From Fischerella sp. JS2 (lineage in GTDB: Bacteria > Cyanobacteriota > Cyanobacteriia > Cyanobacteriales > Nostocaceae): a stretch of DNA of 64,000 nt. Below the pieces are notes generated by a model, which was given only the letters and a program-made list of their open reading frames with translations, searched no databases and was not told where the DNA came from. Positions 1 through 64,000 of this stretch are shown here, one piece after another. The DNA lies in NCBI RefSeq assembly GCF_032393985.1, contig NZ_CP135918.1, positions 2,542,001 through 2,606,000 of the forward strand. The letters run 5' to 3'. The stretch's first letter is position 1. The number at the start of each line of letters is the position of its first letter. The translations under genes were made by a program, and so were the position numbers.

Positions 1-1
1 G

Positions 2-352
2 AAGGGTACTCCGCTAAAAGCTGAAATGAAAGATATTGGCTCAGACTTACCGCCAAATACTTCAGCGATCGCAGCAACCATTGAACACAACCAAGAGGCA
101 CAGTTGGAAGCGTTGGAAGCTGCACTAGCAGACGGAGCTGTAAAAGTCGTTCGCGATTCTATTAAGGCCGACATCGCTGAGCAGTTGAATGCGGGTGGCA
201 ACGTACTATATACCGCAGCCAGTGGCACAGCTGCCTCGGGAGTTGGTCGCGTAGCTCAGACACCGGAGGGAACTCGGGTAAGCGGTATCGTCGCTAATGA
301 TGACGGCGTCTTTATAGAGAACGCGCAAATCACAGACGAGCCGTTGAACTAA
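2..352 (+). CDS. C-terminal part of a DUF1269-like protein (5' end outside window)
   Basis: The reading frame is open from the first bases of the window, so the true start lies upstream; an internal ATG at 26 is not a convincing start. The visible part has an IGSDLPPNTSAI segment, resembling the 'LPPGTSAL' part of DUF1269-type general-stress proteins in which a hydrophobic N-terminal half precedes a soluble C-terminal half. The remainder (EAALADGAVKVV, then KADIAEQLNAGG) fits the C-terminal half of that fold. It ends in an acidic tail before TAA. The family call is from motif memory only; the function of the family is not established. Confidence 0.5.
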   Translation, partial: KGTPLKAEMKDIGSDLPPNTSAIAATIEHNQEAQLEALEAALADGAVKVVRDSIKADIAEQLNAGGNVLYTAASGTAASGVGRVAQTPEGTRVSGIVANDDGVFIENAQITDEPLN

Positions 353-419
353 ATCACAGGTGACAGCACTGTGTGAGAAACTCGCAAGAAGTAGCTTTGA
401 CAGCTTGATTTCTTCAGGT

Positions 420-484
420 GTTGACCGCCAAGGATACCTAGCTTGCTAATAAATGGCATAGGGACTCGTGTTCTTGGCGGTTAA
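420..484. repeat. Inverted repeat between the DUF1269-like gene and flv4
   Basis: ACCGCCAAG near 426 is matched by CTTGGCGGT near 473, with about 40 bases between the arms. It lies 70-130 bases after the upstream stop codon and about 175 bases before flv4. It could be a transcript-end structure or a regulatory hairpin for the flv4 promoter. No T-run follows, so a factor-independent terminator is unlikely. The rest of 353-655 shows no gene. Confidence 0.35.
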
Positions 485-655
485 TGAAATTATTCGCACT
501 ATCCTTATGATAAGCATCAATTAATTTATATATTTTTACACTTTAAAATAACTAATGATTTGCTTTAAAAATTGACATTTTACAAATATAGTGCATCCAG
601 ATAAATATTAAATAAGGTAAAGCATTATTACGAAGGTCGCTGGAGGCAGCAGGGT

Positions 656-2383
656 ATGGTTGCACTAACTGCTCGTGAAAACACCAAACCGCAAGGTCGC
701 TTGACCATGCAAACAATTGAGATTGGGGTTGAAACGATCGCTATTCGTTCTCTAGATTGGGATCGCGATCGCTTTGATATTGAGTTTGGATTGCAGAACG
801 GTACAACCTATAATTCCTTTCTCATTCAAGGTGAAAAGACTGCCCTGGTTGATACTTCTCACCGCAAGTTTCAACAATTGTATTTAGATGTAGTCAAAGG
901 ATTAATTGACCTGTCAACTTTAGATTACTTAATTATTAGCCATACGGAACCAGACCACAGTGGACTGGTGAAAGAGGTATTGCAGTTAGCCCCCCAAGTC
1001 ACAGTAGTCGGGGCTAAAGTTGCCATCCAATTTTTGGAAAACATGGTACATCAGCCATTCCCATCTCTAATAGTTAAAAATGGCGATCACTTGGATTTAG
1101 GCAATGGACATGAGTTAGAGTTTGTCTGTGCTCCCAATCTTCATTGGCCAGATACCATTTTTACCTACGATAGAAAAACCCGCATCCTTTATACTTGTGA
1201 TGCTTTTGGGATGCACTACTGCGATGACCACACCTTTGACGAAGATCCAGAACTAGTAGAACAAGACTTTAAATATTACTATGATTGCCTGATGGGACCG
1301 AATGCGCGTTCTGTGCTGTCTGCGATCAAGCGGATGGAAAAATTAGATGTCGGCATGATTGCCACAGGACACGGCCCTTTATTGCAACACCACCTCTCAA
1401 ACTGGGTAAATTGTTATCAAAAATGGAGCCAGGAACAAGCCAAAACAGATACCTTGGTTGCCCTCTTCTACTGTGAAGATTACGGTTACAGTGACCAATT
1501 AGCAAGAGCGATCGCTCATGGCATCACGAGAAATGGTGTTGCAGTAGAACTGGTAGATTTAAGTACTGCTGAACCTCAAGAAGTCCGGGAATTGGTAAAT
1601 CAAGCAACTGGTTTGGTGATTGGAATGCCATCCCAATCTGATCAAAATGCCCATGCAGCTTTAAGTACCATTCTCGCTGCTGCCCACAACAAACAAGCAG
1701 TAGGGCTGTTTGAAACTGGTGGTGGGGAAGATGAACCGATTTATCCACTACGAAACAAGTTTCAAGAAATTGGACTCACTGAAGCTTTTCCCCCGATTCT
1801 GATCAAAGAACCGCCTACACAGGCAACTGAACAAATGTGTGATGAAGCGGGAACTGATATCGGACAATGGTTAACACGCGATCGCACTATTAAACAAATC
1901 AAAACTCTCGACAATGACTTAGAACGGGCATTAGGAAGACTTAGCAGTGGACTTTATATTCTTACTGCCCAAAAAGCCGATGTTAGTAGTGCTATGTTAG
2001 CCTCCTGGGTGATGCAAGCAAGTATGAATCCTTTAGGAGTTGCCATTGCAGTTGCCAAAGATCGGGCAATAGAATCTTTATTGCATGTAGGCGATCGCTT
2101 TATTCTCAACGTCCTTGAGGAAGACAACTACCAAAGTTTAATGAAACACTTCCTCAAGCGTTTTCCCCCCGGTGCAGATCGGTTTGCAGATATTAAGACT
2201 TACCCCGCTAGCAATGGCTGTCCCATTTTGGCAGACGCCCTAGCATACATGGAATGCGAAGTTACAACCCGCATGGAGTGTAGCGATCACTGGATCATTT
2301 ACAGCAACGTCCACACTGGTAGAGTCGCCAAACTAGATGCCCTCACCGCCGTCCACCATCGGAAGGTTGGTAATCACTATTAA
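656..2383 (+). CDS. flv4: Diflavin flavoprotein Flv4
   Basis: A-type flavodiiron protein with a C-terminal flavin reductase module, 575 residues, the normal length for cyanobacterial Flv proteins. The metallo-beta-lactamase-like diiron domain (about residues 30-260) keeps the canonical ligands in SHTEPDHSG (H96, E98, D100, H101) and a GHGP loop. A flavodoxin domain follows (about 265-405), then a flavin reductase domain (about 420-575). Flv4 acts as a heterodimer with Flv2, passing electrons from photosystem II or the plastoquinone side to oxygen. GGAGG stands 13 bases before the ATG. It heads the operon flv4 / PsiE-like gene / flv2, the order known from Synechocystis sll0217-sll0218-sll0219. 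The intact diiron ligands identify this copy as Flv4 rather than Flv2. In Synechocystis the operon is induced by low CO2 and countered by an antisense RNA; I did not identify that RNA here. Confidence 0.93.
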   Translation: MVALTARENTKPQGRLTMQTIEIGVETIAIRSLDWDRDRFDIEFGLQNGTTYNSFLIQGEKTALVDTSHRKFQQLYLDVVKGLIDLSTLDYLIISHTEPDHSGLVKEVLQLAPQVTVVGAKVAIQFLENMVHQPFPSLIVKNGDHLDLGNGHELEFVCAPNLHWPDTIFTYDRKTRILYTCDAFGMHYCDDHTFDEDPELVEQDFKYYYDCLMGPNARSVLSAIKRMEKLDVGMIATGHGPLLQHHLSNWVNCYQKWSQEQAKTDTLVALFYCEDYGYSDQLARAIAHGITRNGVAVELVDLSTAEPQEVRELVNQATGLVIGMPSQSDQNAHAALSTILAAAHNKQAVGLFETGGGEDEPIYPLRNKFQEIGLTEAFPPILIKEPPTQATEQMCDEAGTDIGQWLTRDRTIKQIKTLDNDLERALGRLSSGLYILTAQKADVSSAMLASWVMQASMNPLGVAIAVAKDRAIESLLHVGDRFILNVLEEDNYQSLMKHFLKRFPPGADRFADIKTYPASNGCPILADALAYMECEVTTRMECSDHWIIYSNVHTGRVAKLDALTAVHHRKVGNHY

Positions 2384-2572
2384 GGTGTGAGGGGTGTGAA
2401 CAGTATGAGGGGTGTGAGGGGTGTGAACAGTATGAGGGGTGTGAGAAGTCTAAGAAATACAAGGATAAAATATTTTTACTCCCCCACCTCCCCACCTCCC
2501 CATTGCCCCCACTCCCACTCTCACTCCCCCACTCCCCCACTCCCCCACTCCCCCCCCCCACTGGAGTCACCA
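2384..2572. repeat. Short tandem repeats in the flv4 operon spacer
   Basis: The 190-base gap holds a G-rich run built from repeats of GAGGGGTGTGA and AACAGTATGAG, followed by a C-rich run built from CTCCCCCA units. The two runs are roughly complementary in composition and could pair in the mRNA between flv4 and the second cistron. Such degenerate short tandem repeats are common in filamentous cyanobacteria. No coding content is evident. Confidence 0.6.
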
Positions 2573-2573
2573 C

Positions 2574-3119
2574 ATGATGCAATTGCTGAAAGATTTGCCA
2601 GTCAAACCTGTAAAGCGAGAAAGTTGGTTGAATTTAGGTCGGATTGTGCAAGCACTGGAATTAGTTCAAGATTTAATTGTGATTTCTTTGTGCATCGGGC
2701 TATTTAGCTTTATGGTGCTGCAAATCTGGACTATGTTTCTTTCTTTGCTCCCCCCGATCCACTTCCACGTTGTGACAGCAGATATTTTGTCATTGCTGAT
2801 TTTAGTAGAATTATTCCGTCTGCTGATTATTTATTTGCAAGAACAACGGGTTTCGATTGGGGTGGCTGTAGAAGTTTCGATTGTTTCTGTACTCCGAGAA
2901 ATGATTGTACGCGGTGTACTGGAAACAACTTTTATGCAAGTATTGGCTGCTTGTGCTTTTTTACTGGTACTGGGTGTATTAATGGTGCTACGAGTTTGGC
3001 TACCTCCAACTTTTGAAGGTATTGATCCTGAACAAGAAGTCTCGAAGCGTTACAAAAAGCGCCTTGCCCAAGAAATGGCTGAATTAAATGGTCATTCCAA
3101 TGGTCATTCCAATTATTGA
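2574..3119 (+). CDS. PsiE-like membrane protein of the flv4-flv2 operon (Sll0218 type)
   Basis: 181 residues. Four hydrophobic segments are visible at about residues 30-55, 62-85, 95-115 and 120-142, followed by a charged tail ending in a duplicated GHSN. The overall pattern matches the PsiE (phosphate-starvation-inducible E) family and the Sll0218 protein encoded between Flv4 and Flv2 in Synechocystis, which stabilises photosystem II in thylakoid membranes. TGGAGT lies 8 bases before the ATG at 2574; the adjacent ATG at 2577 is an alternative. The gene is 190 bases after flv4 and 47 bases before flv2, all on the same strand, which supports one transcript. The name PsiE is by fold only and need not mean a role in phosphate stress. 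Confidence 0.85.
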   Translation: MMQLLKDLPVKPVKRESWLNLGRIVQALELVQDLIVISLCIGLFSFMVLQIWTMFLSLLPPIHFHVVTADILSLLILVELFRLLIIYLQEQRVSIGVAVEVSIVSVLREMIVRGVLETTFMQVLAACAFLLVLGVLMVLRVWLPPTFEGIDPEQEVSKRYKKRLAQEMAELNGHSNGHSNY

Positions 3120-3166
3120 TTGCGATTAGCCCACCAACAACCAACCATTAACCACTAACCAATAAT

Positions 3167-4909
3167 ATGTCTGTCTCAACTTTATCTCCAACTCTCACCC
3201 GTCCCCGTGATGTTCAAGTTGCTGAAATTGGAATTAATACCTTAGTTTTGCGATCGCGAACTTGGGAACGTCTCAAGTTTGAGGTTGAGTATGCCCGCCA
3301 AAAAGGCACAACAGCGAATTCTTATTTGATTCAAGCCAAGCAAACTGCTTTGATTGATCCTCCTGGCGAGTCTTTTACCCAGATTTTTTTAGAAGAGTTA
3401 CACAAACACCAAGATTTAACTCAGTTAGACTACATCATTCTCAATCATGTCAATCCTAACCGGATGGCAACTCTCAAAGTCTTGCTGGAAAAAGCACCTC
3501 AAGTCAAGATTGTCTGTTCTAAACCTGGTGCGAATGTTCTCAAAAACACCTTTCCTGAGTGGGAGTCAAAAATACAACTTGTTCGTTCCGAAGATATTCT
3601 AGATTTGGGCGAGGGGCATCAATTGCAATTTGTTACAGTACCAACTCCCCGATGGGCAGATGGTATGTGTACCTACGACGTTGCTACCCGCATTCTTTAT
3701 ACTGACAAATTGTTTGGCGTACATGTCTGTGGTGATGTCCTATTTGATGAAGATTGGAAGCAACTGGATGGCGATCGCCGTTATTATTTTGAATGTCTGC
3801 ACGCCACCCAAGCTAAACAAGTAGAAGCAGCTTTAGATAAATTAGCACCTCTAAAAGCGAAATATTACGCCCCTGGCCATGGGCCGATTGTTCGCTACAG
3901 TCTTAGTCGCTTTAGTTACGATTACCGCCAATGGTGTCAAGAACAAAAAAATCAAGAATTGCGAGTAGCTTTGCTTTATGCTTCTGCCTACGGTAACACG
4001 GCAACTTTAGCACAGGCGATCGCCCAAGGCTTAATTCAAACTGGGGTGGCAGTGGAATCAATCAACTGCGAACTGGCAGAACCCAGTGAAATTACTCGCG
4101 CGATTGAAGCTTGCGATGGCTTTATCATTGGTTCTCCCACTTTGGGCGGTCATGCACCCACCCAAATTCAAACTGCTTTGGGAATTGTCCTCTCGGCGGC
4201 GGCGAAAACGAAACTAGCGGGTGTATTTGGTTCCTACGGTTGGAGTGGAGAAGCGATCGACCTGATTGAAAATAAACTATTAGATGCCAATTATCGCTTA
4301 GGGTTTAACACCATCCGCATTCGCTTCAGTCCTACTGAGTTCACTTTGCAACAATGCCAAGATGCCGGAGCAGATTTTGCCCAAGTCTTGAAAAAGAAAA
4401 AGAAACTCCGCACTCCCCGCCAAGCATTAACAGTAGCGCAAGTAGACCGGACAGAACAAGCTGTTGGACGCATCATTGGTTCTTTGTGTGTCCTTAGCAC
4501 TCGACGCGGAGATAGCCACAGTGGAATCCTCACATCTTGGGTATCACAAGCTACTTTTAATCCTCCTGGTTTGATGATTGCGATTGCCCAAGATCAAAAT
4601 GCCGATTCCATGATTCATCCCGGTGATCAATTTGTCCTGAATATTCTCCAAGAAGGTCGCAACCTCAGACGTTATTTTTCCTACCACAGTACTCCAGGGG
4701 AGAATCCTTTTGCTCAATTAACAACCACAACAGCTAACAACGGTTGCTTAATTCTCAGTGATGCCCTTGCCTATCTAGAATGTACCGTGCAACAACGAAC
4801 TCAATGTGGCGATCGCTGGTTAATTTATGCCACTGTAGATAAAGGCGAAGTGTTAGAACCGACAGGTGTCACTGCCATTCAGCATCGGAAATCAGGTAGT
4901 CATTATTAA
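3167..4909 (+). CDS. flv2: Diflavin flavoprotein Flv2
   Basis: 580 residues, with the same three-domain order as the upstream Flv4: metallo-beta-lactamase-like, flavodoxin (GNTATLAQAI near residue 275), flavin reductase. The first metal-ligand motif is altered: where Flv4 has HTEPDH this protein has HVNPNR, so Glu, Asp and the second His are replaced by Asn, Asn and Arg. Loss of the iron ligands with retention of the fold is the hallmark of the Flv1/Flv2 subgroup, which works only as heterodimer partner of Flv3 or Flv4. Its place as third gene of the operon makes Flv2 the best call. No clear ribosome-binding site precedes the ATG, so translation may be coupled or weak. Confidence 0.92.
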   Translation: MSVSTLSPTLTRPRDVQVAEIGINTLVLRSRTWERLKFEVEYARQKGTTANSYLIQAKQTALIDPPGESFTQIFLEELHKHQDLTQLDYIILNHVNPNRMATLKVLLEKAPQVKIVCSKPGANVLKNTFPEWESKIQLVRSEDILDLGEGHQLQFVTVPTPRWADGMCTYDVATRILYTDKLFGVHVCGDVLFDEDWKQLDGDRRYYFECLHATQAKQVEAALDKLAPLKAKYYAPGHGPIVRYSLSRFSYDYRQWCQEQKNQELRVALLYASAYGNTATLAQAIAQGLIQTGVAVESINCELAEPSEITRAIEACDGFIIGSPTLGGHAPTQIQTALGIVLSAAAKTKLAGVFGSYGWSGEAIDLIENKLLDANYRLGFNTIRIRFSPTEFTLQQCQDAGADFAQVLKKKKKLRTPRQALTVAQVDRTEQAVGRIIGSLCVLSTRRGDSHSGILTSWVSQATFNPPGLMIAIAQDQNADSMIHPGDQFVLNILQEGRNLRRYFSYHSTPGENPFAQLTTTTANNGCLILSDALAYLECTVQQRTQCGDRWLIYATVDKGEVLEPTGVTAIQHRKSGSHY

Positions 4910-4922
4910 CCACAAATTACTT

Positions 4923-5206
4923 ATATCAAGTTCGGTTGAATACTTATACTGTCGCGTAGGCTGGTAATAGGTAATGGGTAATTGGTGAGCCAGCGACTCT
5001 TACGCAGGGGGTTCCTCCCCCAACCCCAAAGGGAACCGCGAGCCCCCAATCCCCACCAGGGGCCGGTGAGTTCCCCATGAGCGACTGGCGTAGACGCCCG
5101 CTTTCTCGGCTTCAAGGAAGAGTACCCGTAAGGGTAATGGGAAGAACCAATGCTCAATGCCTAACAACGAAGTATAATATCCTAAGCGATTAGCAGGACT
5201 TGATAC
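4923..5206. repeat. MITE-like repeat, family 1 (TATCAAGTTCG ends), long copy
   Basis: The left end ATATCAAGTTCGGTTGAAT is mirrored by the right end, which reads AGCAGGACTTGATAC. The interior carries GGTAATGGGTAATTGG and a G/C-rich insert with internal hairpins (near 5003-5075 and 5086-5130). Related copies lie at 28675-28796, 30064-30262 and 38060-38196, with a single end at 58972. The matching ends and the absence of a reading frame shared between copies suggest a non-autonomous element. It fills most of the gap between flv2 and ggt. Confidence 0.65.
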
Positions 5207-5294
5207 TACAATATAAATTTTTGTACCGACAGACAACATCAACACACACCCAAAATTTATCAGAGTCCATCTGTGTCCATCGCCTTGCACGGTG

Positions 5295-5328
5295 TACCCT
5301 CCGGGAAGCCGCCCGTAAGGGCGTCTAC
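5295..5328 (-). repeat. REP-type palindromic element
   Basis: Read on the minus strand it begins GTAGACGC, continues through GGCGGCTTCCCG and ends AGGGTA. Relatives sit at 37969-37999 and 54034-54062, and partial ones at about 5089-5130 and 43975-44010. It interrupts a run of 'CATCTGTGTGCATC'-like text that is itself a common dispersed sequence. Copies are nested in other repeats, which suggests mobility. Confidence 0.6.
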
Positions 5329-5440
5329 ATCTGTGTGCATCGGTGGTCGATTTTCAAAACACAATATCTGTCATATCTTCACAACAGAAAATAAATTGAG
5401 ATGATTTTAGAAAATCATCATCTATGTGATACTTGGGTGA

Positions 5441-7306
5441 GTGCTGTATGTAATCAACATGCCCAAATTCCGTCGCTACACGCAGGTTTCAGTATTGATT
5501 TTTCATCTGTGTTTTTCTGCATCACTGTTTTACAACCACAAACAAGTAACTGCCGCCGTTAGCTTACCCCTACGCACCAAAAAAGCTATGGTGGTGTCTG
5601 CCAATCCCCTTGCCAGTGAGGCAGGGTTGCAAATGTTACGCAAAGGTGGTAACGCAGTTGATGCAGCTGTAGCGACGACTTTTGCGATTTCTGTAGTAGA
5701 ACCTTTTTCGGCGGGAATTGGTGGCGGCGGCTTTTTGCTGTTTCGTGATGGCAAAACCGGAGAAATTAAAGCTTTAGATTTTCGCGAACGCGCACCCCTC
5801 AAAGCAAAGAGAAATATGTATTTGGACGCCCAAGGTAAAGTGCGTCCAAAATTGAGTATAAATGGATACTTGGCAGTAGCAACACCAGGAACGGTAGCAG
5901 GACTGTACGAAGTGCATCAACGTTATGGTAAGCTACCTTGGGCAGAAGTTGTTCAACCTGCGATCGCTCTCGCTAAAGATGGGTTTATCCTGAGTCCTCA
6001 AGTAACGTGGCGTTCTATACCAGAGTATGAAAATCGTAAGCAAGTAATTCTTACTAACCCAGCCGCACGGGCAATTTTTACTCGCAACGGGGAATTATAT
6101 CAACCTGGAGAAAAATTAGTACAGCGTGACTTGGCGAAAACTTTAACAGAAATCTCTCAAAACCCCCGCAGTTTTTACACCGGAAATATTGCCCGTGCCA
6201 TTGCTGCTGACATGGCAAAAAATGGTGGTTTAGTAACTCTAGAAGACTTGAAATCTTACCAACCCATCTGGCGCATTCCTGTGTGTGGCAATTTTCGTCA
6301 AGCAAGAGTTTGTTCTATGCCACCTCCTTCCTCAGGGGGTGTACATTTATTAGAAATGTTAAATATTATCGGTTCTACCGATTTAAAATCTTTAGGTTGG
6401 CATCACCCCGATGTCATCCACCTAATGGTAGAAGCAATGAAAATTGCTTATGCTGATCGCTCACAATTATTAGGTGATCCTGATTTTGTCAAAGTACCTG
6501 TACAACAATTACTTAGCCCTGCTTATACGCAAAGACGGCAGGCTGAAATTACTCTGAATAGAGCTAGACCTGCAACTGAAGTCAAGCCTGCAAATATAAA
6601 ATTACGGCGGAATCTGACTTCTCAACCTCTTGTGTGTAGGCACAAACAGAAACTAATTCCTGCAAGTAATTCTTTGATGATCACTCAGAACACCCAGGAA
6701 ACATTCTACAAACCCCGCTACGAGTCTACAGAAACTAGCCATCTTAATGTTGTGGATGCACAACGCAACGCCGTAAGTCTAACTTTTACTGTTAACTTAG
6801 GATTTGGTGCTGGTGTAGTTGCTGACGGGACGGGAATTGTACTTAATAACGAAATGGATGATTTTGCTGCCGCGCCGGGAGTACCAAATGCTTTTGGTTT
6901 ACGGGGTAACGAAGCTAATGCGATTGCGCCATGCAAAACACCTCTCTCCAGCATGACTCCCACGATTGTGACTGAAAATGGTCGCCTACGCTTAGCGGTG
7001 GGTGCGCCTGGTGGTGGTACTATCATTACCCAAGTGCTGCAAGTCATCCTCAATGTGCTGGAGTACAACATGGATGTAGGTGCAGCTGTATCTGTTCCTC
7101 GCATCCATCATCAGTGGCTTCCCGATGAATTGCGAGTCGAACCTTTTGGTTTAGATGCTCTCACGGTAGCAGAATTACAGCGTCGGGGACACAAAATTAA
7201 ACAAACCCAGCCTTGGGGTAACATTAACGCGATCGCAGTTACCTCTGATGGTGCTTTAGAAGGGGCAGCCGATCCGCGTGGTGAAGGATCAGCAAGAGGA
7301 TATTAA
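5441..7306 (+). CDS. ggt: Gamma-glutamyltransferase
   Basis: Cleaves the gamma-glutamyl bond of glutathione and transfers the glutamyl group to water or amino acids. The precursor cuts itself at a conserved Thr to give two subunits. The GTG at 5441 gives 621 residues; an in-frame ATG at 5459 (MPKFRRY) gives a more usual signal peptide and may be the true start. The N-terminus has a basic stretch and hydrophobic core ending near residue 38, so export is likely. Seen in order: GGNAVDAA, GIGGGGFLL, PPPSSGGVHLLE, the ETSHLNVVD motif whose Thr (432 from the GTG) aligns with the self-cleavage Thr, and GAPGGGTIITQ. The stretch at about 385-425 just before the cleavage site is longer than in E. coli GGT and looks like an insertion. 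Confidence 0.9.
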   Translation: MLYVINMPKFRRYTQVSVLIFHLCFSASLFYNHKQVTAAVSLPLRTKKAMVVSANPLASEAGLQMLRKGGNAVDAAVATTFAISVVEPFSAGIGGGGFLLFRDGKTGEIKALDFRERAPLKAKRNMYLDAQGKVRPKLSINGYLAVATPGTVAGLYEVHQRYGKLPWAEVVQPAIALAKDGFILSPQVTWRSIPEYENRKQVILTNPAARAIFTRNGELYQPGEKLVQRDLAKTLTEISQNPRSFYTGNIARAIAADMAKNGGLVTLEDLKSYQPIWRIPVCGNFRQARVCSMPPPSSGGVHLLEMLNIIGSTDLKSLGWHHPDVIHLMVEAMKIAYADRSQLLGDPDFVKVPVQQLLSPAYTQRRQAEITLNRARPATEVKPANIKLRRNLTSQPLVCRHKQKLIPASNSLMITQNTQETFYKPRYESTETSHLNVVDAQRNAVSLTFTVNLGFGAGVVADGTGIVLNNEMDDFAAAPGVPNAFGLRGNEANAIAPCKTPLSSMTPTIVTENGRLRLAVGAPGGGTIITQVLQVILNVLEYNMDVGAAVSVPRIHHQWLPDELRVEPFGLDALTVAELQRRGHKIKQTQPWGNINAIAVTSDGALEGAADPRGEGSARGY

Positions 7307-7358
7307 ATCAGTAAACAGTGAACAGTGATCAAGAAAAATAACTGATAACTGATAACTG

Positions 7359-8264
7359 TTAACCTTGTCTTCTAAAAATTACCATTTCAGTACCCACAAC
7401 AGGGTTACGTGCAACAAGCCTATTTTGTGAGTCGCTCATTTCTAGATGGGTAAAGTCCAGTTCTTGAGAACGCTGGAGAATTTCGGCTGCGAGTTTATCC
7501 TGTTCGGATTCGCTGAGGGTGTACCAATCATCGCTAATTTTGATATCCAAACTGCTAGTGAGAAAGTTAGCTTGGATCGATTTTATGAGTCCAGAGGCAA
7601 AGCGATCGCTAACTTCTGCTACTTGATTTTCAATCGTGGCAATTAAAATTTGTTCTGGTGTTAATACTATTGTTGCTGGTTGATTAGTGATTGTTGTTGG
7701 TTGATTGTCAATTGTGGGTGTGGGTGTTGGAGTTACTTCTGGTTCTAGTGACGGGGTAACTTCTTCTGGTATTGGTGTGGGTTCTTCTTCCTCTACAGGT
7801 GGTGGTGTTTCTGCTAGAGTTTGTTCTTCGGTAGGAGAAGGTTCTGGGGTGGGAAGGTTGGGAGATGGAGAGGTGAGGGGAGTAGGAGAAGTAGGGGGAG
7901 TAGTGACAATTTCAGTGGGTTTACCTGTGAAAATGGTGGAAGTAACCCAAACTAGAATGACAGCAAAAATTGCGATCGCTCCTGTCAAAGCTGTATCTGA
8001 CAACTTTGCTGATAAATTTGCTGGTAAATAAGAGCGGATTTTGACTAACAGTCTACTCCACCAGTTGAGAGATACATCTGTTGGAGGTGATTGTGTCTCT
8101 AGCTTTTCTACAGTCGTTTCTAAAACTGCGATCGCGCCTTTGAGAATTTGGATAGTTTTAGTCTTCCAAAAAGACTGTCTCCTTTGGTTACTTCTCTGAC
8201 CAGATGTATTATCCTGCGGTTGTGGCGAAGAAGGTGGTTGTGAATTCTGATTGTCCTGTGACAT
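7359..8264 (-). CDS. Proline/threonine-rich single-pass membrane protein, unknown function
   Basis: 301 residues. The N-terminal 30 residues are polar (Q, S, P). A hydrophobic segment at about residues 92-112 (TALTGAIAIFAVILVW) is the only membrane span. It is followed by a long P/T/E-rich linker (about 115-195), then a folded C-terminal domain of about 95 residues containing DDWYTLSESEQDKLAAEILQ. The arrangement, a cytoplasmic stub, one span, a stiff linker and a small distal domain, is typical of conserved cyanobacterial proteins of unknown role. It converges with ggt (52 bases apart) and is transcribed away from the phosphatase gene at 8382. Confidence 0.75.
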   Translation of the reverse strand: MSQDNQNSQPPSSPQPQDNTSGQRSNQRRQSFWKTKTIQILKGAIAVLETTVEKLETQSPPTDVSLNWWSRLLVKIRSYLPANLSAKLSDTALTGAIAIFAVILVWVTSTIFTGKPTEIVTTPPTSPTPLTSPSPNLPTPEPSPTEEQTLAETPPPVEEEEPTPIPEEVTPSLEPEVTPTPTPTIDNQPTTITNQPATIVLTPEQILIATIENQVAEVSDRFASGLIKSIQANFLTSSLDIKISDDWYTLSESEQDKLAAEILQRSQELDFTHLEMSDSQNRLVARNPVVGTEMVIFRRQG

Positions 8265-8381
8265 GGAACTTTCACCTAGAGCAGCTAATCAAGGACTTAT
8301 ATTGTGGCTGCTACCTCCTCAGCCTTAATGTATCATTTCAATGCTGGCGCTAAACTGATTAATTAATGATTTTTGGCAAAT

Positions 8382-9296
8382 ATGAAACTAAAACGTCGTC
8401 AATTTTTATTTTTAAGTGGACTCAGTGCCATTGGTGTAGGATTTCTAGCTAGTATTAGTCGTGGGATTATTGATCAAAATAGTGAGCAAGTCTCAAAGGC
8501 AATAGCCGCTAATCCATCTACCAAAAAAGATTTATTACTGCGCTTTGTTTCTGTAGCAGATACAGGTACAGGTGCAAAAGGCCAATATGCTGTAGCTAGA
8601 GCTATGGCTAATTATTACAGCAAATATCCTTATAATTTGGTTATCTTAGCAGGAGATAATATCTATACCAATGGTGAAATTGAGAAAATAAATGCAGTCT
8701 TTGAACGTCCCTATGCACAATTACTAAAGCAAGGTGTAAAATTTCAAGCTGCTTTAGGAAACCACGATATTCGCACTGCCAATGGCGATTTGCAAGTTAA
8801 ATATGCAGGCTTTAATATGCAAGGGCGCTACTACACATTTCGCCGGGATAAAATCCAATTTTTCGCACTAGATACTAATAGTAACGCTGACTGGATTAAC
8901 CAGCTAAATTGGTTAGAACAAGAATTAAGCCAAAGTAATGCTACCTGGAAAATTGTTTTTGGTCATCATCCTATTTATGCATCAGGTGTCTATGGTAGCA
9001 ACCCTGATTTTATTCAAATTTTCACTCCTTTGTTTCAAAAATATGGTGTGCAACTTTATATCAATGGACATGAACACCATTATGAACGTACCCGTGCCAT
9101 CAATGGTACAACTTATTTAATTTGTGGGGGTGGTGCAGGTACTCGTCCTGTCGGCAAAAATGAATGGACTGAGTATTCTGCGGAAAAATTGAGTTTTGCA
9201 GCCTATGAAGTGTTTGCGGATCGCATAGAAGTTAGTGGTATAGATACAGCTAACCGCGTTTTTGATCAAGGTATTATTACATTGAAGTCAGCTTGA
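8382..9296 (+). CDS. Tat-exported metallophosphoesterase (purple acid phosphatase-like)
   Basis: Metal-dependent phosphoester hydrolase of the calcineurin fold. The ATG at 8382 gives MKLKRRQFLFLSG, a twin-arginine signal with a hydrophobic core; an in-frame TTG nine bases upstream is less likely. Metal-binding blocks appear in the family order: VADTGTG, LAGDNIY, LGNHD, VFGHHP and INGHEHHYER. The spacing and the AGDNIY/GNHD/GHEHHYER set resemble small tartrate-resistant (type 5) acid phosphatases. The first block has DTG where GD is common. About 304 residues, full length. Likely periplasmic; the substrate is not readable from sequence. The GNAT gene follows 21 bases later and may be co-transcribed. 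Confidence 0.85.
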   Translation: MKLKRRQFLFLSGLSAIGVGFLASISRGIIDQNSEQVSKAIAANPSTKKDLLLRFVSVADTGTGAKGQYAVARAMANYYSKYPYNLVILAGDNIYTNGEIEKINAVFERPYAQLLKQGVKFQAALGNHDIRTANGDLQVKYAGFNMQGRYYTFRRDKIQFFALDTNSNADWINQLNWLEQELSQSNATWKIVFGHHPIYASGVYGSNPDFIQIFTPLFQKYGVQLYINGHEHHYERTRAINGTTYLICGGGAGTRPVGKNEWTEYSAEKLSFAAYEVFADRIEVSGIDTANRVFDQGIITLKSA

Positions 9297-9317
9297 TTTT
9301 ATACTAGAGATGCAAAT

Positions 9318-9848
9318 ATGATTGAGGGGTTAATGGTTGATATTTTTCCAGAAAGCAACAAAGAAATCTTAGCAATTCGCCAAGTAATTATAGAAGCTTT
9401 TGAGCAAGTTAAGGTAGCTGAACTTGTAGATATTATTCGGAAATCGGAGAATTTTATACCTGAACTATCACTAGTAGCAGTAGAAAAAGAAGAAGTATTA
9501 GGACACATTCTTTTTAGTCAGATTATCATTAAAACTCCCAATCAAACTATTCCAGCACTAGCACTAGCACCTTTGGCAGTAAAACCATCACATCAGCGCC
9601 AAGGTATTGGTAGCAGACTAGTGCAAGTGGGTTTATCAAAATGTCGCGAATTAGATCATGCCATTATTATTGTTGTTGGTGAGCCAGGTTATTATCAACG
9701 CTTTGGTTTTAAAACAGCAGGAAAATTTGGCTTGCAATCATCATTATTTTTTCCTGATGAAGTTTTTATGGCATTAGAGTTGCAACCTGCTGCTTTGAAA
9801 AATATAACTGGTACTGTGTTATATCCTGCGTATTTTCAAAATGTTTAA
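9318..9848 (+). CDS. GNAT family N-acetyltransferase
   Basis: 176 residues. The acetyl-CoA binding turn RQGIGSRLV (about residues 95-103), preceded by the beta strand LAPLAVKP, marks a GNAT fold. GEPGYYQRFGF (near 132-142) is the conserved C-terminal part of the YhbS-like subgroup. The acceptor substrate is unknown. ATG 9318 is taken as the start; an ATG at 9333 (MVDIFPES) is equally possible. The gene lies 21 bases after the phosphatase gene on the same strand. Confidence 0.85.
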   Translation: MIEGLMVDIFPESNKEILAIRQVIIEAFEQVKVAELVDIIRKSENFIPELSLVAVEKEEVLGHILFSQIIIKTPNQTIPALALAPLAVKPSHQRQGIGSRLVQVGLSKCRELDHAIIIVVGEPGYYQRFGFKTAGKFGLQSSLFFPDEVFMALELQPAALKNITGTVLYPAYFQNV

Positions 9849-9863
9849 TTAGTAAAATGAAAT

Positions 9864-9897
9864 ATAAGTTCAACCCTCAAAAAAGAACTTATTTTCT
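9864..9897. terminator. Stem-loop between convergent genes
   Basis: ATAAGTTC and GAACTTAT form an 8-bp stem with a 13-base loop, followed on the plus strand by TTTCTTTA. It lies 16 bases after the GNAT stop codon and fits a factor-independent terminator for that gene. Confidence 0.5.
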
Positions 9898-9985
9898 TTA
9901 CATTTTTAATTCACTAGTCCCAAGTCCTAATCTCTGCTGTTGTGTAGTGGAGCGTATGCAGATGATGATAGCTAAAACTTTATTC

Positions 9986-10876
9986 TTACAGACTTGGACG
10001 CCAAAAAACACACTGCTTTTGGTGTTCTGAAAAGTTTGCTGCTAGTGATAGTAAGTCTTCCCAAGGAAGGGAAGACTTACAATAGAATGGATATGTAGGT
10101 TGTCTACTTGTATAGTCAAAAAAGATTGTGTATCTATCTTGATCTATAGGGATTTTCCCTCGGTGAAAAACTTTGGAAGTAGCTGCAAAAACTACTGTAC
10201 CAGCCGAACCAGTACATGATCTCCATAAAGATGGGGATAAAATATTTTGCAATCTTTTTTCTTGAATGTAACCATGTCTATATTTCAAAGAACGAGTTAC
10301 AGTTGAGGTTAAAGATTGTGGAATATATTGAAAAGGACCACAATTTTCATCCACATCATTTAAATACACAATAACCTTGAGAATTTTTCTGTCTTCTACG
10401 TCTATATGCCACAGCCTAGATTTTCGCTCAATAGAGTTAGCAAGATCTCTGCGAAAATATGCTCCATGATAGGCTACAGGTAGACCAATATAATTCTCAA
10501 CTATATTGAGTAAACGTTTTTCTAGCCCCCACATAAATATTTCTGGATGCTGCATCATTTGTTCAGAACTAGCATGAACAACATATTCATGTTCTTGTAA
10601 AGGAACACTCCTTGCTACTTCTGGTATCAATTTTTGTGCAGCTAAAAACATTTTCTCTGTCTGTGGAATAGATAGAGCTTCTAGTGAAGTTACTACTACT
10701 CCTTCACGTTTGATAGATTCAACTAACTTAAAATCAGCTACTGAAAGCACAGGTAAATTTGCTGAGTGCTGCTTAACAGAAATTTGATAATTCCGCTCAG
10801 CTTGGTTTTGCAAGAACGAAATTTGATACAAATTCTTTAAAACGTGATTTCGTAGCTTTTTAACGATAGTACTCAT
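9986..10876 (-). CDS. Phytanoyl-CoA dioxygenase (PhyH)-like Fe(II)/2-oxoglutarate oxygenase
   Basis: 296 residues. An HxD iron motif appears as WHIDVED (H157, D159), followed by the typical YLNDVDENCGPFQYIP block. The distal iron His is in VFHRGKIP (H238), with Arg248 ten residues later as the likely 2-oxoglutarate anchor. This order is that of PhyH-type hydroxylases. The N-terminal 40 residues are not part of the fold. Substrate unknown; no biosynthetic neighbours indicate a pathway. The coding sequence near its 3' end contains a perfect 12-bp stem hairpin (10051-10080). Confidence 0.8.
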   Translation of the reverse strand: MSTIVKKLRNHVLKNLYQISFLQNQAERNYQISVKQHSANLPVLSVADFKLVESIKREGVVVTSLEALSIPQTEKMFLAAQKLIPEVARSVPLQEHEYVVHASSEQMMQHPEIFMWGLEKRLLNIVENYIGLPVAYHGAYFRRDLANSIERKSRLWHIDVEDRKILKVIVYLNDVDENCGPFQYIPQSLTSTVTRSLKYRHGYIQEKRLQNILSPSLWRSCTGSAGTVVFAATSKVFHRGKIPIDQDRYTIFFDYTSRQPTYPFYCKSSLPWEDLLSLAANFSEHQKQCVFWRPSL

Positions 10877-11376
10877 ATTATCAGTGACTTATTTTTTATG
10901 AGACAGTAAGCATAACATAATATTTTCTTTGTGAAGGTTGTTAAAATGCAAAGCCTCAGCAATTTCTTAGTTAAACACCTATTTCTCAACTAGTGTTTAT
11001 TTTTTCATTCTACTTAGTTCTGATGTATTGTAAGTATTATTAAGTGTATTTGTCTAATAAATCATAATGCTTTTCATAAAAAATTTATCGTTGCTTTACA
11101 AAAATGGACTAAGTAATTAGCGTATCATGTAAAAATGACAACTACTATCTCTAAAATTATTATTGGGAACTGAATTTTTAGAAAAAATTTATATTCATCA
11201 AGGCAGAATCAGAGTGTATAGCTAGTATCATGCTGACAACTGCTACAGCCATAAAAATTTTTTCTGGAAAAATAAAATTATTGAAAACGAAAATTAAGCT
11301 CTAAATGTATCTTACGAAGTCATCCGATCTGAAATTTTGGATTAGTAAGGTACAGGTAGTGAAAGAATCTACAGAA
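10877..11376. other. AT-rich gap without a gene
   Basis: About 500 bases upstream of the PhyH-like gene. I see no open frame with a ribosome-binding site, no tRNA and no convincing hairpin. It presumably includes the PhyH-like promoter. Confidence 0.6.
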
Positions 11377-11555
11377 CAATAGACCTCTTGCACAAATATT
11401 TGAAATACCCCCTTAGTCCCCCTTGCCAAAAGCAGGGCTGTTTCATTCTGTGAAGGAAAATGGTTGAATCAGATGAGAAGCAATCTTTCTCCCAATTGCC
11501 CCAAATCTCTACTGAATTAATATTTTGAATGCAACTTAAGTATTAGGAGGTCTAA
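11377..11555. repeat. MITE-like repeat, family 2 (CAATAGACCTCTTGC ends), decayed copy
   Basis: The left end CAATAGACCTCTTGCACAAA is intact. The right end near 11545 (GGAGGTCTA) is a worn version of the inverted partner. The interior contains CCCCCTTAGTCCCCC text common in these elements. The best copy is at 30280-30410; one end is also present at 27050. Confidence 0.55.
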
Positions 11556-11589
11556 GGATCTCTAGCAAAATACTTTCAACAACTTTCAT

Positions 11590-11798
11590 TTATCTCGCTG
11601 CGCGAGGAAGGCAGAGGGTAGAGGGCAGGAGGCATCTATGTTGAGTTGTCGGTTGAGCAGCCCTATTGCCGTCCGAGCTTTTGGGTTTAAGACCCCCGCT
11701 AAAACGAAGTTTAGCGGATACGAATTGCTGGTGGGTATGAATCCCCCAGGAACATCGCTGCTTGTGCCCTCTGCCTCCGGCATAGCTGCCTTCTTCAA
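11590..11798 (-). repeat. ~208-bp dispersed repeat, intergenic copy (family 4)
   Basis: This stretch is nearly identical to 35258-35458, which lies inside the tpsB gene. Conserved features, read on the minus strand: a start GAAGAAGGCAGCTATG, an inner hairpin CGCTAAA/TTTAGCG, and an end CTCGCGCAGCGAG that is itself palindromic. This copy differs from the other mainly by a 7-base duplication in a purine-rich run near 11604-11620, giving 208 rather than 201 bases. It starts right at the stop codon of the PATAN-REC gene. Confidence 0.8.
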
Positions 11799-13000
11799 TG
11801 CCCCAGATATTTCTCAACAATTTGTAATAATTCTTCTGGCTGTGGAGGCTTACCTAAAAATTCAGTTGCACCTACTAACATAGCATGGGCCCGATCAATC
11901 GGGGTATTGCGCTCTGTCAGGAAAATAATTGGTGTATTCCTAAAAGTGGGAGTGTCGCGCAAAAATTTACAGATGCTATAACCATCAGCATTGGGCAAGA
12001 GCAAGTCTAACAAGATTAAATCAGGCTTGTGTTCGATAAGTTGAGAAAAGCCTCGCATCGGTTCCGGAATGCTTAACATTTGATATCCGGCGGGTATCAA
12101 GATTTTTCTTAAGGTGTAAGCTAATACTGGACTATCATCAATGCAAGCAATTAAAGATTGTTTTTCAACAGATTTTTGAATAGGTTCCTCAACAGGTTCC
12201 GGAGCAAATGTAATACGATTATTTTCTGATTGGGAGTTATTGACTGCAACTACTTGTTTGATAGTCGGTAATGGTAAATCTGGAATTTTTTGCAGTTCCA
12301 GCACACCTTTATCCACCCAAGGTATTAAGGAAACAGCCACCTCTGTCACAGATTTTTCCTGCTCTACAGCAATATCCCAAAGGGTGAAATTATTGTTGAA
12401 GTACTTTTTTTCTGAAACTGGGATGACTTGAGGATTTGCTGTTGGTGACAAAACTGGTGCTAAACAGGGGCTAAGATGATCTAAACCAGCAGCTTGCCAT
12501 TTTTTTTGTATGTTCGTTGCTTTTGTAAGAACTGAGAGTATTTCCCAGGAAGATAAGGCTATGAGCTGAGGTAAATGAAATATATCTTTTTGAGTGGGTG
12601 TCCAATCATTTTTCAGTTCTTTAGAGTTACTCAATTCAAAAAAACATTCTTGGACAATAGTACGAATTACTAACTTAGCTTGGATTGCACTCAATTGCCT
12701 ACGACTGATGGCTTGGGCGAGGAGTTGACATTCCCAAGGCTGATTTTCTGACAATACAGAAGACTCAACACTCCAGTTCCAATCGGGACAATGCTGCTTT
12801 AAGGCTCTGTTCCAGCGTCTGACAGGATGCATTCCACCTGTGGCATAGATCAACTTACCGTCGTTAAAGTGAAGATTCCAAACGACTGTATGGTTGTAGA
12901 AAATTAGTACTCCATTACTACTATGTTTACTCAGGTTGTCTAATTCTTCTGTCAGCCTTGTTAGTATCATTTGTGGCAATTTTGCTCTGCTCGCAATCAT
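11795..13000 (-). CDS. PATAN-domain response regulator (PatA-like)
   Basis: 401 residues. The N-terminal two thirds form a PATAN/DUF4388-type module: ILTRLTEELDNL, then GVLIFYNHTVVWNLHFNDGKLIYATGG split over residues 30-57. The C-terminus (about 278-401) is a receiver domain with the acidic pair in CIDDSP, phospho-acceptor Asp in LLDLLLP, switch Thr in FLTERN and Lys in FLGKPPQ. The architecture matches PatA (heterocyst pattern) and the CheY-like PixG/TaxP1 regulators of cyanobacteria. Those usually sit with cheY, cheW or mcp genes; here the gene stands alone, so neither heterocyst patterning nor phototaxis can be assigned. The stop codon is immediately followed by a 208-bp repeat. Confidence 0.85.
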   Translation of the reverse strand: MIASRAKLPQMILTRLTEELDNLSKHSSNGVLIFYNHTVVWNLHFNDGKLIYATGGMHPVRRWNRALKQHCPDWNWSVESSVLSENQPWECQLLAQAISRRQLSAIQAKLVIRTIVQECFFELSNSKELKNDWTPTQKDIFHLPQLIALSSWEILSVLTKATNIQKKWQAAGLDHLSPCLAPVLSPTANPQVIPVSEKKYFNNNFTLWDIAVEQEKSVTEVAVSLIPWVDKGVLELQKIPDLPLPTIKQVVAVNNSQSENNRITFAPEPVEEPIQKSVEKQSLIACIDDSPVLAYTLRKILIPAGYQMLSIPEPMRGFSQLIEHKPDLILLDLLLPNADGYSICKFLRDTPTFRNTPIIFLTERNTPIDRAHAMLVGATEFLGKPPQPEELLQIVEKYLGH

Positions 13001-13112
13001 TATGCCGTAGCTTGCACCCTTTTATATCATTATTGATTAATATAAATTTGAAGATTTCGTATCGTATTCTTTGACACTGCTCCTTTGAGACTGAAGCATC
13101 TGTACAACTCAA

Positions 13113-14342
13113 CTAATAACTACCAACAAAATCAAAGAGATGATGAGCTAGCTGTAATTTAGTACATGGTGGAATTTCTAAATGATGACCTTGCTTATCT
13201 AAAAATACTGCTTGATTATTGTCGCTGCCAAAACCACTATCAGGTTTATCTACTGGGTTAGCAACAATAGCGTCTAAATTTTTTCTGTGCAATTTTTCCA
13301 AAGCGGGAGTGATTATATCCCCTGTCTGAGCAGCAAAGCCAATTAATAATTGATGGGGTTGTTTGCGCTTTGCCAATTCTGCAATTATATCGGGTACAGG
13401 TTCTAAGGCTAAAGATTTTGGAAGCGATCGCTTGGGCAATTTCTGGTGACTGTAATTCTGTGGTTTCACATCTGCGACTGCGGCTGACATAATTATTACG
13501 TCTGCATATAGTAAATACCGCAACATGGCTGCATACATTTCTTCAGCACTTACCACAGGAACTGCTTCTATTCCTAAGGGAATGTCACTGTTGAGTGGGC
13601 TGTGTACTAAGGTCACGTTTGCGCCTCTATGCAATGCTGCTTGTGCTAAAGCTAATCCCATCTTGCCTGTAGCAGGATTGCCGATAAATCTTACGGGATC
13701 AAAATGTTCCCGTGTTCCCCCAGCACTGATTAATACTCGCTTTCCAGCTAGATCTCGTTTACCTACGGTATGCAGCAAAGATTGAATGTAAGCTATGATT
13801 TCTGGCGGTTCTGCCATTCTCCCAGCCCCGACGCGATCGCACGCTAATAATCCCGATTCTGGCTGTAAACTATGAAAACGACTATTTTTTAAGAGATTTT
13901 GCCAATTCTGCTGCACCGTCTGCTGTTCCCACATATCGGTATTCATGGCTGGTGCTAACACTACAGGACAAGTAGAAGCCAAGACGGTATTTGTAAGCAA
14001 GTTGTCAGCCATGCCGTAAGCTAATTTTGCTAATGTATTAGCTGTTAAAGGCGCTATTAAAAAAACATCTGCCCACTCACCCAATTCTATATGTAAGGGA
14101 CGAGAGTAAATTGGTTGCCAAAAATTTTTATCTGTAAAGGCGCTATAGCGGGAGAGAGTGGAGAAAGTCAGAGGTGTGATAAATTTTTGTGCGGAATTAG
14201 TCAGAATAGTTCGCACTTCCACACCATTTTTAAATAATGTAGAAACAACTTCACAAACTTTGTAGGCGGCGATACCGCCGCCTATACCAATTAGAACCCT
14301 TTTCAATTTTAGATTTGGGATTTTAGATTTTGGATTTAGCAT
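13113..14342 (-). CDS. coaBC: Bifunctional phosphopantothenoylcysteine decarboxylase / phosphopantothenate-cysteine ligase
   Basis: Two consecutive steps of coenzyme A synthesis. N-terminal CoaC flavoprotein: [10 protein letters not shown], the substrate motif PAMNTDMW, and the lid [12 protein letters not shown] with the catalytic Cys. C-terminal CoaB ligase: [17 protein letters not shown] followed by PATGKMG, and [15 protein letters not shown]. 409 residues, normal length. The first 14 residues ([14 protein letters not shown]) are encoded by the short AAATCCAAAATC-type tandem repeat that fills nearby spacers; no better in-frame ATG exists before GIGGG, so the start is kept with reserve. Confidence 0.93.
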
Positions 14343-14462
14343 TGGGTTAAGGACTTAAATTTGATAACTTACGGTTAACACTTCAGCAGAGATACAATCC
14401 AGAAATCTAGCCAAAAGTTAACACTCCACAATCTAAAATCTAAAATCTAAAATCCAAAATTG

Positions 14463-14675
14463 TTAGGCTTCGTCGTAGGGTTCTAAATCCAGAAGGTGGA
14501 TATATGGTTCAATTAACTCTGGGCGTTGAAACGCGATCGCACGTAGCATGTGCCAATCATCCAAACCTTCAAAAGCATTGCTATAGTTGTCCTGCTCCAA
14601 GCGTGTAGCTAACTTTTCTACATCTTGTGGAGTCATGGTAGCAATTTCTTTTTTGGAAATGCTTAGAGTTTTCAT
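14463..14675 (-). CDS. DUF2555 family protein
   Basis: About 70 residues, conserved in cyanobacteria with unknown function. Visible hallmarks are ISKKEIATMT, LATRLEQDNYSNAFEGL, DWHMLRAIAFQRPEL and the end LLDLEPYDEA. The start at 14675 (MKTLSIS) is preferred over an upstream ATG at 14708 because GGGAGGGG stands about 10 bases before it and because family members begin here. Soluble, acidic, no membrane segment. Confidence 0.85.
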   Translation of the reverse strand: MKTLSISKKEIATMTPQDVEKLATRLEQDNYSNAFEGLDDWHMLRAIAFQRPELIEPYIHLLDLEPYDEA

Positions 14676-14851
14676 AATGCTCGCCCCTCCCGTTAGCAGC
14701 ATTTGCATCCAGCTTGGGTTTGTTTGCGCTCGACGCAGCCACCCAATATATATTACTCATTTGAGGACATTAATTACGTGAAAATTTTCCGGATTTATAC
14801 CGGAATTTGTAAAACTTTTGTAACTGGGATGAGACTTGATCTAGCAACAAG

Positions 14852-15511
14852 CTACTCTGTGGTTACTTGAGTATTGATCACGAAATTACGTATTATCTCT
14901 AGCATTGGTAGTTGTATTTCATGATCCATATCAAATTCATAGTACTGTACTGCAATTAAGCGCGACTCTAAAGTTTCTTTTGCCTTGAGTGCAGCTCGTA
15001 GTGGTACTACTTGATCATATCTACCGTGCATGATTAAAACTGGAGGTGAAGCAGTTATAGTCGAGGTAGCATCCACAACTGCACCAGGATGTAAATAACC
15101 ACTCATAACAACTAAACCTGCAAAGGGCAACTTTAATCCTACATCTAAAGTCATTGCCCCTCCTTGGGAAAAACCGCTCAACACCGTCCGTGATAGCGGT
15201 ACACCAGTCCTACTTTCTAAACTTAGCAACCAATCTGTGAGTAATTGCCGACTTTCTGTTAATCCCTCATACATATTCTCCGCACTCAAGTCATACCATG
15301 CTCTTCCTATAGGCGAATAAGGATGAGGAAAAGGTGCATTAGGAAACAGAAACTGATAATCTGGCAAATTTAAAAACGGTACTAAAGATGCTAAATCCTC
15401 AGCATTTGCACCCCAACCATGCAAAGCTACGATTAAACCTGTAGGTACTTTTCCTGTTGTTGGGGGAACCTGAATAAATTCTAAGGACAGATATTTGCTC
15501 CCATAATTCAA
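14852..15511 (-). CDS. Carboxylesterase / phospholipase of the acyl-protein thioesterase family
   Basis: Alpha/beta hydrolase, 219 residues, the usual size of the esterase D/YpfH group. Oxyanion loop LHGWGANAEDL, nucleophile elbow GFSQGG (Ser), catalytic Asp in HGRYDQVVP and His in DMDHEIQLP. No signal peptide. It probably cleaves short carboxyl or thioesters in the cytoplasm. It is divergent from purH across a 323-base gap. Confidence 0.88.
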   Translation of the reverse strand: MNYGSKYLSLEFIQVPPTTGKVPTGLIVALHGWGANAEDLASLVPFLNLPDYQFLFPNAPFPHPYSPIGRAWYDLSAENMYEGLTESRQLLTDWLLSLESRTGVPLSRTVLSGFSQGGAMTLDVGLKLPFAGLVVMSGYLHPGAVVDATSTITASPPVLIMHGRYDQVVPLRAALKAKETLESRLIAVQYYEFDMDHEIQLPMLEIIRNFVINTQVTTE

Positions 15512-15834
15512 CTCTCTTAATCGATATTAATCAAACTAGGGCTGATAAATCCGCCTCACAATTAATTGTGACGCTCATAACTCAACTCAGTACAACATTT
15601 CACAAATTCGTAGCGAATAAAATTCTGAAAAACTCTGCGAACCTTTGCGCTGACTTTGCGTTTCTCTGGGTTTAAGATAGCTACGATTTTAGGCAAACCT
15701 GTACTCAGCTAAAGCTGACTATGCTCAAATATTTGCCAAAGGCGTCTGTGCAAAAACTTGTCTTCACAACTTCCAGCAATTTGTAAAATAATCTTCTGCT
15801 CTCACTTGTACCAATCAAATAAAGCTGGGGAATT
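15512..15834. other. Gap between divergent esterase and purH
   Basis: It holds both promoters but no gene. Text near 15630-15670 (CTCTGCGAACCTTTGCGC and following) is a common dispersed sequence in filamentous cyanobacteria. A GGGG lies just before the purH ATG. Confidence 0.6.
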
Positions 15835-17373
15835 ATGGCGCGTCTAGCACTATTGAGTGTATCCAATAAAACTGGATTAATTGAACTTGCTCGTAGCTTA
15901 GTAGAAGAATTTGATTTTGAGTTAATTAGTAGTGGCGGTACTGCTCAAGTTCTCAAAAATGCAGGATTACCAGTTAAAAAAGTCGCAGATTACACAGGTT
16001 CTCCCGAAATATTAGGTGGTCGAGTCAAAACTCTACATCCACGCATTCACGGTGGAATTCTCGCCCGGCGATCAATTCCGCAAGATATGACAGATTTGGT
16101 AGATAACCAAGTTCGTCTAATAGATTTAGTAGTGGTAAATCTCTATCCTTTTGGGGAAACAATTGCCAAGTCAGATGTCACATTAGCAGAAGCAATAGAA
16201 CAAATTGATATTGGTGGCCCTGCTATGCTGAGGGCAGCAGCAAAAAACTTCGCAGATGTGACGGTATTGTGTGATCCCTCCCAATATGACGAGTATTTGC
16301 AGGAATTACGCGAACACACCGAACCATCCCTAGAATTTCGCCAAAAGTGTGCGTTGCAAGGATTTTTGCATACTTCTAGCTATGATCAGGCGATCGCATC
16401 TTACTTAGCAGGGATACAACCAACCCAGACTCTACCAGAACAATTTACTGTTTCTGGGAAACAACTACAATCTTTGCGCTACGGTGAAAACCCCCATCAA
16501 AAAGCAGCTTGGTATCAAACTGGTGCAAATGCAACAGGTTGGGCTGCTGCTAGCAAACTGCAAGGGAAAGAACTCAGTTACAATAACTTAGTTGATTTAG
16601 AAGCAGCACGCCGCATCATCGCCGAATTCACTGACACTCCTGCTGCCACGATTATCAAACATACTAACCCCTGTGGTACAGCTCAAGCAGATACAATCGC
16701 CGCAGCTTACCAAAAAGCGTTTAATGCTGATCCTGTGTCTGCTTTTGGTGGTATCGTTGCCCTTAACCGTCCGATTGATGCTGCCACAGCAGGGGAACTC
16801 ACAAAAACATTTTTAGAATGCGTAGTCGCACCAGGATGTGAAGAAGACGCGAAAGCAATTCTGGCTGCTAAGTCAAAAGTGCGGGTATTGACTTTAGCGG
16901 ATTTAAGCAATGGCCCTAAAGAAACTGTCAAAGCGATCGCAGGTGGTTTTCTTGTTCAAGATGCAGATGATATTGTAGCCGATACCAGTCAATGGCAAAT
17001 CGTCACCGAACGCCAACCTACACCCACAGAATTAGCAGAATTACTGTTTGCTTGGAAAGTTTGCAAACACGTCAAATCTAATGCCATTGTTGTCAGTAGC
17101 GATCGCACAACTTTAGGTGTTGGTGCAGGACAAATGAACCGCGTTGGTTCGGTAAAAATTGCCCTTGAACAAGCTGGTGAAAAGGCTAAAGGTGCAGTTC
17201 TTGCTAGTGATGGATTTTTCCCCTTTGATGATTCTGTCAAAACTGCGGCGGCGGCGGGAATTATGTCGATCATACAACCAGGTGGTAGTCTGCGGGATCA
17301 AGATTCAATTCAAGCTGCAAACGAGCTAGGTTTAGTAATGATTTTCACAGGCATACGTCACTTTTTACATTAA
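15835..17373 (+). CDS. purH: Bifunctional AICAR formyltransferase / IMP cyclohydrolase
   Basis: Last two steps of de novo purine synthesis. 512 residues, full length. The N-terminal cyclohydrolase domain has SVSNKTGL, SSGGTAQVLKNAG, GRVKTLHPRIHGGILARR and NLYPF. The C-terminal formyltransferase domain has RYGENPHQKAAWY, the catalytic IKHTNPCGTA, and QMNRVGSVKIAL. It ends with the conserved FTGIRHFLH. purM lies at 28939-29967 on the other strand, not in an operon. Confidence 0.96.
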   Translation: MARLALLSVSNKTGLIELARSLVEEFDFELISSGGTAQVLKNAGLPVKKVADYTGSPEILGGRVKTLHPRIHGGILARRSIPQDMTDLVDNQVRLIDLVVVNLYPFGETIAKSDVTLAEAIEQIDIGGPAMLRAAAKNFADVTVLCDPSQYDEYLQELREHTEPSLEFRQKCALQGFLHTSSYDQAIASYLAGIQPTQTLPEQFTVSGKQLQSLRYGENPHQKAAWYQTGANATGWAAASKLQGKELSYNNLVDLEAARRIIAEFTDTPAATIIKHTNPCGTAQADTIAAAYQKAFNADPVSAFGGIVALNRPIDAATAGELTKTFLECVVAPGCEEDAKAILAAKSKVRVLTLADLSNGPKETVKAIAGGFLVQDADDIVADTSQWQIVTERQPTPTELAELLFAWKVCKHVKSNAIVVSSDRTTLGVGAGQMNRVGSVKIALEQAGEKAKGAVLASDGFFPFDDSVKTAAAAGIMSIIQPGGSLRDQDSIQAANELGLVMIFTGIRHFLH

Positions 17374-17420
17374 TCTATCTAAAGTAGGATGGTACACTTG
17401 TCAAAGTGTCTATACTATGC

Positions 17421-17449
17421 TTGTAGATAGATAAGCACAATGTTAATCT
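17421..17449 (+). promoter_or_regulatory. Sigma70-type promoter of sRNA copy 1
   Basis: TTGTAG (17421-17426) and TAATCT (17444-17449) are separated by exactly 17 bases. The RNA copy starts about 6-7 bases after. The second copy has the same layout, which supports a real promoter. Confidence 0.6.
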
Positions 17450-17455
17450 TTAATT

Positions 17456-17525
17456 GTGTGTGAGGAGTAAGTTTAGAAAAAAAGCGCTTGGAGTGGGAAC
17501 ACGGTAACACTCCAAGCGCTTTTTA
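17456..17525 (+). ncRNA. Small RNA copy 1 of a tandem pair (Yfr2-like)
   Basis: About 70 bases, starting near TTGTGTGTGAGGAG, with an A-rich single strand, then a perfect 12-bp stem (GCGCTTGGAGTG paired with CACTCCAAGCGC, 17484-17519). The loop contains GGAACACGGTAA, and T's follow. The loop resembles the GGAAACA loop motif that I recall for the Yfr2 family of cyanobacterial small RNAs. A 17-bp-spaced promoter precedes it. The stem plus T-run also serves as its terminator. It lies 82 bases after purH, but having its own promoter argues against it being only the purH terminator. The Yfr2 assignment is inference. Confidence 0.6.
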
Positions 17526-17565
17526 ATTGGTAAATTATTGAAGAGAAAAATTTTTTCTAAAGTAC

Positions 17566-17594
17566 TTGTCATTATATAAAAGTAGTGATATCTT
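17566..17594 (+). promoter_or_regulatory. Sigma70-type promoter of sRNA copy 2
   Basis: TTGTCA (17566-17571) and TATCTT (17589-17594) with a 17-base spacer, the same geometry as for copy 1 although the spacer sequences differ. Confidence 0.6.
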
Positions 17595-17598
17595 TTAG

Positions 17599-17672
17599 TT
17601 GTGTGTGAGGAGCAAGTGTAAAACAAAAAGCGCCTGGGGTGGAAACACGGCAACACTCCCAAGCGTTTTTTG
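17599..17672 (+). ncRNA. Small RNA copy 2 of a tandem pair (Yfr2-like)
   Basis: It begins with the same GTTGTGTGTGAGGAG as copy 1, then an A-rich stretch, a stem (17630-17665) and a T-run. The loop reads GGAAACACGGCAA, nearer to the GGAAACA motif than copy 1. The stem has compensating and bulged changes (GCCTGGGGTG against CACTCCCAAGCG), so structure is kept while sequence drifts. Start, loop and terminator are conserved between the copies, while the bases between them are not. Confidence 0.6.
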
Positions 17673-17816
17673 TTTTTTAAGTTTTTTGAATATTGATTCT
17701 TAATAATTCCAATCAACTAACAACTAAAATAATGCAAAACAGTAGCCCAATATTGATCCTTTTTGGACTACTGTTTGAGAATTAATTTTAACAAAATCAA
17801 AATTCTTGAATCCTAA

Positions 17817-17930
17817 CTAAAAAATTCCTAGCAGAAATATGACAGTTAGTCCGCACAAGGCAAGAAAAGAGATAATCATAATGTTGCCTACACTATGATC
17901 TTGTGTGACTTGATGTGTTCGTTCACTCAT
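17817..17930 (-). CDS. 37-residue single-span membrane peptide
   Basis: The frame starts MSERTHQVTQDHSVG, then has a hydrophobic stretch of about 21 residues (IMIISFLALCGLTV onwards) and ends LLGIF with TAG. A polar N-terminus followed by one membrane span to the end is the design of small thylakoid or plasma-membrane subunits. It does not match the small photosystem or cytochrome b6f subunits I know. The ribosome-binding site is weak (GGTCGG region). It is too short for statistics alone; the clean amphipathic-then-hydrophobic layout is the support. Confidence 0.5.
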   Translation of the reverse strand: MSERTHQVTQDHSVGNIMIISFLALCGLTVIFLLGIF

Positions 17931-18710
17931 ATCTACCGACCCAAATTTTAATGTTCATGCTGTAATTATAAATAGGTGAACTAAGTAGATATGTCGTCTC
18001 ATAAAAAACTTGATTTATATTTACTGATGTTTAAGTTGATAATAATTTTAATCTCAAGTAAATGAACTTTTGTTGCAACAATCATAGAGAAATAGTTATA
18101 TTTTTAATATTAACAATTGATTGTAACAATAATATTAGGAAAAAGTTTACCTAATGTAAATTACAGCCAGGAGAAAAATTTATATTTTCAGAAAACAACT
18201 TTAGTCATGTCAATAATTCCATATAACTGAATAAATGTATAACACTATGTCTTTAGTTAGAGTACAAAGTCAGGAAAATTAAGATATTCCTAAAAACATA
18301 AGCTAAACGACGAAAATTGAAAAAAATAATGAATATTCAGTTTTTGAGAATCAAATTAAGGATTTTCTCAACTTGAAACTGCAAATCTAGACGTATCCAG
18401 GGGGGTGTAGGAGGAATCAAGTTTTCATTCCTTTGTTGTGAGCATAATTTGCCCATGGGGATCTTGCACTAACTTTTTCATTCGCCCAAAGATAAATTTC
18501 ACTGCGAGTGCTTAATCTACTCTGAGTGGAGTTAGGCTATTAGTCAGAAAAATTATTCTCTGGTGGAAGATAAGGCAGGTGCAAGACTCCCCACAAATAG
18601 AGTTCACAACAAAGAAATGAAAGTTTATCTTACCCTTGTGCCTTATTCTAGTTTCAAACTGAATTTAAACTCAAATTTCAAATATCTTTTGGTAGATTTC
18701 TGGTAGTTGT
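17931..18710. other. Upstream region of susA
   Basis: Nearly 800 AT-rich bases with no gene seen. It presumably contains the susA promoter and a long leader. I found no clean GTA-N8-TAC (NtcA) site by eye. Confidence 0.5.
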
Positions 18711-21131
18711 ATGTCTGAATTAATTCAAGCAGTCCTCGAAAGCGAAGAAAAAAATGATTTGCGCTCATTTCTGAGTGAATTACGCCATCAAGACAAAAAA
18801 TACCTACTGCGGAATGATATATTGAATGTATACAGCGAATATTGTACGAATTACCAAAAACCTGAGCATTTTAACGCTTCATCAAACTTAGGTAAACTCA
18901 TCTATTACACTCAAGAAATCATTCAAGATATTTCTGGCTTTTGCTTTATTATTCGCCCTAAAATTGCCACTCAAGAGGTTTATCGACTAACGGATGATTT
19001 GAATGTTGAATCGATGAGTGTGCAGGAACTTTTGGATCTGCGCGATCGCTTAGTAAATCGCTTCCATCCCAACGAAGGCGACTTGTTGGAATTGGATTTT
19101 GGTCCGTTTTACGACTACTCCCCAGTTTTACGCGACCCAAAAAATATCGGCAAGGGAGTACAATTACTCAACCGTTACTTATCAAGCAAACTCTTCCAAG
19201 ATCCCAAGCAATGGCAGGAAAGTTTATTTATTTTCTTGAATTTGCACCAATATAACGGCATCCAGCTACTGATAAATAATCGCATTCAATCTCAACAGCA
19301 ACTTTCTCAACAAATAAAAGCTGCGATCGCTTTCGTTAGTAGTCGCCCCAGTCAAGAACCCTACGAAGAATTTCGGTTCCAATTGCAAACGATGGGCTTT
19401 GAACCAGGTTGGGGTAATACCGCCGCCCGTGTGCAGGAAAGCCTTGAGATGCTTGATCAATTGATCGATTCTCCCGATCCCCAAACCTTAGAAGCCTTCA
19501 TTTCCCGCATCCCGATGATTTTTAGAATCGTCTTGGTGTCTACCCACGGGTGGTTTGGACAAGAGGGAGTATTAGGGCGTCCTGATACTGGCGGTCAAGT
19601 CGTGTATGTTCTTGACCAAGCTAGAAATCTAGAAACGCAGTTGCAAGAAGATGCCCTACTTGCAGGCTTAGAAGGATTGAATGTCCAGCCAAAAGTAATT
19701 ATTCTCACCCGCCTCATCCCCAATAGTGAGGATACACTTTGCAATCAACGTCTAGAAAAGGTTCACGGAACAGAAAATGCTTGGATTTTACGTGTACCTT
19801 TGCGGGAATTTAATCCTAATATGACGCAAAACTGGATTTCTCGATTTGAGTTTTGGCCTTATCTAGAAACCTATGCGATCGACGCAGAAAAAGAACTACT
19901 GGCAGAATTTCAAGGTAGACCTGACCTTATAGTTGGTAACTATTCAGATGGGAATTTAGTAGCATTTTTATTGGCGCGTCGTTTGGACGTTACTCACTGC
20001 ATCATTGCCCATGCTTTGGAAAAATCTAAATATTTGTTCAGTAACCTTTACTGGCAGGATCTAGAAGATAAGTATCATTTCTCGTTACAATTCACTGCTG
20101 ATTTGTTGGTGATGAATGCAGCCAACTTTATCATTAGCAGCACCTACCAAGAAATAGTCGGTACACCAGATAGTATCGGACAGTACGAATCTTACAAGTG
20201 CTTTACTATGCCAGATTTGTACCATGTAGTAAATGGGATTGAACTATTTAGTCCCAAATTCAATGTCGTACCGCCGGGGGTGAATGAGAATTACTTCTTT
20301 CCCTATACGTGTACTGAAGATCGAGTAGAAAGCGATCGCCGACGCATTGAAGAGATGCTTTTTACTCTAGAAGATTCTGCACATATCTTTGGCAAACTTG
20401 ATGATCCAAGCAAACGCCCTCTGTTTTCCATGGCCCGTCTGGATCGGATCAAAAATCTCACAGGTTTAGCAGAATGCTTTGGTCAAAGTCAAGAATTACA
20501 GGAATATTGCAACTTAATTTTAGTTGCGGGTAAGTTGCGTGTGGAAGAATCAACAGACAATGAAGAACGAGAAGAAATTGTCAAACTCTACCGCATAATA
20601 GAGCAATACAATCTCCAAGGCAAAATTCGCTGGCTGGGTGTACGTCTATCTAAAACTGATTCTGGAGAAGTTTACCGCGTCATTGCTGACCACCAGGGAA
20701 TTTTTGTGCAACCTGCTTTATTTGAAGCCTTTGGCTTGACAATATTAGAAGCAATGATTTCCGGATTACCTACTTTTGCGACTCAGTTTGGTGGGCCTTT
20801 AGAAATTATTCAAGATCAAGTCAACGGCTTTTACATCAACCCCACAAATTTAGAAGAAACAGCCACAAAAATCTTGAATTTCGTCAGTAAATGCGAACAA
20901 AACCCAAACTACTGGTGTGAAGTTTCTCAACAAGCCATGAACCGGGTTTACAGTACCTATACCTGGAAAATTCATAGTAACAAACTGCTATCGCTAGCAC
21001 GGATTTATGGTTTCTGGAACTTTATTTCCAAACAAAATCGAGAAGATTTGTTGCGTTATATTGAAGCTTTGTTTTACTTAATCTACAAGCCCAGGGCGCA
21101 ACAATTATTAGAACAGCATAAATATAGATAA
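18711..21131 (+). CDS. susA: Sucrose synthase SusA
   Basis: Reversible cleavage of sucrose with UDP or ADP to give NDP-glucose and fructose. 806 residues, the normal length. The N-terminal sucrose synthase domain is followed by a GT-B glycosyltransferase: GRPDTGGQVVYVLDQ (near residue 291), KSKYLFSNLYWQDL, MARLDRIKNLTGL and the donor-binding FEAFGLTILEAMISG. N- and C-termini (MSELIQAVL, LLEQHKYR) match what I recall of Anabaena SusA. In diazotrophic Anabaena this enzyme channels sucrose carbon into catabolism and polysaccharide. A second copy lies at 30430-32853. Confidence 0.95.
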   Translation: MSELIQAVLESEEKNDLRSFLSELRHQDKKYLLRNDILNVYSEYCTNYQKPEHFNASSNLGKLIYYTQEIIQDISGFCFIIRPKIATQEVYRLTDDLNVESMSVQELLDLRDRLVNRFHPNEGDLLELDFGPFYDYSPVLRDPKNIGKGVQLLNRYLSSKLFQDPKQWQESLFIFLNLHQYNGIQLLINNRIQSQQQLSQQIKAAIAFVSSRPSQEPYEEFRFQLQTMGFEPGWGNTAARVQESLEMLDQLIDSPDPQTLEAFISRIPMIFRIVLVSTHGWFGQEGVLGRPDTGGQVVYVLDQARNLETQLQEDALLAGLEGLNVQPKVIILTRLIPNSEDTLCNQRLEKVHGTENAWILRVPLREFNPNMTQNWISRFEFWPYLETYAIDAEKELLAEFQGRPDLIVGNYSDGNLVAFLLARRLDVTHCIIAHALEKSKYLFSNLYWQDLEDKYHFSLQFTADLLVMNAANFIISSTYQEIVGTPDSIGQYESYKCFTMPDLYHVVNGIELFSPKFNVVPPGVNENYFFPYTCTEDRVESDRRRIEEMLFTLEDSAHIFGKLDDPSKRPLFSMARLDRIKNLTGLAECFGQSQELQEYCNLILVAGKLRVEESTDNEEREEIVKLYRIIEQYNLQGKIRWLGVRLSKTDSGEVYRVIADHQGIFVQPALFEAFGLTILEAMISGLPTFATQFGGPLEIIQDQVNGFYINPTNLEETATKILNFVSKCEQNPNYWCEVSQQAMNRVYSTYTWKIHSNKLLSLARIYGFWNFISKQNREDLLRYIEALFYLIYKPRAQQLLEQHKYR

Positions 21132-21212
21132 TTTGGTCATTGGTCGTTGGTCATTGGTCATTGATTAATAGTTAGTACTCATTACAAATGACAAAGGACA
21201 AATGACTAATGA

Positions 21213-21971
21213 CTACTTTGTTAACTCTCGCCAGGTTCTTTGACCTACTATTCCATCTGAAACTAAACTCCGACGATTTTGAAAAGCTTTGACTGCTGAT
21301 TCTGTTAAAGCTCCAAAAATCCCATCCACTTGTATACTATAGCCATTAGATCGTAACAACCGTTGCAATACTCTAACAGCATCACCTGTATGACCAAAAC
21401 CAAGAATTGGCAAAGCTGGACTAGGTGAGTTGGGAAATTTTGCTACCCGTCTATAGTCTGTGGGTTGTTTACTTCTAACACGAGGCGATTGCGGAAGTCC
21501 CCCTGCACTATAGTGTGGTTGGTGGTGAACAGACTTTAGTGGTACAGTAGTGTACTTATTTATATTTTGACCTTGAGTAGTGGAAGTAAAAGCAACTAGA
21601 AAACTGTGATCATTTGTTGTCGCTTCAGAGATAGGAATGAACTCTGGCTGTACATTTGAGTATTCAACACTGTCTACAACAGCATTTTCTGCTACAACTG
21701 GAGAATCCCCGGATTCACCAAAGTCTTTGAGTTGAGTATTGTCATCTAGTGTATCTGATGCGATCACTAACGACACCACAGAAACCTGCTCATCCGGTGG
21801 TATAAATTCAGGTGGTGTGATCTGATTTCCAGGAACAACCTCAGATAACTGACTTTGTTCTGACTGATTTATGTCATTGTCTAGCTGAACCGGCAAATTC
21901 TCCGGGAAATTGGGCAGAGATGGTTGTCCTGTTGTTAACACGCCCGTTATCAGTAGACCCATATCACTCAT
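21213..21971 (-). CDS. Peptidoglycan-binding domain protein
   Basis: 252 residues. The last 65 form a PG_binding_1 repeat: LGFGHTGDAVRVLQRLLRSN, then VDGIFGALTESAVKAFQ and DGIVGQRTW. The preceding 180 residues are acidic and low in complexity, with Q/P/V-rich stretches, and no known domain. No clear signal peptide is present at this start (MSDMGLLITGV), so localisation is uncertain; binding to the cell wall would need export. It is convergent with susA; the 80 bases between consist of TGGTCATTGGTC-type tandem repeats. Confidence 0.8.
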   Translation of the reverse strand: MSDMGLLITGVLTTGQPSLPNFPENLPVQLDNDINQSEQSQLSEVVPGNQITPPEFIPPDEQVSVVSLVIASDTLDDNTQLKDFGESGDSPVVAENAVVDSVEYSNVQPEFIPISEATTNDHSFLVAFTSTTQGQNINKYTTVPLKSVHHQPHYSAGGLPQSPRVRSKQPTDYRRVAKFPNSPSPALPILGFGHTGDAVRVLQRLLRSNGYSIQVDGIFGALTESAVKAFQNRRSLVSDGIVGQRTWRELTK

Positions 21972-22610
21972 TGTATTTCATTTTACTAACGCCCATATTT
22001 TCTTTCACATACTAAATAGTTAATGTTCCGGAATAGTGCGTATTTTCAACTAAAAAAATAGTTGTTTTTTTCAAAAAATCGGTGCGATATTAAAATTGCC
22101 TCCTTTGACAGATGGCAAATAAAAATCTGATTTGGAATCAGATAAAGCTAATATCTGCCTACTATCAAGTTGTAGTAAACAAAAAAGGCAAAAAGGCGTA
22201 AGCTTAAGTATACTTTATTATCTTTACGCTTAATTTTTAAATTAAACACTGTAAATGTAGTGCCCAGGTTTAGGCAATTGTAATTTGCTACCAGGTTAAA
22301 GAACTGTCACAGACAGTCTTCGGGAAGCTTATCCTCCCTTAGATGTCAGGAACATCCCCTGTTGATTTTTTACGCTTTGTCCCTAAAACACTGCTTTGAG
22401 GGTGTAGGGGTATAAGGGTGTAGGGTTTGATGAAATGATCATTACTTTTGTTGGTTTTATAGTTATCACTCATCACTTTATTAAAAACCTACACTTATAA
22501 GCCAGTTTCCCCGAAACCGCAATAAGCCAAGACGGCAAATAGACTACTGTCCGCTAACTTTGTTAATGGGTAATGGGTACTCTTACCATTTACCTATTAC
22601 CCATTACTTT
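21972..22610. other. Gap with degenerate repeats
   Basis: No gene seen. A direct/inverted TAATGGGTA...TACCCATTA text occupies 22565-22610 just after the antiporter stop. The remainder is AT-rich. Confidence 0.55.
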
Positions 22611-23702
22611 CTAACTTATACCATCAACTACTGGGTAGAAGTAAAAAGCAAATCCCAAGAGTATGTAAGCTGCTAAAAGTAATGTGCCTTCTAACCAATT
22701 TGATTTACCATCAGAGCTAATAGTATTTGCAATTAAAACTGATACAGCCACGGCCACCAATTCAAAGGGACTAAAATCCAAATCCATAGGTTGACCAAAA
22801 AACTTCCCTACAATTACTAACACAGGAGCTACAAACAGAGCAATTTGCATACTTGATCCCACTGCTACGGAAAGGGAAAGATCCATTTTGTCCTTCATTG
22901 CCACAGTTACAGCCGTAGCATGTTCAGCAGCATTGCCAATAATAGGGACAAGTATGACCCCTGTAAATAACGCTGTTAGCCCTAACTTAGATGTGGCTGC
23001 TTCTAATGAATCCACAAGTAATTCTGATTCTATTGCTACTAATAGAGTACATACCAGCAACACCCCACTCCACAACCATATATTGGGCTTGTGATTCGCA
23101 ACTTCCAAAGCTTCTGTTTCTGCTACACCCACATCGTAAAGATAAGAGTGAGTTTTCATGGAAAATAGCAGTGTCAAGGCATAAACGAGGATCAATACAA
23201 CAGCCACTGCCAAGGAAAGATTTTGCAGGGTTCTTTCGCCAATTCCTGGCGAGGTAAAGTTCATTGCTGTTGGCAACAAAATAGCAATCACCGCTAAATT
23301 CATAGCAGCTGAATTCATCCGCGCTACTATTGGTTGAAATGTCTGTTCTTTATGACGCAGTCCACCTAATAACATAGCCAAACCCATTACCAATAGTAAA
23401 TTACCGATAATTGAGCCGGTAATGCTGGCTTTGACTACATCTACGAACCCTGCTTTCAAAGCAATGATGGCAATAATTAATTCTGTGGCGTTACCAAAGG
23501 TAGCGTTTAATAATCCTCCCAGAGTCGGGCCTACTACCACAGCTATTTCTTCTGTAGCTGTACCCATCCAAGCTGCTAAGGGCAAAATTGCTAATCCAGC
23601 TGTGATAAAAACAATTAAATCTCCCCACTCTAAAAAGTAGGCTGCCACAGAAACCGGAATGAAAAGTAAGAGAACTAAAAAGAGAATGTTTTTAACTGAC
23701 AT
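22611..23702 (-). CDS. cax: Calcium/proton antiporter (CaCA family, Cax)
   Basis: 363 residues with about eleven hydrophobic segments in two homologous halves. The alpha-repeats that form the ion path are visible: GNATELIIAIIALKAG with SIIGNLLLVMG in the first half, and GNAAEHATAVTVAMK with GSSMQIALFVAP in the second. The conserved Glu of each GNA.E motif is present. It exports Ca2+ (or another cation) against a proton gradient, probably across the plasma membrane. Full length, no linker insert. Confidence 0.92.
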   Translation of the reverse strand: MSVKNILFLVLLLFIPVSVAAYFLEWGDLIVFITAGLAILPLAAWMGTATEEIAVVVGPTLGGLLNATFGNATELIIAIIALKAGFVDVVKASITGSIIGNLLLVMGLAMLLGGLRHKEQTFQPIVARMNSAAMNLAVIAILLPTAMNFTSPGIGERTLQNLSLAVAVVLILVYALTLLFSMKTHSYLYDVGVAETEALEVANHKPNIWLWSGVLLVCTLLVAIESELLVDSLEAATSKLGLTALFTGVILVPIIGNAAEHATAVTVAMKDKMDLSLSVAVGSSMQIALFVAPVLVIVGKFFGQPMDLDFSPFELVAVAVSVLIANTISSDGKSNWLEGTLLLAAYILLGFAFYFYPVVDGIS

Positions 23703-23772
23703 TAGTTAAGAGTCAACGGTCAATTGTCAATGGTTAATAGTCAATGGTCAATTGTCAATGGTTAATAGTCAA
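23703..23772. repeat. Tandem TCAATGGTTAATAG repeats
   Basis: About four degenerate copies of GTCAATTGTCAATGGTTAATA directly upstream of the antiporter gene. Similar text is at 21131-21200, 30030-30060, 33450-33510 and 44860-44910. Short tandem repeats of this kind fill spacers in Nostocales. Confidence 0.65.
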
Positions 23773-24286
23773 GAGTTTGTTGGTTGTTGATGGGTACAGA
23801 CGCGATGTTCCTCGCGTCTCTACATTAGTAGTTAGTGGTTTACTACTCCCCACCTCCCTATTGTCCCTAATCCCCACTGCCCCTCAGTAGTTCCGATATT
23901 TCACTATTTCCACACAGATGGCAAAATTTGTAAAATAGAGTGGAGTTTTACGGAGAATTAATAAATTTTCGTTGTAAAAGTTTTTATTAAACCGTAAATA
24001 CTACACTAAATAATGATGTTTAATGTATTAAAAGACAATTAAATTTTTGGTACTGCCGGTGGAAAAACCTGTCAAGAGGCTTTTTCAATGGCTGTTTTAT
24101 TCCTGAACTTCGGGAAAGGACTGCTTGATAATGCAGATTACCCGTAATACTATGAGCTATACTCTAATTGCATTCATCTCGTCGTTGCTGTCTACCAACG
24201 CTAATATTTACTGGGAATGCCGCTATAAAAGGTACGCATATATTTGTCGGCACAATTGCAAGTATTTTTGATTTTGGATATACTAC
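23773..24286. other. Gap between divergent antiporter and GH57 genes
   Basis: No gene seen. An imperfect hairpin (GGAAAAACCT against AGGCTTTTTC, 24060-24088) lies 200 bases before the GH57 start. Its role is unknown. Confidence 0.45.
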
Positions 24287-27070
24287 ATGACTTCTGCTGC
24301 TGAACTGCCAGGTCAAACTGGCATAAATTTGACATCCCAAGAAAATTCTACAGACACCAAAATGCCTGATCCCTTGATGACGGCTATGGGTGTTTACGTG
24401 ACTGTACACGGTCATTTTTATCAACCACCACGGGAAAATCCATACTTGGATGCGATCGAACGCCAACCGGGTGCAGCACCTTTTCATGATTGGAATGAAC
24501 GAATTCATCACGAATGCTATCGCCCGAATGCTTTCGCTAGGGTGCTAAATGACCGGGGTGAACTAGTGGGGATCGTTAATAATTACGAGTTTTTGAGTTT
24601 TAATATTGGTCCAACGCTGATGTCATGGCTAGAACGCCACGATGTAGAAGTTTATCAGCGAATTTTGGAAGCTGATCGCAAATCTTGTGAACGTTTGCAT
24701 GGGCATGGCAATGCGATCGCGCAAGTATATAACCATATCATCATGCCTCTTGCCAATGATCGCGATCAATATACGCAGATTCGTTGGGGCAAAGCAGATT
24801 TCCGATCCCGCTTTAAACGCGATCCCGAAGGTATGTGGTTGGCAGAAACTGCTGTAGACTACCCGACTCTCGAAGCATTAGTCAAAGAAGGCATTCGCTT
24901 TATTGTCTTAGCACCTTCACAAGCACAGCGTTGTCGCCTTTTACCTACTAAGGAAAATCCTCATCCAGAATGGCACGAAGTCGGCGGTAGTCAGATTGAT
25001 CCCACCCGTCCCTATCGTTGCTATCTCAAACCTACACTCAGCACAGCATCCTCTCCTTTGAGTACAGTTTCTTTATCTCCCAGAGATGGGGATCAGGAAA
25101 TAGAAAATCCCACTTCCCAATTCCCCATCCCCGATCACCAATCCCTTCCCTATATCGATATCTTTTTCTACGATGGTCCAATTTCGCGGGACATGGGTTT
25201 TAGTGATGTTCTTTATAATTCCGGTCATTTAGCAGGGCGCATTGGTTCTGCGGTACGTGGGGATCATCGTCCTGCCCAGTTAATTTCTGTAGCGACAGAT
25301 GGGGAAACCTTCGGACACCACAAGGGAGGAACAGAAAAGACTCTGGCATACGCCTTCACAGAAGAGTTCCCTCATCGGGGTTGGACAGTTACCAACTTTG
25401 CCCATTATCTCAGCTTGAATCCTCCAGCCTGGGAAGTAGAGTTAAAGCCAGTTACCGCTTGGAGTTGCGCCCACGGTGTTGATAGATGGCAGGATAATTG
25501 CGGTTGTGGTGGTGGCGGTGAATGGCATCAACAATGGCGTCGCCCGTTGCGAAATGCCTTAAATTGGTTGCGGGATCGCCTGATGGAGGTGTATGAAGAA
25601 CACGGTAGACAGTTTTTCTCTGATCCCTGGCAAGCACGAGATGAATATATCGAGGTAATTCTGGATCGATCGCCTCACAATATTCACCGCTTCCTGGCGG
25701 GCCATCAAACTCACAAACTTACCAATGCAGAACAAGTAGACGCTTTGCGCCTGTTGGAAATGCAGCGTCATGCTTTGTTGATGTTTACTAGTTGTGGTTG
25801 GTTTTTTGAAGAAATATCCCGCCCAGAAGGAACGCAGATTCTGCGTTATGCCGCCCGTGCTTTAGAACTAGCGGGAGATGTCGCAGGTGTGCAACTAGAG
25901 AAAGAATTCCTCAAGTGCCTTGCCATTGCTCCTAGTAATGTTAATATTTTTAAACATGGTGGAGAAGTTTACCGCCAACTAGTGGCGACTTCACAAATCA
26001 CATTTAAGCAAGTTGCAGCTCATCATGCGATCGCTTCTTTGCTTAATAATCACAAAGGCGAAACCCGCAATGGCAATGGCACATCACCCAACAACTGTAC
26101 TGTCAAATATTCCCATCCTTACCAAAAACGCGTTTATTGCTACAACGTTCATGAGTTAGATTACCATCTGCAACGGCTGGGAGCATTGACACTAGCAGTC
26201 GGACACTTAAAGCTAATATCGGAAATCACTTGGGAAAGTGAACATTTAGTTTTTGCAGTGTTGCATTTAGGGGGTTGGGATTTCCATTGTTGCATTCAAC
26301 CATTTGAAGGAAGACGCACTTACAGTCAAATCAAAGAAAAATTATTGGCATCGCTACAAAAAGCGAGTGCAGCGAACACTATCTTAGTGATGATGCAGTT
26401 ATTTGGGGATCAAGCATTTAGCTTAGAAAATCTCTTTGCTGAAGAACGTCATCGCTTGATGCGGTTGTTGAGTCAAGAAACATTGAGTCGACTAGACCAA
26501 CTTTATACACAGACATACCGAGATAATTACGGTGTACTGATGGCATTCCATCGGGATGAATTGCCAGCACCACAAGAGTTGCAAGTAGCAGCAGAAATAG
26601 CTTTAAGTTATCGGTGTATGAACACACTGCGCGCCTTAGAGCAAGATATCAGCGAACCGCAACTAAGTATAAATCATATCCTGGAATTACAAGCGATCGC
26701 TAGTGAAGCAAAACACCTGCGCTGTCGGTTAAATATTCTTGAAGGCAAGCAGATGTTAGAACAGTTGATTCTGCGATCGCTTTGGCAATTATTGCACGAT
26801 GCCAATGGTACATTTGATGCAGATATCCAGCGCTTGGAAAGATTGATTGATGTTGCCTATCAGCTAAATGTAGGCATCTGTTTGGATCGTTCTCAAGAAC
26901 TATACTTTAGTTGTTTGTACAACAAAATTTTGTCTCAATCTCAAACAGCGATCGCTAATGGTGAGAACATTATTAAGCATCAGCAGTTATTGAAGTTAGG
27001 GCAAAAATTAGCCGTTGATGTTAGTTACTGGTTAGATTCAGATGGGGTGATAGACCTCTTGCAAAAATAA
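24287..27070 (+). CDS. GH57-type glycoside hydrolase with DUF3536
   Basis: 927 residues. The N-terminal half starts with VHGHFYQPPRENPY, the first conserved block of GH57 enzymes, and continues with HHECYRPNAFARVL, WLAETAVD and SVATDGETFGHH, which carry likely catalytic carboxylates. A DUF3536 domain follows, with CSCG-like CAHGVDRWQDNCGCGG near residue 400. Probably an alpha-glucan hydrolase or branching-type enzyme; substrate not proven. Two oddities: residues ~247-288 (STASSPLSTVSL to IPDHQSLP) look like an in-frame insert of spacer-type repeat, and the last six codons (IDLLQK) and stop come from a MITE end. GH57/DUF3536 genes are widespread in cyanobacteria. Confidence 0.85.
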   Translation: MTSAAELPGQTGINLTSQENSTDTKMPDPLMTAMGVYVTVHGHFYQPPRENPYLDAIERQPGAAPFHDWNERIHHECYRPNAFARVLNDRGELVGIVNNYEFLSFNIGPTLMSWLERHDVEVYQRILEADRKSCERLHGHGNAIAQVYNHIIMPLANDRDQYTQIRWGKADFRSRFKRDPEGMWLAETAVDYPTLEALVKEGIRFIVLAPSQAQRCRLLPTKENPHPEWHEVGGSQIDPTRPYRCYLKPTLSTASSPLSTVSLSPRDGDQEIENPTSQFPIPDHQSLPYIDIFFYDGPISRDMGFSDVLYNSGHLAGRIGSAVRGDHRPAQLISVATDGETFGHHKGGTEKTLAYAFTEEFPHRGWTVTNFAHYLSLNPPAWEVELKPVTAWSCAHGVDRWQDNCGCGGGGEWHQQWRRPLRNALNWLRDRLMEVYEEHGRQFFSDPWQARDEYIEVILDRSPHNIHRFLAGHQTHKLTNAEQVDALRLLEMQRHALLMFTSCGWFFEEISRPEGTQILRYAARALELAGDVAGVQLEKEFLKCLAIAPSNVNIFKHGGEVYRQLVATSQITFKQVAAHHAIASLLNNHKGETRNGNGTSPNNCTVKYSHPYQKRVYCYNVHELDYHLQRLGALTLAVGHLKLISEITWESEHLVFAVLHLGGWDFHCCIQPFEGRRTYSQIKEKLLASLQKASAANTILVMMQLFGDQAFSLENLFAEERHRLMRLLSQETLSRLDQLYTQTYRDNYGVLMAFHRDELPAPQELQVAAEIALSYRCMNTLRALEQDISEPQLSINHILELQAIASEAKHLRCRLNILEGKQMLEQLILRSLWQLLHDANGTFDADIQRLERLIDVAYQLNVGICLDRSQELYFSCLYNKILSQSQTAIANGENIIKHQQLLKLGQKLAVDVSYWLDSDGVIDLLQK

Positions 27071-27075
27071 CAATT
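27050..27075. repeat. MITE family 2 end overlapping the GH57 stop codon
   Basis: ATAGACCTCTTGCAAAAATA matches the end of the element at 30280-30410. It begins inside the GH57 coding sequence and supplies its last codons and TAA. No matching right end is recognisable before 27138, so the element is truncated. Confidence 0.6.
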
Positions 27076-27137
27076 ACCCCTCCCTAACCTTCTAATATTA
27101 AAAGTTTTTCCTTATTTTTCCTTGTTTCGGACTACCA

Positions 27138-27240
27138 TGTTACACAAGTTGGATTTACCCTTTTAATCCCCCAATATTCGGAAGGAAACAACAAATCCAG
27201 TTCCCTCCCCTCGTAAAGGGGAGGGTAGGGGGTGAATGCA
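27138..27240. repeat. ~105-bp dispersed repeat (family 5)
   Basis: Strongly similar to 44952-45060. Both start GTTA(TA)CACAAGTTG, pass through TTAATCCCCC and GGAAACAACA, and end in the hairpin TTCCCTCCCC...GGGGAGGG. It lies directly against the truncated end of the HTH-type pseudogene. Confidence 0.65.
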
Positions 27241-27244
27241 GCTG

Positions 27245-27471
27245 ATTTTTGGATCTGTGGATGCTATCGCCTGCCATTCTCGCCCCAACTTCTCACTAAT
27301 TTCCACAAAATCCAGATCATCAACTAGTTCACCATTGAGAAAATCTTCCACAGTGGATAAAGATACTTCTGCATCTGTTGCTAAAGCCTGTGGATTGGGA
27401 TACCCTTATCGCTGGAGAGCTGATTTAACCTGTTGAATGCTCTCTAGAACTACTCGAAGCGATCGCGCCAT
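27245..27471 (-). pseudogene. Remnant of the N-terminal HTH-like domain of a Nostoc-type signalling ATPase
   Basis: On the minus strand from ATG 27471: MARSLRVVLESIQQVKSAL, QR, a TAA stop, then GYPNPQALATDAEVSLSTVED and FLNGELVDDLDFVEISEKLG, ending REWQAIAST. This resembles the roughly 70-residue helix-turn-helix module that begins many NACHT, AAA-like or WD40 proteins in Nostocales. An in-frame stop at codon 22 and the missing downstream domains (cut by the repeat at 27138-27240) show that it is dead. Family recognition is from memory. Confidence 0.65.
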
Positions 27472-27704
27472 TACTTTTCAATTTTTATACCACCTCAAGC
27501 TCACTCTAAGGTGATTAATAGAAAACAAGAGTAATTACACTTAAAATAGAGATTCGCGTAGGTGCGATCGCATTTTTAGTAGTAAGTATATGTGTTGCCC
27601 TAAGTTACACACCGAATCAAAAATAGGAAGTTAAACGATTGAAAAAATGATGAATGCTGGAAATTTCAGAATTCATAATTGATAATTCATAATTTTTCCC
27701 GTGT
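27472..27704. other. Short gap, no gene
   Basis: AT-rich, contains TGCGATCGCA and a short TTCATAATTGATAATTC repeat. Nothing else seen. Confidence 0.5.
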
Positions 27705-28394
27705 TTACAGTCGCTGTAATATACTTAAACCATGAGTATCAGTACCACAGGTGTTATAAAGTCCGTATTCAGCAGCTAACTGTTGGACTTGTTGTGATTC
27801 TGTCATACTAGGTTGCCAAGGTTTTGGGTTATTGTAGGCGTAGAAAGTCTCTACACCATTAATACCTAGTTCAGCAGCAGCAGGAATCAATTCTAAGTGT
27901 GATTTTCTATAACGTGCTGGATGAGCAAGTACCGCTAATCCACCTGCTTGGTGAATAGCAGCAATGACGTTAGCTGCTTGATATTCTTCGCCTGTGGTAA
28001 TTCTTCTTTGGATGTATGGCTTAATACTTGGATGTGTAGTATCGAAGGCATAAGCCAAAATATGAACTTCTACACCCAGTAAGTTAGCATTAATTTCTAC
28101 ACCACTCCACAGGTAGGGAATACGTGCACCTGGGTTATTCCATTGCCAATCTTCCAACCACTGTTTTGCTACTTGGTAGCCAGATATACTATGATGATCG
28201 GTAATGGCTAGCCCTTCTAAGCCAATCGCGATCGCCTGTTCCATTAACCCACTAGGCTGCAATTTACCATCTGAGTAGACGGTGTGCATGTGAAAGTTGA
28301 AGCACTTCGGACAACTTTGAGCATTGATGTTTTGAAATACTTCTTCTAATAATTCTCTAGAGGCAAAAGCAGTCCGAACAAAATTGACAGTCAT
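27705..28394 (-). CDS. PHP-domain phosphoesterase
   Basis: 229 residues. The metal-binding blocks of the PHP fold are in order: FHMHTVYSDG, LAITDHHSISGY, GVEINA, LAHPARYR and TDTHG. This is the layout of YciV-type PHP proteins (RNase AM / 3',5'-nucleotide phosphatase). No polymerase domain is attached. Cytoplasmic. Residue 1 is taken as ATG 28394; a tail of about 30 residues precedes the first metal motif and includes a CPKC pair, which could bind a metal. Confidence 0.85.
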   Translation of the reverse strand: MTVNFVRTAFASRELLEEVFQNINAQSCPKCFNFHMHTVYSDGKLQPSGLMEQAIAIGLEGLAITDHHSISGYQVAKQWLEDWQWNNPGARIPYLWSGVEINANLLGVEVHILAYAFDTTHPSIKPYIQRRITTGEEYQAANVIAAIHQAGGLAVLAHPARYRKSHLELIPAAAELGINGVETFYAYNNPKPWQPSMTESQQVQQLAAEYGLYNTCGTDTHGLSILQRL

Positions 28395-28674
28395 AACCCC
28401 CTCTTTTTTTGTTTATGAGTGATAGTTAACACCCCAACACAACTATCTATAGTTTTGAAAATACCAACACTTCTATATAGTGCTAGTAGTCTTTTTTTAA
28501 GCTTGGTTGGTAATATTTTTCAATATGTTAAGACTACGTTAGCAAATTCAAACGCAGTCGGTCATGAGTATTTTCGATTGCCAACCTCAATAAAAGTAAT
28601 AAATGTTGCTAATAAACTCAGTTTTTTCCACAAAGAATAGATATAGAAATAACGATTAAGATACTTATTAAGTC
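28395..28674. other. Gap upstream of the PHP gene
   Basis: AT-rich, no gene or clear structure seen. Confidence 0.5.
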
Positions 28675-28796
28675 ATATCATGTCCACTTGAATACTTATA
28701 TTATTCGTTGAGGTCGGTAATGGGTAATGGGAAAACCAATGACAAAAACTCAATGACTAAGCTTTATATCGTAAGCAATTAGCCGGACTTGATATC
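28675..28796. repeat. MITE-like repeat, family 1, short copy
   Basis: 122 bases. The left end reads ATATCATGTCCACTTGAATA and the right end CAATTAGCCGGACTTGATAT, inverted to each other. The interior has GAGGTCGGTAATGGGTAATGGG. It is the most compact copy in the window and a good reference for the family; no coding capacity. Confidence 0.7.
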
Positions 28797-28938
28797 AATA
28801 AGAAAATGCAACTAATTTAGTAAAAGGCAGAAGGAAAAAATCTAAGAGCAACAAGATTCGCCGATTCGCATTTTACATTTAATTTTGTCCGCCTACTTAA
28901 TAAAAAATAGATTTGCTCAGATGTATTAATTTTGCCAT

Positions 28939-29967
28939 TTACTCTGGCAAACCTAATAATTCGCCTGAACCAGTAATTACTTCACCAATTGTATAGGTTG
29001 CAATATTTTGTGACTCAAAGTGATGCATTACTTGTTGAGCTTGTTGCGGAGGTACAAGTAAGACAAAACCTATGCCCATGTTAAAAGTGTTATACATTGC
29101 TTGAGAACTGACTGAACCAGTTTCAGCCAACCATTGAAATACAGATGGAATAGGCCAACTGTTAAGGTTAATTTTAATTGCTTGTCCTTGTCCTAAGCAT
29201 CTGGGTAAATTTTCTGGTAAACCGCCACCAGTAATATGAGCCATACCGTGAATTTCTAAACCCGCTTGGCGCGCAGCGAGAACAGGTTTGACATAAATAC
29301 GGGTAGGTGTAAGGAAAATTTCTCCTAAAGTTTTGCCCCCAAGGAGTTCCGGGCGCTGAGCCCAAGCCAAGCCGTGGTCAGAGATAATCTTCCTAACTAA
29401 ACTATAGCCATTACTATGAACACCTGCACTAGCGAGTGCGATCGCCACATCTCCTAGTTGTACTTGCGAACCATCAAGTAGTTGGCTTTTTTCTACAACT
29501 CCCACACAGAAACCAGCTAAGTCATATTCACCTGCTTGGTAGAAACCAGGCATTTCTGCTGTTTCTCCTCCTAATAAAGCACAACCAGCTTGTTTACAAC
29601 CAGAAGCTATACCCGCCACGACTTGGGTTAACTGCTCTTTCTCTAACTTACCAGTTGCCAGATAATCCAAAAAAAAGAGTGGTTCTGCACCAGATGTCAA
29701 AACATCATTAACGCACATTGCCACCAAATCAACCCCAACGGTGTCGTGAATGTTGAGAGTCTGAGCGATTTTGAGCTTTGTACCTACACCATCAGTACCA
29801 GAAACTAAAACTGGTTCCTGCAAACCAGTTGGTAATTGAAAGTAGCCACTAAAGCCTCCCAATCCACCCAACACTTCTGGTCTAAAAGTGCTATGAACCA
29901 AATTCCGAATCTGAGTTACAAAAGCTCGACCAGCCTCAACATCAACTCCTGCGTCCTTATAATCCAT
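28939..29967 (-). CDS. purM: Phosphoribosylformylglycinamidine cyclo-ligase (AIR synthetase)
   Basis: Fifth step of purine synthesis: ATP-dependent ring closure to AIR. 342 residues, full length. Seen: [13 protein letters not shown] at the start, [46 protein letters not shown], and [14 protein letters not shown]. Dimeric PurM/ThiL fold with the ATP site in the glycine-rich loop. It stands alone between repeats, with no other pur gene adjacent. Confidence 0.96.
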
Positions 29968-30063
29968 TACTTACAACACCGTTATCAATGCCCCAACCAC
30001 CTAGATTATCACCTTAGACGCTTTGTGTGGTCATTAGTCATTTGTCATTTGTAATGAGTACTA

Positions 30064-30262
30064 ATATCAAGTTCGGTTAATCACTTAGAATAAAAAACCT
30101 CACAAGAACAGCCCCTTCACCCCTAATCCCCACTCCCTTAGGGGAGTGGGGCCCCCGAGTTCCCCAGAGGGGACCCCCCATCCCCTCTCCTTAGCAAGAA
30201 CAGGGGTGCCGAAGGCGGGGTGAGGTAAAAGGGAATTGTAAGTAATCATGCGAACTTGATAT
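30064..30262. repeat. MITE-like repeat, family 1, copy with C/G-rich core
   Basis: Left end ATATCAAGTTCGGTTAATCA, right end GTAATCATGCGAACTTGATA. The core differs from other family members and contains CCCCTTCACCCCTAATCCCC and its near complement, so only the ends are conserved. Confidence 0.65.
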
Positions 30263-30279
30263 AACTATTAATCGATGAC

Positions 30280-30410
30280 CAATAGACCTCTTGCACAAAT
30301 ATTTTTTACCCCACCCTAACCCTAAGCGAAATTGGGGAGGGAACAAAATCTTCCTACCGTTCACGGGGGGATTGAGGGGGGTTTATTCAACTTTTGCAAG
30401 AGGTCTATTG
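30280..30410. repeat. MITE-like repeat, family 2, intact copy
   Basis: 131 bases with perfect 15-bp terminal inverted repeats, CAATAGACCTCTTGC and GCAAGAGGTCTATTG. There is no reading frame inside. No clear target-site duplication is visible. It is the reference for the decayed copy at 11377 and the end at 27050. Confidence 0.75.
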
Positions 30411-30429
30411 ACGATTGGCTATTAACCTA

Positions 30430-32853
30430 TTAGTAACGGTGCATATGCTCTTCTAACAGCATCTTAGCTCTTGGTTTGTAAATTAGATGAAACAACGACT
30501 CAATGTAACGTAGTAACTCCTCGCGTTGTTCTTTAGAGGTGTAGTTCCAGAAGCTGTAGATTTTTGCTAAAGACAACAGACGATTGGTATGGATTTTCCA
30601 AGTATAGTTGCTATAAACACGCTCTTGGCTGCGCTGGGAAATTTCGCTCCAGTAGTTGGGGTTTTGGTCACACCTAGAAATGAATTTTAAGATGATCTCT
30701 GCCACTTCTGTGTGATCGGTAGGGTTAATGTAGAATCCATTGATCTGATCTTGGATGATTTCTAAAGGTCCACCAAAGCGAGTCGCAAAGGTAGGTATTC
30801 CACTAATCATTGCTTCTAGAATTGTTAAACCAAAGGCTTCAAACAAGGCTGGTTGGACAAAAATTCCTTGATGATCGCCTATCACCCGATAAACTTCACC
30901 AGAGTCATCCTTGGATAAACGCACACCTAACCACCTAATTTTGCCGTGCAAGTTGTAGTGGTCGATGATTTGGTAAAGTTTCTTAATTTCGCTAATTTCT
31001 TCGTGATCGGTAGAATCTTCACTCTTGAGTTTACCTGCGATCAGGATGAGATTGCAGCGTTCTTGTAGTTCCTTACTTTTACCAAAGCATTCTGCTAAAC
31101 CAGTGAGATTTTTAATCCTGTCTAATCGCGCCATAGAAAATATGGGGCGCTTGTTGGGGTCTGCTAACTTACCAAAAACCTGAGTTGCATCTTCAAGGGT
31201 AAACAAGAGGTTTTCCAAGCGTGAGCGATCGCTTAAATTTCGCTTCTCTATCCTAGAGTAAGGAAAATAAACATCCTCATTCACACCAGGGGGAACAATA
31301 TTAAACTTAGGACTAAATAACTCAATGCCGCTCAGCACATGGTATAAATCCGGCATAGTAAAAGATTGATAAGACTCGTACTGACCAACACTATCTTGTG
31401 TACCAACAATTTCTTGGTAAGTGCTGCTGACAATGAAATTTGCCCCATTCATGGCAATCAAATCTGCTGTGAATTGCAAAGAAAAGTGGTATTTATCCTC
31501 TAGGTCTTGCCAATACAGATTACTGAAGAGATACTTAGATTTTTCCAGGGCGTGGGCAATAATGCATTGGGTTACATTCATCCGCCGTGCTAGCAAAAAT
31601 GCTACCAAATTGCCGTCAGAATAATTGCCGACAATTAAATCGGGTTTGCCTTGCAACTGTTGTAGTAACTCTTTTTCAGCGTCAATAGCAAAGGTTTCTA
31701 AGTAAGGCCAAATTTCAAATCGAGAAATCCAATTTTGCGTCAGTTGGGGATTATATTCTCGAAAAGGTACGCGCAAAATCCAAGCATTATCAGTATCGTA
31801 AATTTTCTCTAGCTTCTGATTACAGGTAGTATCCTCACTATTGGGGATCAAACGTGTCAGGACAATCACTTTTGGTTGAATGCTAAGCACATCCAATCCT
31901 GATAGTTTGATGTTGTCTTGGATTTGCTTTTCTAGCCCTTTTACCTGGTCGAGAATATAGACTACCTGTCCACCTGTATCTGGTCTTCCTAGTACCCCTT
32001 CCTGGCCAAACCAACCGTGAGGAGAAACCAAAAGAATACGGAAAATCATCGGTATGCGGGCAATGAAATTTTCTAGTACCTGATGATCTGGTGAATCTAT
32101 CAACTGATCCAGCATTTCCAGAGTTTCCTGTACCCGAGAGGCGGTGTTTCCCCAACCAGGTTCAAAACCAAGATTTTGTAATTCTGTGCAGAAATTTTTG
32201 TAAGCTGTATCAGATGGATACTTCCCTAATAAGGTTAATGCCCGTTTAACACAGTTAGATAAATGCTGTTGCGTTTGGATACGTTCATTAATCAGCAGTT
32301 GAGTATCATTGTAGCGGTGCAGACGCAGAAAATTAAACAAAGCATCTTGCCACTGACGATTGTCATCAAATAGTTTGCTAGATAGGTAGCGGTTGAGAAA
32401 AGCTACACCTTTGCCAATGTTTTTAGAGTCGCGGATTACAGGGGAATAGTCATAGAAGGGTTGAAAATCTATTTTCAGCACCTCACCCTCTTGGGGATGA
32501 TAACGATTAACTAAGTGATCGCGCAAATTTAATAGTTCTTGAATGCTAATTGGTTCTACTGTGAAATCTTCTGATAACCGATAAGCTTGTTGAGTAGCAA
32601 TTTGAGGACGGATGACTAAATAAACACTTTCGGTATCGAAAATAATTTCTTGAGTAAAATAAACCAACTTACTCAAATTAGAACTGTGGTAAAGATGGTC
32701 AAAATTTTCCTGTTTTTGGCAGTAATCATGAAATGAATTCAAAATTTCATTGCGTAGCAAATACTTTTTTTCTAACTGACGCAATAAACTTACAAACTGC
32801 CGTAAATTATTTTTCTCATCACCTTGCAAAATCTCTTGAATTAAATCAAACAT
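30430..32853 (-). CDS. susB: Sucrose synthase SusB
   Basis: 807 residues, closely related to SusA at 18711-21131 along the whole length. The same signatures are seen: GRPDTGGQVVYILDQ, KSKYLFSNLYWQDL, MARLDRIKNLTGL, FEAFGLTILEAMISG. N-terminal MFDLIQEILQGDEKN and C-terminal MLLEEHMHRY differ from SusA. The 807-residue length and divergence pattern fit the second Anabaena isozyme, SusB. AGGAGG stands just before the ATG. Two isozymes with opposite orientation suggest old duplication and separate regulation rather than a recent tandem copy. Confidence 0.94.
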   Translation of the reverse strand: MFDLIQEILQGDEKNNLRQFVSLLRQLEKKYLLRNEILNSFHDYCQKQENFDHLYHSSNLSKLVYFTQEIIFDTESVYLVIRPQIATQQAYRLSEDFTVEPISIQELLNLRDHLVNRYHPQEGEVLKIDFQPFYDYSPVIRDSKNIGKGVAFLNRYLSSKLFDDNRQWQDALFNFLRLHRYNDTQLLINERIQTQQHLSNCVKRALTLLGKYPSDTAYKNFCTELQNLGFEPGWGNTASRVQETLEMLDQLIDSPDHQVLENFIARIPMIFRILLVSPHGWFGQEGVLGRPDTGGQVVYILDQVKGLEKQIQDNIKLSGLDVLSIQPKVIVLTRLIPNSEDTTCNQKLEKIYDTDNAWILRVPFREYNPQLTQNWISRFEIWPYLETFAIDAEKELLQQLQGKPDLIVGNYSDGNLVAFLLARRMNVTQCIIAHALEKSKYLFSNLYWQDLEDKYHFSLQFTADLIAMNGANFIVSSTYQEIVGTQDSVGQYESYQSFTMPDLYHVLSGIELFSPKFNIVPPGVNEDVYFPYSRIEKRNLSDRSRLENLLFTLEDATQVFGKLADPNKRPIFSMARLDRIKNLTGLAECFGKSKELQERCNLILIAGKLKSEDSTDHEEISEIKKLYQIIDHYNLHGKIRWLGVRLSKDDSGEVYRVIGDHQGIFVQPALFEAFGLTILEAMISGIPTFATRFGGPLEIIQDQINGFYINPTDHTEVAEIILKFISRCDQNPNYWSEISQRSQERVYSNYTWKIHTNRLLSLAKIYSFWNYTSKEQREELLRYIESLFHLIYKPRAKMLLEEHMHRY

Positions 32854-33566
32854 TTACAAACCTCCTCTATACCTTGTCTAGAAGTTGATGAGTTTGGGAA
32901 CAACAAAAACTGGAGGTTAATAATGGAATATATTCCATCAGAGTTAACCCCAATCTTCATTACCTCTAAAATTGTTTGTGTTCTACCCTGTGAGTATATA
33001 TGCGTCTATTGTGTAGACTGTGGTACGCAGCTAAGCTGCCACATCAAATTGTTTACAGCAAAAACCAACCTTTAATGGTTAAAAAGGCGAAGCTTTTCCT
33101 TTGACTCTTGGCAGGAATTGTATGTATCCCAAGTTAATTTCCTGCCTAAAATACATCTCAACAGTAAGTTATTTTTTACTTCCTGTTTAGAAAATTGTCA
33201 TTAAGTCGCCCAGGTTTTTAGCTGTAAATAGTTAATTAAGAAAAGAATGTTAAATGCACTCAAGCAATTCTGTTTGTAGTAATAATTTTTACTTTTTAGA
33301 GGTTTTTTAGGCTTTTTGAGCCAATTACTACAAACTTTCTTTAATTTTTACCAACTTATTTAAGCTGATAAGGAATTTTCAAACAATTAATCTTTGTAAC
33401 CGAAATTTGTGACAATATTTTATTTGTCAACAAAATGTAACAGTAACATTCGTTAGTCAAGGGTTAATTGTTGGTTGTTGTTAGTTGGTGGTCATTTGTC
33501 ATTTGTTATTAGTTTTTCTCCCTTGTCTCCCTTGTCTCCTCACACTCCTCACACTCCCCATTGTGA
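32854..33566. other. Upstream region of susB
   Basis: No gene. Small inverted repeats are present: TGGAATATATTCCA near 32929 and an 8-bp stem GGCAGGAA/TTCCTGCC (33110-33146). Either could belong to a susB leader or operator. TCATTTGTCATTTG-type spacer repeats lie at 33450-33560 beside the tpsB stop. Confidence 0.5.
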
Positions 33567-35567
33567 TCAAAAGGGATTGGCAATAATGGAAAAGTACAAA
33601 CCGTTTTCCTGCCATGAATCCTTTTCCTCGGAACCAATTGAGATTAAAGGAATGCCCCAATCAAGGCGAGCGGTAAGATTATCTTGAAGTTGTAAGCGTA
33701 GACCTAATCCTACAGATAGCAGGGTATTGCTATCGAGTTCAACTTGAAAGTCGGATCTGCCAGAATCATTCCAACCATTGCCAAAATCCACAAAAGGAGC
33801 TATCTGCAAAAAGTTGTTGCGTCCTGAGAAGCGAACGACGGGTACTCGCACTTCCGCAGATAGAAAAATGCCGTTGTCTGTTAATAAAGCATCTTGACGA
33901 TAGCCCCGGACGGAATCTAGACCCCCAATACCAATTTGTTCAAAGGGAACGAGTGGTCTATCTGCTAGTTGTAGATCACCTCGTAGCAGCAACAAAGTGT
34001 CGCGTGCTAATAAGCGTACCCACTGGGCTTGTCCTCTCCAAGAGACAAAACGAGTATCAGGGAAGGTTTCGTTGATAGTGGCATCAAAAAGATCAAGTCC
34101 GACACTGAATTGAGAACGCATGGCAAATACTTGCTGACTATCACGAGAAACCCACTCTTGAAAAAAGCGTACAGCTGTTACCCGCGTTTTTCCTTCTGTG
34201 TCTGTACCTGTCCCAGGAAAAGGAATTTCCCCATCTAAAAAGGTAGCTTTGCTACGACGATGGCTTGCTGTTATACCTAAGGCAAATTCTTGAGTCGGTT
34301 TTTGTAGTAGAGGCTGACGCAGCGTTAGTTCGTAGTAACTGGAGTTGGACTGAATATCTAAGACATCAAAGGGTCTTTCTACAACAGTGTTGTCAGAAAA
34401 ACCGTAGCTAAGCGACAAAGTACCATTGCGGGGATTGAGGGGCAAAGTATAATTTATATCAAAGGCATTACTACCATCCGTATTGGCGTAAACGGCGCTA
34501 ATGCTATCACCCCATCCAGACAGATTAGCTTCGTTTACTTGTATTTGCCGACGAAAACTGCCGACAGCAGGCGATCGCCCATTGTCCAAAATCAACTGTA
34601 CGTTAAAACTATCGGCTTCCTTGACTTGTACTTCTAGTAAACTTTGTCCAGGGCGAGTTCCGGCTGATAGTTCTGCTGATAAGTTTGCAATTAAAGGATT
34701 GAGTTGCAATAATTGCAATGCTTCTAACAAGCGATCGCGGTTCAAGGGTGGTTTTGTGGCAATGGCAAGGCGACTTTGCAAATATTTAGGGTTAAGTCTG
34801 TGGGTACCTATTACTTTTATATCTTCTAGTCCCCCCTCAACTACCCTAATTTCCACTACACCATTCTGCAATTTTTGTGGTGGGATATAAGCTCCAGATG
34901 TAATGTAACCTTGATCTACATAAAATTGAGTAATTTTTGAACGAAGCTGAAATAGTTCTGCAAAGGTAATTGGACGATTAGCAAAAGGTTCAGTAATTTT
35001 GTCAAAGTCCTCAGGGCTAAAAACAGAACTGCCCGTGACTTTAAATTTTTTCACAATGATAGTTTGAGGAACTTCACCGCTTGGGGTTGGTTTTGGAGTT
35101 GGAGTTGTTGTATCCCGGGGTTGCAGTAATTCTTCTGGAGGCGGTAGAGGTTGTGGTGGTGACTGTTCTGGTAAGGGCTGAGTTGAGGGTGGTTTACCAG
35201 GTTCAGGTCTAATGTTTGGAACTTGAGCAGTTTTGTAAGCTGGTATTTGCGTTGTTTTATCTCGCTGCGCGAGGAAGGCAGAGGGCAGGAGGCATCTATG
35301 TTGAGTTGTCGGTTGAGCAGCCCTATTGCCGTCCGAGCTTTTGGGTTTAAGACCCCCGCTAAAACGAAGTTTAGCGGATACGAATTGCTGGTGGGTATGA
35401 ATCCCCCAGGAACATCGCTGCTTGTGCCCTCTGCCTCCAGCATAGCTGCCTTCTTCATTTACTTGCGCTTTCAACGGCTTGATTGTTGTTGCACTAAAAA
35501 TTACTACTATGCTCAACCAACACCAGTATTTATACATGTTTGATTGAAATTGAATTTTACTGGGCAT
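33567..35567 (-). CDS. TpsB/ShlB-type outer-membrane transporter with a 67-residue repeat insertion
   Basis: Two-partner secretion or Omp85-like transporter. From ATG 35567: a signal peptide (core WCWLSIVVIFSATT, cut near LKAQ), then 67 residues encoded by a 201-bp dispersed repeat (35258-35458), then a P/Q-rich linker (PGKPPSTQPLPEQSPPQP). A POTRA domain follows (FKVTGSSVFSPEDF to RVVEGGLEDIKV), then a 16-strand-type barrel ending in Phe (FSIIANPF). A TTG at 35624 and an ATG at 35537 are alternative starts. The insertion keeps frame and falls in the flexible region after the signal peptide, so the protein may still work. No TpsA substrate is adjacent. In Nostocales such proteins export adhesins or heterocyst-envelope-related cargo; which applies is unknown. 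Confidence 0.85.
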   Translation of the reverse strand: MPSKIQFQSNMYKYWCWLSIVVIFSATTIKPLKAQVNEEGSYAGGRGHKQRCSWGIHTHQQFVSAKLRFSGGLKPKSSDGNRAAQPTTQHRCLLPSAFLAQRDKTTQIPAYKTAQVPNIRPEPGKPPSTQPLPEQSPPQPLPPPEELLQPRDTTTPTPKPTPSGEVPQTIIVKKFKVTGSSVFSPEDFDKITEPFANRPITFAELFQLRSKITQFYVDQGYITSGAYIPPQKLQNGVVEIRVVEGGLEDIKVIGTHRLNPKYLQSRLAIATKPPLNRDRLLEALQLLQLNPLIANLSAELSAGTRPGQSLLEVQVKEADSFNVQLILDNGRSPAVGSFRRQIQVNEANLSGWGDSISAVYANTDGSNAFDINYTLPLNPRNGTLSLSYGFSDNTVVERPFDVLDIQSNSSYYELTLRQPLLQKPTQEFALGITASHRRSKATFLDGEIPFPGTGTDTEGKTRVTAVRFFQEWVSRDSQQVFAMRSQFSVGLDLFDATINETFPDTRFVSWRGQAQWVRLLARDTLLLLRGDLQLADRPLVPFEQIGIGGLDSVRGYRQDALLTDNGIFLSAEVRVPVVRFSGRNNFLQIAPFVDFGNGWNDSGRSDFQVELDSNTLLSVGLGLRLQLQDNLTARLDWGIPLISIGSEEKDSWQENGLYFSIIANPF
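35258..35458 (-). repeat. 201-bp dispersed repeat inserted in frame in tpsB (family 4)
   Basis: Nearly identical to 11590-11798. This copy lacks one 7-base purine unit present there, which makes its length 201, a multiple of three, without stop codons in the tpsB frame. The encoded stretch begins EEGSYAGGRGHKQRCSWG and ends FLAQRDK. An inner hairpin (CGCTAAA/TTTAGCG) and a palindromic end (CTCGCTGCGCGAG) are present. Confidence 0.8.
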
Positions 35568-35624
35568 GGTAAAAGCTATGTAACACGCATAAGTAGAGGT
35601 AATTAAACGTAGATGCTTGGACAA

Positions 35625-36260
35625 CTATAAAAAAATTAATTTTTTACTAGCTGTTATTCCCTATATATCAATAATTCATCTTTACTAAGAATAATAAGAA
35701 AAAATTAACAAAATTAGTCTAGTTTTTAATCAAACTTTTTTGTAATACTTTTGATTTGATATTAGTTTGTTTTGAAATTGATTATTATTATCTAAGTTTG
35801 AGTATTCAAAAAATTAAAATTAACGAAGCCATATTCAAATCTAAATTTTCACAATGAAAAATTAAGTTGTTTATCACCATTTTATAGTTAAATCATATAC
35901 TATTTTGTATTAAGTAAATACTTAATAATTAACATTATTATTTATACAATAACTTGTTAGTTTCAAAGCTTAAACTAAAAGGACTATAGTTGCAAGTACT
36001 TATCGCTTAAATAATATTAAAAAACTTACTTAAAGAATTAATGTATTAATTATAACTTAATTAATAAAAAATATACTATTAATAATTCTCTCAAAAATAA
36101 AGTTTATGTGTATAAATAATTATATGTATGTAACTTGAATTTTGCCACAATTTAGCCTGTGATGAAGCATGTGGGCCAGTCTAGTTGCGAATGGTTCATT
36201 GTTCTAGTTTGAGAATGTTTATCAAACTCACATTAATATAATTTAATAAGCAAAAACAAT
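35625..36260. other. Very AT-rich gap
   Basis: Over 600 bases with long A/T runs and no gene. Composition is clearly more AT-rich than elsewhere in the window. It lies upstream of tpsB and could hold its promoter. Confidence 0.55.
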
Positions 36261-36303
36261 GATCGCCTGATTTTGCTACAACAGAACAGACAGGCGATCA
36301 CTG
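36260..36303 (-). terminator. Stem-loop after the REC-HTH gene
   Basis: GATCGCCTG (36262) pairs with CAGGCGATC (36292). On the minus strand the stem is followed by ATTGTTTTTGC. It lies about 50 bases downstream of the stop codon at 36351 and fits its terminator. Confidence 0.5.
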
Positions 36304-36350
36304 ATAAAAAACTAATTTTTGATAGCTATGTACTAAATATTCAAGGTTTT

Positions 36351-37037
36351 TTAGTCTATTAAACCTGCTTCTCTTGCACGAATCTGAGTTATTATTCTGA
36401 TATTTTTACCTTGGTTTTTTAATTCCTGACAGTCAATGCCTAAAGCTTCTTGAAGTTTATCCCAGTAGTGACGCACCATGCGTTCTGAAACACAGATATT
36501 TTCAGCAATAGCTTTATCTTGTAACCCTTCTTGAAAAGCTAGATTTAAAAGTGTTAAACACTCTGGTTTGATTTCTAATTCCGAATAGATAGATTGGATA
36601 TCTTTAATATGAGTTAATCCTTGCAATGCCCAACTAACTCTAATGAGCATTTCTTTACTGGAGAGACTTTTATCAGCAACTGTAAAGCCTCCTTTGTGTG
36701 TATCGATTGCAGATTTTATCCGCACTAATTTTTTCACATGTTCACTTTGAATTACAATATTAAGCTTAGGATATTTATCGAGTAATTCACTGAGTAATTG
36801 TATACCTGTACAAATTCGTGCTGTTGCTCCCTGTTTTTCTGGCAAAAAAATATCCATTATTACTAGGTCAGGTTCTAGCAATGAAATTTGATTTAAAACA
36901 TTTTCGGCAGTGTTAGCAGTAATTATTTTTGCATGTGGGTATTGGGAGTATAGTAACCTAAGTACTCCACTCAGGCATATTTCATGACCATCAATCAAAA
37001 ATATTTTCAATGTAGCGTGCGGTAAATCTTTGTTCAT
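36351..37037 (-). CDS. Response regulator, REC plus LuxR/NarL-type HTH
   Basis: 228 residues. Receiver domain (about 10-130): IDGHEICLSGVLRLL with a single acidic residue in the usual DD position, phospho-Asp in VIMDIFLPE, and Lys in VADKSLSS. C-terminal HTH (about 160-200): NLAFQEGLQDKAIAENICVSERMV. The acidic pair is reduced to D-G and the switch Thr is Ser (IQSEH), so phosphorylation behaviour may be altered. No histidine kinase is nearby. Target genes unknown. Confidence 0.8.
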   Translation of the reverse strand: MNKDLPHATLKIFLIDGHEICLSGVLRLLYSQYPHAKIITANTAENVLNQISLLEPDLVIMDIFLPEKQGATARICTGIQLLSELLDKYPKLNIVIQSEHVKKLVRIKSAIDTHKGGFTVADKSLSSKEMLIRVSWALQGLTHIKDIQSIYSELEIKPECLTLLNLAFQEGLQDKAIAENICVSERMVRHYWDKLQEALGIDCQELKNQGKNIRIITQIRAREAGLID

Positions 37038-37386
37038 GCTGTATTACTCACATTTCAATACTTTTCGGAATTAAATTCATTTCTGCTACATCACCGCAGA
37101 AATTATGAAATCAGTAATCACAGGAGTAGAAACAAGCAGAAAGTTTGCTCATTCTCATAAATCGAAAACCCAAAACAGCAAACACTAAGCCAAGATTTTG
37201 ATCAACAGGATGAACGTAGACTTTCAAAACACGTCTACTTGCTGCCTCCGTAGTAATACTTCTCAAATCAATGAGTATATTACGGCGTTTGTTACAAACT
37301 GTAACATTTATATCTATAAAGAATATTCAGTATATTTAATTAATAACCGAAAAATATGAAAGCGATCGCACCTCCTAGTAAAAAAA
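37038..37386. other. Gap with a long regulator leader
   Basis: No gene or strong structure seen. It holds the upstream region of the REC-HTH gene and the downstream end of the next minus-strand gene. Confidence 0.5.
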
Positions 37387-37815
37387 TTAATATCTGTTAC
37401 TAGGTAAAAAGATTAAATCTACTGTTTCACCTACTGCTAAACCTAAACCAGCTAATAAAGTTAATAACAATAATGCATCTCGTTTGCTAAACCCAGCAAA
37501 ACGTAACTCTATTTCTGCTAAAACCGTAGTTGCTAATGGCGTAACTATAAAAGTAAAAAATATCGGTAAAAATGCTACTAAAATCACTGACGAACTTAAA
37601 GCAAGGACAACAATTAAGATTTGAGAACCATAATTCAATAAGCGGTTCAACCAAGATAGACTCCGTCCCACTAAAGTGAATACCAAAGCAACTACTAATA
37701 CTCCTACAAGCCAAACAATATGATTAACAGACAAGTACCATCCTAAAAAAGCGTAAGCCAGCCAATGCAACATTAAAGGTGTCCAAGGAAACTGGTTAAA
37801 AAATTCAATATTCAT
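37387..37815 (-). CDS. Conserved cyanobacterial membrane protein, unknown function
   Basis: 142 residues with four hydrophobic segments (about 12-28, 33-50, 62-100 as a long double span, 113-130). The start is MNIEFFNQFPWTP and the end IFLPSNRY. A short amphipathic loop (GFSKRDA) precedes the last span. I do not recognise a named family. The strict hydrophobic layout and the single frame support a real gene. Confidence 0.7.
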   Translation of the reverse strand: MNIEFFNQFPWTPLMLHWLAYAFLGWYLSVNHIVWLVGVLVVALVFTLVGRSLSWLNRLLNYGSQILIVVLALSSSVILVAFLPIFFTFIVTPLATTVLAEIELRFAGFSKRDALLLLTLLAGLGLAVGETVDLIFLPSNRY

Positions 37816-37916
37816 AACCTAATTGTTCATATAAATTTACCTTTTTTCTGTAGGTGGATAAAGTGTTGAATATGTTATACATCATATTTCTCCTCATGCA
37901 TATTCCATCAGAGATA

Positions 37917-38033
37917 GGACTTACGCACTAGTAACGGAAAAACGAACCGCGTAGGACGCAAAGGACACGTAGACGCGTAAGCGGCTTCCCGCAGGGTAGG
38001 AATAAGAGTTTGAGAGAGTTTTTGCGTAAGTCC
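37917..38033. repeat. MITE-like repeat, family 3 (GGACTTACGCA ends), with nested REP
   Basis: Ends GGACTTACGCA and TGCGTAAGTCC are perfect inverted repeats of 11 bp. A REP element (37969-37999) splits the interior between AAAGGACAC and GAATAAGAG. A second, left-truncated copy is at 54011-54114, where the REP sits at a different point. Confidence 0.75.
37969..37999 (+). repeat. REP-type element nested in a MITE
   Basis: Starts GTAGACGCGTAAGCGGC and ends TTCCCGCAGGGTAG. Same family as 5295-5328 (minus strand) and 54034-54062. Confidence 0.7.
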
Positions 38034-38059
38034 CGAGATAGATGCTGATTCAAGATTCA

Positions 38060-38196
38060 ATATCATGTCCGTTTAAGGACTTATGTTATCCGTTGAGGTC
38101 GGTAATTGGTAATAAATGATAATTGCTTATTTTTTCACTATGCCCAATGTTTAATACCCAAGCTTTATATCGTAAGCAATTAGTCGGACATAATAT
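38060..38196. repeat. MITE-like repeat, family 1
   Basis: Left end ATATCATGTCCGTTTAAGGA, right end AATTAGTCGGACATAATATA. The core shares CGTTGAGGTCGGTAAT and AAGCTTTATATCGTAAGCAA with 28675-28796. It lies upstream of the SQR gene. Confidence 0.7.
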
Positions 38197-38435
38197 AACC
38201 TATTTAAAAAATTATTATCTAAGTAACTTTTAAAATCGAGTATCAAAATAACCTAGTTTTTATTGCCGCGATATTATTGTAACAAGTTTCTAAGTATCTA
38301 TCTTTCTGTAAAGAATATCTAAGTAATTCAGTTGACTGATATTATTAATAGACACAATTATAAATTGACCAAAAATTGTAGCGGCTCTAATCGAATAGCT
38401 CTTTCGATAGCTGCCTGCGATCGCTGCTGAAATAT
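38197..38435. promoter_or_regulatory. Upstream region of sqr
   Basis: AT-rich 240 bases between the MITE and the SQR start. It ends in TGCGATCGCTGCTGAAATAT just before ATG. No operator could be assigned and no regulator gene adjoins. Confidence 0.35.
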
Positions 38436-39761
38436 ATGTCATCATTTATTCAAAAAAAAACGAATTTGCTCATAAGTACTGAGACCTCTGTTATTCAAGA
38501 AACACAACATTACCAAATAGTTATTGTTGGTGGTGGTGCTGCTGGCGTTACTGTAGCATCTCAGTTGCATGCCAAAAATAGCAAACTCGACATTGCTATC
38601 CTGGAGCCGAAAGCTCAACACTATGATCAACCTGCTTGGACTTTGGTAGGAGGAGGTGAATACAGCATAGATGATACAGTCAAACCACAAGCCAGTTGTA
38701 TTCCCAAAGGCGTAACTTGGATTCAAGACTACGCAACCGAACTAAACCCCGATGAAAATGCCATAATTACCCGTTCTGGTAAACAAGTGTACTATGATTA
38801 CTTGGTGTTGTGTGCTGGCATTCAAATTGACTGGCATTTAATAGAAGGCTTGCAAGAAGCACTGGGTAAGGGAGGAGTGTGCAGTAATTATGCATTTGAA
38901 TATGCTCCTTATACCTGGGAAGTGATCCGGAATTTTCAGGGAGGGAATGCTTTATTTACCTTCCCAGCGACACCAATTAAATGTGGTGGCGCTCCTCAAA
39001 AAATTATGTATATGGCTGATGATGCTTTTCACCGTCAAGACGTTAGCAACAAAACAAACGTTATGTTTTGCTCTGCGGTGGGTGCAATTTTTCCTGTTCC
39101 CGCCTATGCAGAACGATTACTCAAGGTAGTTGAGCGCCGCCATATTCAAGTTAAATTTAAACACAATCTCAGGGCAATTCGGGCAGCAGCCAAAGAAGCG
39201 GTATTTGATGTCACTACAGATCAAGGTACACAGCAAGTAACCATTCCCTATGACATGATCCATGTTACACCGCCAATGAGCGCTCCAGATTTTATCAAAA
39301 CGAGCAAATTGGCAGCGAGTACAGGTTGGGTAGATGTAGATAAACAGACATTGCAGCACAATCAATACCCCAATGTCTTTAGTTTAGGGGATGCTTCTTC
39401 CCTACCCACTTCTAAAACTGCTGCTGCTATTCGTCGTCAGGCTCCTATTTTAGTGGAAAATCTTTTGGCCTTAATCTACTCTACCTCAATGACAGGAAGC
39501 TACAACGGCTATACTTGCTGTCCGTTAATTACTGGATATGGCAAAGTAATCATGGCAGAGTTTGACTACAGTAACCAACCCATATCTACTTTCCCAATAG
39601 ATCCCAGAGAGGAACGTTATAGTATGTGGTTGGTGAAGCGTCATGTTTTACCTTGGGTTTACTGGAATCGGATGTTAAAAGGTAAGCAGTTTGAAGGTGA
39701 TGCGTTGAAGTTGAAAGGGTGGAAACAACAGACTACTAGTAGTACTCCACATAAGTTCTAA
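38436..39761 (+). CDS. sqr: Sulfide:quinone oxidoreductase, type II (SQOR-like)
   Basis: Oxidises sulfide at the membrane and passes electrons to quinone. 441 residues. FAD-binding IVGGGAAGVTVASQL (from residue 30), KCGGAPQKIMYMADDAF with Cys183, a second FAD site FSLGDASSLPTSKTAAA, and YTCCPLITGYGK with Cys361/362. Cys183 and Cys362 align with the redox pair of mitochondrial SQOR; this CGGAPQK form separates type II from the classical cyanobacterial type I. Another Cys is at 126 (LVLCAG). The start choice gives about 25 residues before the FAD motif. No persulfide dioxygenase, rhodanese or ArsR regulator lies next to it. Confidence 0.88.
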   Translation: MSSFIQKKTNLLISTETSVIQETQHYQIVIVGGGAAGVTVASQLHAKNSKLDIAILEPKAQHYDQPAWTLVGGGEYSIDDTVKPQASCIPKGVTWIQDYATELNPDENAIITRSGKQVYYDYLVLCAGIQIDWHLIEGLQEALGKGGVCSNYAFEYAPYTWEVIRNFQGGNALFTFPATPIKCGGAPQKIMYMADDAFHRQDVSNKTNVMFCSAVGAIFPVPAYAERLLKVVERRHIQVKFKHNLRAIRAAAKEAVFDVTTDQGTQQVTIPYDMIHVTPPMSAPDFIKTSKLAASTGWVDVDKQTLQHNQYPNVFSLGDASSLPTSKTAAAIRRQAPILVENLLALIYSTSMTGSYNGYTCCPLITGYGKVIMAEFDYSNQPISTFPIDPREERYSMWLVKRHVLPWVYWNRMLKGKQFEGDALKLKGWKQQTTSSTPHKF

Positions 39762-40254
39762 GGGTTTGCAAGGGGATAGCTCCCCGACTTTAAAAAAAGC
39801 CGAGAAGCTGACCATCATAAATTAATGTAGTGGACAGCTATATCAGTATTAAACTTTCCAGAATTAATAAAGCGATCGCAAGTTTTGATGGAAACTCCTT
39901 GAGGAATTCTTCAATGAGTTTTAAATCAAAATAATTTGAAATTTTATTTATCTATTTATTTGATTATTTGAAATGTCAAAATATTAAGTCAAAAACTGTG
40001 TAATAACTAGCATAAAAACATGAATTATCACTTAATCAATTGTATTCATGGTGATGATAAATTGTATATATAGTATTGTTAAAATAACGAAGAATCAGGT
40101 TGCATTCTATTTAGAGAATTCTGTCTTGTACAGATATTTAATGGCATATCTGTACAGCAATTAGGAGAGTTTTATATTCAATTTTTGTCTCCTCACTCTC
40201 CTAGCAACCGCTACAGAGCAAGTTAAATGCATATCTTACTTAAGAGGTAGTAAT
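39762..40254. other. AT-rich gap between sqr and the GDSL gene
   Basis: Nothing coding seen. A GCGATCGC lies near 39870. The last 20 bases carry AAGAGG, the ribosome-binding site of the next gene. Confidence 0.55.
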
Positions 40255-40998
40255 ATGCGTCGTTGGTGGTTGACAAATTTAAGCGTTGTCGTGGCGTTTA
40301 TGGTGTTAGAAGTAATAGGTAAGAGTAGTTTCAATGGGACAGCATTGGGTGTTAACAAAAGTAACAAACCACTTTTAATTGCACAAAATTATACTCGTAC
40401 CCGAATCATGCCTCTTGGTGACTCAATTACTGGAGGAGAGGGAGGTCAAAACAGCTATCGTCGCTTACTTTGGTTTTACTTACTCAATGCAGGTTATAGT
40501 GTTGATTTTGTTGGTTCACTCCGAGTTAATTGTGGCAGAACTCCTTCTTTGCCGGATTTTGATTTAGACAATGAGGGTCATTGTGGTTGGCGGGCCGATC
40601 AGATACTTGCTGGGATTGACGAGTGGGCAAGCAAAACTCGACCAGATGTCGTGCTGATTCATCTAGGAACAAATGACCTTGGTAGCGGAGAAACCCCAGA
40701 AAGTACAATCGAGGATATACGTGGAATCATTCAAAAGCTTCGATACTACAACCCATATGTAAAGATACTGTTGGCTGAAATTATTCCATCCTGTGGAAGT
40801 TTGGAGCGTAAAGCATTATTTAATGCACAAATCCCAACTCTTGCCAACCAAACCAATACATATCAATCGCCTGTTATAGTCGTTGATCAGTATACTGGTT
40901 TTTATCTTTCTGATACTTTCGATGGGTGTCATCCTAATGATAATGGTGAATCGAAAATGGCTAACCGTTGGTTAGAGGCTCTCAAAAAGGTGCTTTAG
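40255..40998 (+). CDS. Secreted SGNH/GDSL hydrolase
   Basis: 247 residues, AAGAGG before the ATG, and an N-terminal signal (MRRWWLTNLSVVVAFMVLEV). Block I is MPLGDSITGG (catalytic Ser), the Gly/Asn oxyanion part is HLGTNDLGSG, and block V is DGCHPNDNG with Asp and His. The whole protein is one domain. Related to rhamnogalacturonan acetylesterase-like and other carbohydrate deacetylating SGNH enzymes. Likely removes acyl groups from exopolysaccharide; substrate is inference. Confidence 0.87.
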   Translation: MRRWWLTNLSVVVAFMVLEVIGKSSFNGTALGVNKSNKPLLIAQNYTRTRIMPLGDSITGGEGGQNSYRRLLWFYLLNAGYSVDFVGSLRVNCGRTPSLPDFDLDNEGHCGWRADQILAGIDEWASKTRPDVVLIHLGTNDLGSGETPESTIEDIRGIIQKLRYYNPYVKILLAEIIPSCGSLERKALFNAQIPTLANQTNTYQSPVIVVDQYTGFYLSDTFDGCHPNDNGESKMANRWLEALKKVL

Positions 40999-41082
40999 CT
41001 AAAACCGCAAGAAGCCTCCCACCTACCCGAAGGAGGTGATGAGATGAATTGCTCTTTGATGACGAATTGACCCACAACCAAT

Positions 41083-41262
41083 TCAATCCGAAGGATTGAC
41101 AGAGCAGGGGGTCGATAAGGAATCACCATTTTCTACGTTTGGTAGTCGGTCAATCCAATCTTCTATCACCTGGGTCACAGTCTTATCTTTGTTTGTGGCG
41201 TGCTGCCTGAGCTTATTTAATCTGCGTGTTGACATTCTGACACTTAATCTAGAATCTTTCAT
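41083..41262 (-). CDS. Small ribbon-helix-helix (CopG-like) protein, divergent to tnpB
   Basis: 59 residues. The sequence starts MKDSRLSVRMSTRRLNKL, then RQHATNKDKTVTQVIEDWID, a basic beta strand followed by two helices as in RHH (MetJ/Arc) DNA-binding proteins. It is divergent from tnpB across 60 bases that contain an inverted repeat GGGTA-N9-TACCC (41266-41284), a possible operator. Small RHH genes accompany tnpB elements in other cyanobacteria as I recall. It may repress the element. Confidence 0.65.
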   Translation of the reverse strand: MKDSRLSVRMSTRRLNKLRQHATNKDKTVTQVIEDWIDRLPNVENGDSLSTPCSVNPSD

Positions 41263-41264
41263 AA

Positions 41265-41285
41265 CGGGTAAACAATGTGTACCCT
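41265..41285. promoter_or_regulatory. Possible operator between the RHH gene and tnpB
   Basis: GGGTA and TACCC in inverted order with nine bases between, placed in the 60-base divergent promoter region. RHH dimers bind such sites; the link is inference. Confidence 0.35.
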
Positions 41286-41322
41286 TTTATGATAAAGTAT
41301 ATCTGGTGTTGAGAATTAAGAA

Positions 41323-42548
41323 ATGAGGACTGCATACCAGTACAAACTACGTCCAACAAAAGTGCAAGCCGCAGAGATAGATAGATGGTTGTCTATGTTG
41401 TGCGCTCAGTATAACTATTTGTTGGCAGATAGATTTAATTGGTATGAACAAAACGTAATCCTGTTAATTCTTGCCCACTAGTTTGTCACCTGCCTGAATT
41501 AAGAGATAATCCCGACTACTACTCACAAAAGAAAACATTGCCTGAGCTTAAGAAAACTCATCCCCATTACGGTGATATTTATTCACAAGTTTTACAAGAT
41601 GTAGTTAAACGAGTTAAGGTAACTTTTGACCGTTTTCTTAAGGGTGATAGCAACGGTAAGAAAAGCGGCAAACCAAGGTTTAAATCTAGAAGTAGATACA
41701 AAACCTTCACTTATCCTCAGATGAAAGAGGACTGCTTGCAGGATAACTTGATTAATCTCCCAAAACTGGGGTTAATAAAAGTTGTTTTGCATCGTCAACT
41801 ACCTACTGGTTTCAAAATTAAAACCGCTTCTGTTACCAAAAAAGCAGATGGATACTACATCACTTTAAGTCTAGAAGATCCTACAGTTCCTACTGTTAAA
41901 CCTGACATTAATCCCGAGTCGATTACTGGCATTGACTTGGGATTGAAAGAGTTTTTGACAACCTCTGAAGGTGAAACTGTTGCCATTCCAAAACACTATA
42001 GGAAAGCACAAAAACGATTAAGAGTTATTCAAAAACGAGTATCTAGACGCAAAAAGGGCAGTAAAGGGAGACAAAAAGCAGTTAAGCAACTAGGTAAGCA
42101 ACATAAAAAAGTTGCTGATAAGCGTCGGGATTTTCACTTCAAAACTGCTAATCATTTAATCAAAAAGTATGATGTCATAGTCCATGAAGATTTAAATATC
42201 AAAGGACTTTCAAAATCCAGGCGAGCATTGTCAGTTCATGATGCTGGGTGGTCAAGCTTTTTATCAACTCTTGCAAATAAAGCCGAAAATGCTGGTTTGC
42301 TTGTGATAGCTGTTAACCCAAAAAATACATCTCAAGATTGTTCTAACTGTAGGGCTAAAGTTCCTAAAAAGCTGCATGAAAGATGCCATAATTGCCCTCA
42401 TTGTTCATGCAGCCTGGACAGAGATCATAACGCCGCAATCAATATAAAAAATAGGGCGGATGGGCATACCCTTCTTAAAGCCAAGAGTCTCCTACGCGAT
42501 AGCCGGATTGTCTTGGAAGCCTACACTTACTGCGAAGCAGAAGTGTAG
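41323..42548 (+). pseudogene. tnpB: tnpB (IS605-type RNA-guided nuclease), frameshifted
   Basis: Two frames are needed. The first (from ATG 41323) reads [20 protein letters not shown] up to WYEQN and ends at a TAG near 41480. The second begins at about 41460 with [20 protein letters not shown] and runs to 42548. A net loss of one base around 41450-41460 explains this. RuvC-like sites are intact: [19 protein letters not shown] and [10 protein letters not shown], with a zinc ribbon CSNC...CPHC. The second frame alone (from 41538) lacks the N-terminal wedge. The 3' end, overlapping the right-end hairpin, is where a guide RNA would be encoded in an active element. Confidence 0.85.
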
Positions 42549-42563
42549 GAGATGTCACTTCAC

Positions 42564-42626
42564 AAACAGTTGGCGGGAAGTTCCCTAAGCGTGACTGGGA
42601 TAGGAGTTCTAATAACCCGCCAACTT
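42564..42626. repeat. Inverted repeat after the IS element
   Basis: AGTTGGCGGG (about 42567) and CCCGCCAACT (about 42616) form a 10-bp stem with a loop near 40 bases, between the IS end and the DUF445 stop codon. It could be a terminator-like structure or an older repeat. Confidence 0.4.
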
Positions 42627-42659
42627 TGGTAATTGGTAATAGGTAATTGAGCTTTTTAA

Positions 42660-43895
42660 TTATGCTTGACTTACATATATAAATACTGTTTGAAATAAAC
42701 CCACAATAAAACCTAAAATTCCACCTAAGGTCACTATTGCCTGTAATTCATTTTTGACAATTCCCTCAATAGCAGCTTCTAAATCAGCAGGTGAAGTTGA
42801 CTTAACACGGTCAATAATTACCTGATCAAGTGATAAAATTGGAATTGCTTGAGCAACTATAGCTTCCAAATCTCTTTCCAAATATCGCTCTAAGATTAAT
42901 GCTAATTCTAGACTTACAACTTCTAAAGAACTATTAACAACAGCAGAATTACTGAGGCGATTAACTAATAATACAGCAATATTTTCCCAATTAATCGAGT
43001 CGCTAAATCCTTGTAAAAATTCACTGCCACGTGTTTGCAAGTATTGACGTACGCTGTCGCGGGTAGTTTTTCTTAGTTGTCGGACTGTACCTACAGGCAA
43101 GTTTTGTAACATTATATCTTGCAGTAATTTTTTGATGCGATCGCGTACTTGTAGTTCTTGAATCAACTCCTGCAAACGTTGATTTGTCGCTTCTTTTTCA
43201 TCTAAACAGTAGGTCCGCAAGCGGGTTAAGCTATTACGTAAACCAAATAAATTTGCTACTACCCAATAAGTACCACTGGTTTTTTCTCGAAAGCTTTCAT
43301 CTATAGTTTGAATTGTGCGATCGGTCAAAAAATTAATGATCGCTTGTCGGATGACATCAGGTGGTAAGACAACTTCTATTAACCAATCAGCAAGACGAGA
43401 GGCTTGTTCTTCGCTTAATTGAAATTCTAGTAAAACTTGATCAAAAATTTGATTGATCTGTGCTTCTAAAAAATCTTCCCGTCGTGCCAAAACCTTCAAC
43501 AGACGAGGTAGTGATTCACCCAATAAATCCCGCAAAATATTTGCCACAATTTTGGCAGTTTTTTGCTCACGATCTGCTTTTACCTGATCAATTGCCATTT
43601 GCAGCAACCAGAAAATCGCTGATTGTACACGTTCTGTTTGTAAGAGTCGCCGCGCCAGATTCTGTAGTTCTTCTGGTGTCAGGAGCGACCCCATAATCGT
43701 ATCAGAGATATTTTTGGCAAGGCGTTCCTGGTTACGGGGAATCAGTCCAGGTGTAAAAGGAATTCTTCGTCCACCGATGTAAATTGCTCGGTAAGGACGA
43801 AATAACATTTTGATGGCTATATCGTTAGTGAAATAGCCAATTACCCCACCCAAGATCGGGGGAGACACGTACAGCCAAAGATGAGACCAATCCAC
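42660..43895 (-). CDS. DUF445 family membrane-anchored protein
   Basis: The start is set at GTG 43895 ([15 protein letters not shown]), giving 411 residues. The frame stays open to an ATG at 44024, but the extra 43 residues are encoded by REP and AAATCCAAAATC-type repeats and are unlikely to be protein. The N-terminal span [18 protein letters not shown] is followed by the DUF445 signature [12 protein letters not shown] and [14 protein letters not shown]. Then come a long helical region and a C-terminal span [17 protein letters not shown]. Function unknown; the family is widespread in bacteria and membrane-anchored at both ends. Confidence 0.85.
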
Positions 43896-44045
43896 AGGAT
43901 TTTGTATTTTGGATTTTGGATTTTGCGAAAAGTTTGAGCTAGGGTTTCCGGCGTACTCTACCTTGATGCCGAGAAAGCGGGCGTCTACGCATAGCGTCCC
44001 GGAGGGAACCTCAAAGCTTTTCAAGACGGATTTTGGATTTGGAGA
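43896..44045. repeat. Spacer repeats upstream of the DUF445 gene
   Basis: AAAATCCAAAATCC units (43898-43930) and a REP-like stretch (43975-44010: AGAAAGCGGGCGTCTACGC, then GCGTCCCGGAGGG). The second part is shared with 5086-5130. Together they create a spurious N-terminal extension of the DUF445 frame. Confidence 0.6.
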
Positions 44046-44161
44046 TTGAGAGTACTTAGTAATTAATAATCACTAGTTACTTACATTTTCTAATCACCAC
44101 TAATAATTATCTCCTAACTACTAATTCAGTCACTTCCAATCTAAAATCTAATATCTAATAT

Positions 44162-44854
44162 CTAAAATTTGGTGACTACCAGTACTCCCATCATATCGTT
44201 CGCGATGGGGTAGTGTGTGGCAGTTATAAAGCCAACTGCAAGAGCTGTTTCTACCTGTTTGTCTCCAGAGGGAAAGCGGTCTAAACTGGGACTGATATAA
44301 GCATATTCTTCCTTTAAACCCATCTGCTCAGCAATTGGTACCACAAGATGATCCAGATACCATTGCTGAAAGGTACGAGCAGTAGAATTTGTGGGACGAT
44401 GAAAATCCAGAATTGCAGCTTTGGCACCTTTTTTGAGAACACGGTGTAATTCTTTCAGGCTAAGCTGAATATCTGTGACATTTCGTAAACCATAGCCCAT
44501 CGTGGCGGCGTCAAATTTGTTGTCTTCAAAGGGTAAATTGAGTACGTCTGCTTCTATCCAAGTGATGGGGGGATTTTGATACTGACTTTGAGAACGTTCT
44601 TTGGCAATTTCTAACTGTGCAGGCGAAAAATCTACTCCGTACACCTGTCCACTTTTACCCACACGCCGTGCTAATCGAAAGGCTAAATCACCACTACCAC
44701 AACACAAATCCAAACAAGTATCTCCGGCTTTGGCTGCACTCCATTTTACTGTCATTTCTTTCCATATCCGATGTTGTCCCAAGCTTAACCAATCGTTGAG
44801 TTGGTCATAAATGGGAGCAATACGGTTAAAGATATTGCGAATTTCGTCAGACAT
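44162..44854 (-). CDS. menG: 2-phytyl-1,4-naphthoquinone (demethylphylloquinone) methyltransferase
   Basis: Last step of phylloquinone (vitamin K1) synthesis for photosystem I. Class I SAM methyltransferase of the UbiE/MenG family, 230 residues. Seen: IFNRIAPIYDQLNDWLSLGQHRIWK at the start in two parts, motif I LDLCCGSGDLAF, VYGVDFSPAQLEIA, and the quinone-family block ATMGYGLRNV. In cyanobacteria the UbiE homologue acts on phylloquinone, as no ubiquinone is made. Monocistronic. Confidence 0.92.
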   Translation of the reverse strand: MSDEIRNIFNRIAPIYDQLNDWLSLGQHRIWKEMTVKWSAAKAGDTCLDLCCGSGDLAFRLARRVGKSGQVYGVDFSPAQLEIAKERSQSQYQNPPITWIEADVLNLPFEDNKFDAATMGYGLRNVTDIQLSLKELHRVLKKGAKAAILDFHRPTNSTARTFQQWYLDHLVVPIAEQMGLKEEYAYISPSLDRFPSGDKQVETALAVGFITATHYPIANDMMGVLVVTKF

Positions 44855-44951
44855 TGGTCAAGGGTTAATAGTTAATGGTTAAGGGTCAAGGTTCAATAGT
44901 TAAGGGTAGTGGTTATTTGTTGATCAAAGCAACTGAACAACGTCTACTACC
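44855..44951. repeat. Tandem spacer repeats upstream of menG
   Basis: GTCAAGGGTTAATAGTTAATG and degenerate copies, in direct contact with the menG start. Same class as 23703-23772. Confidence 0.55.
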
Positions 44952-45060
44952 GTGTTATACACAAGTTGAATTTACCTCCCTTAATCCCCCGAATATCGGG
45001 GGGAAACAACAGATATAGTTCCCTCCCCTTTACAAGGGGAGGGTTAGGGTGGGGTAAAAA
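44952..45060. repeat. ~105-bp dispersed repeat (family 5), second copy
   Basis: Matches 27138-27240. Contains the hairpin CCCTCCCCTTTACAAGGGG and flanks. Confidence 0.65.
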
Positions 45061-45177
45061 GCGGATTCATAAGCTATTTCAGATTTGTGTGTACACCGTA
45101 ACCTAGTGGTTGGTTGTGCGATAAATTTTGTAGACTTTACCTGCCCCTACTGAATCAATAACTACTAACCTTGTTAA

Positions 45178-45879
45178 TTAAAATCTTGCCCAATCTGTTC
45201 CTTTCCAAAAACCAAAAAATATAAATGCAGATACTAAAGCACCAAGAATCCATTTCGTAGAGGTTTTGACTAAGCTGAGACCACGCAAAGATTGGGTCGC
45301 TTCTGCTTGATCCTTGATTTGTGCTTTTGCTCTAGAAACTTGAGACAAAAGTTGCTCCTTTAATTCTTCTGGTTTTTTGCCATACAGGGAACCACCCCGG
45401 CTTTTTAAAAGATCATCTAATTGTTCAGGAGTTGCTTGGCTAAGTTGCTTGTGTAACTGTTCAGCACGAGAAATTTGCTGTGTAGATATATTATTGATTT
45501 GGGCGATATTTTCTTTATTAAGCCGAATGGTATTAACAATTCCTAAAGGTATCATTAATATAAACAACGCTGTAAACAATATAGTCAGCCAAGACAATAA
45601 TTTTAAAACGGGAAATTCCCATCTATTACGCGAATGCAATTCACCATAAAAAATTAGTGCCAAGCCAATTAAAGGCACAGGTACACGTTCAACGATTGCC
45701 CCTATCGTTTGTAATTCCCAAGCAGGGTTAAAAAAGTTTGATGGCAGAAAAATTGCTACCCAATCAAACACAGATAATATCAATAGACCATAGCCTAGCG
45801 ATCGCACAATAGTTAATGAACTTTCCTGTGTTAAGACAAATTGATGAGAAGCAGATGTTTCTATTTTTGATTTAGTCAT
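45178..45879 (-). CDS. HpsJ-like protein of the exosortase locus
   Basis: 233 residues. Membrane spans at about residues 27-48, 68-85, 95-118 and 208-228. The third and fourth are separated by a coiled-coil-like Q/E/K-rich segment (ISRAEQLHKQLSQATPEQLD). The layout and the HSRNRWE loop fit the HpsJ family, named after a gene of hormogonium polysaccharide secretion in Nostoc. It is the last gene of a four-gene minus-strand group, 45 bases after the exosortase-associated protein. Exact role unknown. Confidence 0.75.
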   Translation of the reverse strand: MTKSKIETSASHQFVLTQESSLTIVRSLGYGLLILSVFDWVAIFLPSNFFNPAWELQTIGAIVERVPVPLIGLALIFYGELHSRNRWEFPVLKLLSWLTILFTALFILMIPLGIVNTIRLNKENIAQINNISTQQISRAEQLHKQLSQATPEQLDDLLKSRGGSLYGKKPEELKEQLLSQVSRAKAQIKDQAEATQSLRGLSLVKTSTKWILGALVSAFIFFGFWKGTDWARF

Positions 45880-45924
45880 AATTTATTGTAAAAAATCACA
45901 ACAACAATTCCAACACACAAAACT

Positions 45925-46581
45925 TTAAGGCTTCTGCAAGCGAGAATGCCAGTATTGATACCAGGAAAACCAGGCAGCTTCTAAGACTTGATAAGTAGCT
46001 TCTGGGGAAGAATTTTTTAATGGAACCGACAAATGTGACCAAAGACAGCGCTTGTCTTTTATTACCTGTTTTTGAGCAAATAACCAAGACAACAAAAGTT
46101 CCCAGTATTGGTATTTTTGCTGCTGATTTTCGTTAAATTGGGTATTAGTAAAAGTGCTATAACCTTGCGGATTGATACAAGCACTGAGATAGGCTTTTTG
46201 TTGTTCAAATCCTAATCCGTAATAGCCTATACCTTCTCTTTGTCGGATGATAACAGATGATGAAATCTGAGTATATTTTTTAATCAGTTGATTAACATCT
46301 CCTATTTTTACATAACGCATTTCAATATTTAAAGGTAAATCTTTACGGGTATATTTATAATTCCTTTGGGCTAATAATTCAGAATTATTTTGTATCTGCT
46401 GAGATAAATCTTTGCTAGATTTCAGTTGCCACTGGGGTAAAGGTACAACTTCTGGAAAAACAAAATCATCTACTGTGCTTTTATCTCGTTTGGGCAGCAG
46501 AGCAACTTGTCCCAATACAAATAACACGTTATTAAAGCATAATATTAACAATAAGATACGTATTTTTTTCCAATTTATCAT
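45925..46581 (-). CDS. Cyanoexosortase A system-associated protein
   Basis: 218 residues. One N-terminal span (ILLLILCFNNVLFVLGQVALL) followed by an extracytoplasmic domain containing FPEVVPLPQWQL, RYVKIGDVNQLIKKYT and a C-terminal WFSWYQYWHSRL. This is the accessory protein found directly after cyanoexosortase A; only seven bases separate the two genes. Probably helps exosortase function at the membrane. Assignment rests on context plus the N-terminal span. Confidence 0.8.
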   Translation of the reverse strand: MINWKKIRILLLILCFNNVLFVLGQVALLPKRDKSTVDDFVFPEVVPLPQWQLKSSKDLSQQIQNNSELLAQRNYKYTRKDLPLNIEMRYVKIGDVNQLIKKYTQISSSVIIRQREGIGYYGLGFEQQKAYLSACINPQGYSTFTNTQFNENQQQKYQYWELLLSWLFAQKQVIKDKRCLWSHLSVPLKNSSPEATYQVLEAAWFSWYQYWHSRLQKP

Positions 46582-46588
46582 AGCTTAA

Positions 46589-47449
46589 TTATGACAACCG
46601 AGAATCTTGATTTTTAGATTCATTGTGTCCAATTAAAAACCAACAAAATAAACCAAAAATTAGCACAGAAATTATTGAAAATAAAAGAGAGCCATTTCCA
46701 CTATGCCAGTAATCAAAAGCGTTCATATTATCTTTTGCTACAATGACAGTCATCAGTGCCACTCGTCCAGCATTCATCATAAATCCCACTGCGGCAGCGA
46801 CAATTGGAGCCAATATTTTATACTGCCAACCTTGAGGAAACATTAGCAGAAAAAGTATTGCTAAACCCAACATTTGGGAAATTAATTCTATACCAGAACA
46901 ACCACGAAGTACTTCTACACTGCCATTTGGTAAATAAATATTGATTCCGGAAAGATTGACATCGAAACCGATATACCAAAGTATAAAAGCTGATGATTTA
47001 GCAGTCAGTAATGTAATCTGATAAATAGCCGATTCTGGTAATAGCTTGGGTATACTGAGAAAAAGCAGCGTGATTAACTCCCCAATGTATTGCTTTAGTC
47101 CTTGAAAACCAGAAGCTATCAAAGCAAGACCTAAGCAAAAAATAAAGGGTGAGGCATACAAAAAACCTCCAAAGCTGTTCATAGATGCACTTCTCGTCAG
47201 TGCTATCCAGATGAAAGCTAAACCCAAAAAACTAGAGAAAATGCCACTTTCGAGACTTAGATGATCTCGTTTTTCCCAAACGATAAAAGATACAGCTGCC
47301 CAAGACAAAAAACTAGTACCTAATAGGTTAGTATTTTCTGCTTTCCAAACCAGGGTGAGATGAATTGCAATTAAACCTGAACCTATTGTTAATAGCCAGA
47401 ACTGTGGATGAGTCAGTCGTATGACTGTAGCCAGTTTATTAGTTTTCAT
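46589..47449 (-). CDS. crtA: Cyanoexosortase A
   Basis: Membrane transpeptidase-like enzyme that recognises PEP-CTERM tails. 286 residues with about eight spans. The catalytic triad of exosortases is visible: Cys184 in VLRGCSGIELI, Arg229 in MMNAGRVALM and His249 in FDYWHSGNGS. Its presumed substrate, a PEP-CTERM protein, is encoded just upstream (110 bases), and the accessory protein just downstream, so the locus is self-contained. Confidence 0.9.
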   Translation of the reverse strand: MKTNKLATVIRLTHPQFWLLTIGSGLIAIHLTLVWKAENTNLLGTSFLSWAAVSFIVWEKRDHLSLESGIFSSFLGLAFIWIALTRSASMNSFGGFLYASPFIFCLGLALIASGFQGLKQYIGELITLLFLSIPKLLPESAIYQITLLTAKSSAFILWYIGFDVNLSGINIYLPNGSVEVLRGCSGIELISQMLGLAILFLLMFPQGWQYKILAPIVAAAVGFMMNAGRVALMTVIVAKDNMNAFDYWHSGNGSLLFSIISVLIFGLFCWFLIGHNESKNQDSRLS

Positions 47450-47558
47450 TATCTAATTTAGTGGCAGCTTTCCGAGCAATTTTGTCAAATTTGGATTTTC
47501 GTTAGCAAATATCAGGCAATATTTTAAATTGAACTAAACAACTTCAAAAATTGACTTA

Positions 47559-48278
47559 TTATTTTACATCTTTTTGTTGCTTGTATTTTCGATATAAGGT
47601 CAACATCATTGCGCCTGCTGTTAACGAACCAAATATGGTTGCGGGTTCAGGAACAGGTTTAGCTTTTTTCTTGAAAGTAAAATTATCCATTGCAAAATGG
47701 GTACCTTTGCCGTTGTAGCCAGCGTTCTTACCACCAGAAGATGTAAACTTTAAATAATCTATTCCGAAAAAATCAAATGTAAATAGTGTAGGAGCTTGGG
47801 TATTTAAAACAATAGTCTGTGAATATTTCTTTTGCCCTGATTCCCCTCCTATAAAACCTTCTACTAACACAGTCAAATTATCATTCCAAGCTGCTGTTAA
47901 ATAAGTACTATCAAAATCGAAAATATTATCAACAGTACTTATCGCAACAGTTTTTTCAAAGCTATTGTAGGCTACGTTTTCTGGTGATACTGTCCCATTA
48001 ACATAGCCAGAAGGAGTAAAAGAGGTTGTATTGAGGTAATAAAAGTTTTTCCAATTCAATCCAGCATAGCCGTTAGCAATTGGATTTTCAGATCCAGGTA
48101 AATCGTCAAAGGTAATAGTAACAGCTTGAGCCTGTTTTGTATAAACGATCGCAGCTGCAATACCAACAGATACAGCTATTGTTGTGGTCTTCAGCAACTT
48201 CTTTGTTGCCTGAAATTTGCTCAGTGCTATACCTGAATTAGCTTTGCCTCGCTTTTTTGCGAATTGAAACCCTATCAT
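47559..48278 (-). CDS. PEP-CTERM sorting-domain protein, likely exosortase substrate
   Basis: The start is ATG 48278 (MIGFQFAKKRG) with GGGAG upstream; a GTG at 48293 is less likely. A basic N-region and hydrophobic core (TTTIAVSVGIAAAIVY) form a signal peptide cut near QAQA. A beta-rich domain follows (ITFDDLPGSENPIANGYAGL). The C-terminus has VPEPATIFG, a hydrophobic span and the basic end YRKYKQQKDVK. This tripartite tail is the PEP-CTERM signal. About 239 residues. Being first in the operon with cyanoexosortase A suggests a dedicated substrate. The leader RNA can pair with its ribosome-binding site. Confidence 0.88.
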   Translation of the reverse strand: MIGFQFAKKRGKANSGIALSKFQATKKLLKTTTIAVSVGIAAAIVYTKQAQAVTITFDDLPGSENPIANGYAGLNWKNFYYLNTTSFTPSGYVNGTVSPENVAYNSFEKTVAISTVDNIFDFDSTYLTAAWNDNLTVLVEGFIGGESGQKKYSQTIVLNTQAPTLFTFDFFGIDYLKFTSSGGKNAGYNGKGTHFAMDNFTFKKKAKPVPEPATIFGSLTAGAMMLTLYRKYKQQKDVK

Positions 48279-48282
48279 TAAA

Positions 48283-48420
48283 CTCACTCCCACAACATGA
48301 CAAAAACTGATGGTAGACTTTCCCTGGAGTGAGATTCGTAATTACCCTTTAACTGCTGTAACTTAAAAATTACAGCGACAGTGGTTAACTCCCCTGTCGC
48401 GTCCTATACAAAAGGACTCA
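48283..48420 (-). promoter_or_regulatory. Structured mRNA leader that can mask the PEP-CTERM ribosome-binding site
   Basis: In transcript order: stem GTCCT/AGGAC (48417-48401), stem GCGACAG/CTGTCGC (48400-48375), stem GCTGTAA/TTACAGC (48376-48355) and finally CTCACTCC (48333-48326) pairing with GGAGTGAG (48290-48283). The last arm contains the GGAG of the ribosome-binding site of ATG 48278. The second and third stems share two bases, so they compete. It looks like a riboswitch or thermosensor layout; I do not recognise a known riboswitch class. Confidence 0.55.
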
Positions 48421-49020
48421 ATATTAATATATATTGTAAACCTTGTAGATTGCCTTAGCTTGCTAACTTTTCCAAGAGTTATTAGTAATAAGCGCTACTA
48501 ATCATATAGTATAAACAAAACCTAACTACAAAGCTTTACAAAAACTTTACAATTCAAACTTGTTAATTTTTGTGGGATATAAGATTTGATAAGGTTCTCA
48601 CAAATATAACTTACTAGACAGCCAGATAAATTTTTGGTAAAGCGAAAATAATTGCAGATAGTGGATATGCGATCGCAAGTAATTGGGAGATGATTCCAAT
48701 TTCAGTAGAAGTGTAGCTGAAGACAAAATTTCTACAGCCTGTTTTTCTTTTGTAAAAATTTTATGAAGTTAAATGTCAGCTGTTGATTTTTATTCTCTAA
48801 ATCAGTAATTGTAAAAACTGTAAATTGTAATAACTGTAATTACAGCGTTGCTTAAAGATAAAATTACGTAGAAAGTAGATTTTTTAAACTTTTATCGTGA
48901 TTTCTACCTGGCTTTAACTGTTATCTATTGATTAACAATTATTGCAGGTTTTTGAAGTGCAATAATTTTGATCTACCAGTAAGTATTCACTCATTAACAT
49001 TCCTCTTCGACTTAAGCAAG
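48421..49020. other. Gap upstream of the exosortase operon
   Basis: AT-rich, no gene. The A/T run at 48421-48440 (minus strand TAATAT, TATATT) may be the promoter of the PEP-CTERM leader. Otherwise nothing seen. Confidence 0.5.
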
Positions 49021-49023
49021 TAA

Positions 49024-49056
49024 AAACGAGGGTGGTAATACACACCCTCGTTTCAT
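49024..49056 (-). terminator. Factor-independent terminator
   Basis: CGAGGGTG and CACCCTCG form an 8-bp stem with loop GTAATACA. On the minus strand a run of T follows. It lies 26 bases after the stop codon at 49082. Confidence 0.75.
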
Positions 49057-49081
49057 GTCTATAATTATTGAAATTCACTAT

Positions 49082-49609
49082 TTACTTATTACGACCACCC
49101 AACCACTTAGCAGCAGCAAGTCCAACAATAGCTCCCACAATCGGATTACTGAGGAACTTGATGATAGCTGGCTGTTCTGCCAATACTTCCCGGAAAATGT
49201 CGGGATGATTGTGATATGTAAAAGAAGCGAGCCTGCTAACATCATCCGCACTCATGCGATTGGGGTTATGAGTAGAAAGACCTAGTTGTTGCTCCAGGTG
49301 ACGCTCATCCAATCCTCTTTGCTTGAGGTGTTTGAAAAAGGCGCGTGCGACATCGTCTCTTTCGTTAGGTCTAATATTAGCGATCGCCTTTTGTAATTCT
49401 GGCTCCATTTGGCTAGGAGGAATACTGCTTGCATTAAAAGAGCGTTCAAACATTTGGCGACGCTGCGACGGCGTTGTACGCTGAGCGAAATCATCAAAGC
49501 TGTGATACTCTTGCGATAAATCACCGCTAGGAGCATCATCAAGAGATTCAACATCACCCCTGGCCAAATCTCTCATAATTTGGCGTTTATACTCTTCACT
49601 GCTACTCAC
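49082..49609 (-). CDS. Conserved cyanobacterial protein with C-terminal membrane anchor
   Basis: 175 residues starting at GTG with AAGGAGA ten bases upstream. The soluble part is charged and helical (PSQRRQMFERSF, ERDDVARAFFKHLKQRGLDE). The end FLSNPIVGAIVGLAAAKWLGG is a short hydrophobic anchor. I do not recognise a characterised family. It is followed by a good terminator and preceded by a lipoprotein gene 78 bases away on the same strand. Confidence 0.75.
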   Translation of the reverse strand: MSSSEEYKRQIMRDLARGDVESLDDAPSGDLSQEYHSFDDFAQRTTPSQRRQMFERSFNASSIPPSQMEPELQKAIANIRPNERDDVARAFFKHLKQRGLDERHLEQQLGLSTHNPNRMSADDVSRLASFTYHNHPDIFREVLAEQPAIIKFLSNPIVGAIVGLAAAKWLGGRNK

Positions 49610-49686
49610 TGTCTCAATCTCCTTTTCTTATCTTTGTTGGTAGTTGATGGTTGATTGTTATTTGTTAGGACACCAAACAACAATCC

Positions 49687-50124
49687 CTAGCTGTACTGAA
49701 CCTGATTGCTTTGGACGTCATATCGAGCTGTTAAAATCAGCTGCTTATCGGGTGCGTATACCAAAACCGTTAAATCTTGATTAGGGAAATTTTTCCGAAA
49801 ACCTTCAATTAGAGATCTTGTCAAGGTTCGTACTTCGTTAGGACGAACTTGTGGAGAAATAACGACGCCTAACTTGTTGTTATCACGAACATAAGCATCT
49901 GTAACTAATCCCCGAGATGTTTGCACAACCCAGTTACCAAAAGTTTGTCCAGCTGCGGTGTTTCCCCGCTCTAATTGTGCGTAAGCTACATCTCGACCCA
50001 CTACTGGTGGATTTGTGGTACGGTCAACTTGGGCAACGTTACCACCACAAGCAGTGGTAATAGTTAAAACTAAAATTAAAACAACAGCCGTGACAAGTTT
50101 ACGACTCTGCTGTAGCAGACCCAT
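49687..50124 (-). CDS. Lipoprotein of unknown function
   Basis: 145 residues. GAGGAGG precedes the ATG. Signal peptide VTAVVLILVLTITT followed by the lipobox TTACGG, so lipid attachment at Cys26 is expected. The mature part has VRPNEVRTLTRSLIEGFRKNFP and DLTVLVYAPDKQLILTARYD, a small alpha/beta fold that resembles YhcN/YlaJ-type lipoproteins. Periplasmic or outer-membrane location. Confidence 0.75.
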   Translation of the reverse strand: MGLLQQSRKLVTAVVLILVLTITTACGGNVAQVDRTTNPPVVGRDVAYAQLERGNTAAGQTFGNWVVQTSRGLVTDAYVRDNNKLGVVISPQVRPNEVRTLTRSLIEGFRKNFPNQDLTVLVYAPDKQLILTARYDVQSNQVQYS

Positions 50125-50521
50125 TTTTGTTTCCTCCTCAATAAATACTGTTAGATAACTAACAATATGTTTTATTTATGTTTATTAACAGCTTGTAATC
50201 CATACATTTAGCTCTGAATAATAAGTCCGCTTCAGCGGACTTACTATCTCAATCGACATCTTTTTAGAATTTGAGCCAGTTTAGCTAATCGCTCATTTAT
50301 AAAAGAGAATGCACCCTGTTTATTTGCTTTTAGCGCTGTGAACTTGGGATGATTCAACTTAGTCTTGCATCTGTGTCTGAGTAAGCCTTGAACTAAACTT
50401 CAAGACTCTTAGTCAAAGTCTATTATAACCGAGTGAAATTTATATTCATTAGACTTTGGCTTACTTGAACTTTTAGCTAAGAAATTTATTTCTTGACAGA
50501 CTCAAAAGCTAATCCAAAATC
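50125..50521. other. Gap with a 22-bp perfect palindrome
   Basis: TAAGTCCGCTTCAGCGGACTTA (split as TAAGTCCGCTT and AAGCGGACTTA around its centre) at 50222-50243. A related, worn palindrome AGTCTACTTCAGTAGGCT is at 53958. No gene seen. Confidence 0.5.
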
Positions 50522-50704
50522 TTAATCAAGATTTTTCTTGATATTATCTTTGACATCTTCTACAGAGTGACGTACTTCACTTTCTGCTTGCTTGGCTTTT
50601 CCTTCTGCTTTGTCTTCTGGATCGCCAGTAACATTTCCCCATGCTTCTTGAGCTTTACCTTCTACATTTTTAGCTGTAGCTTTGGTTCTATCTTCTAAAC
50701 TCAT
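50522..50704 (-). CDS. CsbD family stress-response protein
   Basis: 60 residues, charged and helical: LEDRTKATAKNVEGKAQEAW, GNVTGDPEDKAEGKAKQAES. The GKAQEAWGNVTGDPEDKAEGK pattern defines CsbD-like proteins, which accumulate in stress in many bacteria; biochemical role unclear. AGGAGA just before ATG. Cytoplasmic. Confidence 0.88.
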   Translation of the reverse strand: MSLEDRTKATAKNVEGKAQEAWGNVTGDPEDKAEGKAKQAESEVRHSVEDVKDNIKKNLD

Positions 50705-50930
50705 TTTTTTCTCCTGGTTTTATATAATCATCTGTTTCAAAGCTGTTGCAAAGCTGATAATTAACTTTGATTTGTTTAGCTTTGATGTTTATAAATTAGC
50801 TAATGATTTTTACCTTAGCCTTCTTTCCATAGGTATATTAGCTACTATACTCAAAGAGAGATAAGAAATTATTAGATTAGATACCAACAAATTACTATCA
50901 ACAATCAACCAAGGACTCAAAATATTTCAT

Positions 50931-50966
50931 AAAAAACCCGCCTTTTCTAGAAAGGCGGGTTAGCAA
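50931..50966 (-). terminator. Strong terminator after the 19-residue-repeat gene
   Basis: AACCCGCCTTT and AAAGGCGGGTT form an 11-bp stem. On the minus strand six T follow. It lies 23 bases after the stop codon at 50989. Confidence 0.8.
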
Positions 50967-50988
50967 TTATATAGATAATTAGTTTTCA

Positions 50989-51462
50989 CTAATCAAGATA
51001 ACCCATCAAAAATTCGGAATCATCAATAACATTTGATGCTACAGGACGATTACCCATCACAGAGTAGGTTTCAGAAATTACCAAAGAACTGGAGGCGATT
51101 GGGCGAATCCCTGATAAGTTAATACTATCAACTACATGGATTGTGTTTGCGACAATAGGACGCACACCCATAACGTTCATTGTTTCTACAACTTGTAAGC
51201 TACTAGTGCTAATAGGACGTATACCAGCAATTGAGATTGTCTCTGCTACTTGCAAATCACTAGCAGCAATTGGACGTACTCCAGAAATAGCAAGTGTATC
51301 TGTTACTTCTAATTTACCGGATGAATCTGCCTGAGTTACGAGATTACTATCTTGATTGTTTGAGCTTTGTGCTTTGTTATTCTCGACTTCCACTGTATTT
51401 TCCCCCTTTAATTTGGCACGCTGGCGAGGACTTAGTGCCTTACCATTGCTGCTAACGGCCAT
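50989..51462 (-). CDS. Protein built of five 19-residue repeats, unknown function
   Basis: 157 residues, AGAGG before the ATG. The N-terminal 50 residues are polar and charged. Five tandem repeats follow with consensus L-x-V-x-E-T-x-x-I-x-G-I-R-P-I-x-x-S-x, for example LQVAETISIAGIRPISTSS and LQVVETMNVMGVRPIVANT. The tail is VIDDSEFLMGYLD. The G-[IVN]-R-P core is invariant in all five. No signal peptide, no membrane segment. Repeats alternate strand-like and turn-like residues and could form a small beta-solenoid. I do not recognise a named family. Confidence 0.75.
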   Translation of the reverse strand: MAVSSNGKALSPRQRAKLKGENTVEVENNKAQSSNNQDSNLVTQADSSGKLEVTDTLAISGVRPIAASDLQVAETISIAGIRPISTSSLQVVETMNVMGVRPIVANTIHVVDSINLSGIRPIASSSLVISETYSVMGNRPVASNVIDDSEFLMGYLD

Positions 51463-51839
51463 ATGCTAATACCTCTAAATTGTTAAGTATTTTTTACAAA
51501 AATTCAACAGAAGTGAAATTTTTCCTATAGATTAAAGTTTAACTTTAAAAAATATTGTATATCTATAGGGTTGTTTAAAATCTACACATAAGTAAAGATC
51601 AATAAGTCATTAATGTAATTTATTATTAAGAATAATTGCTATATAAATACAACTGTGGTAAGTAAAGGGTGTGTTCGCTATCAGTGTATATTCGCTATTA
51701 TGAGATAGGTATTGAGTGCAGTATGGCGAAAATACTATCAAATTGAAAAAGGTAACAACGCTTGATTAATAAGCTTTTGTTCCTTCTGCCTTCTGCCTTC
51801 TGCCTTCTACCTTCTTTAGGGTATTTAGAGCAAAACTAC
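51463..51839. other. Gap upstream of uvrB
   Basis: No gene. CCTTCTG tandem repeats (51784-51812) directly precede uvrB and create a spurious 26-residue N-terminal extension from 51762. Confidence 0.55.
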
Positions 51840-53837
51840 ATGACAAAATTTTGTCTTCAAGCACCCTTCAGTCCAACAGGCGATCAGCCACAAGCGATCG
51901 CACAGTTAGTTAGTAGTATCCAAACTGACAATCGTTATCAGACATTACTGGGAGCTACTGGAACCGGGAAGACATTTACAATCGCATCAGTGATAGAAAA
52001 AGTCGGTAAACCGACTCTGGTACTGGCGCACAACAAAACCCTTGCAGCCCAGCTTTGTAATGAGTTACGAGAATTCTTTCCTAACAACGCTGTTGAGTAC
52101 TTTGTCAGTTACTACGATTATTATCAACCAGAAGCTTACATTCCTGTAACCGATACCTATATTGAAAAAACAGCTTCTATCAACGATGAGATAGATATGT
52201 TGCGACACTCAGCCACGCGATCGCTCTTTGAGAGGCGTGATGTCATCGTTGTCGCATCCATCAGTTGTATCTATGGTTTGGGAATTCCCTCAGAATACCT
52301 CAAAGCTGCGATTCCCTTCCAAGTGGGAATGGAAGTAAATCAAAGGCAGATTTTGCGAGATTTGGCATCAGTACAATACAGCCGAAATGATACAGAAATA
52401 GGTCGGGGACGTTTTCGGGTTCGGGGTGATGTCCTGGAAATTGGCCCAGCCTACGAAGATCGGATTATTCGCATCGAGTTCTTTGGTGATGAAATTGACG
52501 CGATTCGTTACGTCGATCCAGTCACGGGTGAAATACTCCAGAGTTTGCAAGCAGTGAACCTCTATCCCGCACGTCACTTTGTCACCCCAGAAGAAAGGTT
52601 AGAGGAAGCTTGTGATGCGATCGCCCAAGAATTAAAAGAGCGCAAAGCACAGTTAGAATCAGCAGGGAAATTACTCGAAGCGCAAAGAATCGATCAGCGT
52701 ACCCGCTATGACTTAGAAATGTTGCGCGAAGTCGGTTACTGCAACGGTGTGGAAAACTATTCTCGCCACCTAGCAGGAAGACAAGCCGGAGAACCACCAG
52801 AATGTTTAATAGATTATTTCCCGAAAGATTGGTTGTTAGTGATTGATGAGTCTCACGTTACCGTACCCCAAATTCGGGGTATGTATAACGGTGATCAAGC
52901 TAGAAAAAAAGTATTGATTGAGCATGGTTTTCGCTTACCAAGTGCGGCTGATAACCGACCTTTAAAAGCAGAAGAATTTTGGTCAAAAGTTAACCAGTGT
53001 ATTTTTGTTTCTGCAACTCCAGGAGAATGGGAATTAGAAGTTTCCGATGGACATATAGCAGAACAAATCATTCGACCAACTGGCGTTCTTGATCCAGAAA
53101 TTATTGTCCGTCCCACTGAAGGACAAATTGATGATTTATTGGGTGAAATTAAAGATCGAGTAGACCGCCACGAACGAGTGTTAATCACCACATTAACTAA
53201 AAGAATGGCGGAAGATTTAACAGATTATCTACAAGAAAATAGTATTCGGGTGAGGTATTTACATTCTGAAATTAACTCGATTGAAAGAATAGAAATTATC
53301 CAAAACTTGCGTGATGCTAACTTTGATGTCTTGGTTGGTGTGAACTTATTACGGGAAGGTTTAGATTTGCCAGAAGTTTCTTTGGTAGCAATTTTAGATG
53401 CAGACAAAGAAGGTTTTTTACGTGCCGAACGTTCCCTAATTCAAACTATCGGAAGAGCAGCGCGTCACGTCCGGGGACAAGCAATTATGTATGCAGATAA
53501 TCTCACCGATAGCATGATTAAAGCCATTGAAGAAACCGAACGCCGTCGGGGTATTCAAATGGCATATAACAAGATGCACGGAATTACACCACAGCCGATT
53601 GTGAAAAAATCGAGTAACGCGATTTTGTCTTTTTTAGAAGTATCAAGAAGGTTAAATGCTCAAGAAATAGAAACAGTTGATCAACATATAGATGAATTAC
53701 CGTTAGAAAACATTCCAGAATTGATTACTCAACTAGAAGCACAGATGAAAGAAGCAGCGAAGAAACTAGAGTTTGAAGAAGCGGCGAAGTTACGGGATAA
53801 GATTAAGCATCTGCGGGATAAATTGGTGGGACGTTAA
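51840..53837 (+). CDS. uvrB: UvrABC system protein B
   Basis: Helicase-like damage-verification subunit of nucleotide excision repair. The start ATG 51840 ([16 protein letters not shown]) fits the family; a start at 51762 would translate CT-rich repeats. 665 residues. Walker [10 protein letters not shown], beta-hairpin [16 protein letters not shown]-like [35 protein letters not shown] and QTIGRAARH are present. The C-terminal UVR motif is [22 protein letters not shown]. Single gene. Confidence 0.97.
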
Positions 53838-53923
53838 ATGATAAATTTTGAACACTGCATTTTTGTAGAATGTCGTTTATTGACTATTCCCTACATCTGA
53901 TAAATCCCCGCTTTGCTACTAAT

Positions 53924-53950
53924 CGCCTTGGAATTTCATTCCAAGGTTTA
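53924..53950 (+). terminator. Stem-loop after uvrB
   Basis: CCTTGGAAT and ATTCCAAGG with a 3-base loop, then TTTATAG. It lies 90 bases after the uvrB stop, so only a possible terminator. Confidence 0.4.
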
Positions 53951-54010
53951 TAGCTAAAGTCTACTTCAGTAGGCTGATGCCAATTCTGTATAAAGATGTG
54001 CTGACGTCGT

Positions 54011-54114
54011 GTAATAAATAAAAATGAACCACATAGACGCGCAAGCGGCTTCCCGTAGGGTAGGACACAAAGGACACGAAGAATAAGAGTTTGAGAGAGT
54101 TTTTGCGTAAGTCC
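54011..54114. repeat. MITE-like repeat, family 3, left-truncated, with nested REP
   Basis: The right end TGCGTAAGTCC and the text GAATAAGAGTTTGAGAGAG match 37917-38033. The left end is lost. The REP (54034-54062) sits before GGACACAAAGGACAC, not after it as in the other copy. Confidence 0.7.
54034..54062 (+). repeat. REP-type element nested in a MITE
   Basis: TAGACGCGCAAGCGGCTTCC followed by CGTAGGGTA. Differs from 37969-37999 at two positions. Confidence 0.7.
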
Positions 54115-54151
54115 TAAACTTTTAACTTCAAACACGGTCATGACTCAGCAA

Positions 54152-54364
54152 TTATCCTGGCATTAAGCAAAGTAAAATTCTATCAAGCTCCAATATACCT
54201 GCTAATTCAGCTTCTTCTTCGGAGTTAAGCATTCCAGCTTTTTTCTTCTCTGCAACTTCTTCTAGTCGAAATTGTAACTCTGAAGTAAATTTGAATAGGT
54301 GTAAATTTCTGAGTTTGCTAATTTGCATTCCAGACTCTACCCAGGATGAGGGTTGAACCATCAT
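54152..54364 (-). CDS. Small conserved protein of unknown function
   Basis: 70 residues: KLRNLHLFKFTSELQFRLEE, VAEKKKAGMLNSEEEAELAG, ILELDRILLCL. The pattern 'KFT.E.Q.RLE.L..KKK.G.L..EE.AEL..I.ELD' is common in small cyanobacterial proteins encoded near toxin-like genes. No toxin partner is visible here. Possibly an orphan antitoxin-like protein. Confidence 0.55.
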   Translation of the reverse strand: MMVQPSSWVESGMQISKLRNLHLFKFTSELQFRLEEVAEKKKAGMLNSEEEAELAGILELDRILLCLMPG

Positions 54365-54533
54365 TTAAGCAATCATAGCTGTGTTTTAGTAGTTTGGGGA
54401 ATGGTCGTATAGTAGCAGCGATAAATCATCTGTGTTTATCTGTGTTCGCTTGCTGATCAAACCCATTTCCCTAACGCCGAAACCAAGAACAGACCCAACG
54501 CTACAACAGACTCAACCATGCCCAAAACCCGCA

Positions 54534-56369
54534 TTAGCTTAAAACTTTACGTTTTTCAATTATGCTTTCTGTTTCAAAATAATTATCGTTACTTGTGCTA
54601 GTGGTACTATCACCAATTACACTGTTCTTGTACTCATGCCAAAATTGCGACCATGCAGATGAATTTGGCAAGATATGATTTTGATTCTCTGGTGCAGAAC
54701 TGGGATTACTAACAGAAGTAACAGTATCTCTATTTGTATAGCTGCGAATCCAAGGTGAAGTAACATTGGTATCGAAACTAGAAATAGCAGTCACATTAGT
54801 GTCATAACTTAAGCTGGTAGTATTTGCACTATAATTTGCAGCTTGCGTTGTCGTATTTCCTGATGTTTCTGCGAGAATTTGACGTACTTGAGTATCACTC
54901 AGGTTAGGGTTGGCGCTAAGCATCAAAGCAACTACACCCGCGACATGGGGAGTCGCCATTGATGTGCCACTATAGGATGCATATTCGTTACCTGGAAGTG
55001 TAGAATAGATATTGACTCCGGGAGCTGTAACGTAAGTAAGTTGATCTGCTCCCGCACGGTTGGAAAAGTCTGCAAGATTTTTATTTTTATCTACCGCACC
55101 AACAGCAAGTCCATAGTTTTTCGCATAACGGGCAGGATAAGCTGGTTGTGAACTACCATCGTTACCAGCTGCCATGACCACAATAACACCTTTATTGCTG
55201 GCATATTCAATCGCTTTTTGAAGTGTATCGTTAGAACGCCCGCCGCCTAAACTCAAGTTAATCACATCAGCGCCATTATCTACTGCGTAGTAAATACCAT
55301 TAGCGATCGCACTATAAGAACCTGAGCCTTCATCGTCTAAAACTTTCACTGGCATAATCTTAGAATCATAGGCAATACCAGTGACACCATAGCCATTATT
55401 CACTCCAGCAATAGTACCAGAGACGTGAGTACCATGACCATTAACATCTAAGGTACTATTATTGTTGCCATCAAAATTCCAACCGTAGTAATCATCAATA
55501 TAGCCGTTACCATCATCATCTTTGCCGTTACCAGCAATTTCCTTCCTATTCGTCCAGATATTAGAACTTAAGTCTTGGTGATTGTAGTCTACTCCGGTAT
55601 CTAAAACAGCCACAACCACACCTTTACCTGTGTATCCCTTCGCCCAAGTTTCTGGTGCTTTTACCAAATCAGCCCCCCAGTTATTTCCACCCAAGTCAGG
55701 AACATCTGCAAAAGGTTTTTCACCGATAGCTTTGGCCACTGCTGCGGAAGCGTTAATTAAGCCATAACCAGAGTTGGGGTTATATCCTCCACTTGCTGTA
55801 TTAGTAATGGTAATTTCCCGCGCCAAAATATTATTGGTATTACTAATTTCTATGACATTATCAAAAGCATCGGCTCTGTACAATATGTAGTAGTTTCCAG
55901 CAGCAAGATTGCTATCGATAGTCACATTTTGAGATTGAGAGGTAGAACTACCAGCCCCAAGACTACCAAGCCAGTTCCAACCTAAAAGAGAGTCATCACT
56001 ACTAATATTTTTATCTTTAGAAAGATAGAAATCTGTATAGTTAAATCCAGCACTATTTTTACCTTTATTTTTCACCTGATAAGAAATTTGAATATTACTG
56101 CCTGCGGCTGCCACACTAGGAGCAAATGCATTTTGTATTACTAAGTCTGCTTTGGTAGCTTGAGATGATACAGATTTTTTTGATTTGCGATCTTTTCGTC
56201 GCAGTTCAATAACATCTGGTTCTAGAATATTTCCTTTTGTATGAAAGCTACTACGACTACTGTAAAAGTAGTATTCATTTGGCGAACTAAAATTATCTAC
56301 TGAGTAATTAGGAGTAATATTTAGCCCTTTATTATCAAACAAGTTCTGATTATGACTTTTAATGGGCAT
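54534..56369 (-). CDS. Subtilisin-like (S8) serine protease with CARDB domain
   Basis: The start is ATG 56369 (MPIKSHNQNL) with AAAGGAGA upstream; an ATG at 56426 lacks one. About 611 residues. No classical signal peptide. A CARDB-like beta domain (about residues 73-190, DLVIQNAFAPSVAAAGSNIQ) precedes the protease domain (about 240-515). The triad is Asp257 in VLDTGVD, His312 in GHGTHVSGT and Ser470 in GTSMATPHVAGV. A Ca-binding-like loop GNGKDDDGNGYIDD lies in between. The C-terminus is low-complexity (S/T/N-rich). It sits 390 bases downstream of a calpain gene on the same strand; both carry non-catalytic beta domains and lack a Sec signal, suggesting a common unconventional export route. 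Confidence 0.88.
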   Translation of the reverse strand: MPIKSHNQNLFDNKGLNITPNYSVDNFSSPNEYYFYSSRSSFHTKGNILEPDVIELRRKDRKSKKSVSSQATKADLVIQNAFAPSVAAAGSNIQISYQVKNKGKNSAGFNYTDFYLSKDKNISSDDSLLGWNWLGSLGAGSSTSQSQNVTIDSNLAAGNYYILYRADAFDNVIEISNTNNILAREITITNTASGGYNPNSGYGLINASAAVAKAIGEKPFADVPDLGGNNWGADLVKAPETWAKGYTGKGVVVAVLDTGVDYNHQDLSSNIWTNRKEIAGNGKDDDGNGYIDDYYGWNFDGNNNSTLDVNGHGTHVSGTIAGVNNGYGVTGIAYDSKIMPVKVLDDEGSGSYSAIANGIYYAVDNGADVINLSLGGGRSNDTLQKAIEYASNKGVIVVMAAGNDGSSQPAYPARYAKNYGLAVGAVDKNKNLADFSNRAGADQLTYVTAPGVNIYSTLPGNEYASYSGTSMATPHVAGVVALMLSANPNLSDTQVRQILAETSGNTTTQAANYSANTTSLSYDTNVTAISSFDTNVTSPWIRSYTNRDTVTSVSNPSSAPENQNHILPNSSAWSQFWHEYKNSVIGDSTTSTSNDNYFETESIIEKRKVLS

Positions 56370-56426
56370 AAGTATTTTCTCCTTTGGTAAAATTTTAAAG
56401 CATTGAATTATCTCCCTCTTTGCCAA

Positions 56427-56761
56427 TAATTACTATATAAATATGATGTAAAATGCTAATTAGTTTACAAATAATTTTGTTTTAATGAATTAATTCAAGA
56501 GATGCAAACAAAAACTTAAAAAATGTATATTGAATGACTCAAACTTTGTAGCGATCACTTGAGTTTTTATTCATCTAAAATTTAGAAAATATAGATATAA
56601 TAGTCCAAGTCTTTTTGAAGAAACGAACACAGTTGCACACAGATGCACATGGATAATCTCATCGGTGTTTATCGGTGTTTATCGGTGTTCGATTGATGAA
56701 ATATAATGTTGTTCAATGCTGTGATTTACATCTAGTATAAATTATTTTTTAAACCACAAAA
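56427..56761. other. Gap between the two protease genes
   Basis: AT-rich. ATCGGTGTTT tandem units (56659-56692) and a CACACAGATGCACAT dispersed text are seen. No gene or terminator found. Confidence 0.5.
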
Positions 56762-58519
56762 TCACACAATATTATTTGTTGTCGCATCCCAATAACTAAA
56801 ATCTGTCTCAATTTGATTCCAGGAAAGCTCGATAATACCTGGTTTGGAAGTATCATTATCGATACCCCAAGGATTAAACAGTGTAAACATCTGAGTAGCA
56901 GAATTGTAACCTACTAGTGCGTAAGCATGACTAGCAATAATATTTGCATCTACTACTGTTGATTTTGTACTCAAACCAATCATTTGTCCAGAATTGAAAG
57001 CATTTACTATTGAGTTAAAATTGAGAAGATTGGCGAGAGAAGTGTTTAATCCCGTGATATTTGTTAGGGCATCACTAACATAACCACCATTACCGATGCC
57101 ATTATAAGAATTGGTATTATCTTGATAAATCCATCCAGATTCATTTAGTTGAGCGTAAGCTTTCTCAGCTAAAGCTACCCATAATTCATTGCCAGAGTTT
57201 CCGTAGTAATTGTCTTTGCTAGCGTAAACAAAATATCCTGCTTGATTGGTGGGTAAATACCTATCTACCGTCACATAATCAGCAATTCCATAGTTGTAAA
57301 AACGCACGGTAAAAGTATTATCACCGTTATCAATAAACATATTCTCAATCATAGTGGATAAACGAAAAGCAGTTGCTGCTAAACCTGTGAGGAAAAAGCA
57401 GTCATTAATACTACCTTGTTTAATATCTTGATAAGTAATACCATTTTGAAACAGAGAACCATTAGCGTATTGATAATTATAGGAAGTTGTGGGGCGATCG
57501 CTACCTAAAAACCATTTGCTAATTAAGTTCTCGATTTGAATATCACTGCTACCTGCATACAAGTTACCTAGCGCCCTACCTTGATAATTTTGATTGGCTA
57601 GGTCATCATTAACGACTTTATTAGATAAAACACGTACATACTCTGGTATTCCTAAAAAAGAGGAATTATTAACTAATGTACGCAAGTCTGTTAACTCAGT
57701 ACCATCAACCACACTACTGTCTTTTGCTTCCCTGAGGATAGCAATCATATCGTTGCGATCAAGGATATTATCTGTAAAATGCCATCTTGCAGCCTCACGT
57801 ATACCTGCATCTTGAATATTAAGATCAAACCAGTCTTGAGTAGAAACAGGTACAACACTAAAACTGGTTTGTATGCTGTCCGTACTAGCACCAGATTTAT
57901 CATAAGCTTTTGCTGATAATAAATAGTTGCCAGCACCCAGACCAGATAAACTGTATTCAAAACTGGCATAGCGGTTATCGTTACTGTTGGCAATGAAGTT
58001 CACCGCATCGGCGATATCTTGCCATTGAACACCGTCTTTTTGCAACCAAAAATCTACTCGTGCTAAGTCAGCTGCACTATTACCATCAAAGACACTAGTG
58101 TTTGCAAGGCTAACTGTTTCACCTTGTTGGTAGCTACTTTTACTGGTACTAAACTGTAAAGATTGTGGTGCTTCGTTGCCAGAAACTTTTAAATTGTAGT
58201 AAGTACTCTTTTTCTTATTGGCTCGGTAAACTCTGATATAGTAAGTACCAGCATCTAAAGTTGTGCTGATTGTCTCTGCCTTCTTTTTACGATTGTCAGA
58301 ACCCGCGATTACAGCACCACTACTATTTAGCAATTGTAAATTAGCATCGGCTGACAGACCATCAACAACTAGATTCAAGCTACTACGACTACTCACATTG
58401 AAGCTGTAGTAATCGTTTTTATCACGCTTTCCTACCCAATCTGTAAAGGTTTGGTTGATATAATTAACATTTAAATTCCTAGAATTATTTAAATTGTTAC
58501 CTGCGAAATCTGCTGGCAT
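56762..58519 (-). CDS. Bacterial calpain-family (C2) cysteine protease with PPC domain
   Basis: 585 residues. The N-terminal pre-peptidase C-terminal-like domain (about 15-113: DWVGKRDKNDYYSFNV, GTYYIRVYRA) is followed by a beta-sandwich segment (about 120-225) and then the calpain core (about 360-585). Catalytic residues: Gln368 and Cys374 in DIKQGSINDCFFLTGLAA, His531 in ASHAYALVGY and Asn549 in LFNPWG. All are in calpain order and spacing. No Sec signal; GAAGAG precedes the ATG. Calpains are rare in bacteria; many cyanobacteria carry large calcium-linked versions. Its pairing with a subtilisin-like protease suggests extracellular proteolysis, which is inference. Confidence 0.88.
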   Translation of the reverse strand: MPADFAGNNLNNSRNLNVNYINQTFTDWVGKRDKNDYYSFNVSSRSSLNLVVDGLSADANLQLLNSSGAVIAGSDNRKKKAETISTTLDAGTYYIRVYRANKKKSTYYNLKVSGNEAPQSLQFSTSKSSYQQGETVSLANTSVFDGNSAADLARVDFWLQKDGVQWQDIADAVNFIANSNDNRYASFEYSLSGLGAGNYLLSAKAYDKSGASTDSIQTSFSVVPVSTQDWFDLNIQDAGIREAARWHFTDNILDRNDMIAILREAKDSSVVDGTELTDLRTLVNNSSFLGIPEYVRVLSNKVVNDDLANQNYQGRALGNLYAGSSDIQIENLISKWFLGSDRPTTSYNYQYANGSLFQNGITYQDIKQGSINDCFFLTGLAATAFRLSTMIENMFIDNGDNTFTVRFYNYGIADYVTVDRYLPTNQAGYFVYASKDNYYGNSGNELWVALAEKAYAQLNESGWIYQDNTNSYNGIGNGGYVSDALTNITGLNTSLANLLNFNSIVNAFNSGQMIGLSTKSTVVDANIIASHAYALVGYNSATQMFTLFNPWGIDNDTSKPGIIELSWNQIETDFSYWDATTNNIV

Positions 58520-58568
58520 AACTCTTCTTTATGTAGTTTAAATTTACTAAAAATTGGCAGCAGCAAAT

Positions 58569-58598
58569 TTCAAAACCCTTTATATAAAGGGTTTTGAA
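58569..58598. promoter_or_regulatory. 30-bp perfect palindrome upstream of the calpain gene
   Basis: Starts TTCAAAACCCTTTAT and continues with its exact complement, 50 bases before the calpain ATG. It could be an operator for a dimeric regulator or a hairpin in the leader. Confidence 0.5.
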
Positions 58599-59196
58599 CT
58601 AGAAAATAAATATATATTTGACAGCTACACTTCTATGCTGCTGCTGGTTTATATAAAATAGGTATGTAAAAATTACGTATTTTTTAAAACTTTAATATTT
58701 CAATACTTAAGTAATAGTATTGCTTTCTATCTAGTAAAAAATTAGACTATGTCATTCCTCAAAACTAATCCTTTTAAGGTGTAAAGTATTTTTCTTGGTG
58801 TCTTAGTGTCTTAGTGGTGAAAAATCAACTTTTGAACCACCAAGGCTCTAAAACACAAAGATGAAAAGACCAAAATTCGGGATCAGGAAGATCACGCCTC
58901 TACTTTTGGAATATTTAATAAACATATAGGTGTTTGCACTATTGATGCTTTATATTTAGCGAGAGAGTCTTATATCAAGTTCGGCTAATTACTTACAGTA
59001 TTATGCTTCCACAGGTGGTAATTGAGGAAAAGGTAAGTTTACTCTGAACTCCTAACCAGCTAAGTAGAGAAGCTGAACAAGAGGTATAGCAGTCCAGCTA
59101 AATCATGTTGTTTATATTCCTTGCTCAACTGGTACACATAAACATTAAACTTAATATTCCAGCGATCGCATTACCTCTAGCTTAAAACCAACCATC
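58599..59196. other. Gap between divergent calpain and serA genes
   Basis: A single end of MITE family 1 (TATCAAGTTCGGCTAATTAC, 58972-58992) and dispersed CTTAGTGTCTTAGTGG text near 58800. No gene seen. Confidence 0.5.
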
Positions 59197-60777
59197 ATGT
59201 CTAAGGTTCTCGTCTCTGATCCAATTGACCAAGCTGGGATTGACATTTTATCCCAAGTTGCTACTGTTGATGTCAAAACAGGCTTAAAACCAGAAGAATT
59301 AGTCAAAATCATTGGTGAATATGATGCACTGATGATTCGTTCTGGAACCCGTGTTACTAAAGAAATCATCGAAGCTGGGACACAACTCAAAATTATCGGA
59401 CGCGCTGGTGTAGGTGTAGATAACGTCGATGTTGCCGCCGCCACACGTCAGGGGATTGTAGTTGTTAACTCTCCAGAAGGAAACACCATCGCTGCTGCTG
59501 AACACGCATTGGCAATGATGTTGTCTTTGTCTCGTCACATTCCTGATGCCAACGCTTCTGTAAAACGCGGTGAATGGGATCGTAAAACCTTTGTTGGTGC
59601 TGAAGTCTACAAAAAAACTATCGGTATTGTCGGTTTGGGTAAAATTGGTTCCCATGTTGCTGCTGTTGCCAAAGCAATGGGAATGAAATTGCTGGCTTAT
59701 GATCCGTTTATTTCTACAGAACGAGCTGAACAGCTTGGTTGTCAACTAGTGGATATGGATTTATTGGTACAGCAAGCAGACTACATTACCCTACACATCC
59801 CCAAAACTCCAGAAACCACCCATTTAATCAATGCCAATATGTTGGCAAAAATGAAACCTACCACCAGAATTATCAACTGCGCTCGTGGTGGCATCATTGA
59901 TGAAGAAGCTCTCGCAACTGCCATTAAAGAAAGTAAAATTGCTGGCGCTGCCCTTGATGTCTTCGAGTCTGAACCATTAGGAGAATCTAGTTTACGGTCT
60001 TTGGGTAAAGAAGTCATCCTCACTCCCCACTTAGGTGCTTCCACAACAGAGGCGCAAGTGAACGTAGCTATTGATGTTGCTGAACAAATTCGCGATGTAC
60101 TTTTAGGTTTACCAGCGCGATCAGCAGTAAATATTCCGGGATTGGGACCGGATGTCTTAGAAGAACTCAAACCCTACATGCAGTTAGCCGAAACCTTGGG
60201 TAATCTCGTCGGACAATTAGCAGGCGGTAGAGTAGAATTGCTCAATGTCAGATTGCAAGGTGAACTAGCAACCAATAAAAGTCAGCCGTTAGTAGTCGCA
60301 TCCCTCAAAGGACTACTTTTCCAAGCACTGCGAGAACGGGTAAATTACGTTAATGCCAGCATCGAAGCCAAAGAACGGGGAATCCGTGTGATTGAAACCC
60401 GGGATGCAGCGATTAAAGACTATGCTGGTTCCATACATTTGGAGGCTACTGGTTCTTTGGGTACTCATGCTGTCACAGGCGCTTTGTTAGGCGATGGAGA
60501 AATCCGCCTCACAAACCTTGACGGTTTCCCAATTAACGTTCCCCCCAGCCATCACATGCTGTTCACCGTACACCGGGATATGCCAGGAATCATTGGTAAA
60601 CTTGGTTCCCTATTGGGCAGCTTTAATGTCAATATTGCTAGTATGCAGGTAGGTCGGAAAATTGTTCGTGGTGATGCGGTGATGGTTCTCAGTCTTGATG
60701 ATCCCTTACCTGATGGCATTTTAGGCGAGATCACCAAAGTACCTGGAATTCGGGATGCGTATACAGTAACACTTTAA
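59197..60777 (+). CDS. serA: D-3-phosphoglycerate dehydrogenase
   Basis: First step of serine synthesis. 526 residues, the long form with an extra domain before the ACT domain. Substrate domain RSGTRVTKEII, NAD-binding GIVGLGKIGSHVA, catalytic Arg/Glu/His in NCARGGIIDEEAL, DVFESEP and LTPHLGAST. C-terminal ACT: MLFTVHRDMPGIIGKLGSLL. It is followed by prmA 131 bases downstream, separated by purine-rich then pyrimidine-rich spacer repeats. serA-prmA adjacency is usual in cyanobacteria. Confidence 0.96.
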   Translation: MSKVLVSDPIDQAGIDILSQVATVDVKTGLKPEELVKIIGEYDALMIRSGTRVTKEIIEAGTQLKIIGRAGVGVDNVDVAAATRQGIVVVNSPEGNTIAAAEHALAMMLSLSRHIPDANASVKRGEWDRKTFVGAEVYKKTIGIVGLGKIGSHVAAVAKAMGMKLLAYDPFISTERAEQLGCQLVDMDLLVQQADYITLHIPKTPETTHLINANMLAKMKPTTRIINCARGGIIDEEALATAIKESKIAGAALDVFESEPLGESSLRSLGKEVILTPHLGASTTEAQVNVAIDVAEQIRDVLLGLPARSAVNIPGLGPDVLEELKPYMQLAETLGNLVGQLAGGRVELLNVRLQGELATNKSQPLVVASLKGLLFQALRERVNYVNASIEAKERGIRVIETRDAAIKDYAGSIHLEATGSLGTHAVTGALLGDGEIRLTNLDGFPINVPPSHHMLFTVHRDMPGIIGKLGSLLGSFNVNIASMQVGRKIVRGDAVMVLSLDDPLPDGILGEITKVPGIRDAYTVTL

Positions 60778-60908
60778 TAAGGGAATAGGGATCGGGGATC
60801 AGGGTTCGGGTAAGAGGGACAAGGGGGATAAGGAGGATAAGGAGAACATCTCTACCCCTCACACTCCTCACCCCCATCTCCCCATCCCCCCATCTCCCTA
60901 ATAGATCT
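60778..60908. repeat. Strand-biased spacer between serA and prmA
   Basis: GGGAT/AAGGAGGATAAGG-type purine repeats (60780-60850) followed by CCCCATCTCCCC-type pyrimidine repeats (60855-60900). The halves can pair imperfectly. Confidence 0.55.
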
Positions 60909-61829
60909 ATGGCTAACACTTGGTGGGAATTACAAATTCTTTGTGAACCAGAACTAGAAGATAGTGTCTTTTGGCGGCTGGGAAATTTTGGCTGTCGTGG
61001 TACAGCAAGTGAAAAAAAAGGAAATCAAAGTCTGGTAAGGGCTTATTTACCGAGATTTCAAGCACAGCTTTTGGATTTAGCCGCGCTATCGCTGTGGTTA
61101 CGCCAAGACGCGTTGTGTATGGAAATTGCTGCACCTACTATAAGTTGGCAGTTCATTGACGAACAAGATTGGGCAAGTAGCTGGAAACAATACTGGCTAC
61201 CACAGGAAATAGGCGATCGCTTTTTGATTAATCCCGCTTGGTATCCAACGCCAGAAAATAGTGATCGCTTAATTATCCGCCTTGATCCTGGTATGGCTTT
61301 TGGTACAGGAAACCATGCTACAACTCAATTGTGTTTGGAATCCTTGGAAATGAGATTTTCTGAAGATCCTGCTGCTTTTGTTACAGAAAAAGAACAAGCA
61401 AAAGATACGGTAATTGCAGATATTGGTTGTGGTTCTGGTATCCTTTCCATCGGAGCTATACTACTGGGAGCAAAGCAAGTCTATGCGGTAGATACTGATC
61501 CCCTGGCAGTGCAATCAACCCAAGAAAATCTCTTACTCAACGGCATCGATGCCGAACGCTTGCTTGTGGCACAAGGTAGTGTAGATGTTGCAGCAAAACT
61601 GATCACTGCACCAGTTGATGGTATCGTATGCAACATCCTAGCTGATGTCATTATTGAACTGGTTCCCCAAATGAGTGTGATCGCCAAACCCAGCACTTGG
61701 TGTATCTTCAGTGGTATCTTAGTCGAGCAATCGAAAGCCGTTGCTGATACTTTAGAAAAAAATGGTTGGGTGGTTGCTACTCTGTGGAAACGCAAAGAAT
61801 GGTGTTGTTTGAACGTGCGGCGTTCTTAA
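60909..61829 (+). CDS. prmA: Ribosomal protein L11 methyltransferase
   Basis: 306 residues. N-terminal recognition domain [20 protein letters not shown], then [20 protein letters not shown], the substrate loop of PrmA, and SAM motif [31 protein letters not shown] is the post-motif IV region. It trimethylates L11 in the ribosomal stalk. Normal length. Confidence 0.95.
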
Positions 61830-62047
61830 ACTGCAAATAGGAGTAGCGATCGCTCCTAATTAGAGGCTTGACATTTCAAGGTACAAAAACTCACCAAGAT
61901 TGGGTGGCGTGGAAGCCTGTTTTTTAAAAAAGAATGGAGGAATCGCCACATCACCCGGTAATGAGTAATAGGTAAAGAGTTTAAGATGGAGATTTAGACG
62001 CAACCCAAACTTGCAAATTATAGAAGATGGGTTTTAGACTTCGATGC

Positions 62048-62081
62048 GGGAACACAGAACAGTTCCATGTTCTGTGTTCCC
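62048..62081. terminator. Perfect 14-bp stem-loop in the gap after prmA
   Basis: GGGAACACAGAACA pairs with TGTTCTGTGTTCCC around the loop GTTCCA. It lies 220 bases after the prmA stop and 435 before the next gene; no long T-run follows, so a free-standing RNA or repeat is also possible. Confidence 0.45.
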
Positions 62082-62515
62082 TTCTTCGATAATATTTAAT
62101 TTATTGACAGCTATTGCTTTGATTCTGGCATTACTTTAGAAGTTTGCAGTGCTAATTGTCTGAAATTAGGGAAGGAATAAAAAATTATTTCTAAAGATCG
62201 AGAAAAATTTCATTTCCTTTTCATAATTGTATGCAATTTTGGAAGCATGAAGCTAGCAGCACTCATTTGACAACTAAATAAAAAACTGAGTTGACAAGAA
62301 CTCTTATATTTTTTTAAATTGAAAATCTAATTAACAAGAATCAATAAATTATTTTTCGAAATCATTCTAACGATAGTATTTATTGTTCTGTTTCTTAGGT
62401 AAGAGTTAATAATACTTTTGTGGAGAGCAATTTTAAGCTGAAAATTCAAGAATGAATTTTGTTTTGCTCAAAATTAACTCAGAATACAGCATCTAGCGAT
62501 CGCTAGGAGAAAGCA
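62082..62515. other. Gap upstream of the DUF2231-cox group
   Basis: AT-rich, no gene. It ends with GCGATCGC and AGGAGA, the ribosome-binding site of the next gene. It presumably carries the promoter for the DUF2231-ctaC transcript. Confidence 0.5.
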
Positions 62516-63010
62516 ATGTTCTCTCTACCTCTTAATAGCGAAAATCTCCCGTACCCCGATCCGTTACACCCAATAATTGTCCATTTCGTAATTGCGATGG
62601 TGTTCTTCTCCTTTATTTGTGATGTAATTGGTTATTTCACACGCAATGTGCGTTTGTTTGAGGTCGGTTTTTGGAATATATTTGTTGCAGCGATCGCGAT
62701 TTTTATAGCGATAATTTTTGGACAATTTGAAGCAGGTCTGGCACAAGTGTATCCAGCAGTTCAGCTAACACTCAACTTTCACACACTTATGGGTTGGTCG
62801 CTGGGAGCGATCGTTGCTGCAATTACAGCTTGGCGGTTTGTGCTTCGTAACCGTAACCCGCTAAAACTTCCTCCCGCTTACCTTGGTGTTGCCACATTTT
62901 TAGTTTGTCTAGTTTTTCTGCAAGTATATCTAGGTAGCAAGCTATTTTGGGTATACGGATTGCATGTTGAGCCTGTCGTTGAAGCGATGAAGCAGGGAAT
63001 ATCGCCATGA
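62516..63010 (+). CDS. DUF2231 family membrane protein
   Basis: 164 residues, AGGAGA before ATG. Starts near LHPIIVHFVIAMVFFSFICD, the signature region of DUF2231 (His-Pro...His). Four spans (about 20-40, 52-70, 90-108, 122-142). The His residues at HP and VHF, and HTLMGW, could bind haem or metal. It overlaps the next gene by four bases (ATGA), showing translational coupling. Placed ahead of cytochrome c oxidase genes. Confidence 0.8.
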   Translation: MFSLPLNSENLPYPDPLHPIIVHFVIAMVFFSFICDVIGYFTRNVRLFEVGFWNIFVAAIAIFIAIIFGQFEAGLAQVYPAVQLTLNFHTLMGWSLGAIVAAITAWRFVLRNRNPLKLPPAYLGVATFLVCLVFLQVYLGSKLFWVYGLHVEPVVEAMKQGISP

Positions 63011-63612
63011 ACTCGCAACTAATTGACCAATTAAGATTGAGATTAGGCGCTAACGGATTGCCCTACGAAATTCCTATGCATCCCAAGCTGGTGCATCTGA
63101 CATTAGGTTTATTTATTATTGCCGTTTTATTCGATATAGCAGGAGCTATTTTTCCCATAGAACGACCAATCTTCAAATTTTTGGGTCTGACTGCTATCCG
63201 TTCTGGCTTCTTTGATGTTGGTTGGTACAACCTTCTAGGCGCATCTATTATCACTTTTTTTACAGTTGCCTTTGGTTTTTTTGAGCTACTGCTGGCAAAT
63301 CCACCCATTAATCAAAAGAGCGATTGGGGGTTAAATGCTTCCTGGACAATGCTTTTACATGGTTTGGGTGGTGTTGCGTTGTTGGGGATTATCGTTGCTA
63401 TGACCGTGTGGCGAGGTTTACAACGCTATCGCTGGCGTAAGGATGCTTCTAGACAAGTGCAATGGTGTTACTTGTTAGTAGGGATTGCAATGCTAGGTAT
63501 TTTATATATCCACGGAACATTAGGAGGGCAATTAGGATCGGAATTCGGGATTCACGTCACTGCTGCTAAGTTACTCCAAGAGGGCGTAAACCCAAACTTA
63601 CTGCCTAAATAA
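63007..63612 (+). CDS. DUF2231 family membrane protein, second copy
   Basis: 201 residues, related in layout to the preceding protein: MHPKLVHLTLGLFIIAVLFD, HGLGGVALLGIIVA, YIHGTLGGQLG. Four to five spans. The His residues equivalent to HP.LVH, MLLHG and IHG are kept. It overlaps the first copy by four bases and is 20 bases before ctaC, so the three are one transcript. Perhaps a membrane-embedded haem or quinone-linked pair serving the oxidase; this is inference. Confidence 0.8.
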   Translation: MNSQLIDQLRLRLGANGLPYEIPMHPKLVHLTLGLFIIAVLFDIAGAIFPIERPIFKFLGLTAIRSGFFDVGWYNLLGASIITFFTVAFGFFELLLANPPINQKSDWGLNASWTMLLHGLGGVALLGIIVAMTVWRGLQRYRWRKDASRQVQWCYLLVGIAMLGILYIHGTLGGQLGSEFGIHVTAAKLLQEGVNPNLLPK

Positions 63613-63632
63613 ATGGGAATTTAGAAAGTTTT

Positions 63633-64000
63633 ATGTCTAGATTTTTAGAATATTTACTAATAGCTGGTTATATTGCAGTTTTGCTTGTTGTCAGTCATTG
63701 GATTGGACAGCAAGCGTATTCTTGGATGCCGCCTGAAGCCACAGCAGAAGCGCAAAAGGTAGATAGTTTGTTTAGCTTCTTAACCTCAATTGGCGCGTTT
63801 ATTATTCTTGGGCTTGTAGGTATGATGGTGTACTCAGTACTGTTCTTTCGCGCACCCAAAAATGACTACAGCGAGGGACACCCATCCAGAGGCGATATCA
63901 AACTAGAATTTTTATGGACGGCCGCTCCTACTTTGTTAGTTTTGTGGCTGGCTTTCCAAGGCTTCAATATTTATCAGCAATTAAATATTCTAGGTTTGCA
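63633..64000 (+). CDS. ctaC: Cytochrome c oxidase subunit II (3' end outside window)
   Basis: First 122 residues only. MSRFLEYLLIAGYIAVLLVV, then two transmembrane helices of subunit II: the second (SFLTSIGAFIILGLVGMMVYSVLFFRA) is followed by KLEFLWTAAPTLLVLWLAFQ, the conserved 'E.WT..P' turn of subunit II. The CuA domain would lie beyond the window. A DUF2231 pair in front suggests one of the alternative cox operons of heterocystous cyanobacteria. Confidence 0.88.
   Translation, partial: MSRFLEYLLIAGYIAVLLVVSHWIGQQAYSWMPPEATAEAQKVDSLFSFLTSIGAFIILGLVGMMVYSVLFFRAPKNDYSEGHPSRGDIKLEFLWTAAPTLLVLWLAFQGFNIYQQLNILGL

Follow-up and report, generated by a model that had tools for sequence, protein, structure and literature searches.

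An in-frame insertion in a cyanobacterial tpsB gene belongs to a family of folded, probably IS200/IS605-like mobile elements

Insertion sequences of the IS200/IS605 type and their non-autonomous derivatives, of which the PATEs of Haloquadratum are an example, insert 3' of a fixed tetranucleotide without target duplication, and have a TCAA-like right end and folded ends. The repeat described here is alike in target, in lack of duplication and in right end, and its ends are predicted to fold in the tpsB copy; it differs in that a left hairpin is not universal and in that the loci read revealed no transposase bearing its ends. To our knowledge, typical IS200/IS605 derivatives are devoid of the long paired heptamer arms and of the conserved covarying core that are present in it. 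Nezha and other cyanobacterial MITEs are recognised by inverted repeats at their termini and by duplication of the target.

Other small repeats come close to this element, as they are described in the available parts of the sources cited. REP sequences carry a GTAG or CGTC tag and measure 20-40 bp; REPs and REPINs are folded, occur in many copies, sometimes lie inside ORFs and give stop codons to flanking ORFs (PMC3733652). The cyanobacterial element resembles these RAYT-mobilised sequences in folding, in copy number and in its ORF and stop-codon cases (such as the TGA of the sister copy, see below), and differs from them by having TTAT instead of the tag and by its length of 160-281 bp (n=64 elements whose two ends could be set by pattern). 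Rickettsia palindromic elements, of which 44 integrations in genes are given for R. conorii, are also short, palindromic and found in frame inside protein genes (PMC10969869). Compared by description and not by sequence, they are in frame unusually often whereas the cyanobacterial copies rarely are, and the hosts differ; both the ends (TTAT / TTCAA) and the host range point to a kind of element other than that of Rickettsia. STRR sequences are tandem 7-bp units that form hairpins between genes of heterocystous cyanobacteria, and their function is called unknown there (PMC2670836); they share the heptamer hairpins, but here such units make up both arms of a single mobile element with defined borders. 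Nezha, named among small mobile elements (PMC10969869, PMC3733652), and other cyanobacterial MITEs are likewise small, non-coding and mobile, and are set apart by description, not by sequence.

The tpsB segment and its sister copy

The DNA analysed (the window, 64,000 nucleotides) lies within the single contig of the 7.02-Mb genome of Fischerella sp. JS2 (G000). A first-pass annotation had proposed that a dispersed repeat of 201 bp, encoding 67 residues, is inserted in frame and without a stop in tpsB at 35258-35458. The repeat was indeed found at that place and, reading the letters of the minus-strand frame from the ATG at 35567 to 33567, we met no stop across it; the size had to be reduced to 198 bp and 66 codons, the longer figure having included flank bases (Table 1). 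In the predicted TpsB, the 66 extra residues sit between the signal-peptide region and the POTRA domain.

We then looked at the orthologues, a check that the annotation had suggested. The tpsB product of G002 (95% protein identity) reads AQV-T-KTTQ where that of G000 reads AQVN-(66 residues)-KTTQ, the G006 orthologue (85%) reads AQV-I-KTTQ, and the G003 orthologue (73%) is likewise without the segment. In G001 (94%) the contig begins inside the gene and the insertion place is outside coverage. Since the closest orthologues covering the place (95% and 85%) have no such segment, it is an insertion in G000. At the site itself the relatives have TTAG and TTAA, and TTAT was read in G000 only. The tpsB of G019 (63%) contains a long unrelated sequence in the same region, so the length of the stretch between signal peptide and POTRA domain varies. 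The converse reading, according to which the segment is native to tpsB and gave rise to the other copies as gene fragments, has next to no probability: it is refuted by the orthologues without the segment and by the empty sites, and the other copies keep the same borders in surroundings that are unrelated and belong to a family present in 69/120 related genomes. By comparison with its orthologues, the tpsB segment is a recent mobile-element insertion and not native protein.

Compared with the consensus of nine near-identical copies, the tpsB copy has three substitutions in 198 bp and lacks one 7-bp unit. One of the three is found elsewhere only in the other window copy, 23.7 kb away, and the two copies therefore look like closest sisters. 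Between G000 and G002, tpsB has a dS of 0.228 and a dN/dS of 0.11; set against this dS, three substitutions make the insertion young relative to the split of these two genomes. On the G000 branch we counted 37 synonymous and 6 nonsynonymous changes (parsimony, 597 codons), which shows that tpsB was under purifying selection on this branch, but most of the branch time predates the insertion.

The length difference between the two window copies is one 7-bp unit, as first annotated, and because this unit is missing the length of the tpsB copy is a multiple of three. The sister copy had been given as 208 bp at 11590-11798 and had been expected to break the frame. The locus is right and the element itself has 205 bp, after the TTAT (Table 1); it is not simply out of frame, since it lies at the end of a response-regulator gene and supplies its stop codon. 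Indeed, the response-regulator frame (11795-13000) ends with ...KYLGH-TGA, the TGA being within the copy. As read from the letters, the same place holds a TAA stop in G001 and G002, and in G006 the stop comes one codon earlier.

Table 1. Features of the tpsB locus and of the sister copy (nucleotide positions are those of the window).
Feature	Position	Strand	Remarks
tpsB, Omp85/TpsB outer-membrane transporter of two-partner secretion	33567..35567	-	666 aa, ATG 35567
TpsB domains	POTRA_2 175-248, ShlB 310-628		residue numbering of a 669-residue query starting three codons upstream of the ATG
Insertion site TTAT in tpsB	35257..35260	+	5' flank, kept, not duplicated
Element copy in tpsB, 198 bp	35261..35458	+	empty sites in relatives; 66 codons
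Extra residues of TpsB (EEGSY...AQRD), 66 residues	residues 38-103	-	minus-strand reading of the element copy 35261..35458
Left-end hairpin, tpsB copy, CTCGC-TGC-GCGAG	35261..35273	+	predicted fold
5' arm, paired part AGGCAGAGGGCA, tpsB copy	35276..35287	+	one 7-bp unit fewer than the sister copy
Conserved core, tpsB copy, GGGTTTAAGACCCCC and two hairpins	35343..35418	+	model R1, 70.5 bits
3' arm TGCCCTCTGCCT, tpsB copy	35425..35436	+	pairs with the 5' arm
Right-end hairpin, tpsB copy, CAGC-ATA-GCTG	35438..35448	+	predicted fold
Right end CTTCTTCAT, tpsB copy	35450..35458	+	ends TTCAT; the other 13 copies TTCAA
TTAT before the sister copy	11590..11593	+	
Sister copy, 205 bp	11594..11798	+	right end provides the TGA (11795-11797) of the response-regulator gene 11795-13000

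Borders, fold and spread of the family

The whole-genome search for further copies that the annotation had called for returned, with the element as query in G000, nine near-identical full copies (93-100% identity), five related copies (E 1.0e-7 to 2.1e-13) and, to the arms, six short matches of 30-39 bases. The nine full copies are 198, 205, 197, 206, 212, 206, 205, 205 and 204 bp long, which illustrates how 7-bp units and small indels shift the reading frame. The flanks of the copies are unrelated to one another and the borders are identical: TTAT precedes 13/14 of the full and related copies (TTGT before L012), TTCAA forms the right end of 13/14 (all except the tpsB copy), and the element ends, C...CTTCTTCAA, are fixed. 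The sequence CTGCCTTCTTCAA occurs 34 times in the genome, compared with 0 for its reversed control.

We joined the flanks of 12 further copies and ran them against four relatives, the tpsB flanks being added afterwards. In-register empty sites were obtained for six copies (L001, L005, L006, L007, L009 and L014, in one to three relatives each), and at these six clear junctions the element lies directly 3' of TTAT and starts with C, without duplication of the target or loss of a base. At L002 and L003 the junctions agreed with this, though less clearly, the alignment of L013 contained gaps and L004 was too diverged; no spanning match was listed for L010 and L011, and L012 was left out of the comparison. 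A gap at L008 in the comparison with G002 was considered as a second insertion and rejected: about 154 bp between two TTATs, beside the element, are missing in G000 (compare with L123, G002:C125), as if by a deletion from TTAT to TTAT. A different palindromic repeat, GAACACAGATGCACACCGATGAACACAGAT, is present in the left flank of L003; it too is dispersed, and G001 and G002 have dozens of matches to it.

In the predicted fold, the element is laid out as the two ends, the arms of heptamer units pairing together, the GGGTTTAAGACCCCC core and two covarying hairpins. In the alignment of 23 distinct cores 91.2% of the cells pair, compared with 42-60% when the structure is slid. In 11 of the 27 core pairs both sides have changed (mean of shuffles 7.7, 5/500 shuffles as high) and 55 cells are altered on both sides, compared with 17.9 in shuffles (0/500 as high), numbers to be read knowing that related sequences can exceed shuffles without structure; a further measure, that of pair types, gave no excess over shuffles (128/500). 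An automatic consensus fold of the full-length alignment had 19 pairs, only 4 of which showed change on both sides, because the heptamer arms align badly; aligning the core with a named structure worked where full-length consensus folding gave little. The folding z-scores had a mean of -6.9 over 35 elements, the weakest being -2.4. The arms define subfamilies (GGCAGAA type, GAATTCAGGAGTCAG type and others) and still pair in the folds shown. A left hairpin is predicted in the tpsB copy and none in the GAATTCAGGAGTCAG-arm subfamily; in the fold of L247, of the GAATTC-arm subfamily, none was seen. Four copies of G075 (L165, L175, L181 and L186) have the same extra block, roughly 115 bp long, ahead of the core. 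L137 (G000:C1:3554081) is an element of roughly 60 bp with both ends and arms and no core, possibly a minimal form.

A fold of about 200 nt, in which the hairpins covary and a core motif is conserved, would also suit spread through RNA, either as a structured transcript copied into DNA or as a guide-type RNA whose protein is encoded elsewhere. We regard this route as improbable: the wobble pairs do not clearly mark the element strand (20 GT/TG vs 13 AC/CA), this strand folds better than its complement in only 21/35 elements, and Rfam 15, searched with the window copies and 15 loci with or near copies, gave chance-level matches only and none at gathering score. Elsewhere in the window, at 17454-17526 and 17599-17674 (+), two Cyano-1 RNAs in tandem were above the Rfam gathering score.

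Model R1 was built from the 23 distinct cores, some of them taken from relatives that were later searched. It gave 33 matches in G000 at E below 0.001, and the 69 related genomes with matches include some that contributed cores to it. The left end TTATCTGCCCTTCGGGCAAGGCAG, with at most one mismatch, was present in 14/145 family genomes, and exact matches to TTATCWGCCCTTCGGGCAAGGCAG came from 25 stretches of named genomes; every named genome with the left end is cyanobacterial, the names being those of Nostocales except for one of Pleurocapsales. In relatives, CTTCAA follows within 170 bp at 61 of the 89 distinct copies, compared with 5 in control windows, and TTAT[CA], a weak pattern alone that is also present in 30/89 control windows, was seen at 60; both ends could be set by simple pattern in 46/89, a few of them clearly mis-set. 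The element was undescribed in the literature searched by topic and by core letters, and may be in print among the Anabaena and Nostoc repeats. Papers by Elhai in 2008 and by Wolk in 2010 reportedly deal with such repeats and MITEs.

Mode of movement and search for a transposase

The element inserts precisely 3' of TTAT without duplication and has fixed ends, pairing arms and core hairpins with compensatory changes. The TTAT target, the TTCAA end, the lack of duplication and the folded ends fit transposition of the IS200/IS605 type. In the available part of a survey of 39 IS605-type elements, TTAT at the left end (10) and TCAA (16) and TTCA (8) at the right end are among the more frequent motifs (PMC9956272). 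We infer that the element would move as a single strand, cut and joined in trans by a Y1 (HUH) transposase in the IS200/IS605 way. The tpsB segment is probably a recent copy of a non-autonomous, folded mobile element of heterocyst-forming cyanobacteria that is moved in this manner.

We looked for a Y1 transposase with the same ends in 42 Y1 loci, 12 of them matches in the own genome (two being halves of one broken gene) and 30 among the matches listed for ten relatives. No such transposase was detected by pattern (two arm types and the core) in these loci, each of which spans 1.5 kb either side, and the far end can lie outside. Similarly, when the element loci were searched by homology with four TnpA and two TnpB sequences of G000, no transposase was revealed between element ends; the matches were a TnpB remnant by a core-less heptamer array (L083), a TnpA-like fragment of 52 aa (L121) and, in L192, a TnpB that lies about 3.9 kb away from the copy. 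From the letters, the own IS605 group of seven copies appears to use TTAC. Because no Y1 transposase with these ends was found, we file the element as working like IS200/IS605 and not as a member of that group. At L083 (G034:C1:3833969), the heptamer array adjoins the TnpB remnant and an apparent IS605 left end. Another locus, L061 (G000:C1:5337144-5337563), contains a Y1 transposase frame with a different short in-frame repeat, peptide SGSQSLYLGRPQDRAA, and L051 has a similar peptide in another frame.

The arms are imperfect inverted repeats, which gives the element the look of an inverted-repeat MITE, its ends TTATCAAGAAAGGCAG and CTGCCTTCTTCAA are nearly complementary, and no Y1 partner appeared among the loci read. 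Such a MITE could be moved without target duplication by a transposase that is not of the Y1 type, for example a DDE or serine enzyme. We consider this unlikely, since the target-site duplication that is a feature of DDE-type MITEs is absent at the six clear junctions, and since the ends are asymmetric (TTAT/C vs TTCAA/) and match frequent IS605 cleavage motifs, as given in the available part of PMC9956272.

In-frame copies and chance

The landing in tpsB would have been survivable because the copy has 198 bp and its opposite strand is stop-free in that phase; in the predicted protein, the extra 66 residues fall in the variable stretch between the signal peptide and the POTRA domain. We scanned 144 matches (138 distinct by sequence), namely all 33 of G000 and 111 from relatives. 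The latter came from the better-scoring matches, repeated places and partial antisense matches being removed by eye, and the scan was made as 90 matches and 59 rows, minus 5 rows at stretch edges. A match was taken as in frame when a frame ran through it and stayed open for 30 codons or more past each of the assumed element limits. Frames spanned 5/144 matches and four were counted as real genes (tpsB, NRPS, PKS and LysR-like), all of them read on the strand opposite to the element; L078, whose element is spanned by a frame of 176 aa, was rejected as a gene and left out of the four. A frame of at least 150 aa ran across 112/218 of the flanking control windows.

Three of the four cases, tpsB, NRPS and PKS, are among the 33 matches of G000. 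The NRPS copy is an element of 192 bp in a frame of 1425 aa with a complete AMP-binding match, and the corresponding frames of G001 and G002 have 1376 aa and no element. At the junction, the flanks of G001 and G002 align only with nearby gaps and read GTCAT; the alignments show that these relatives lack the element, though they do not give an empty site that is exact to the letter. In the PKS gene, the copy (L239) is worn at its ends and lies between the acyltransferase and KR domains, where the matched parts are separated by 24 residues in G019 and by 53 in G000; it is a probable in-frame case. The fourth is in G023, in a gene called LysR-like from a reading of its sequence.

If about half of the insertions hit genes, these four survivors are near the chance-frame expectation. 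Indeed, the length is a multiple of three in 14/64 of the elements whose two ends were set by pattern, stop-free frames are as rare on one strand as on the other (22/192 on each), and 15/384 frame-by-length cases (3.9%) would pass by chance. The four cases are about what chance frame and the loss of nearly all other genic insertions would leave. That in-frame insertion is instead a positively selected habit, as proposed for Rickettsia palindromic elements, is very doubtful: the 3/33 of G000 and the common orientation of the four cases would favour it, but the overall 4/144 and the frequencies just given for stop-free frames and chance passes speak against it. The likeness to these elements that had been noted at the outset holds for the outcome, an element in frame inside a gene, and not for an unusually frequent in-frame habit, 4/144 being set against a chance of 3.9%.

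Gain or loss of a 7-bp arm unit could switch a gene off or on. More speculatively, and with considerable doubt, the heptamer repeats long known from heterocystous cyanobacteria may, at least in part, be the arms of one widespread, active superfamily with TTAT/C...CTTCTTCAA ends and a GGGTTTAAGACCCCC core of two hairpins, mobilised by an enzyme that recognises the folded strand and working, through the number of arm units, as a frame switch after landing in genes such as tpsB or those of NRPSs. Altogether, an oddity of tpsB has become a defined and testable family of mobile elements, with its ends, target, fold, copy list and empty sites, and with a covariation-supported structure that matched no Rfam family. 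The element offers an origin for some of the heptamer repeats in these genomes, and tpsB and the NRPS adenylation domain are natural cases in which a mobile element has turned into predicted protein sequence.
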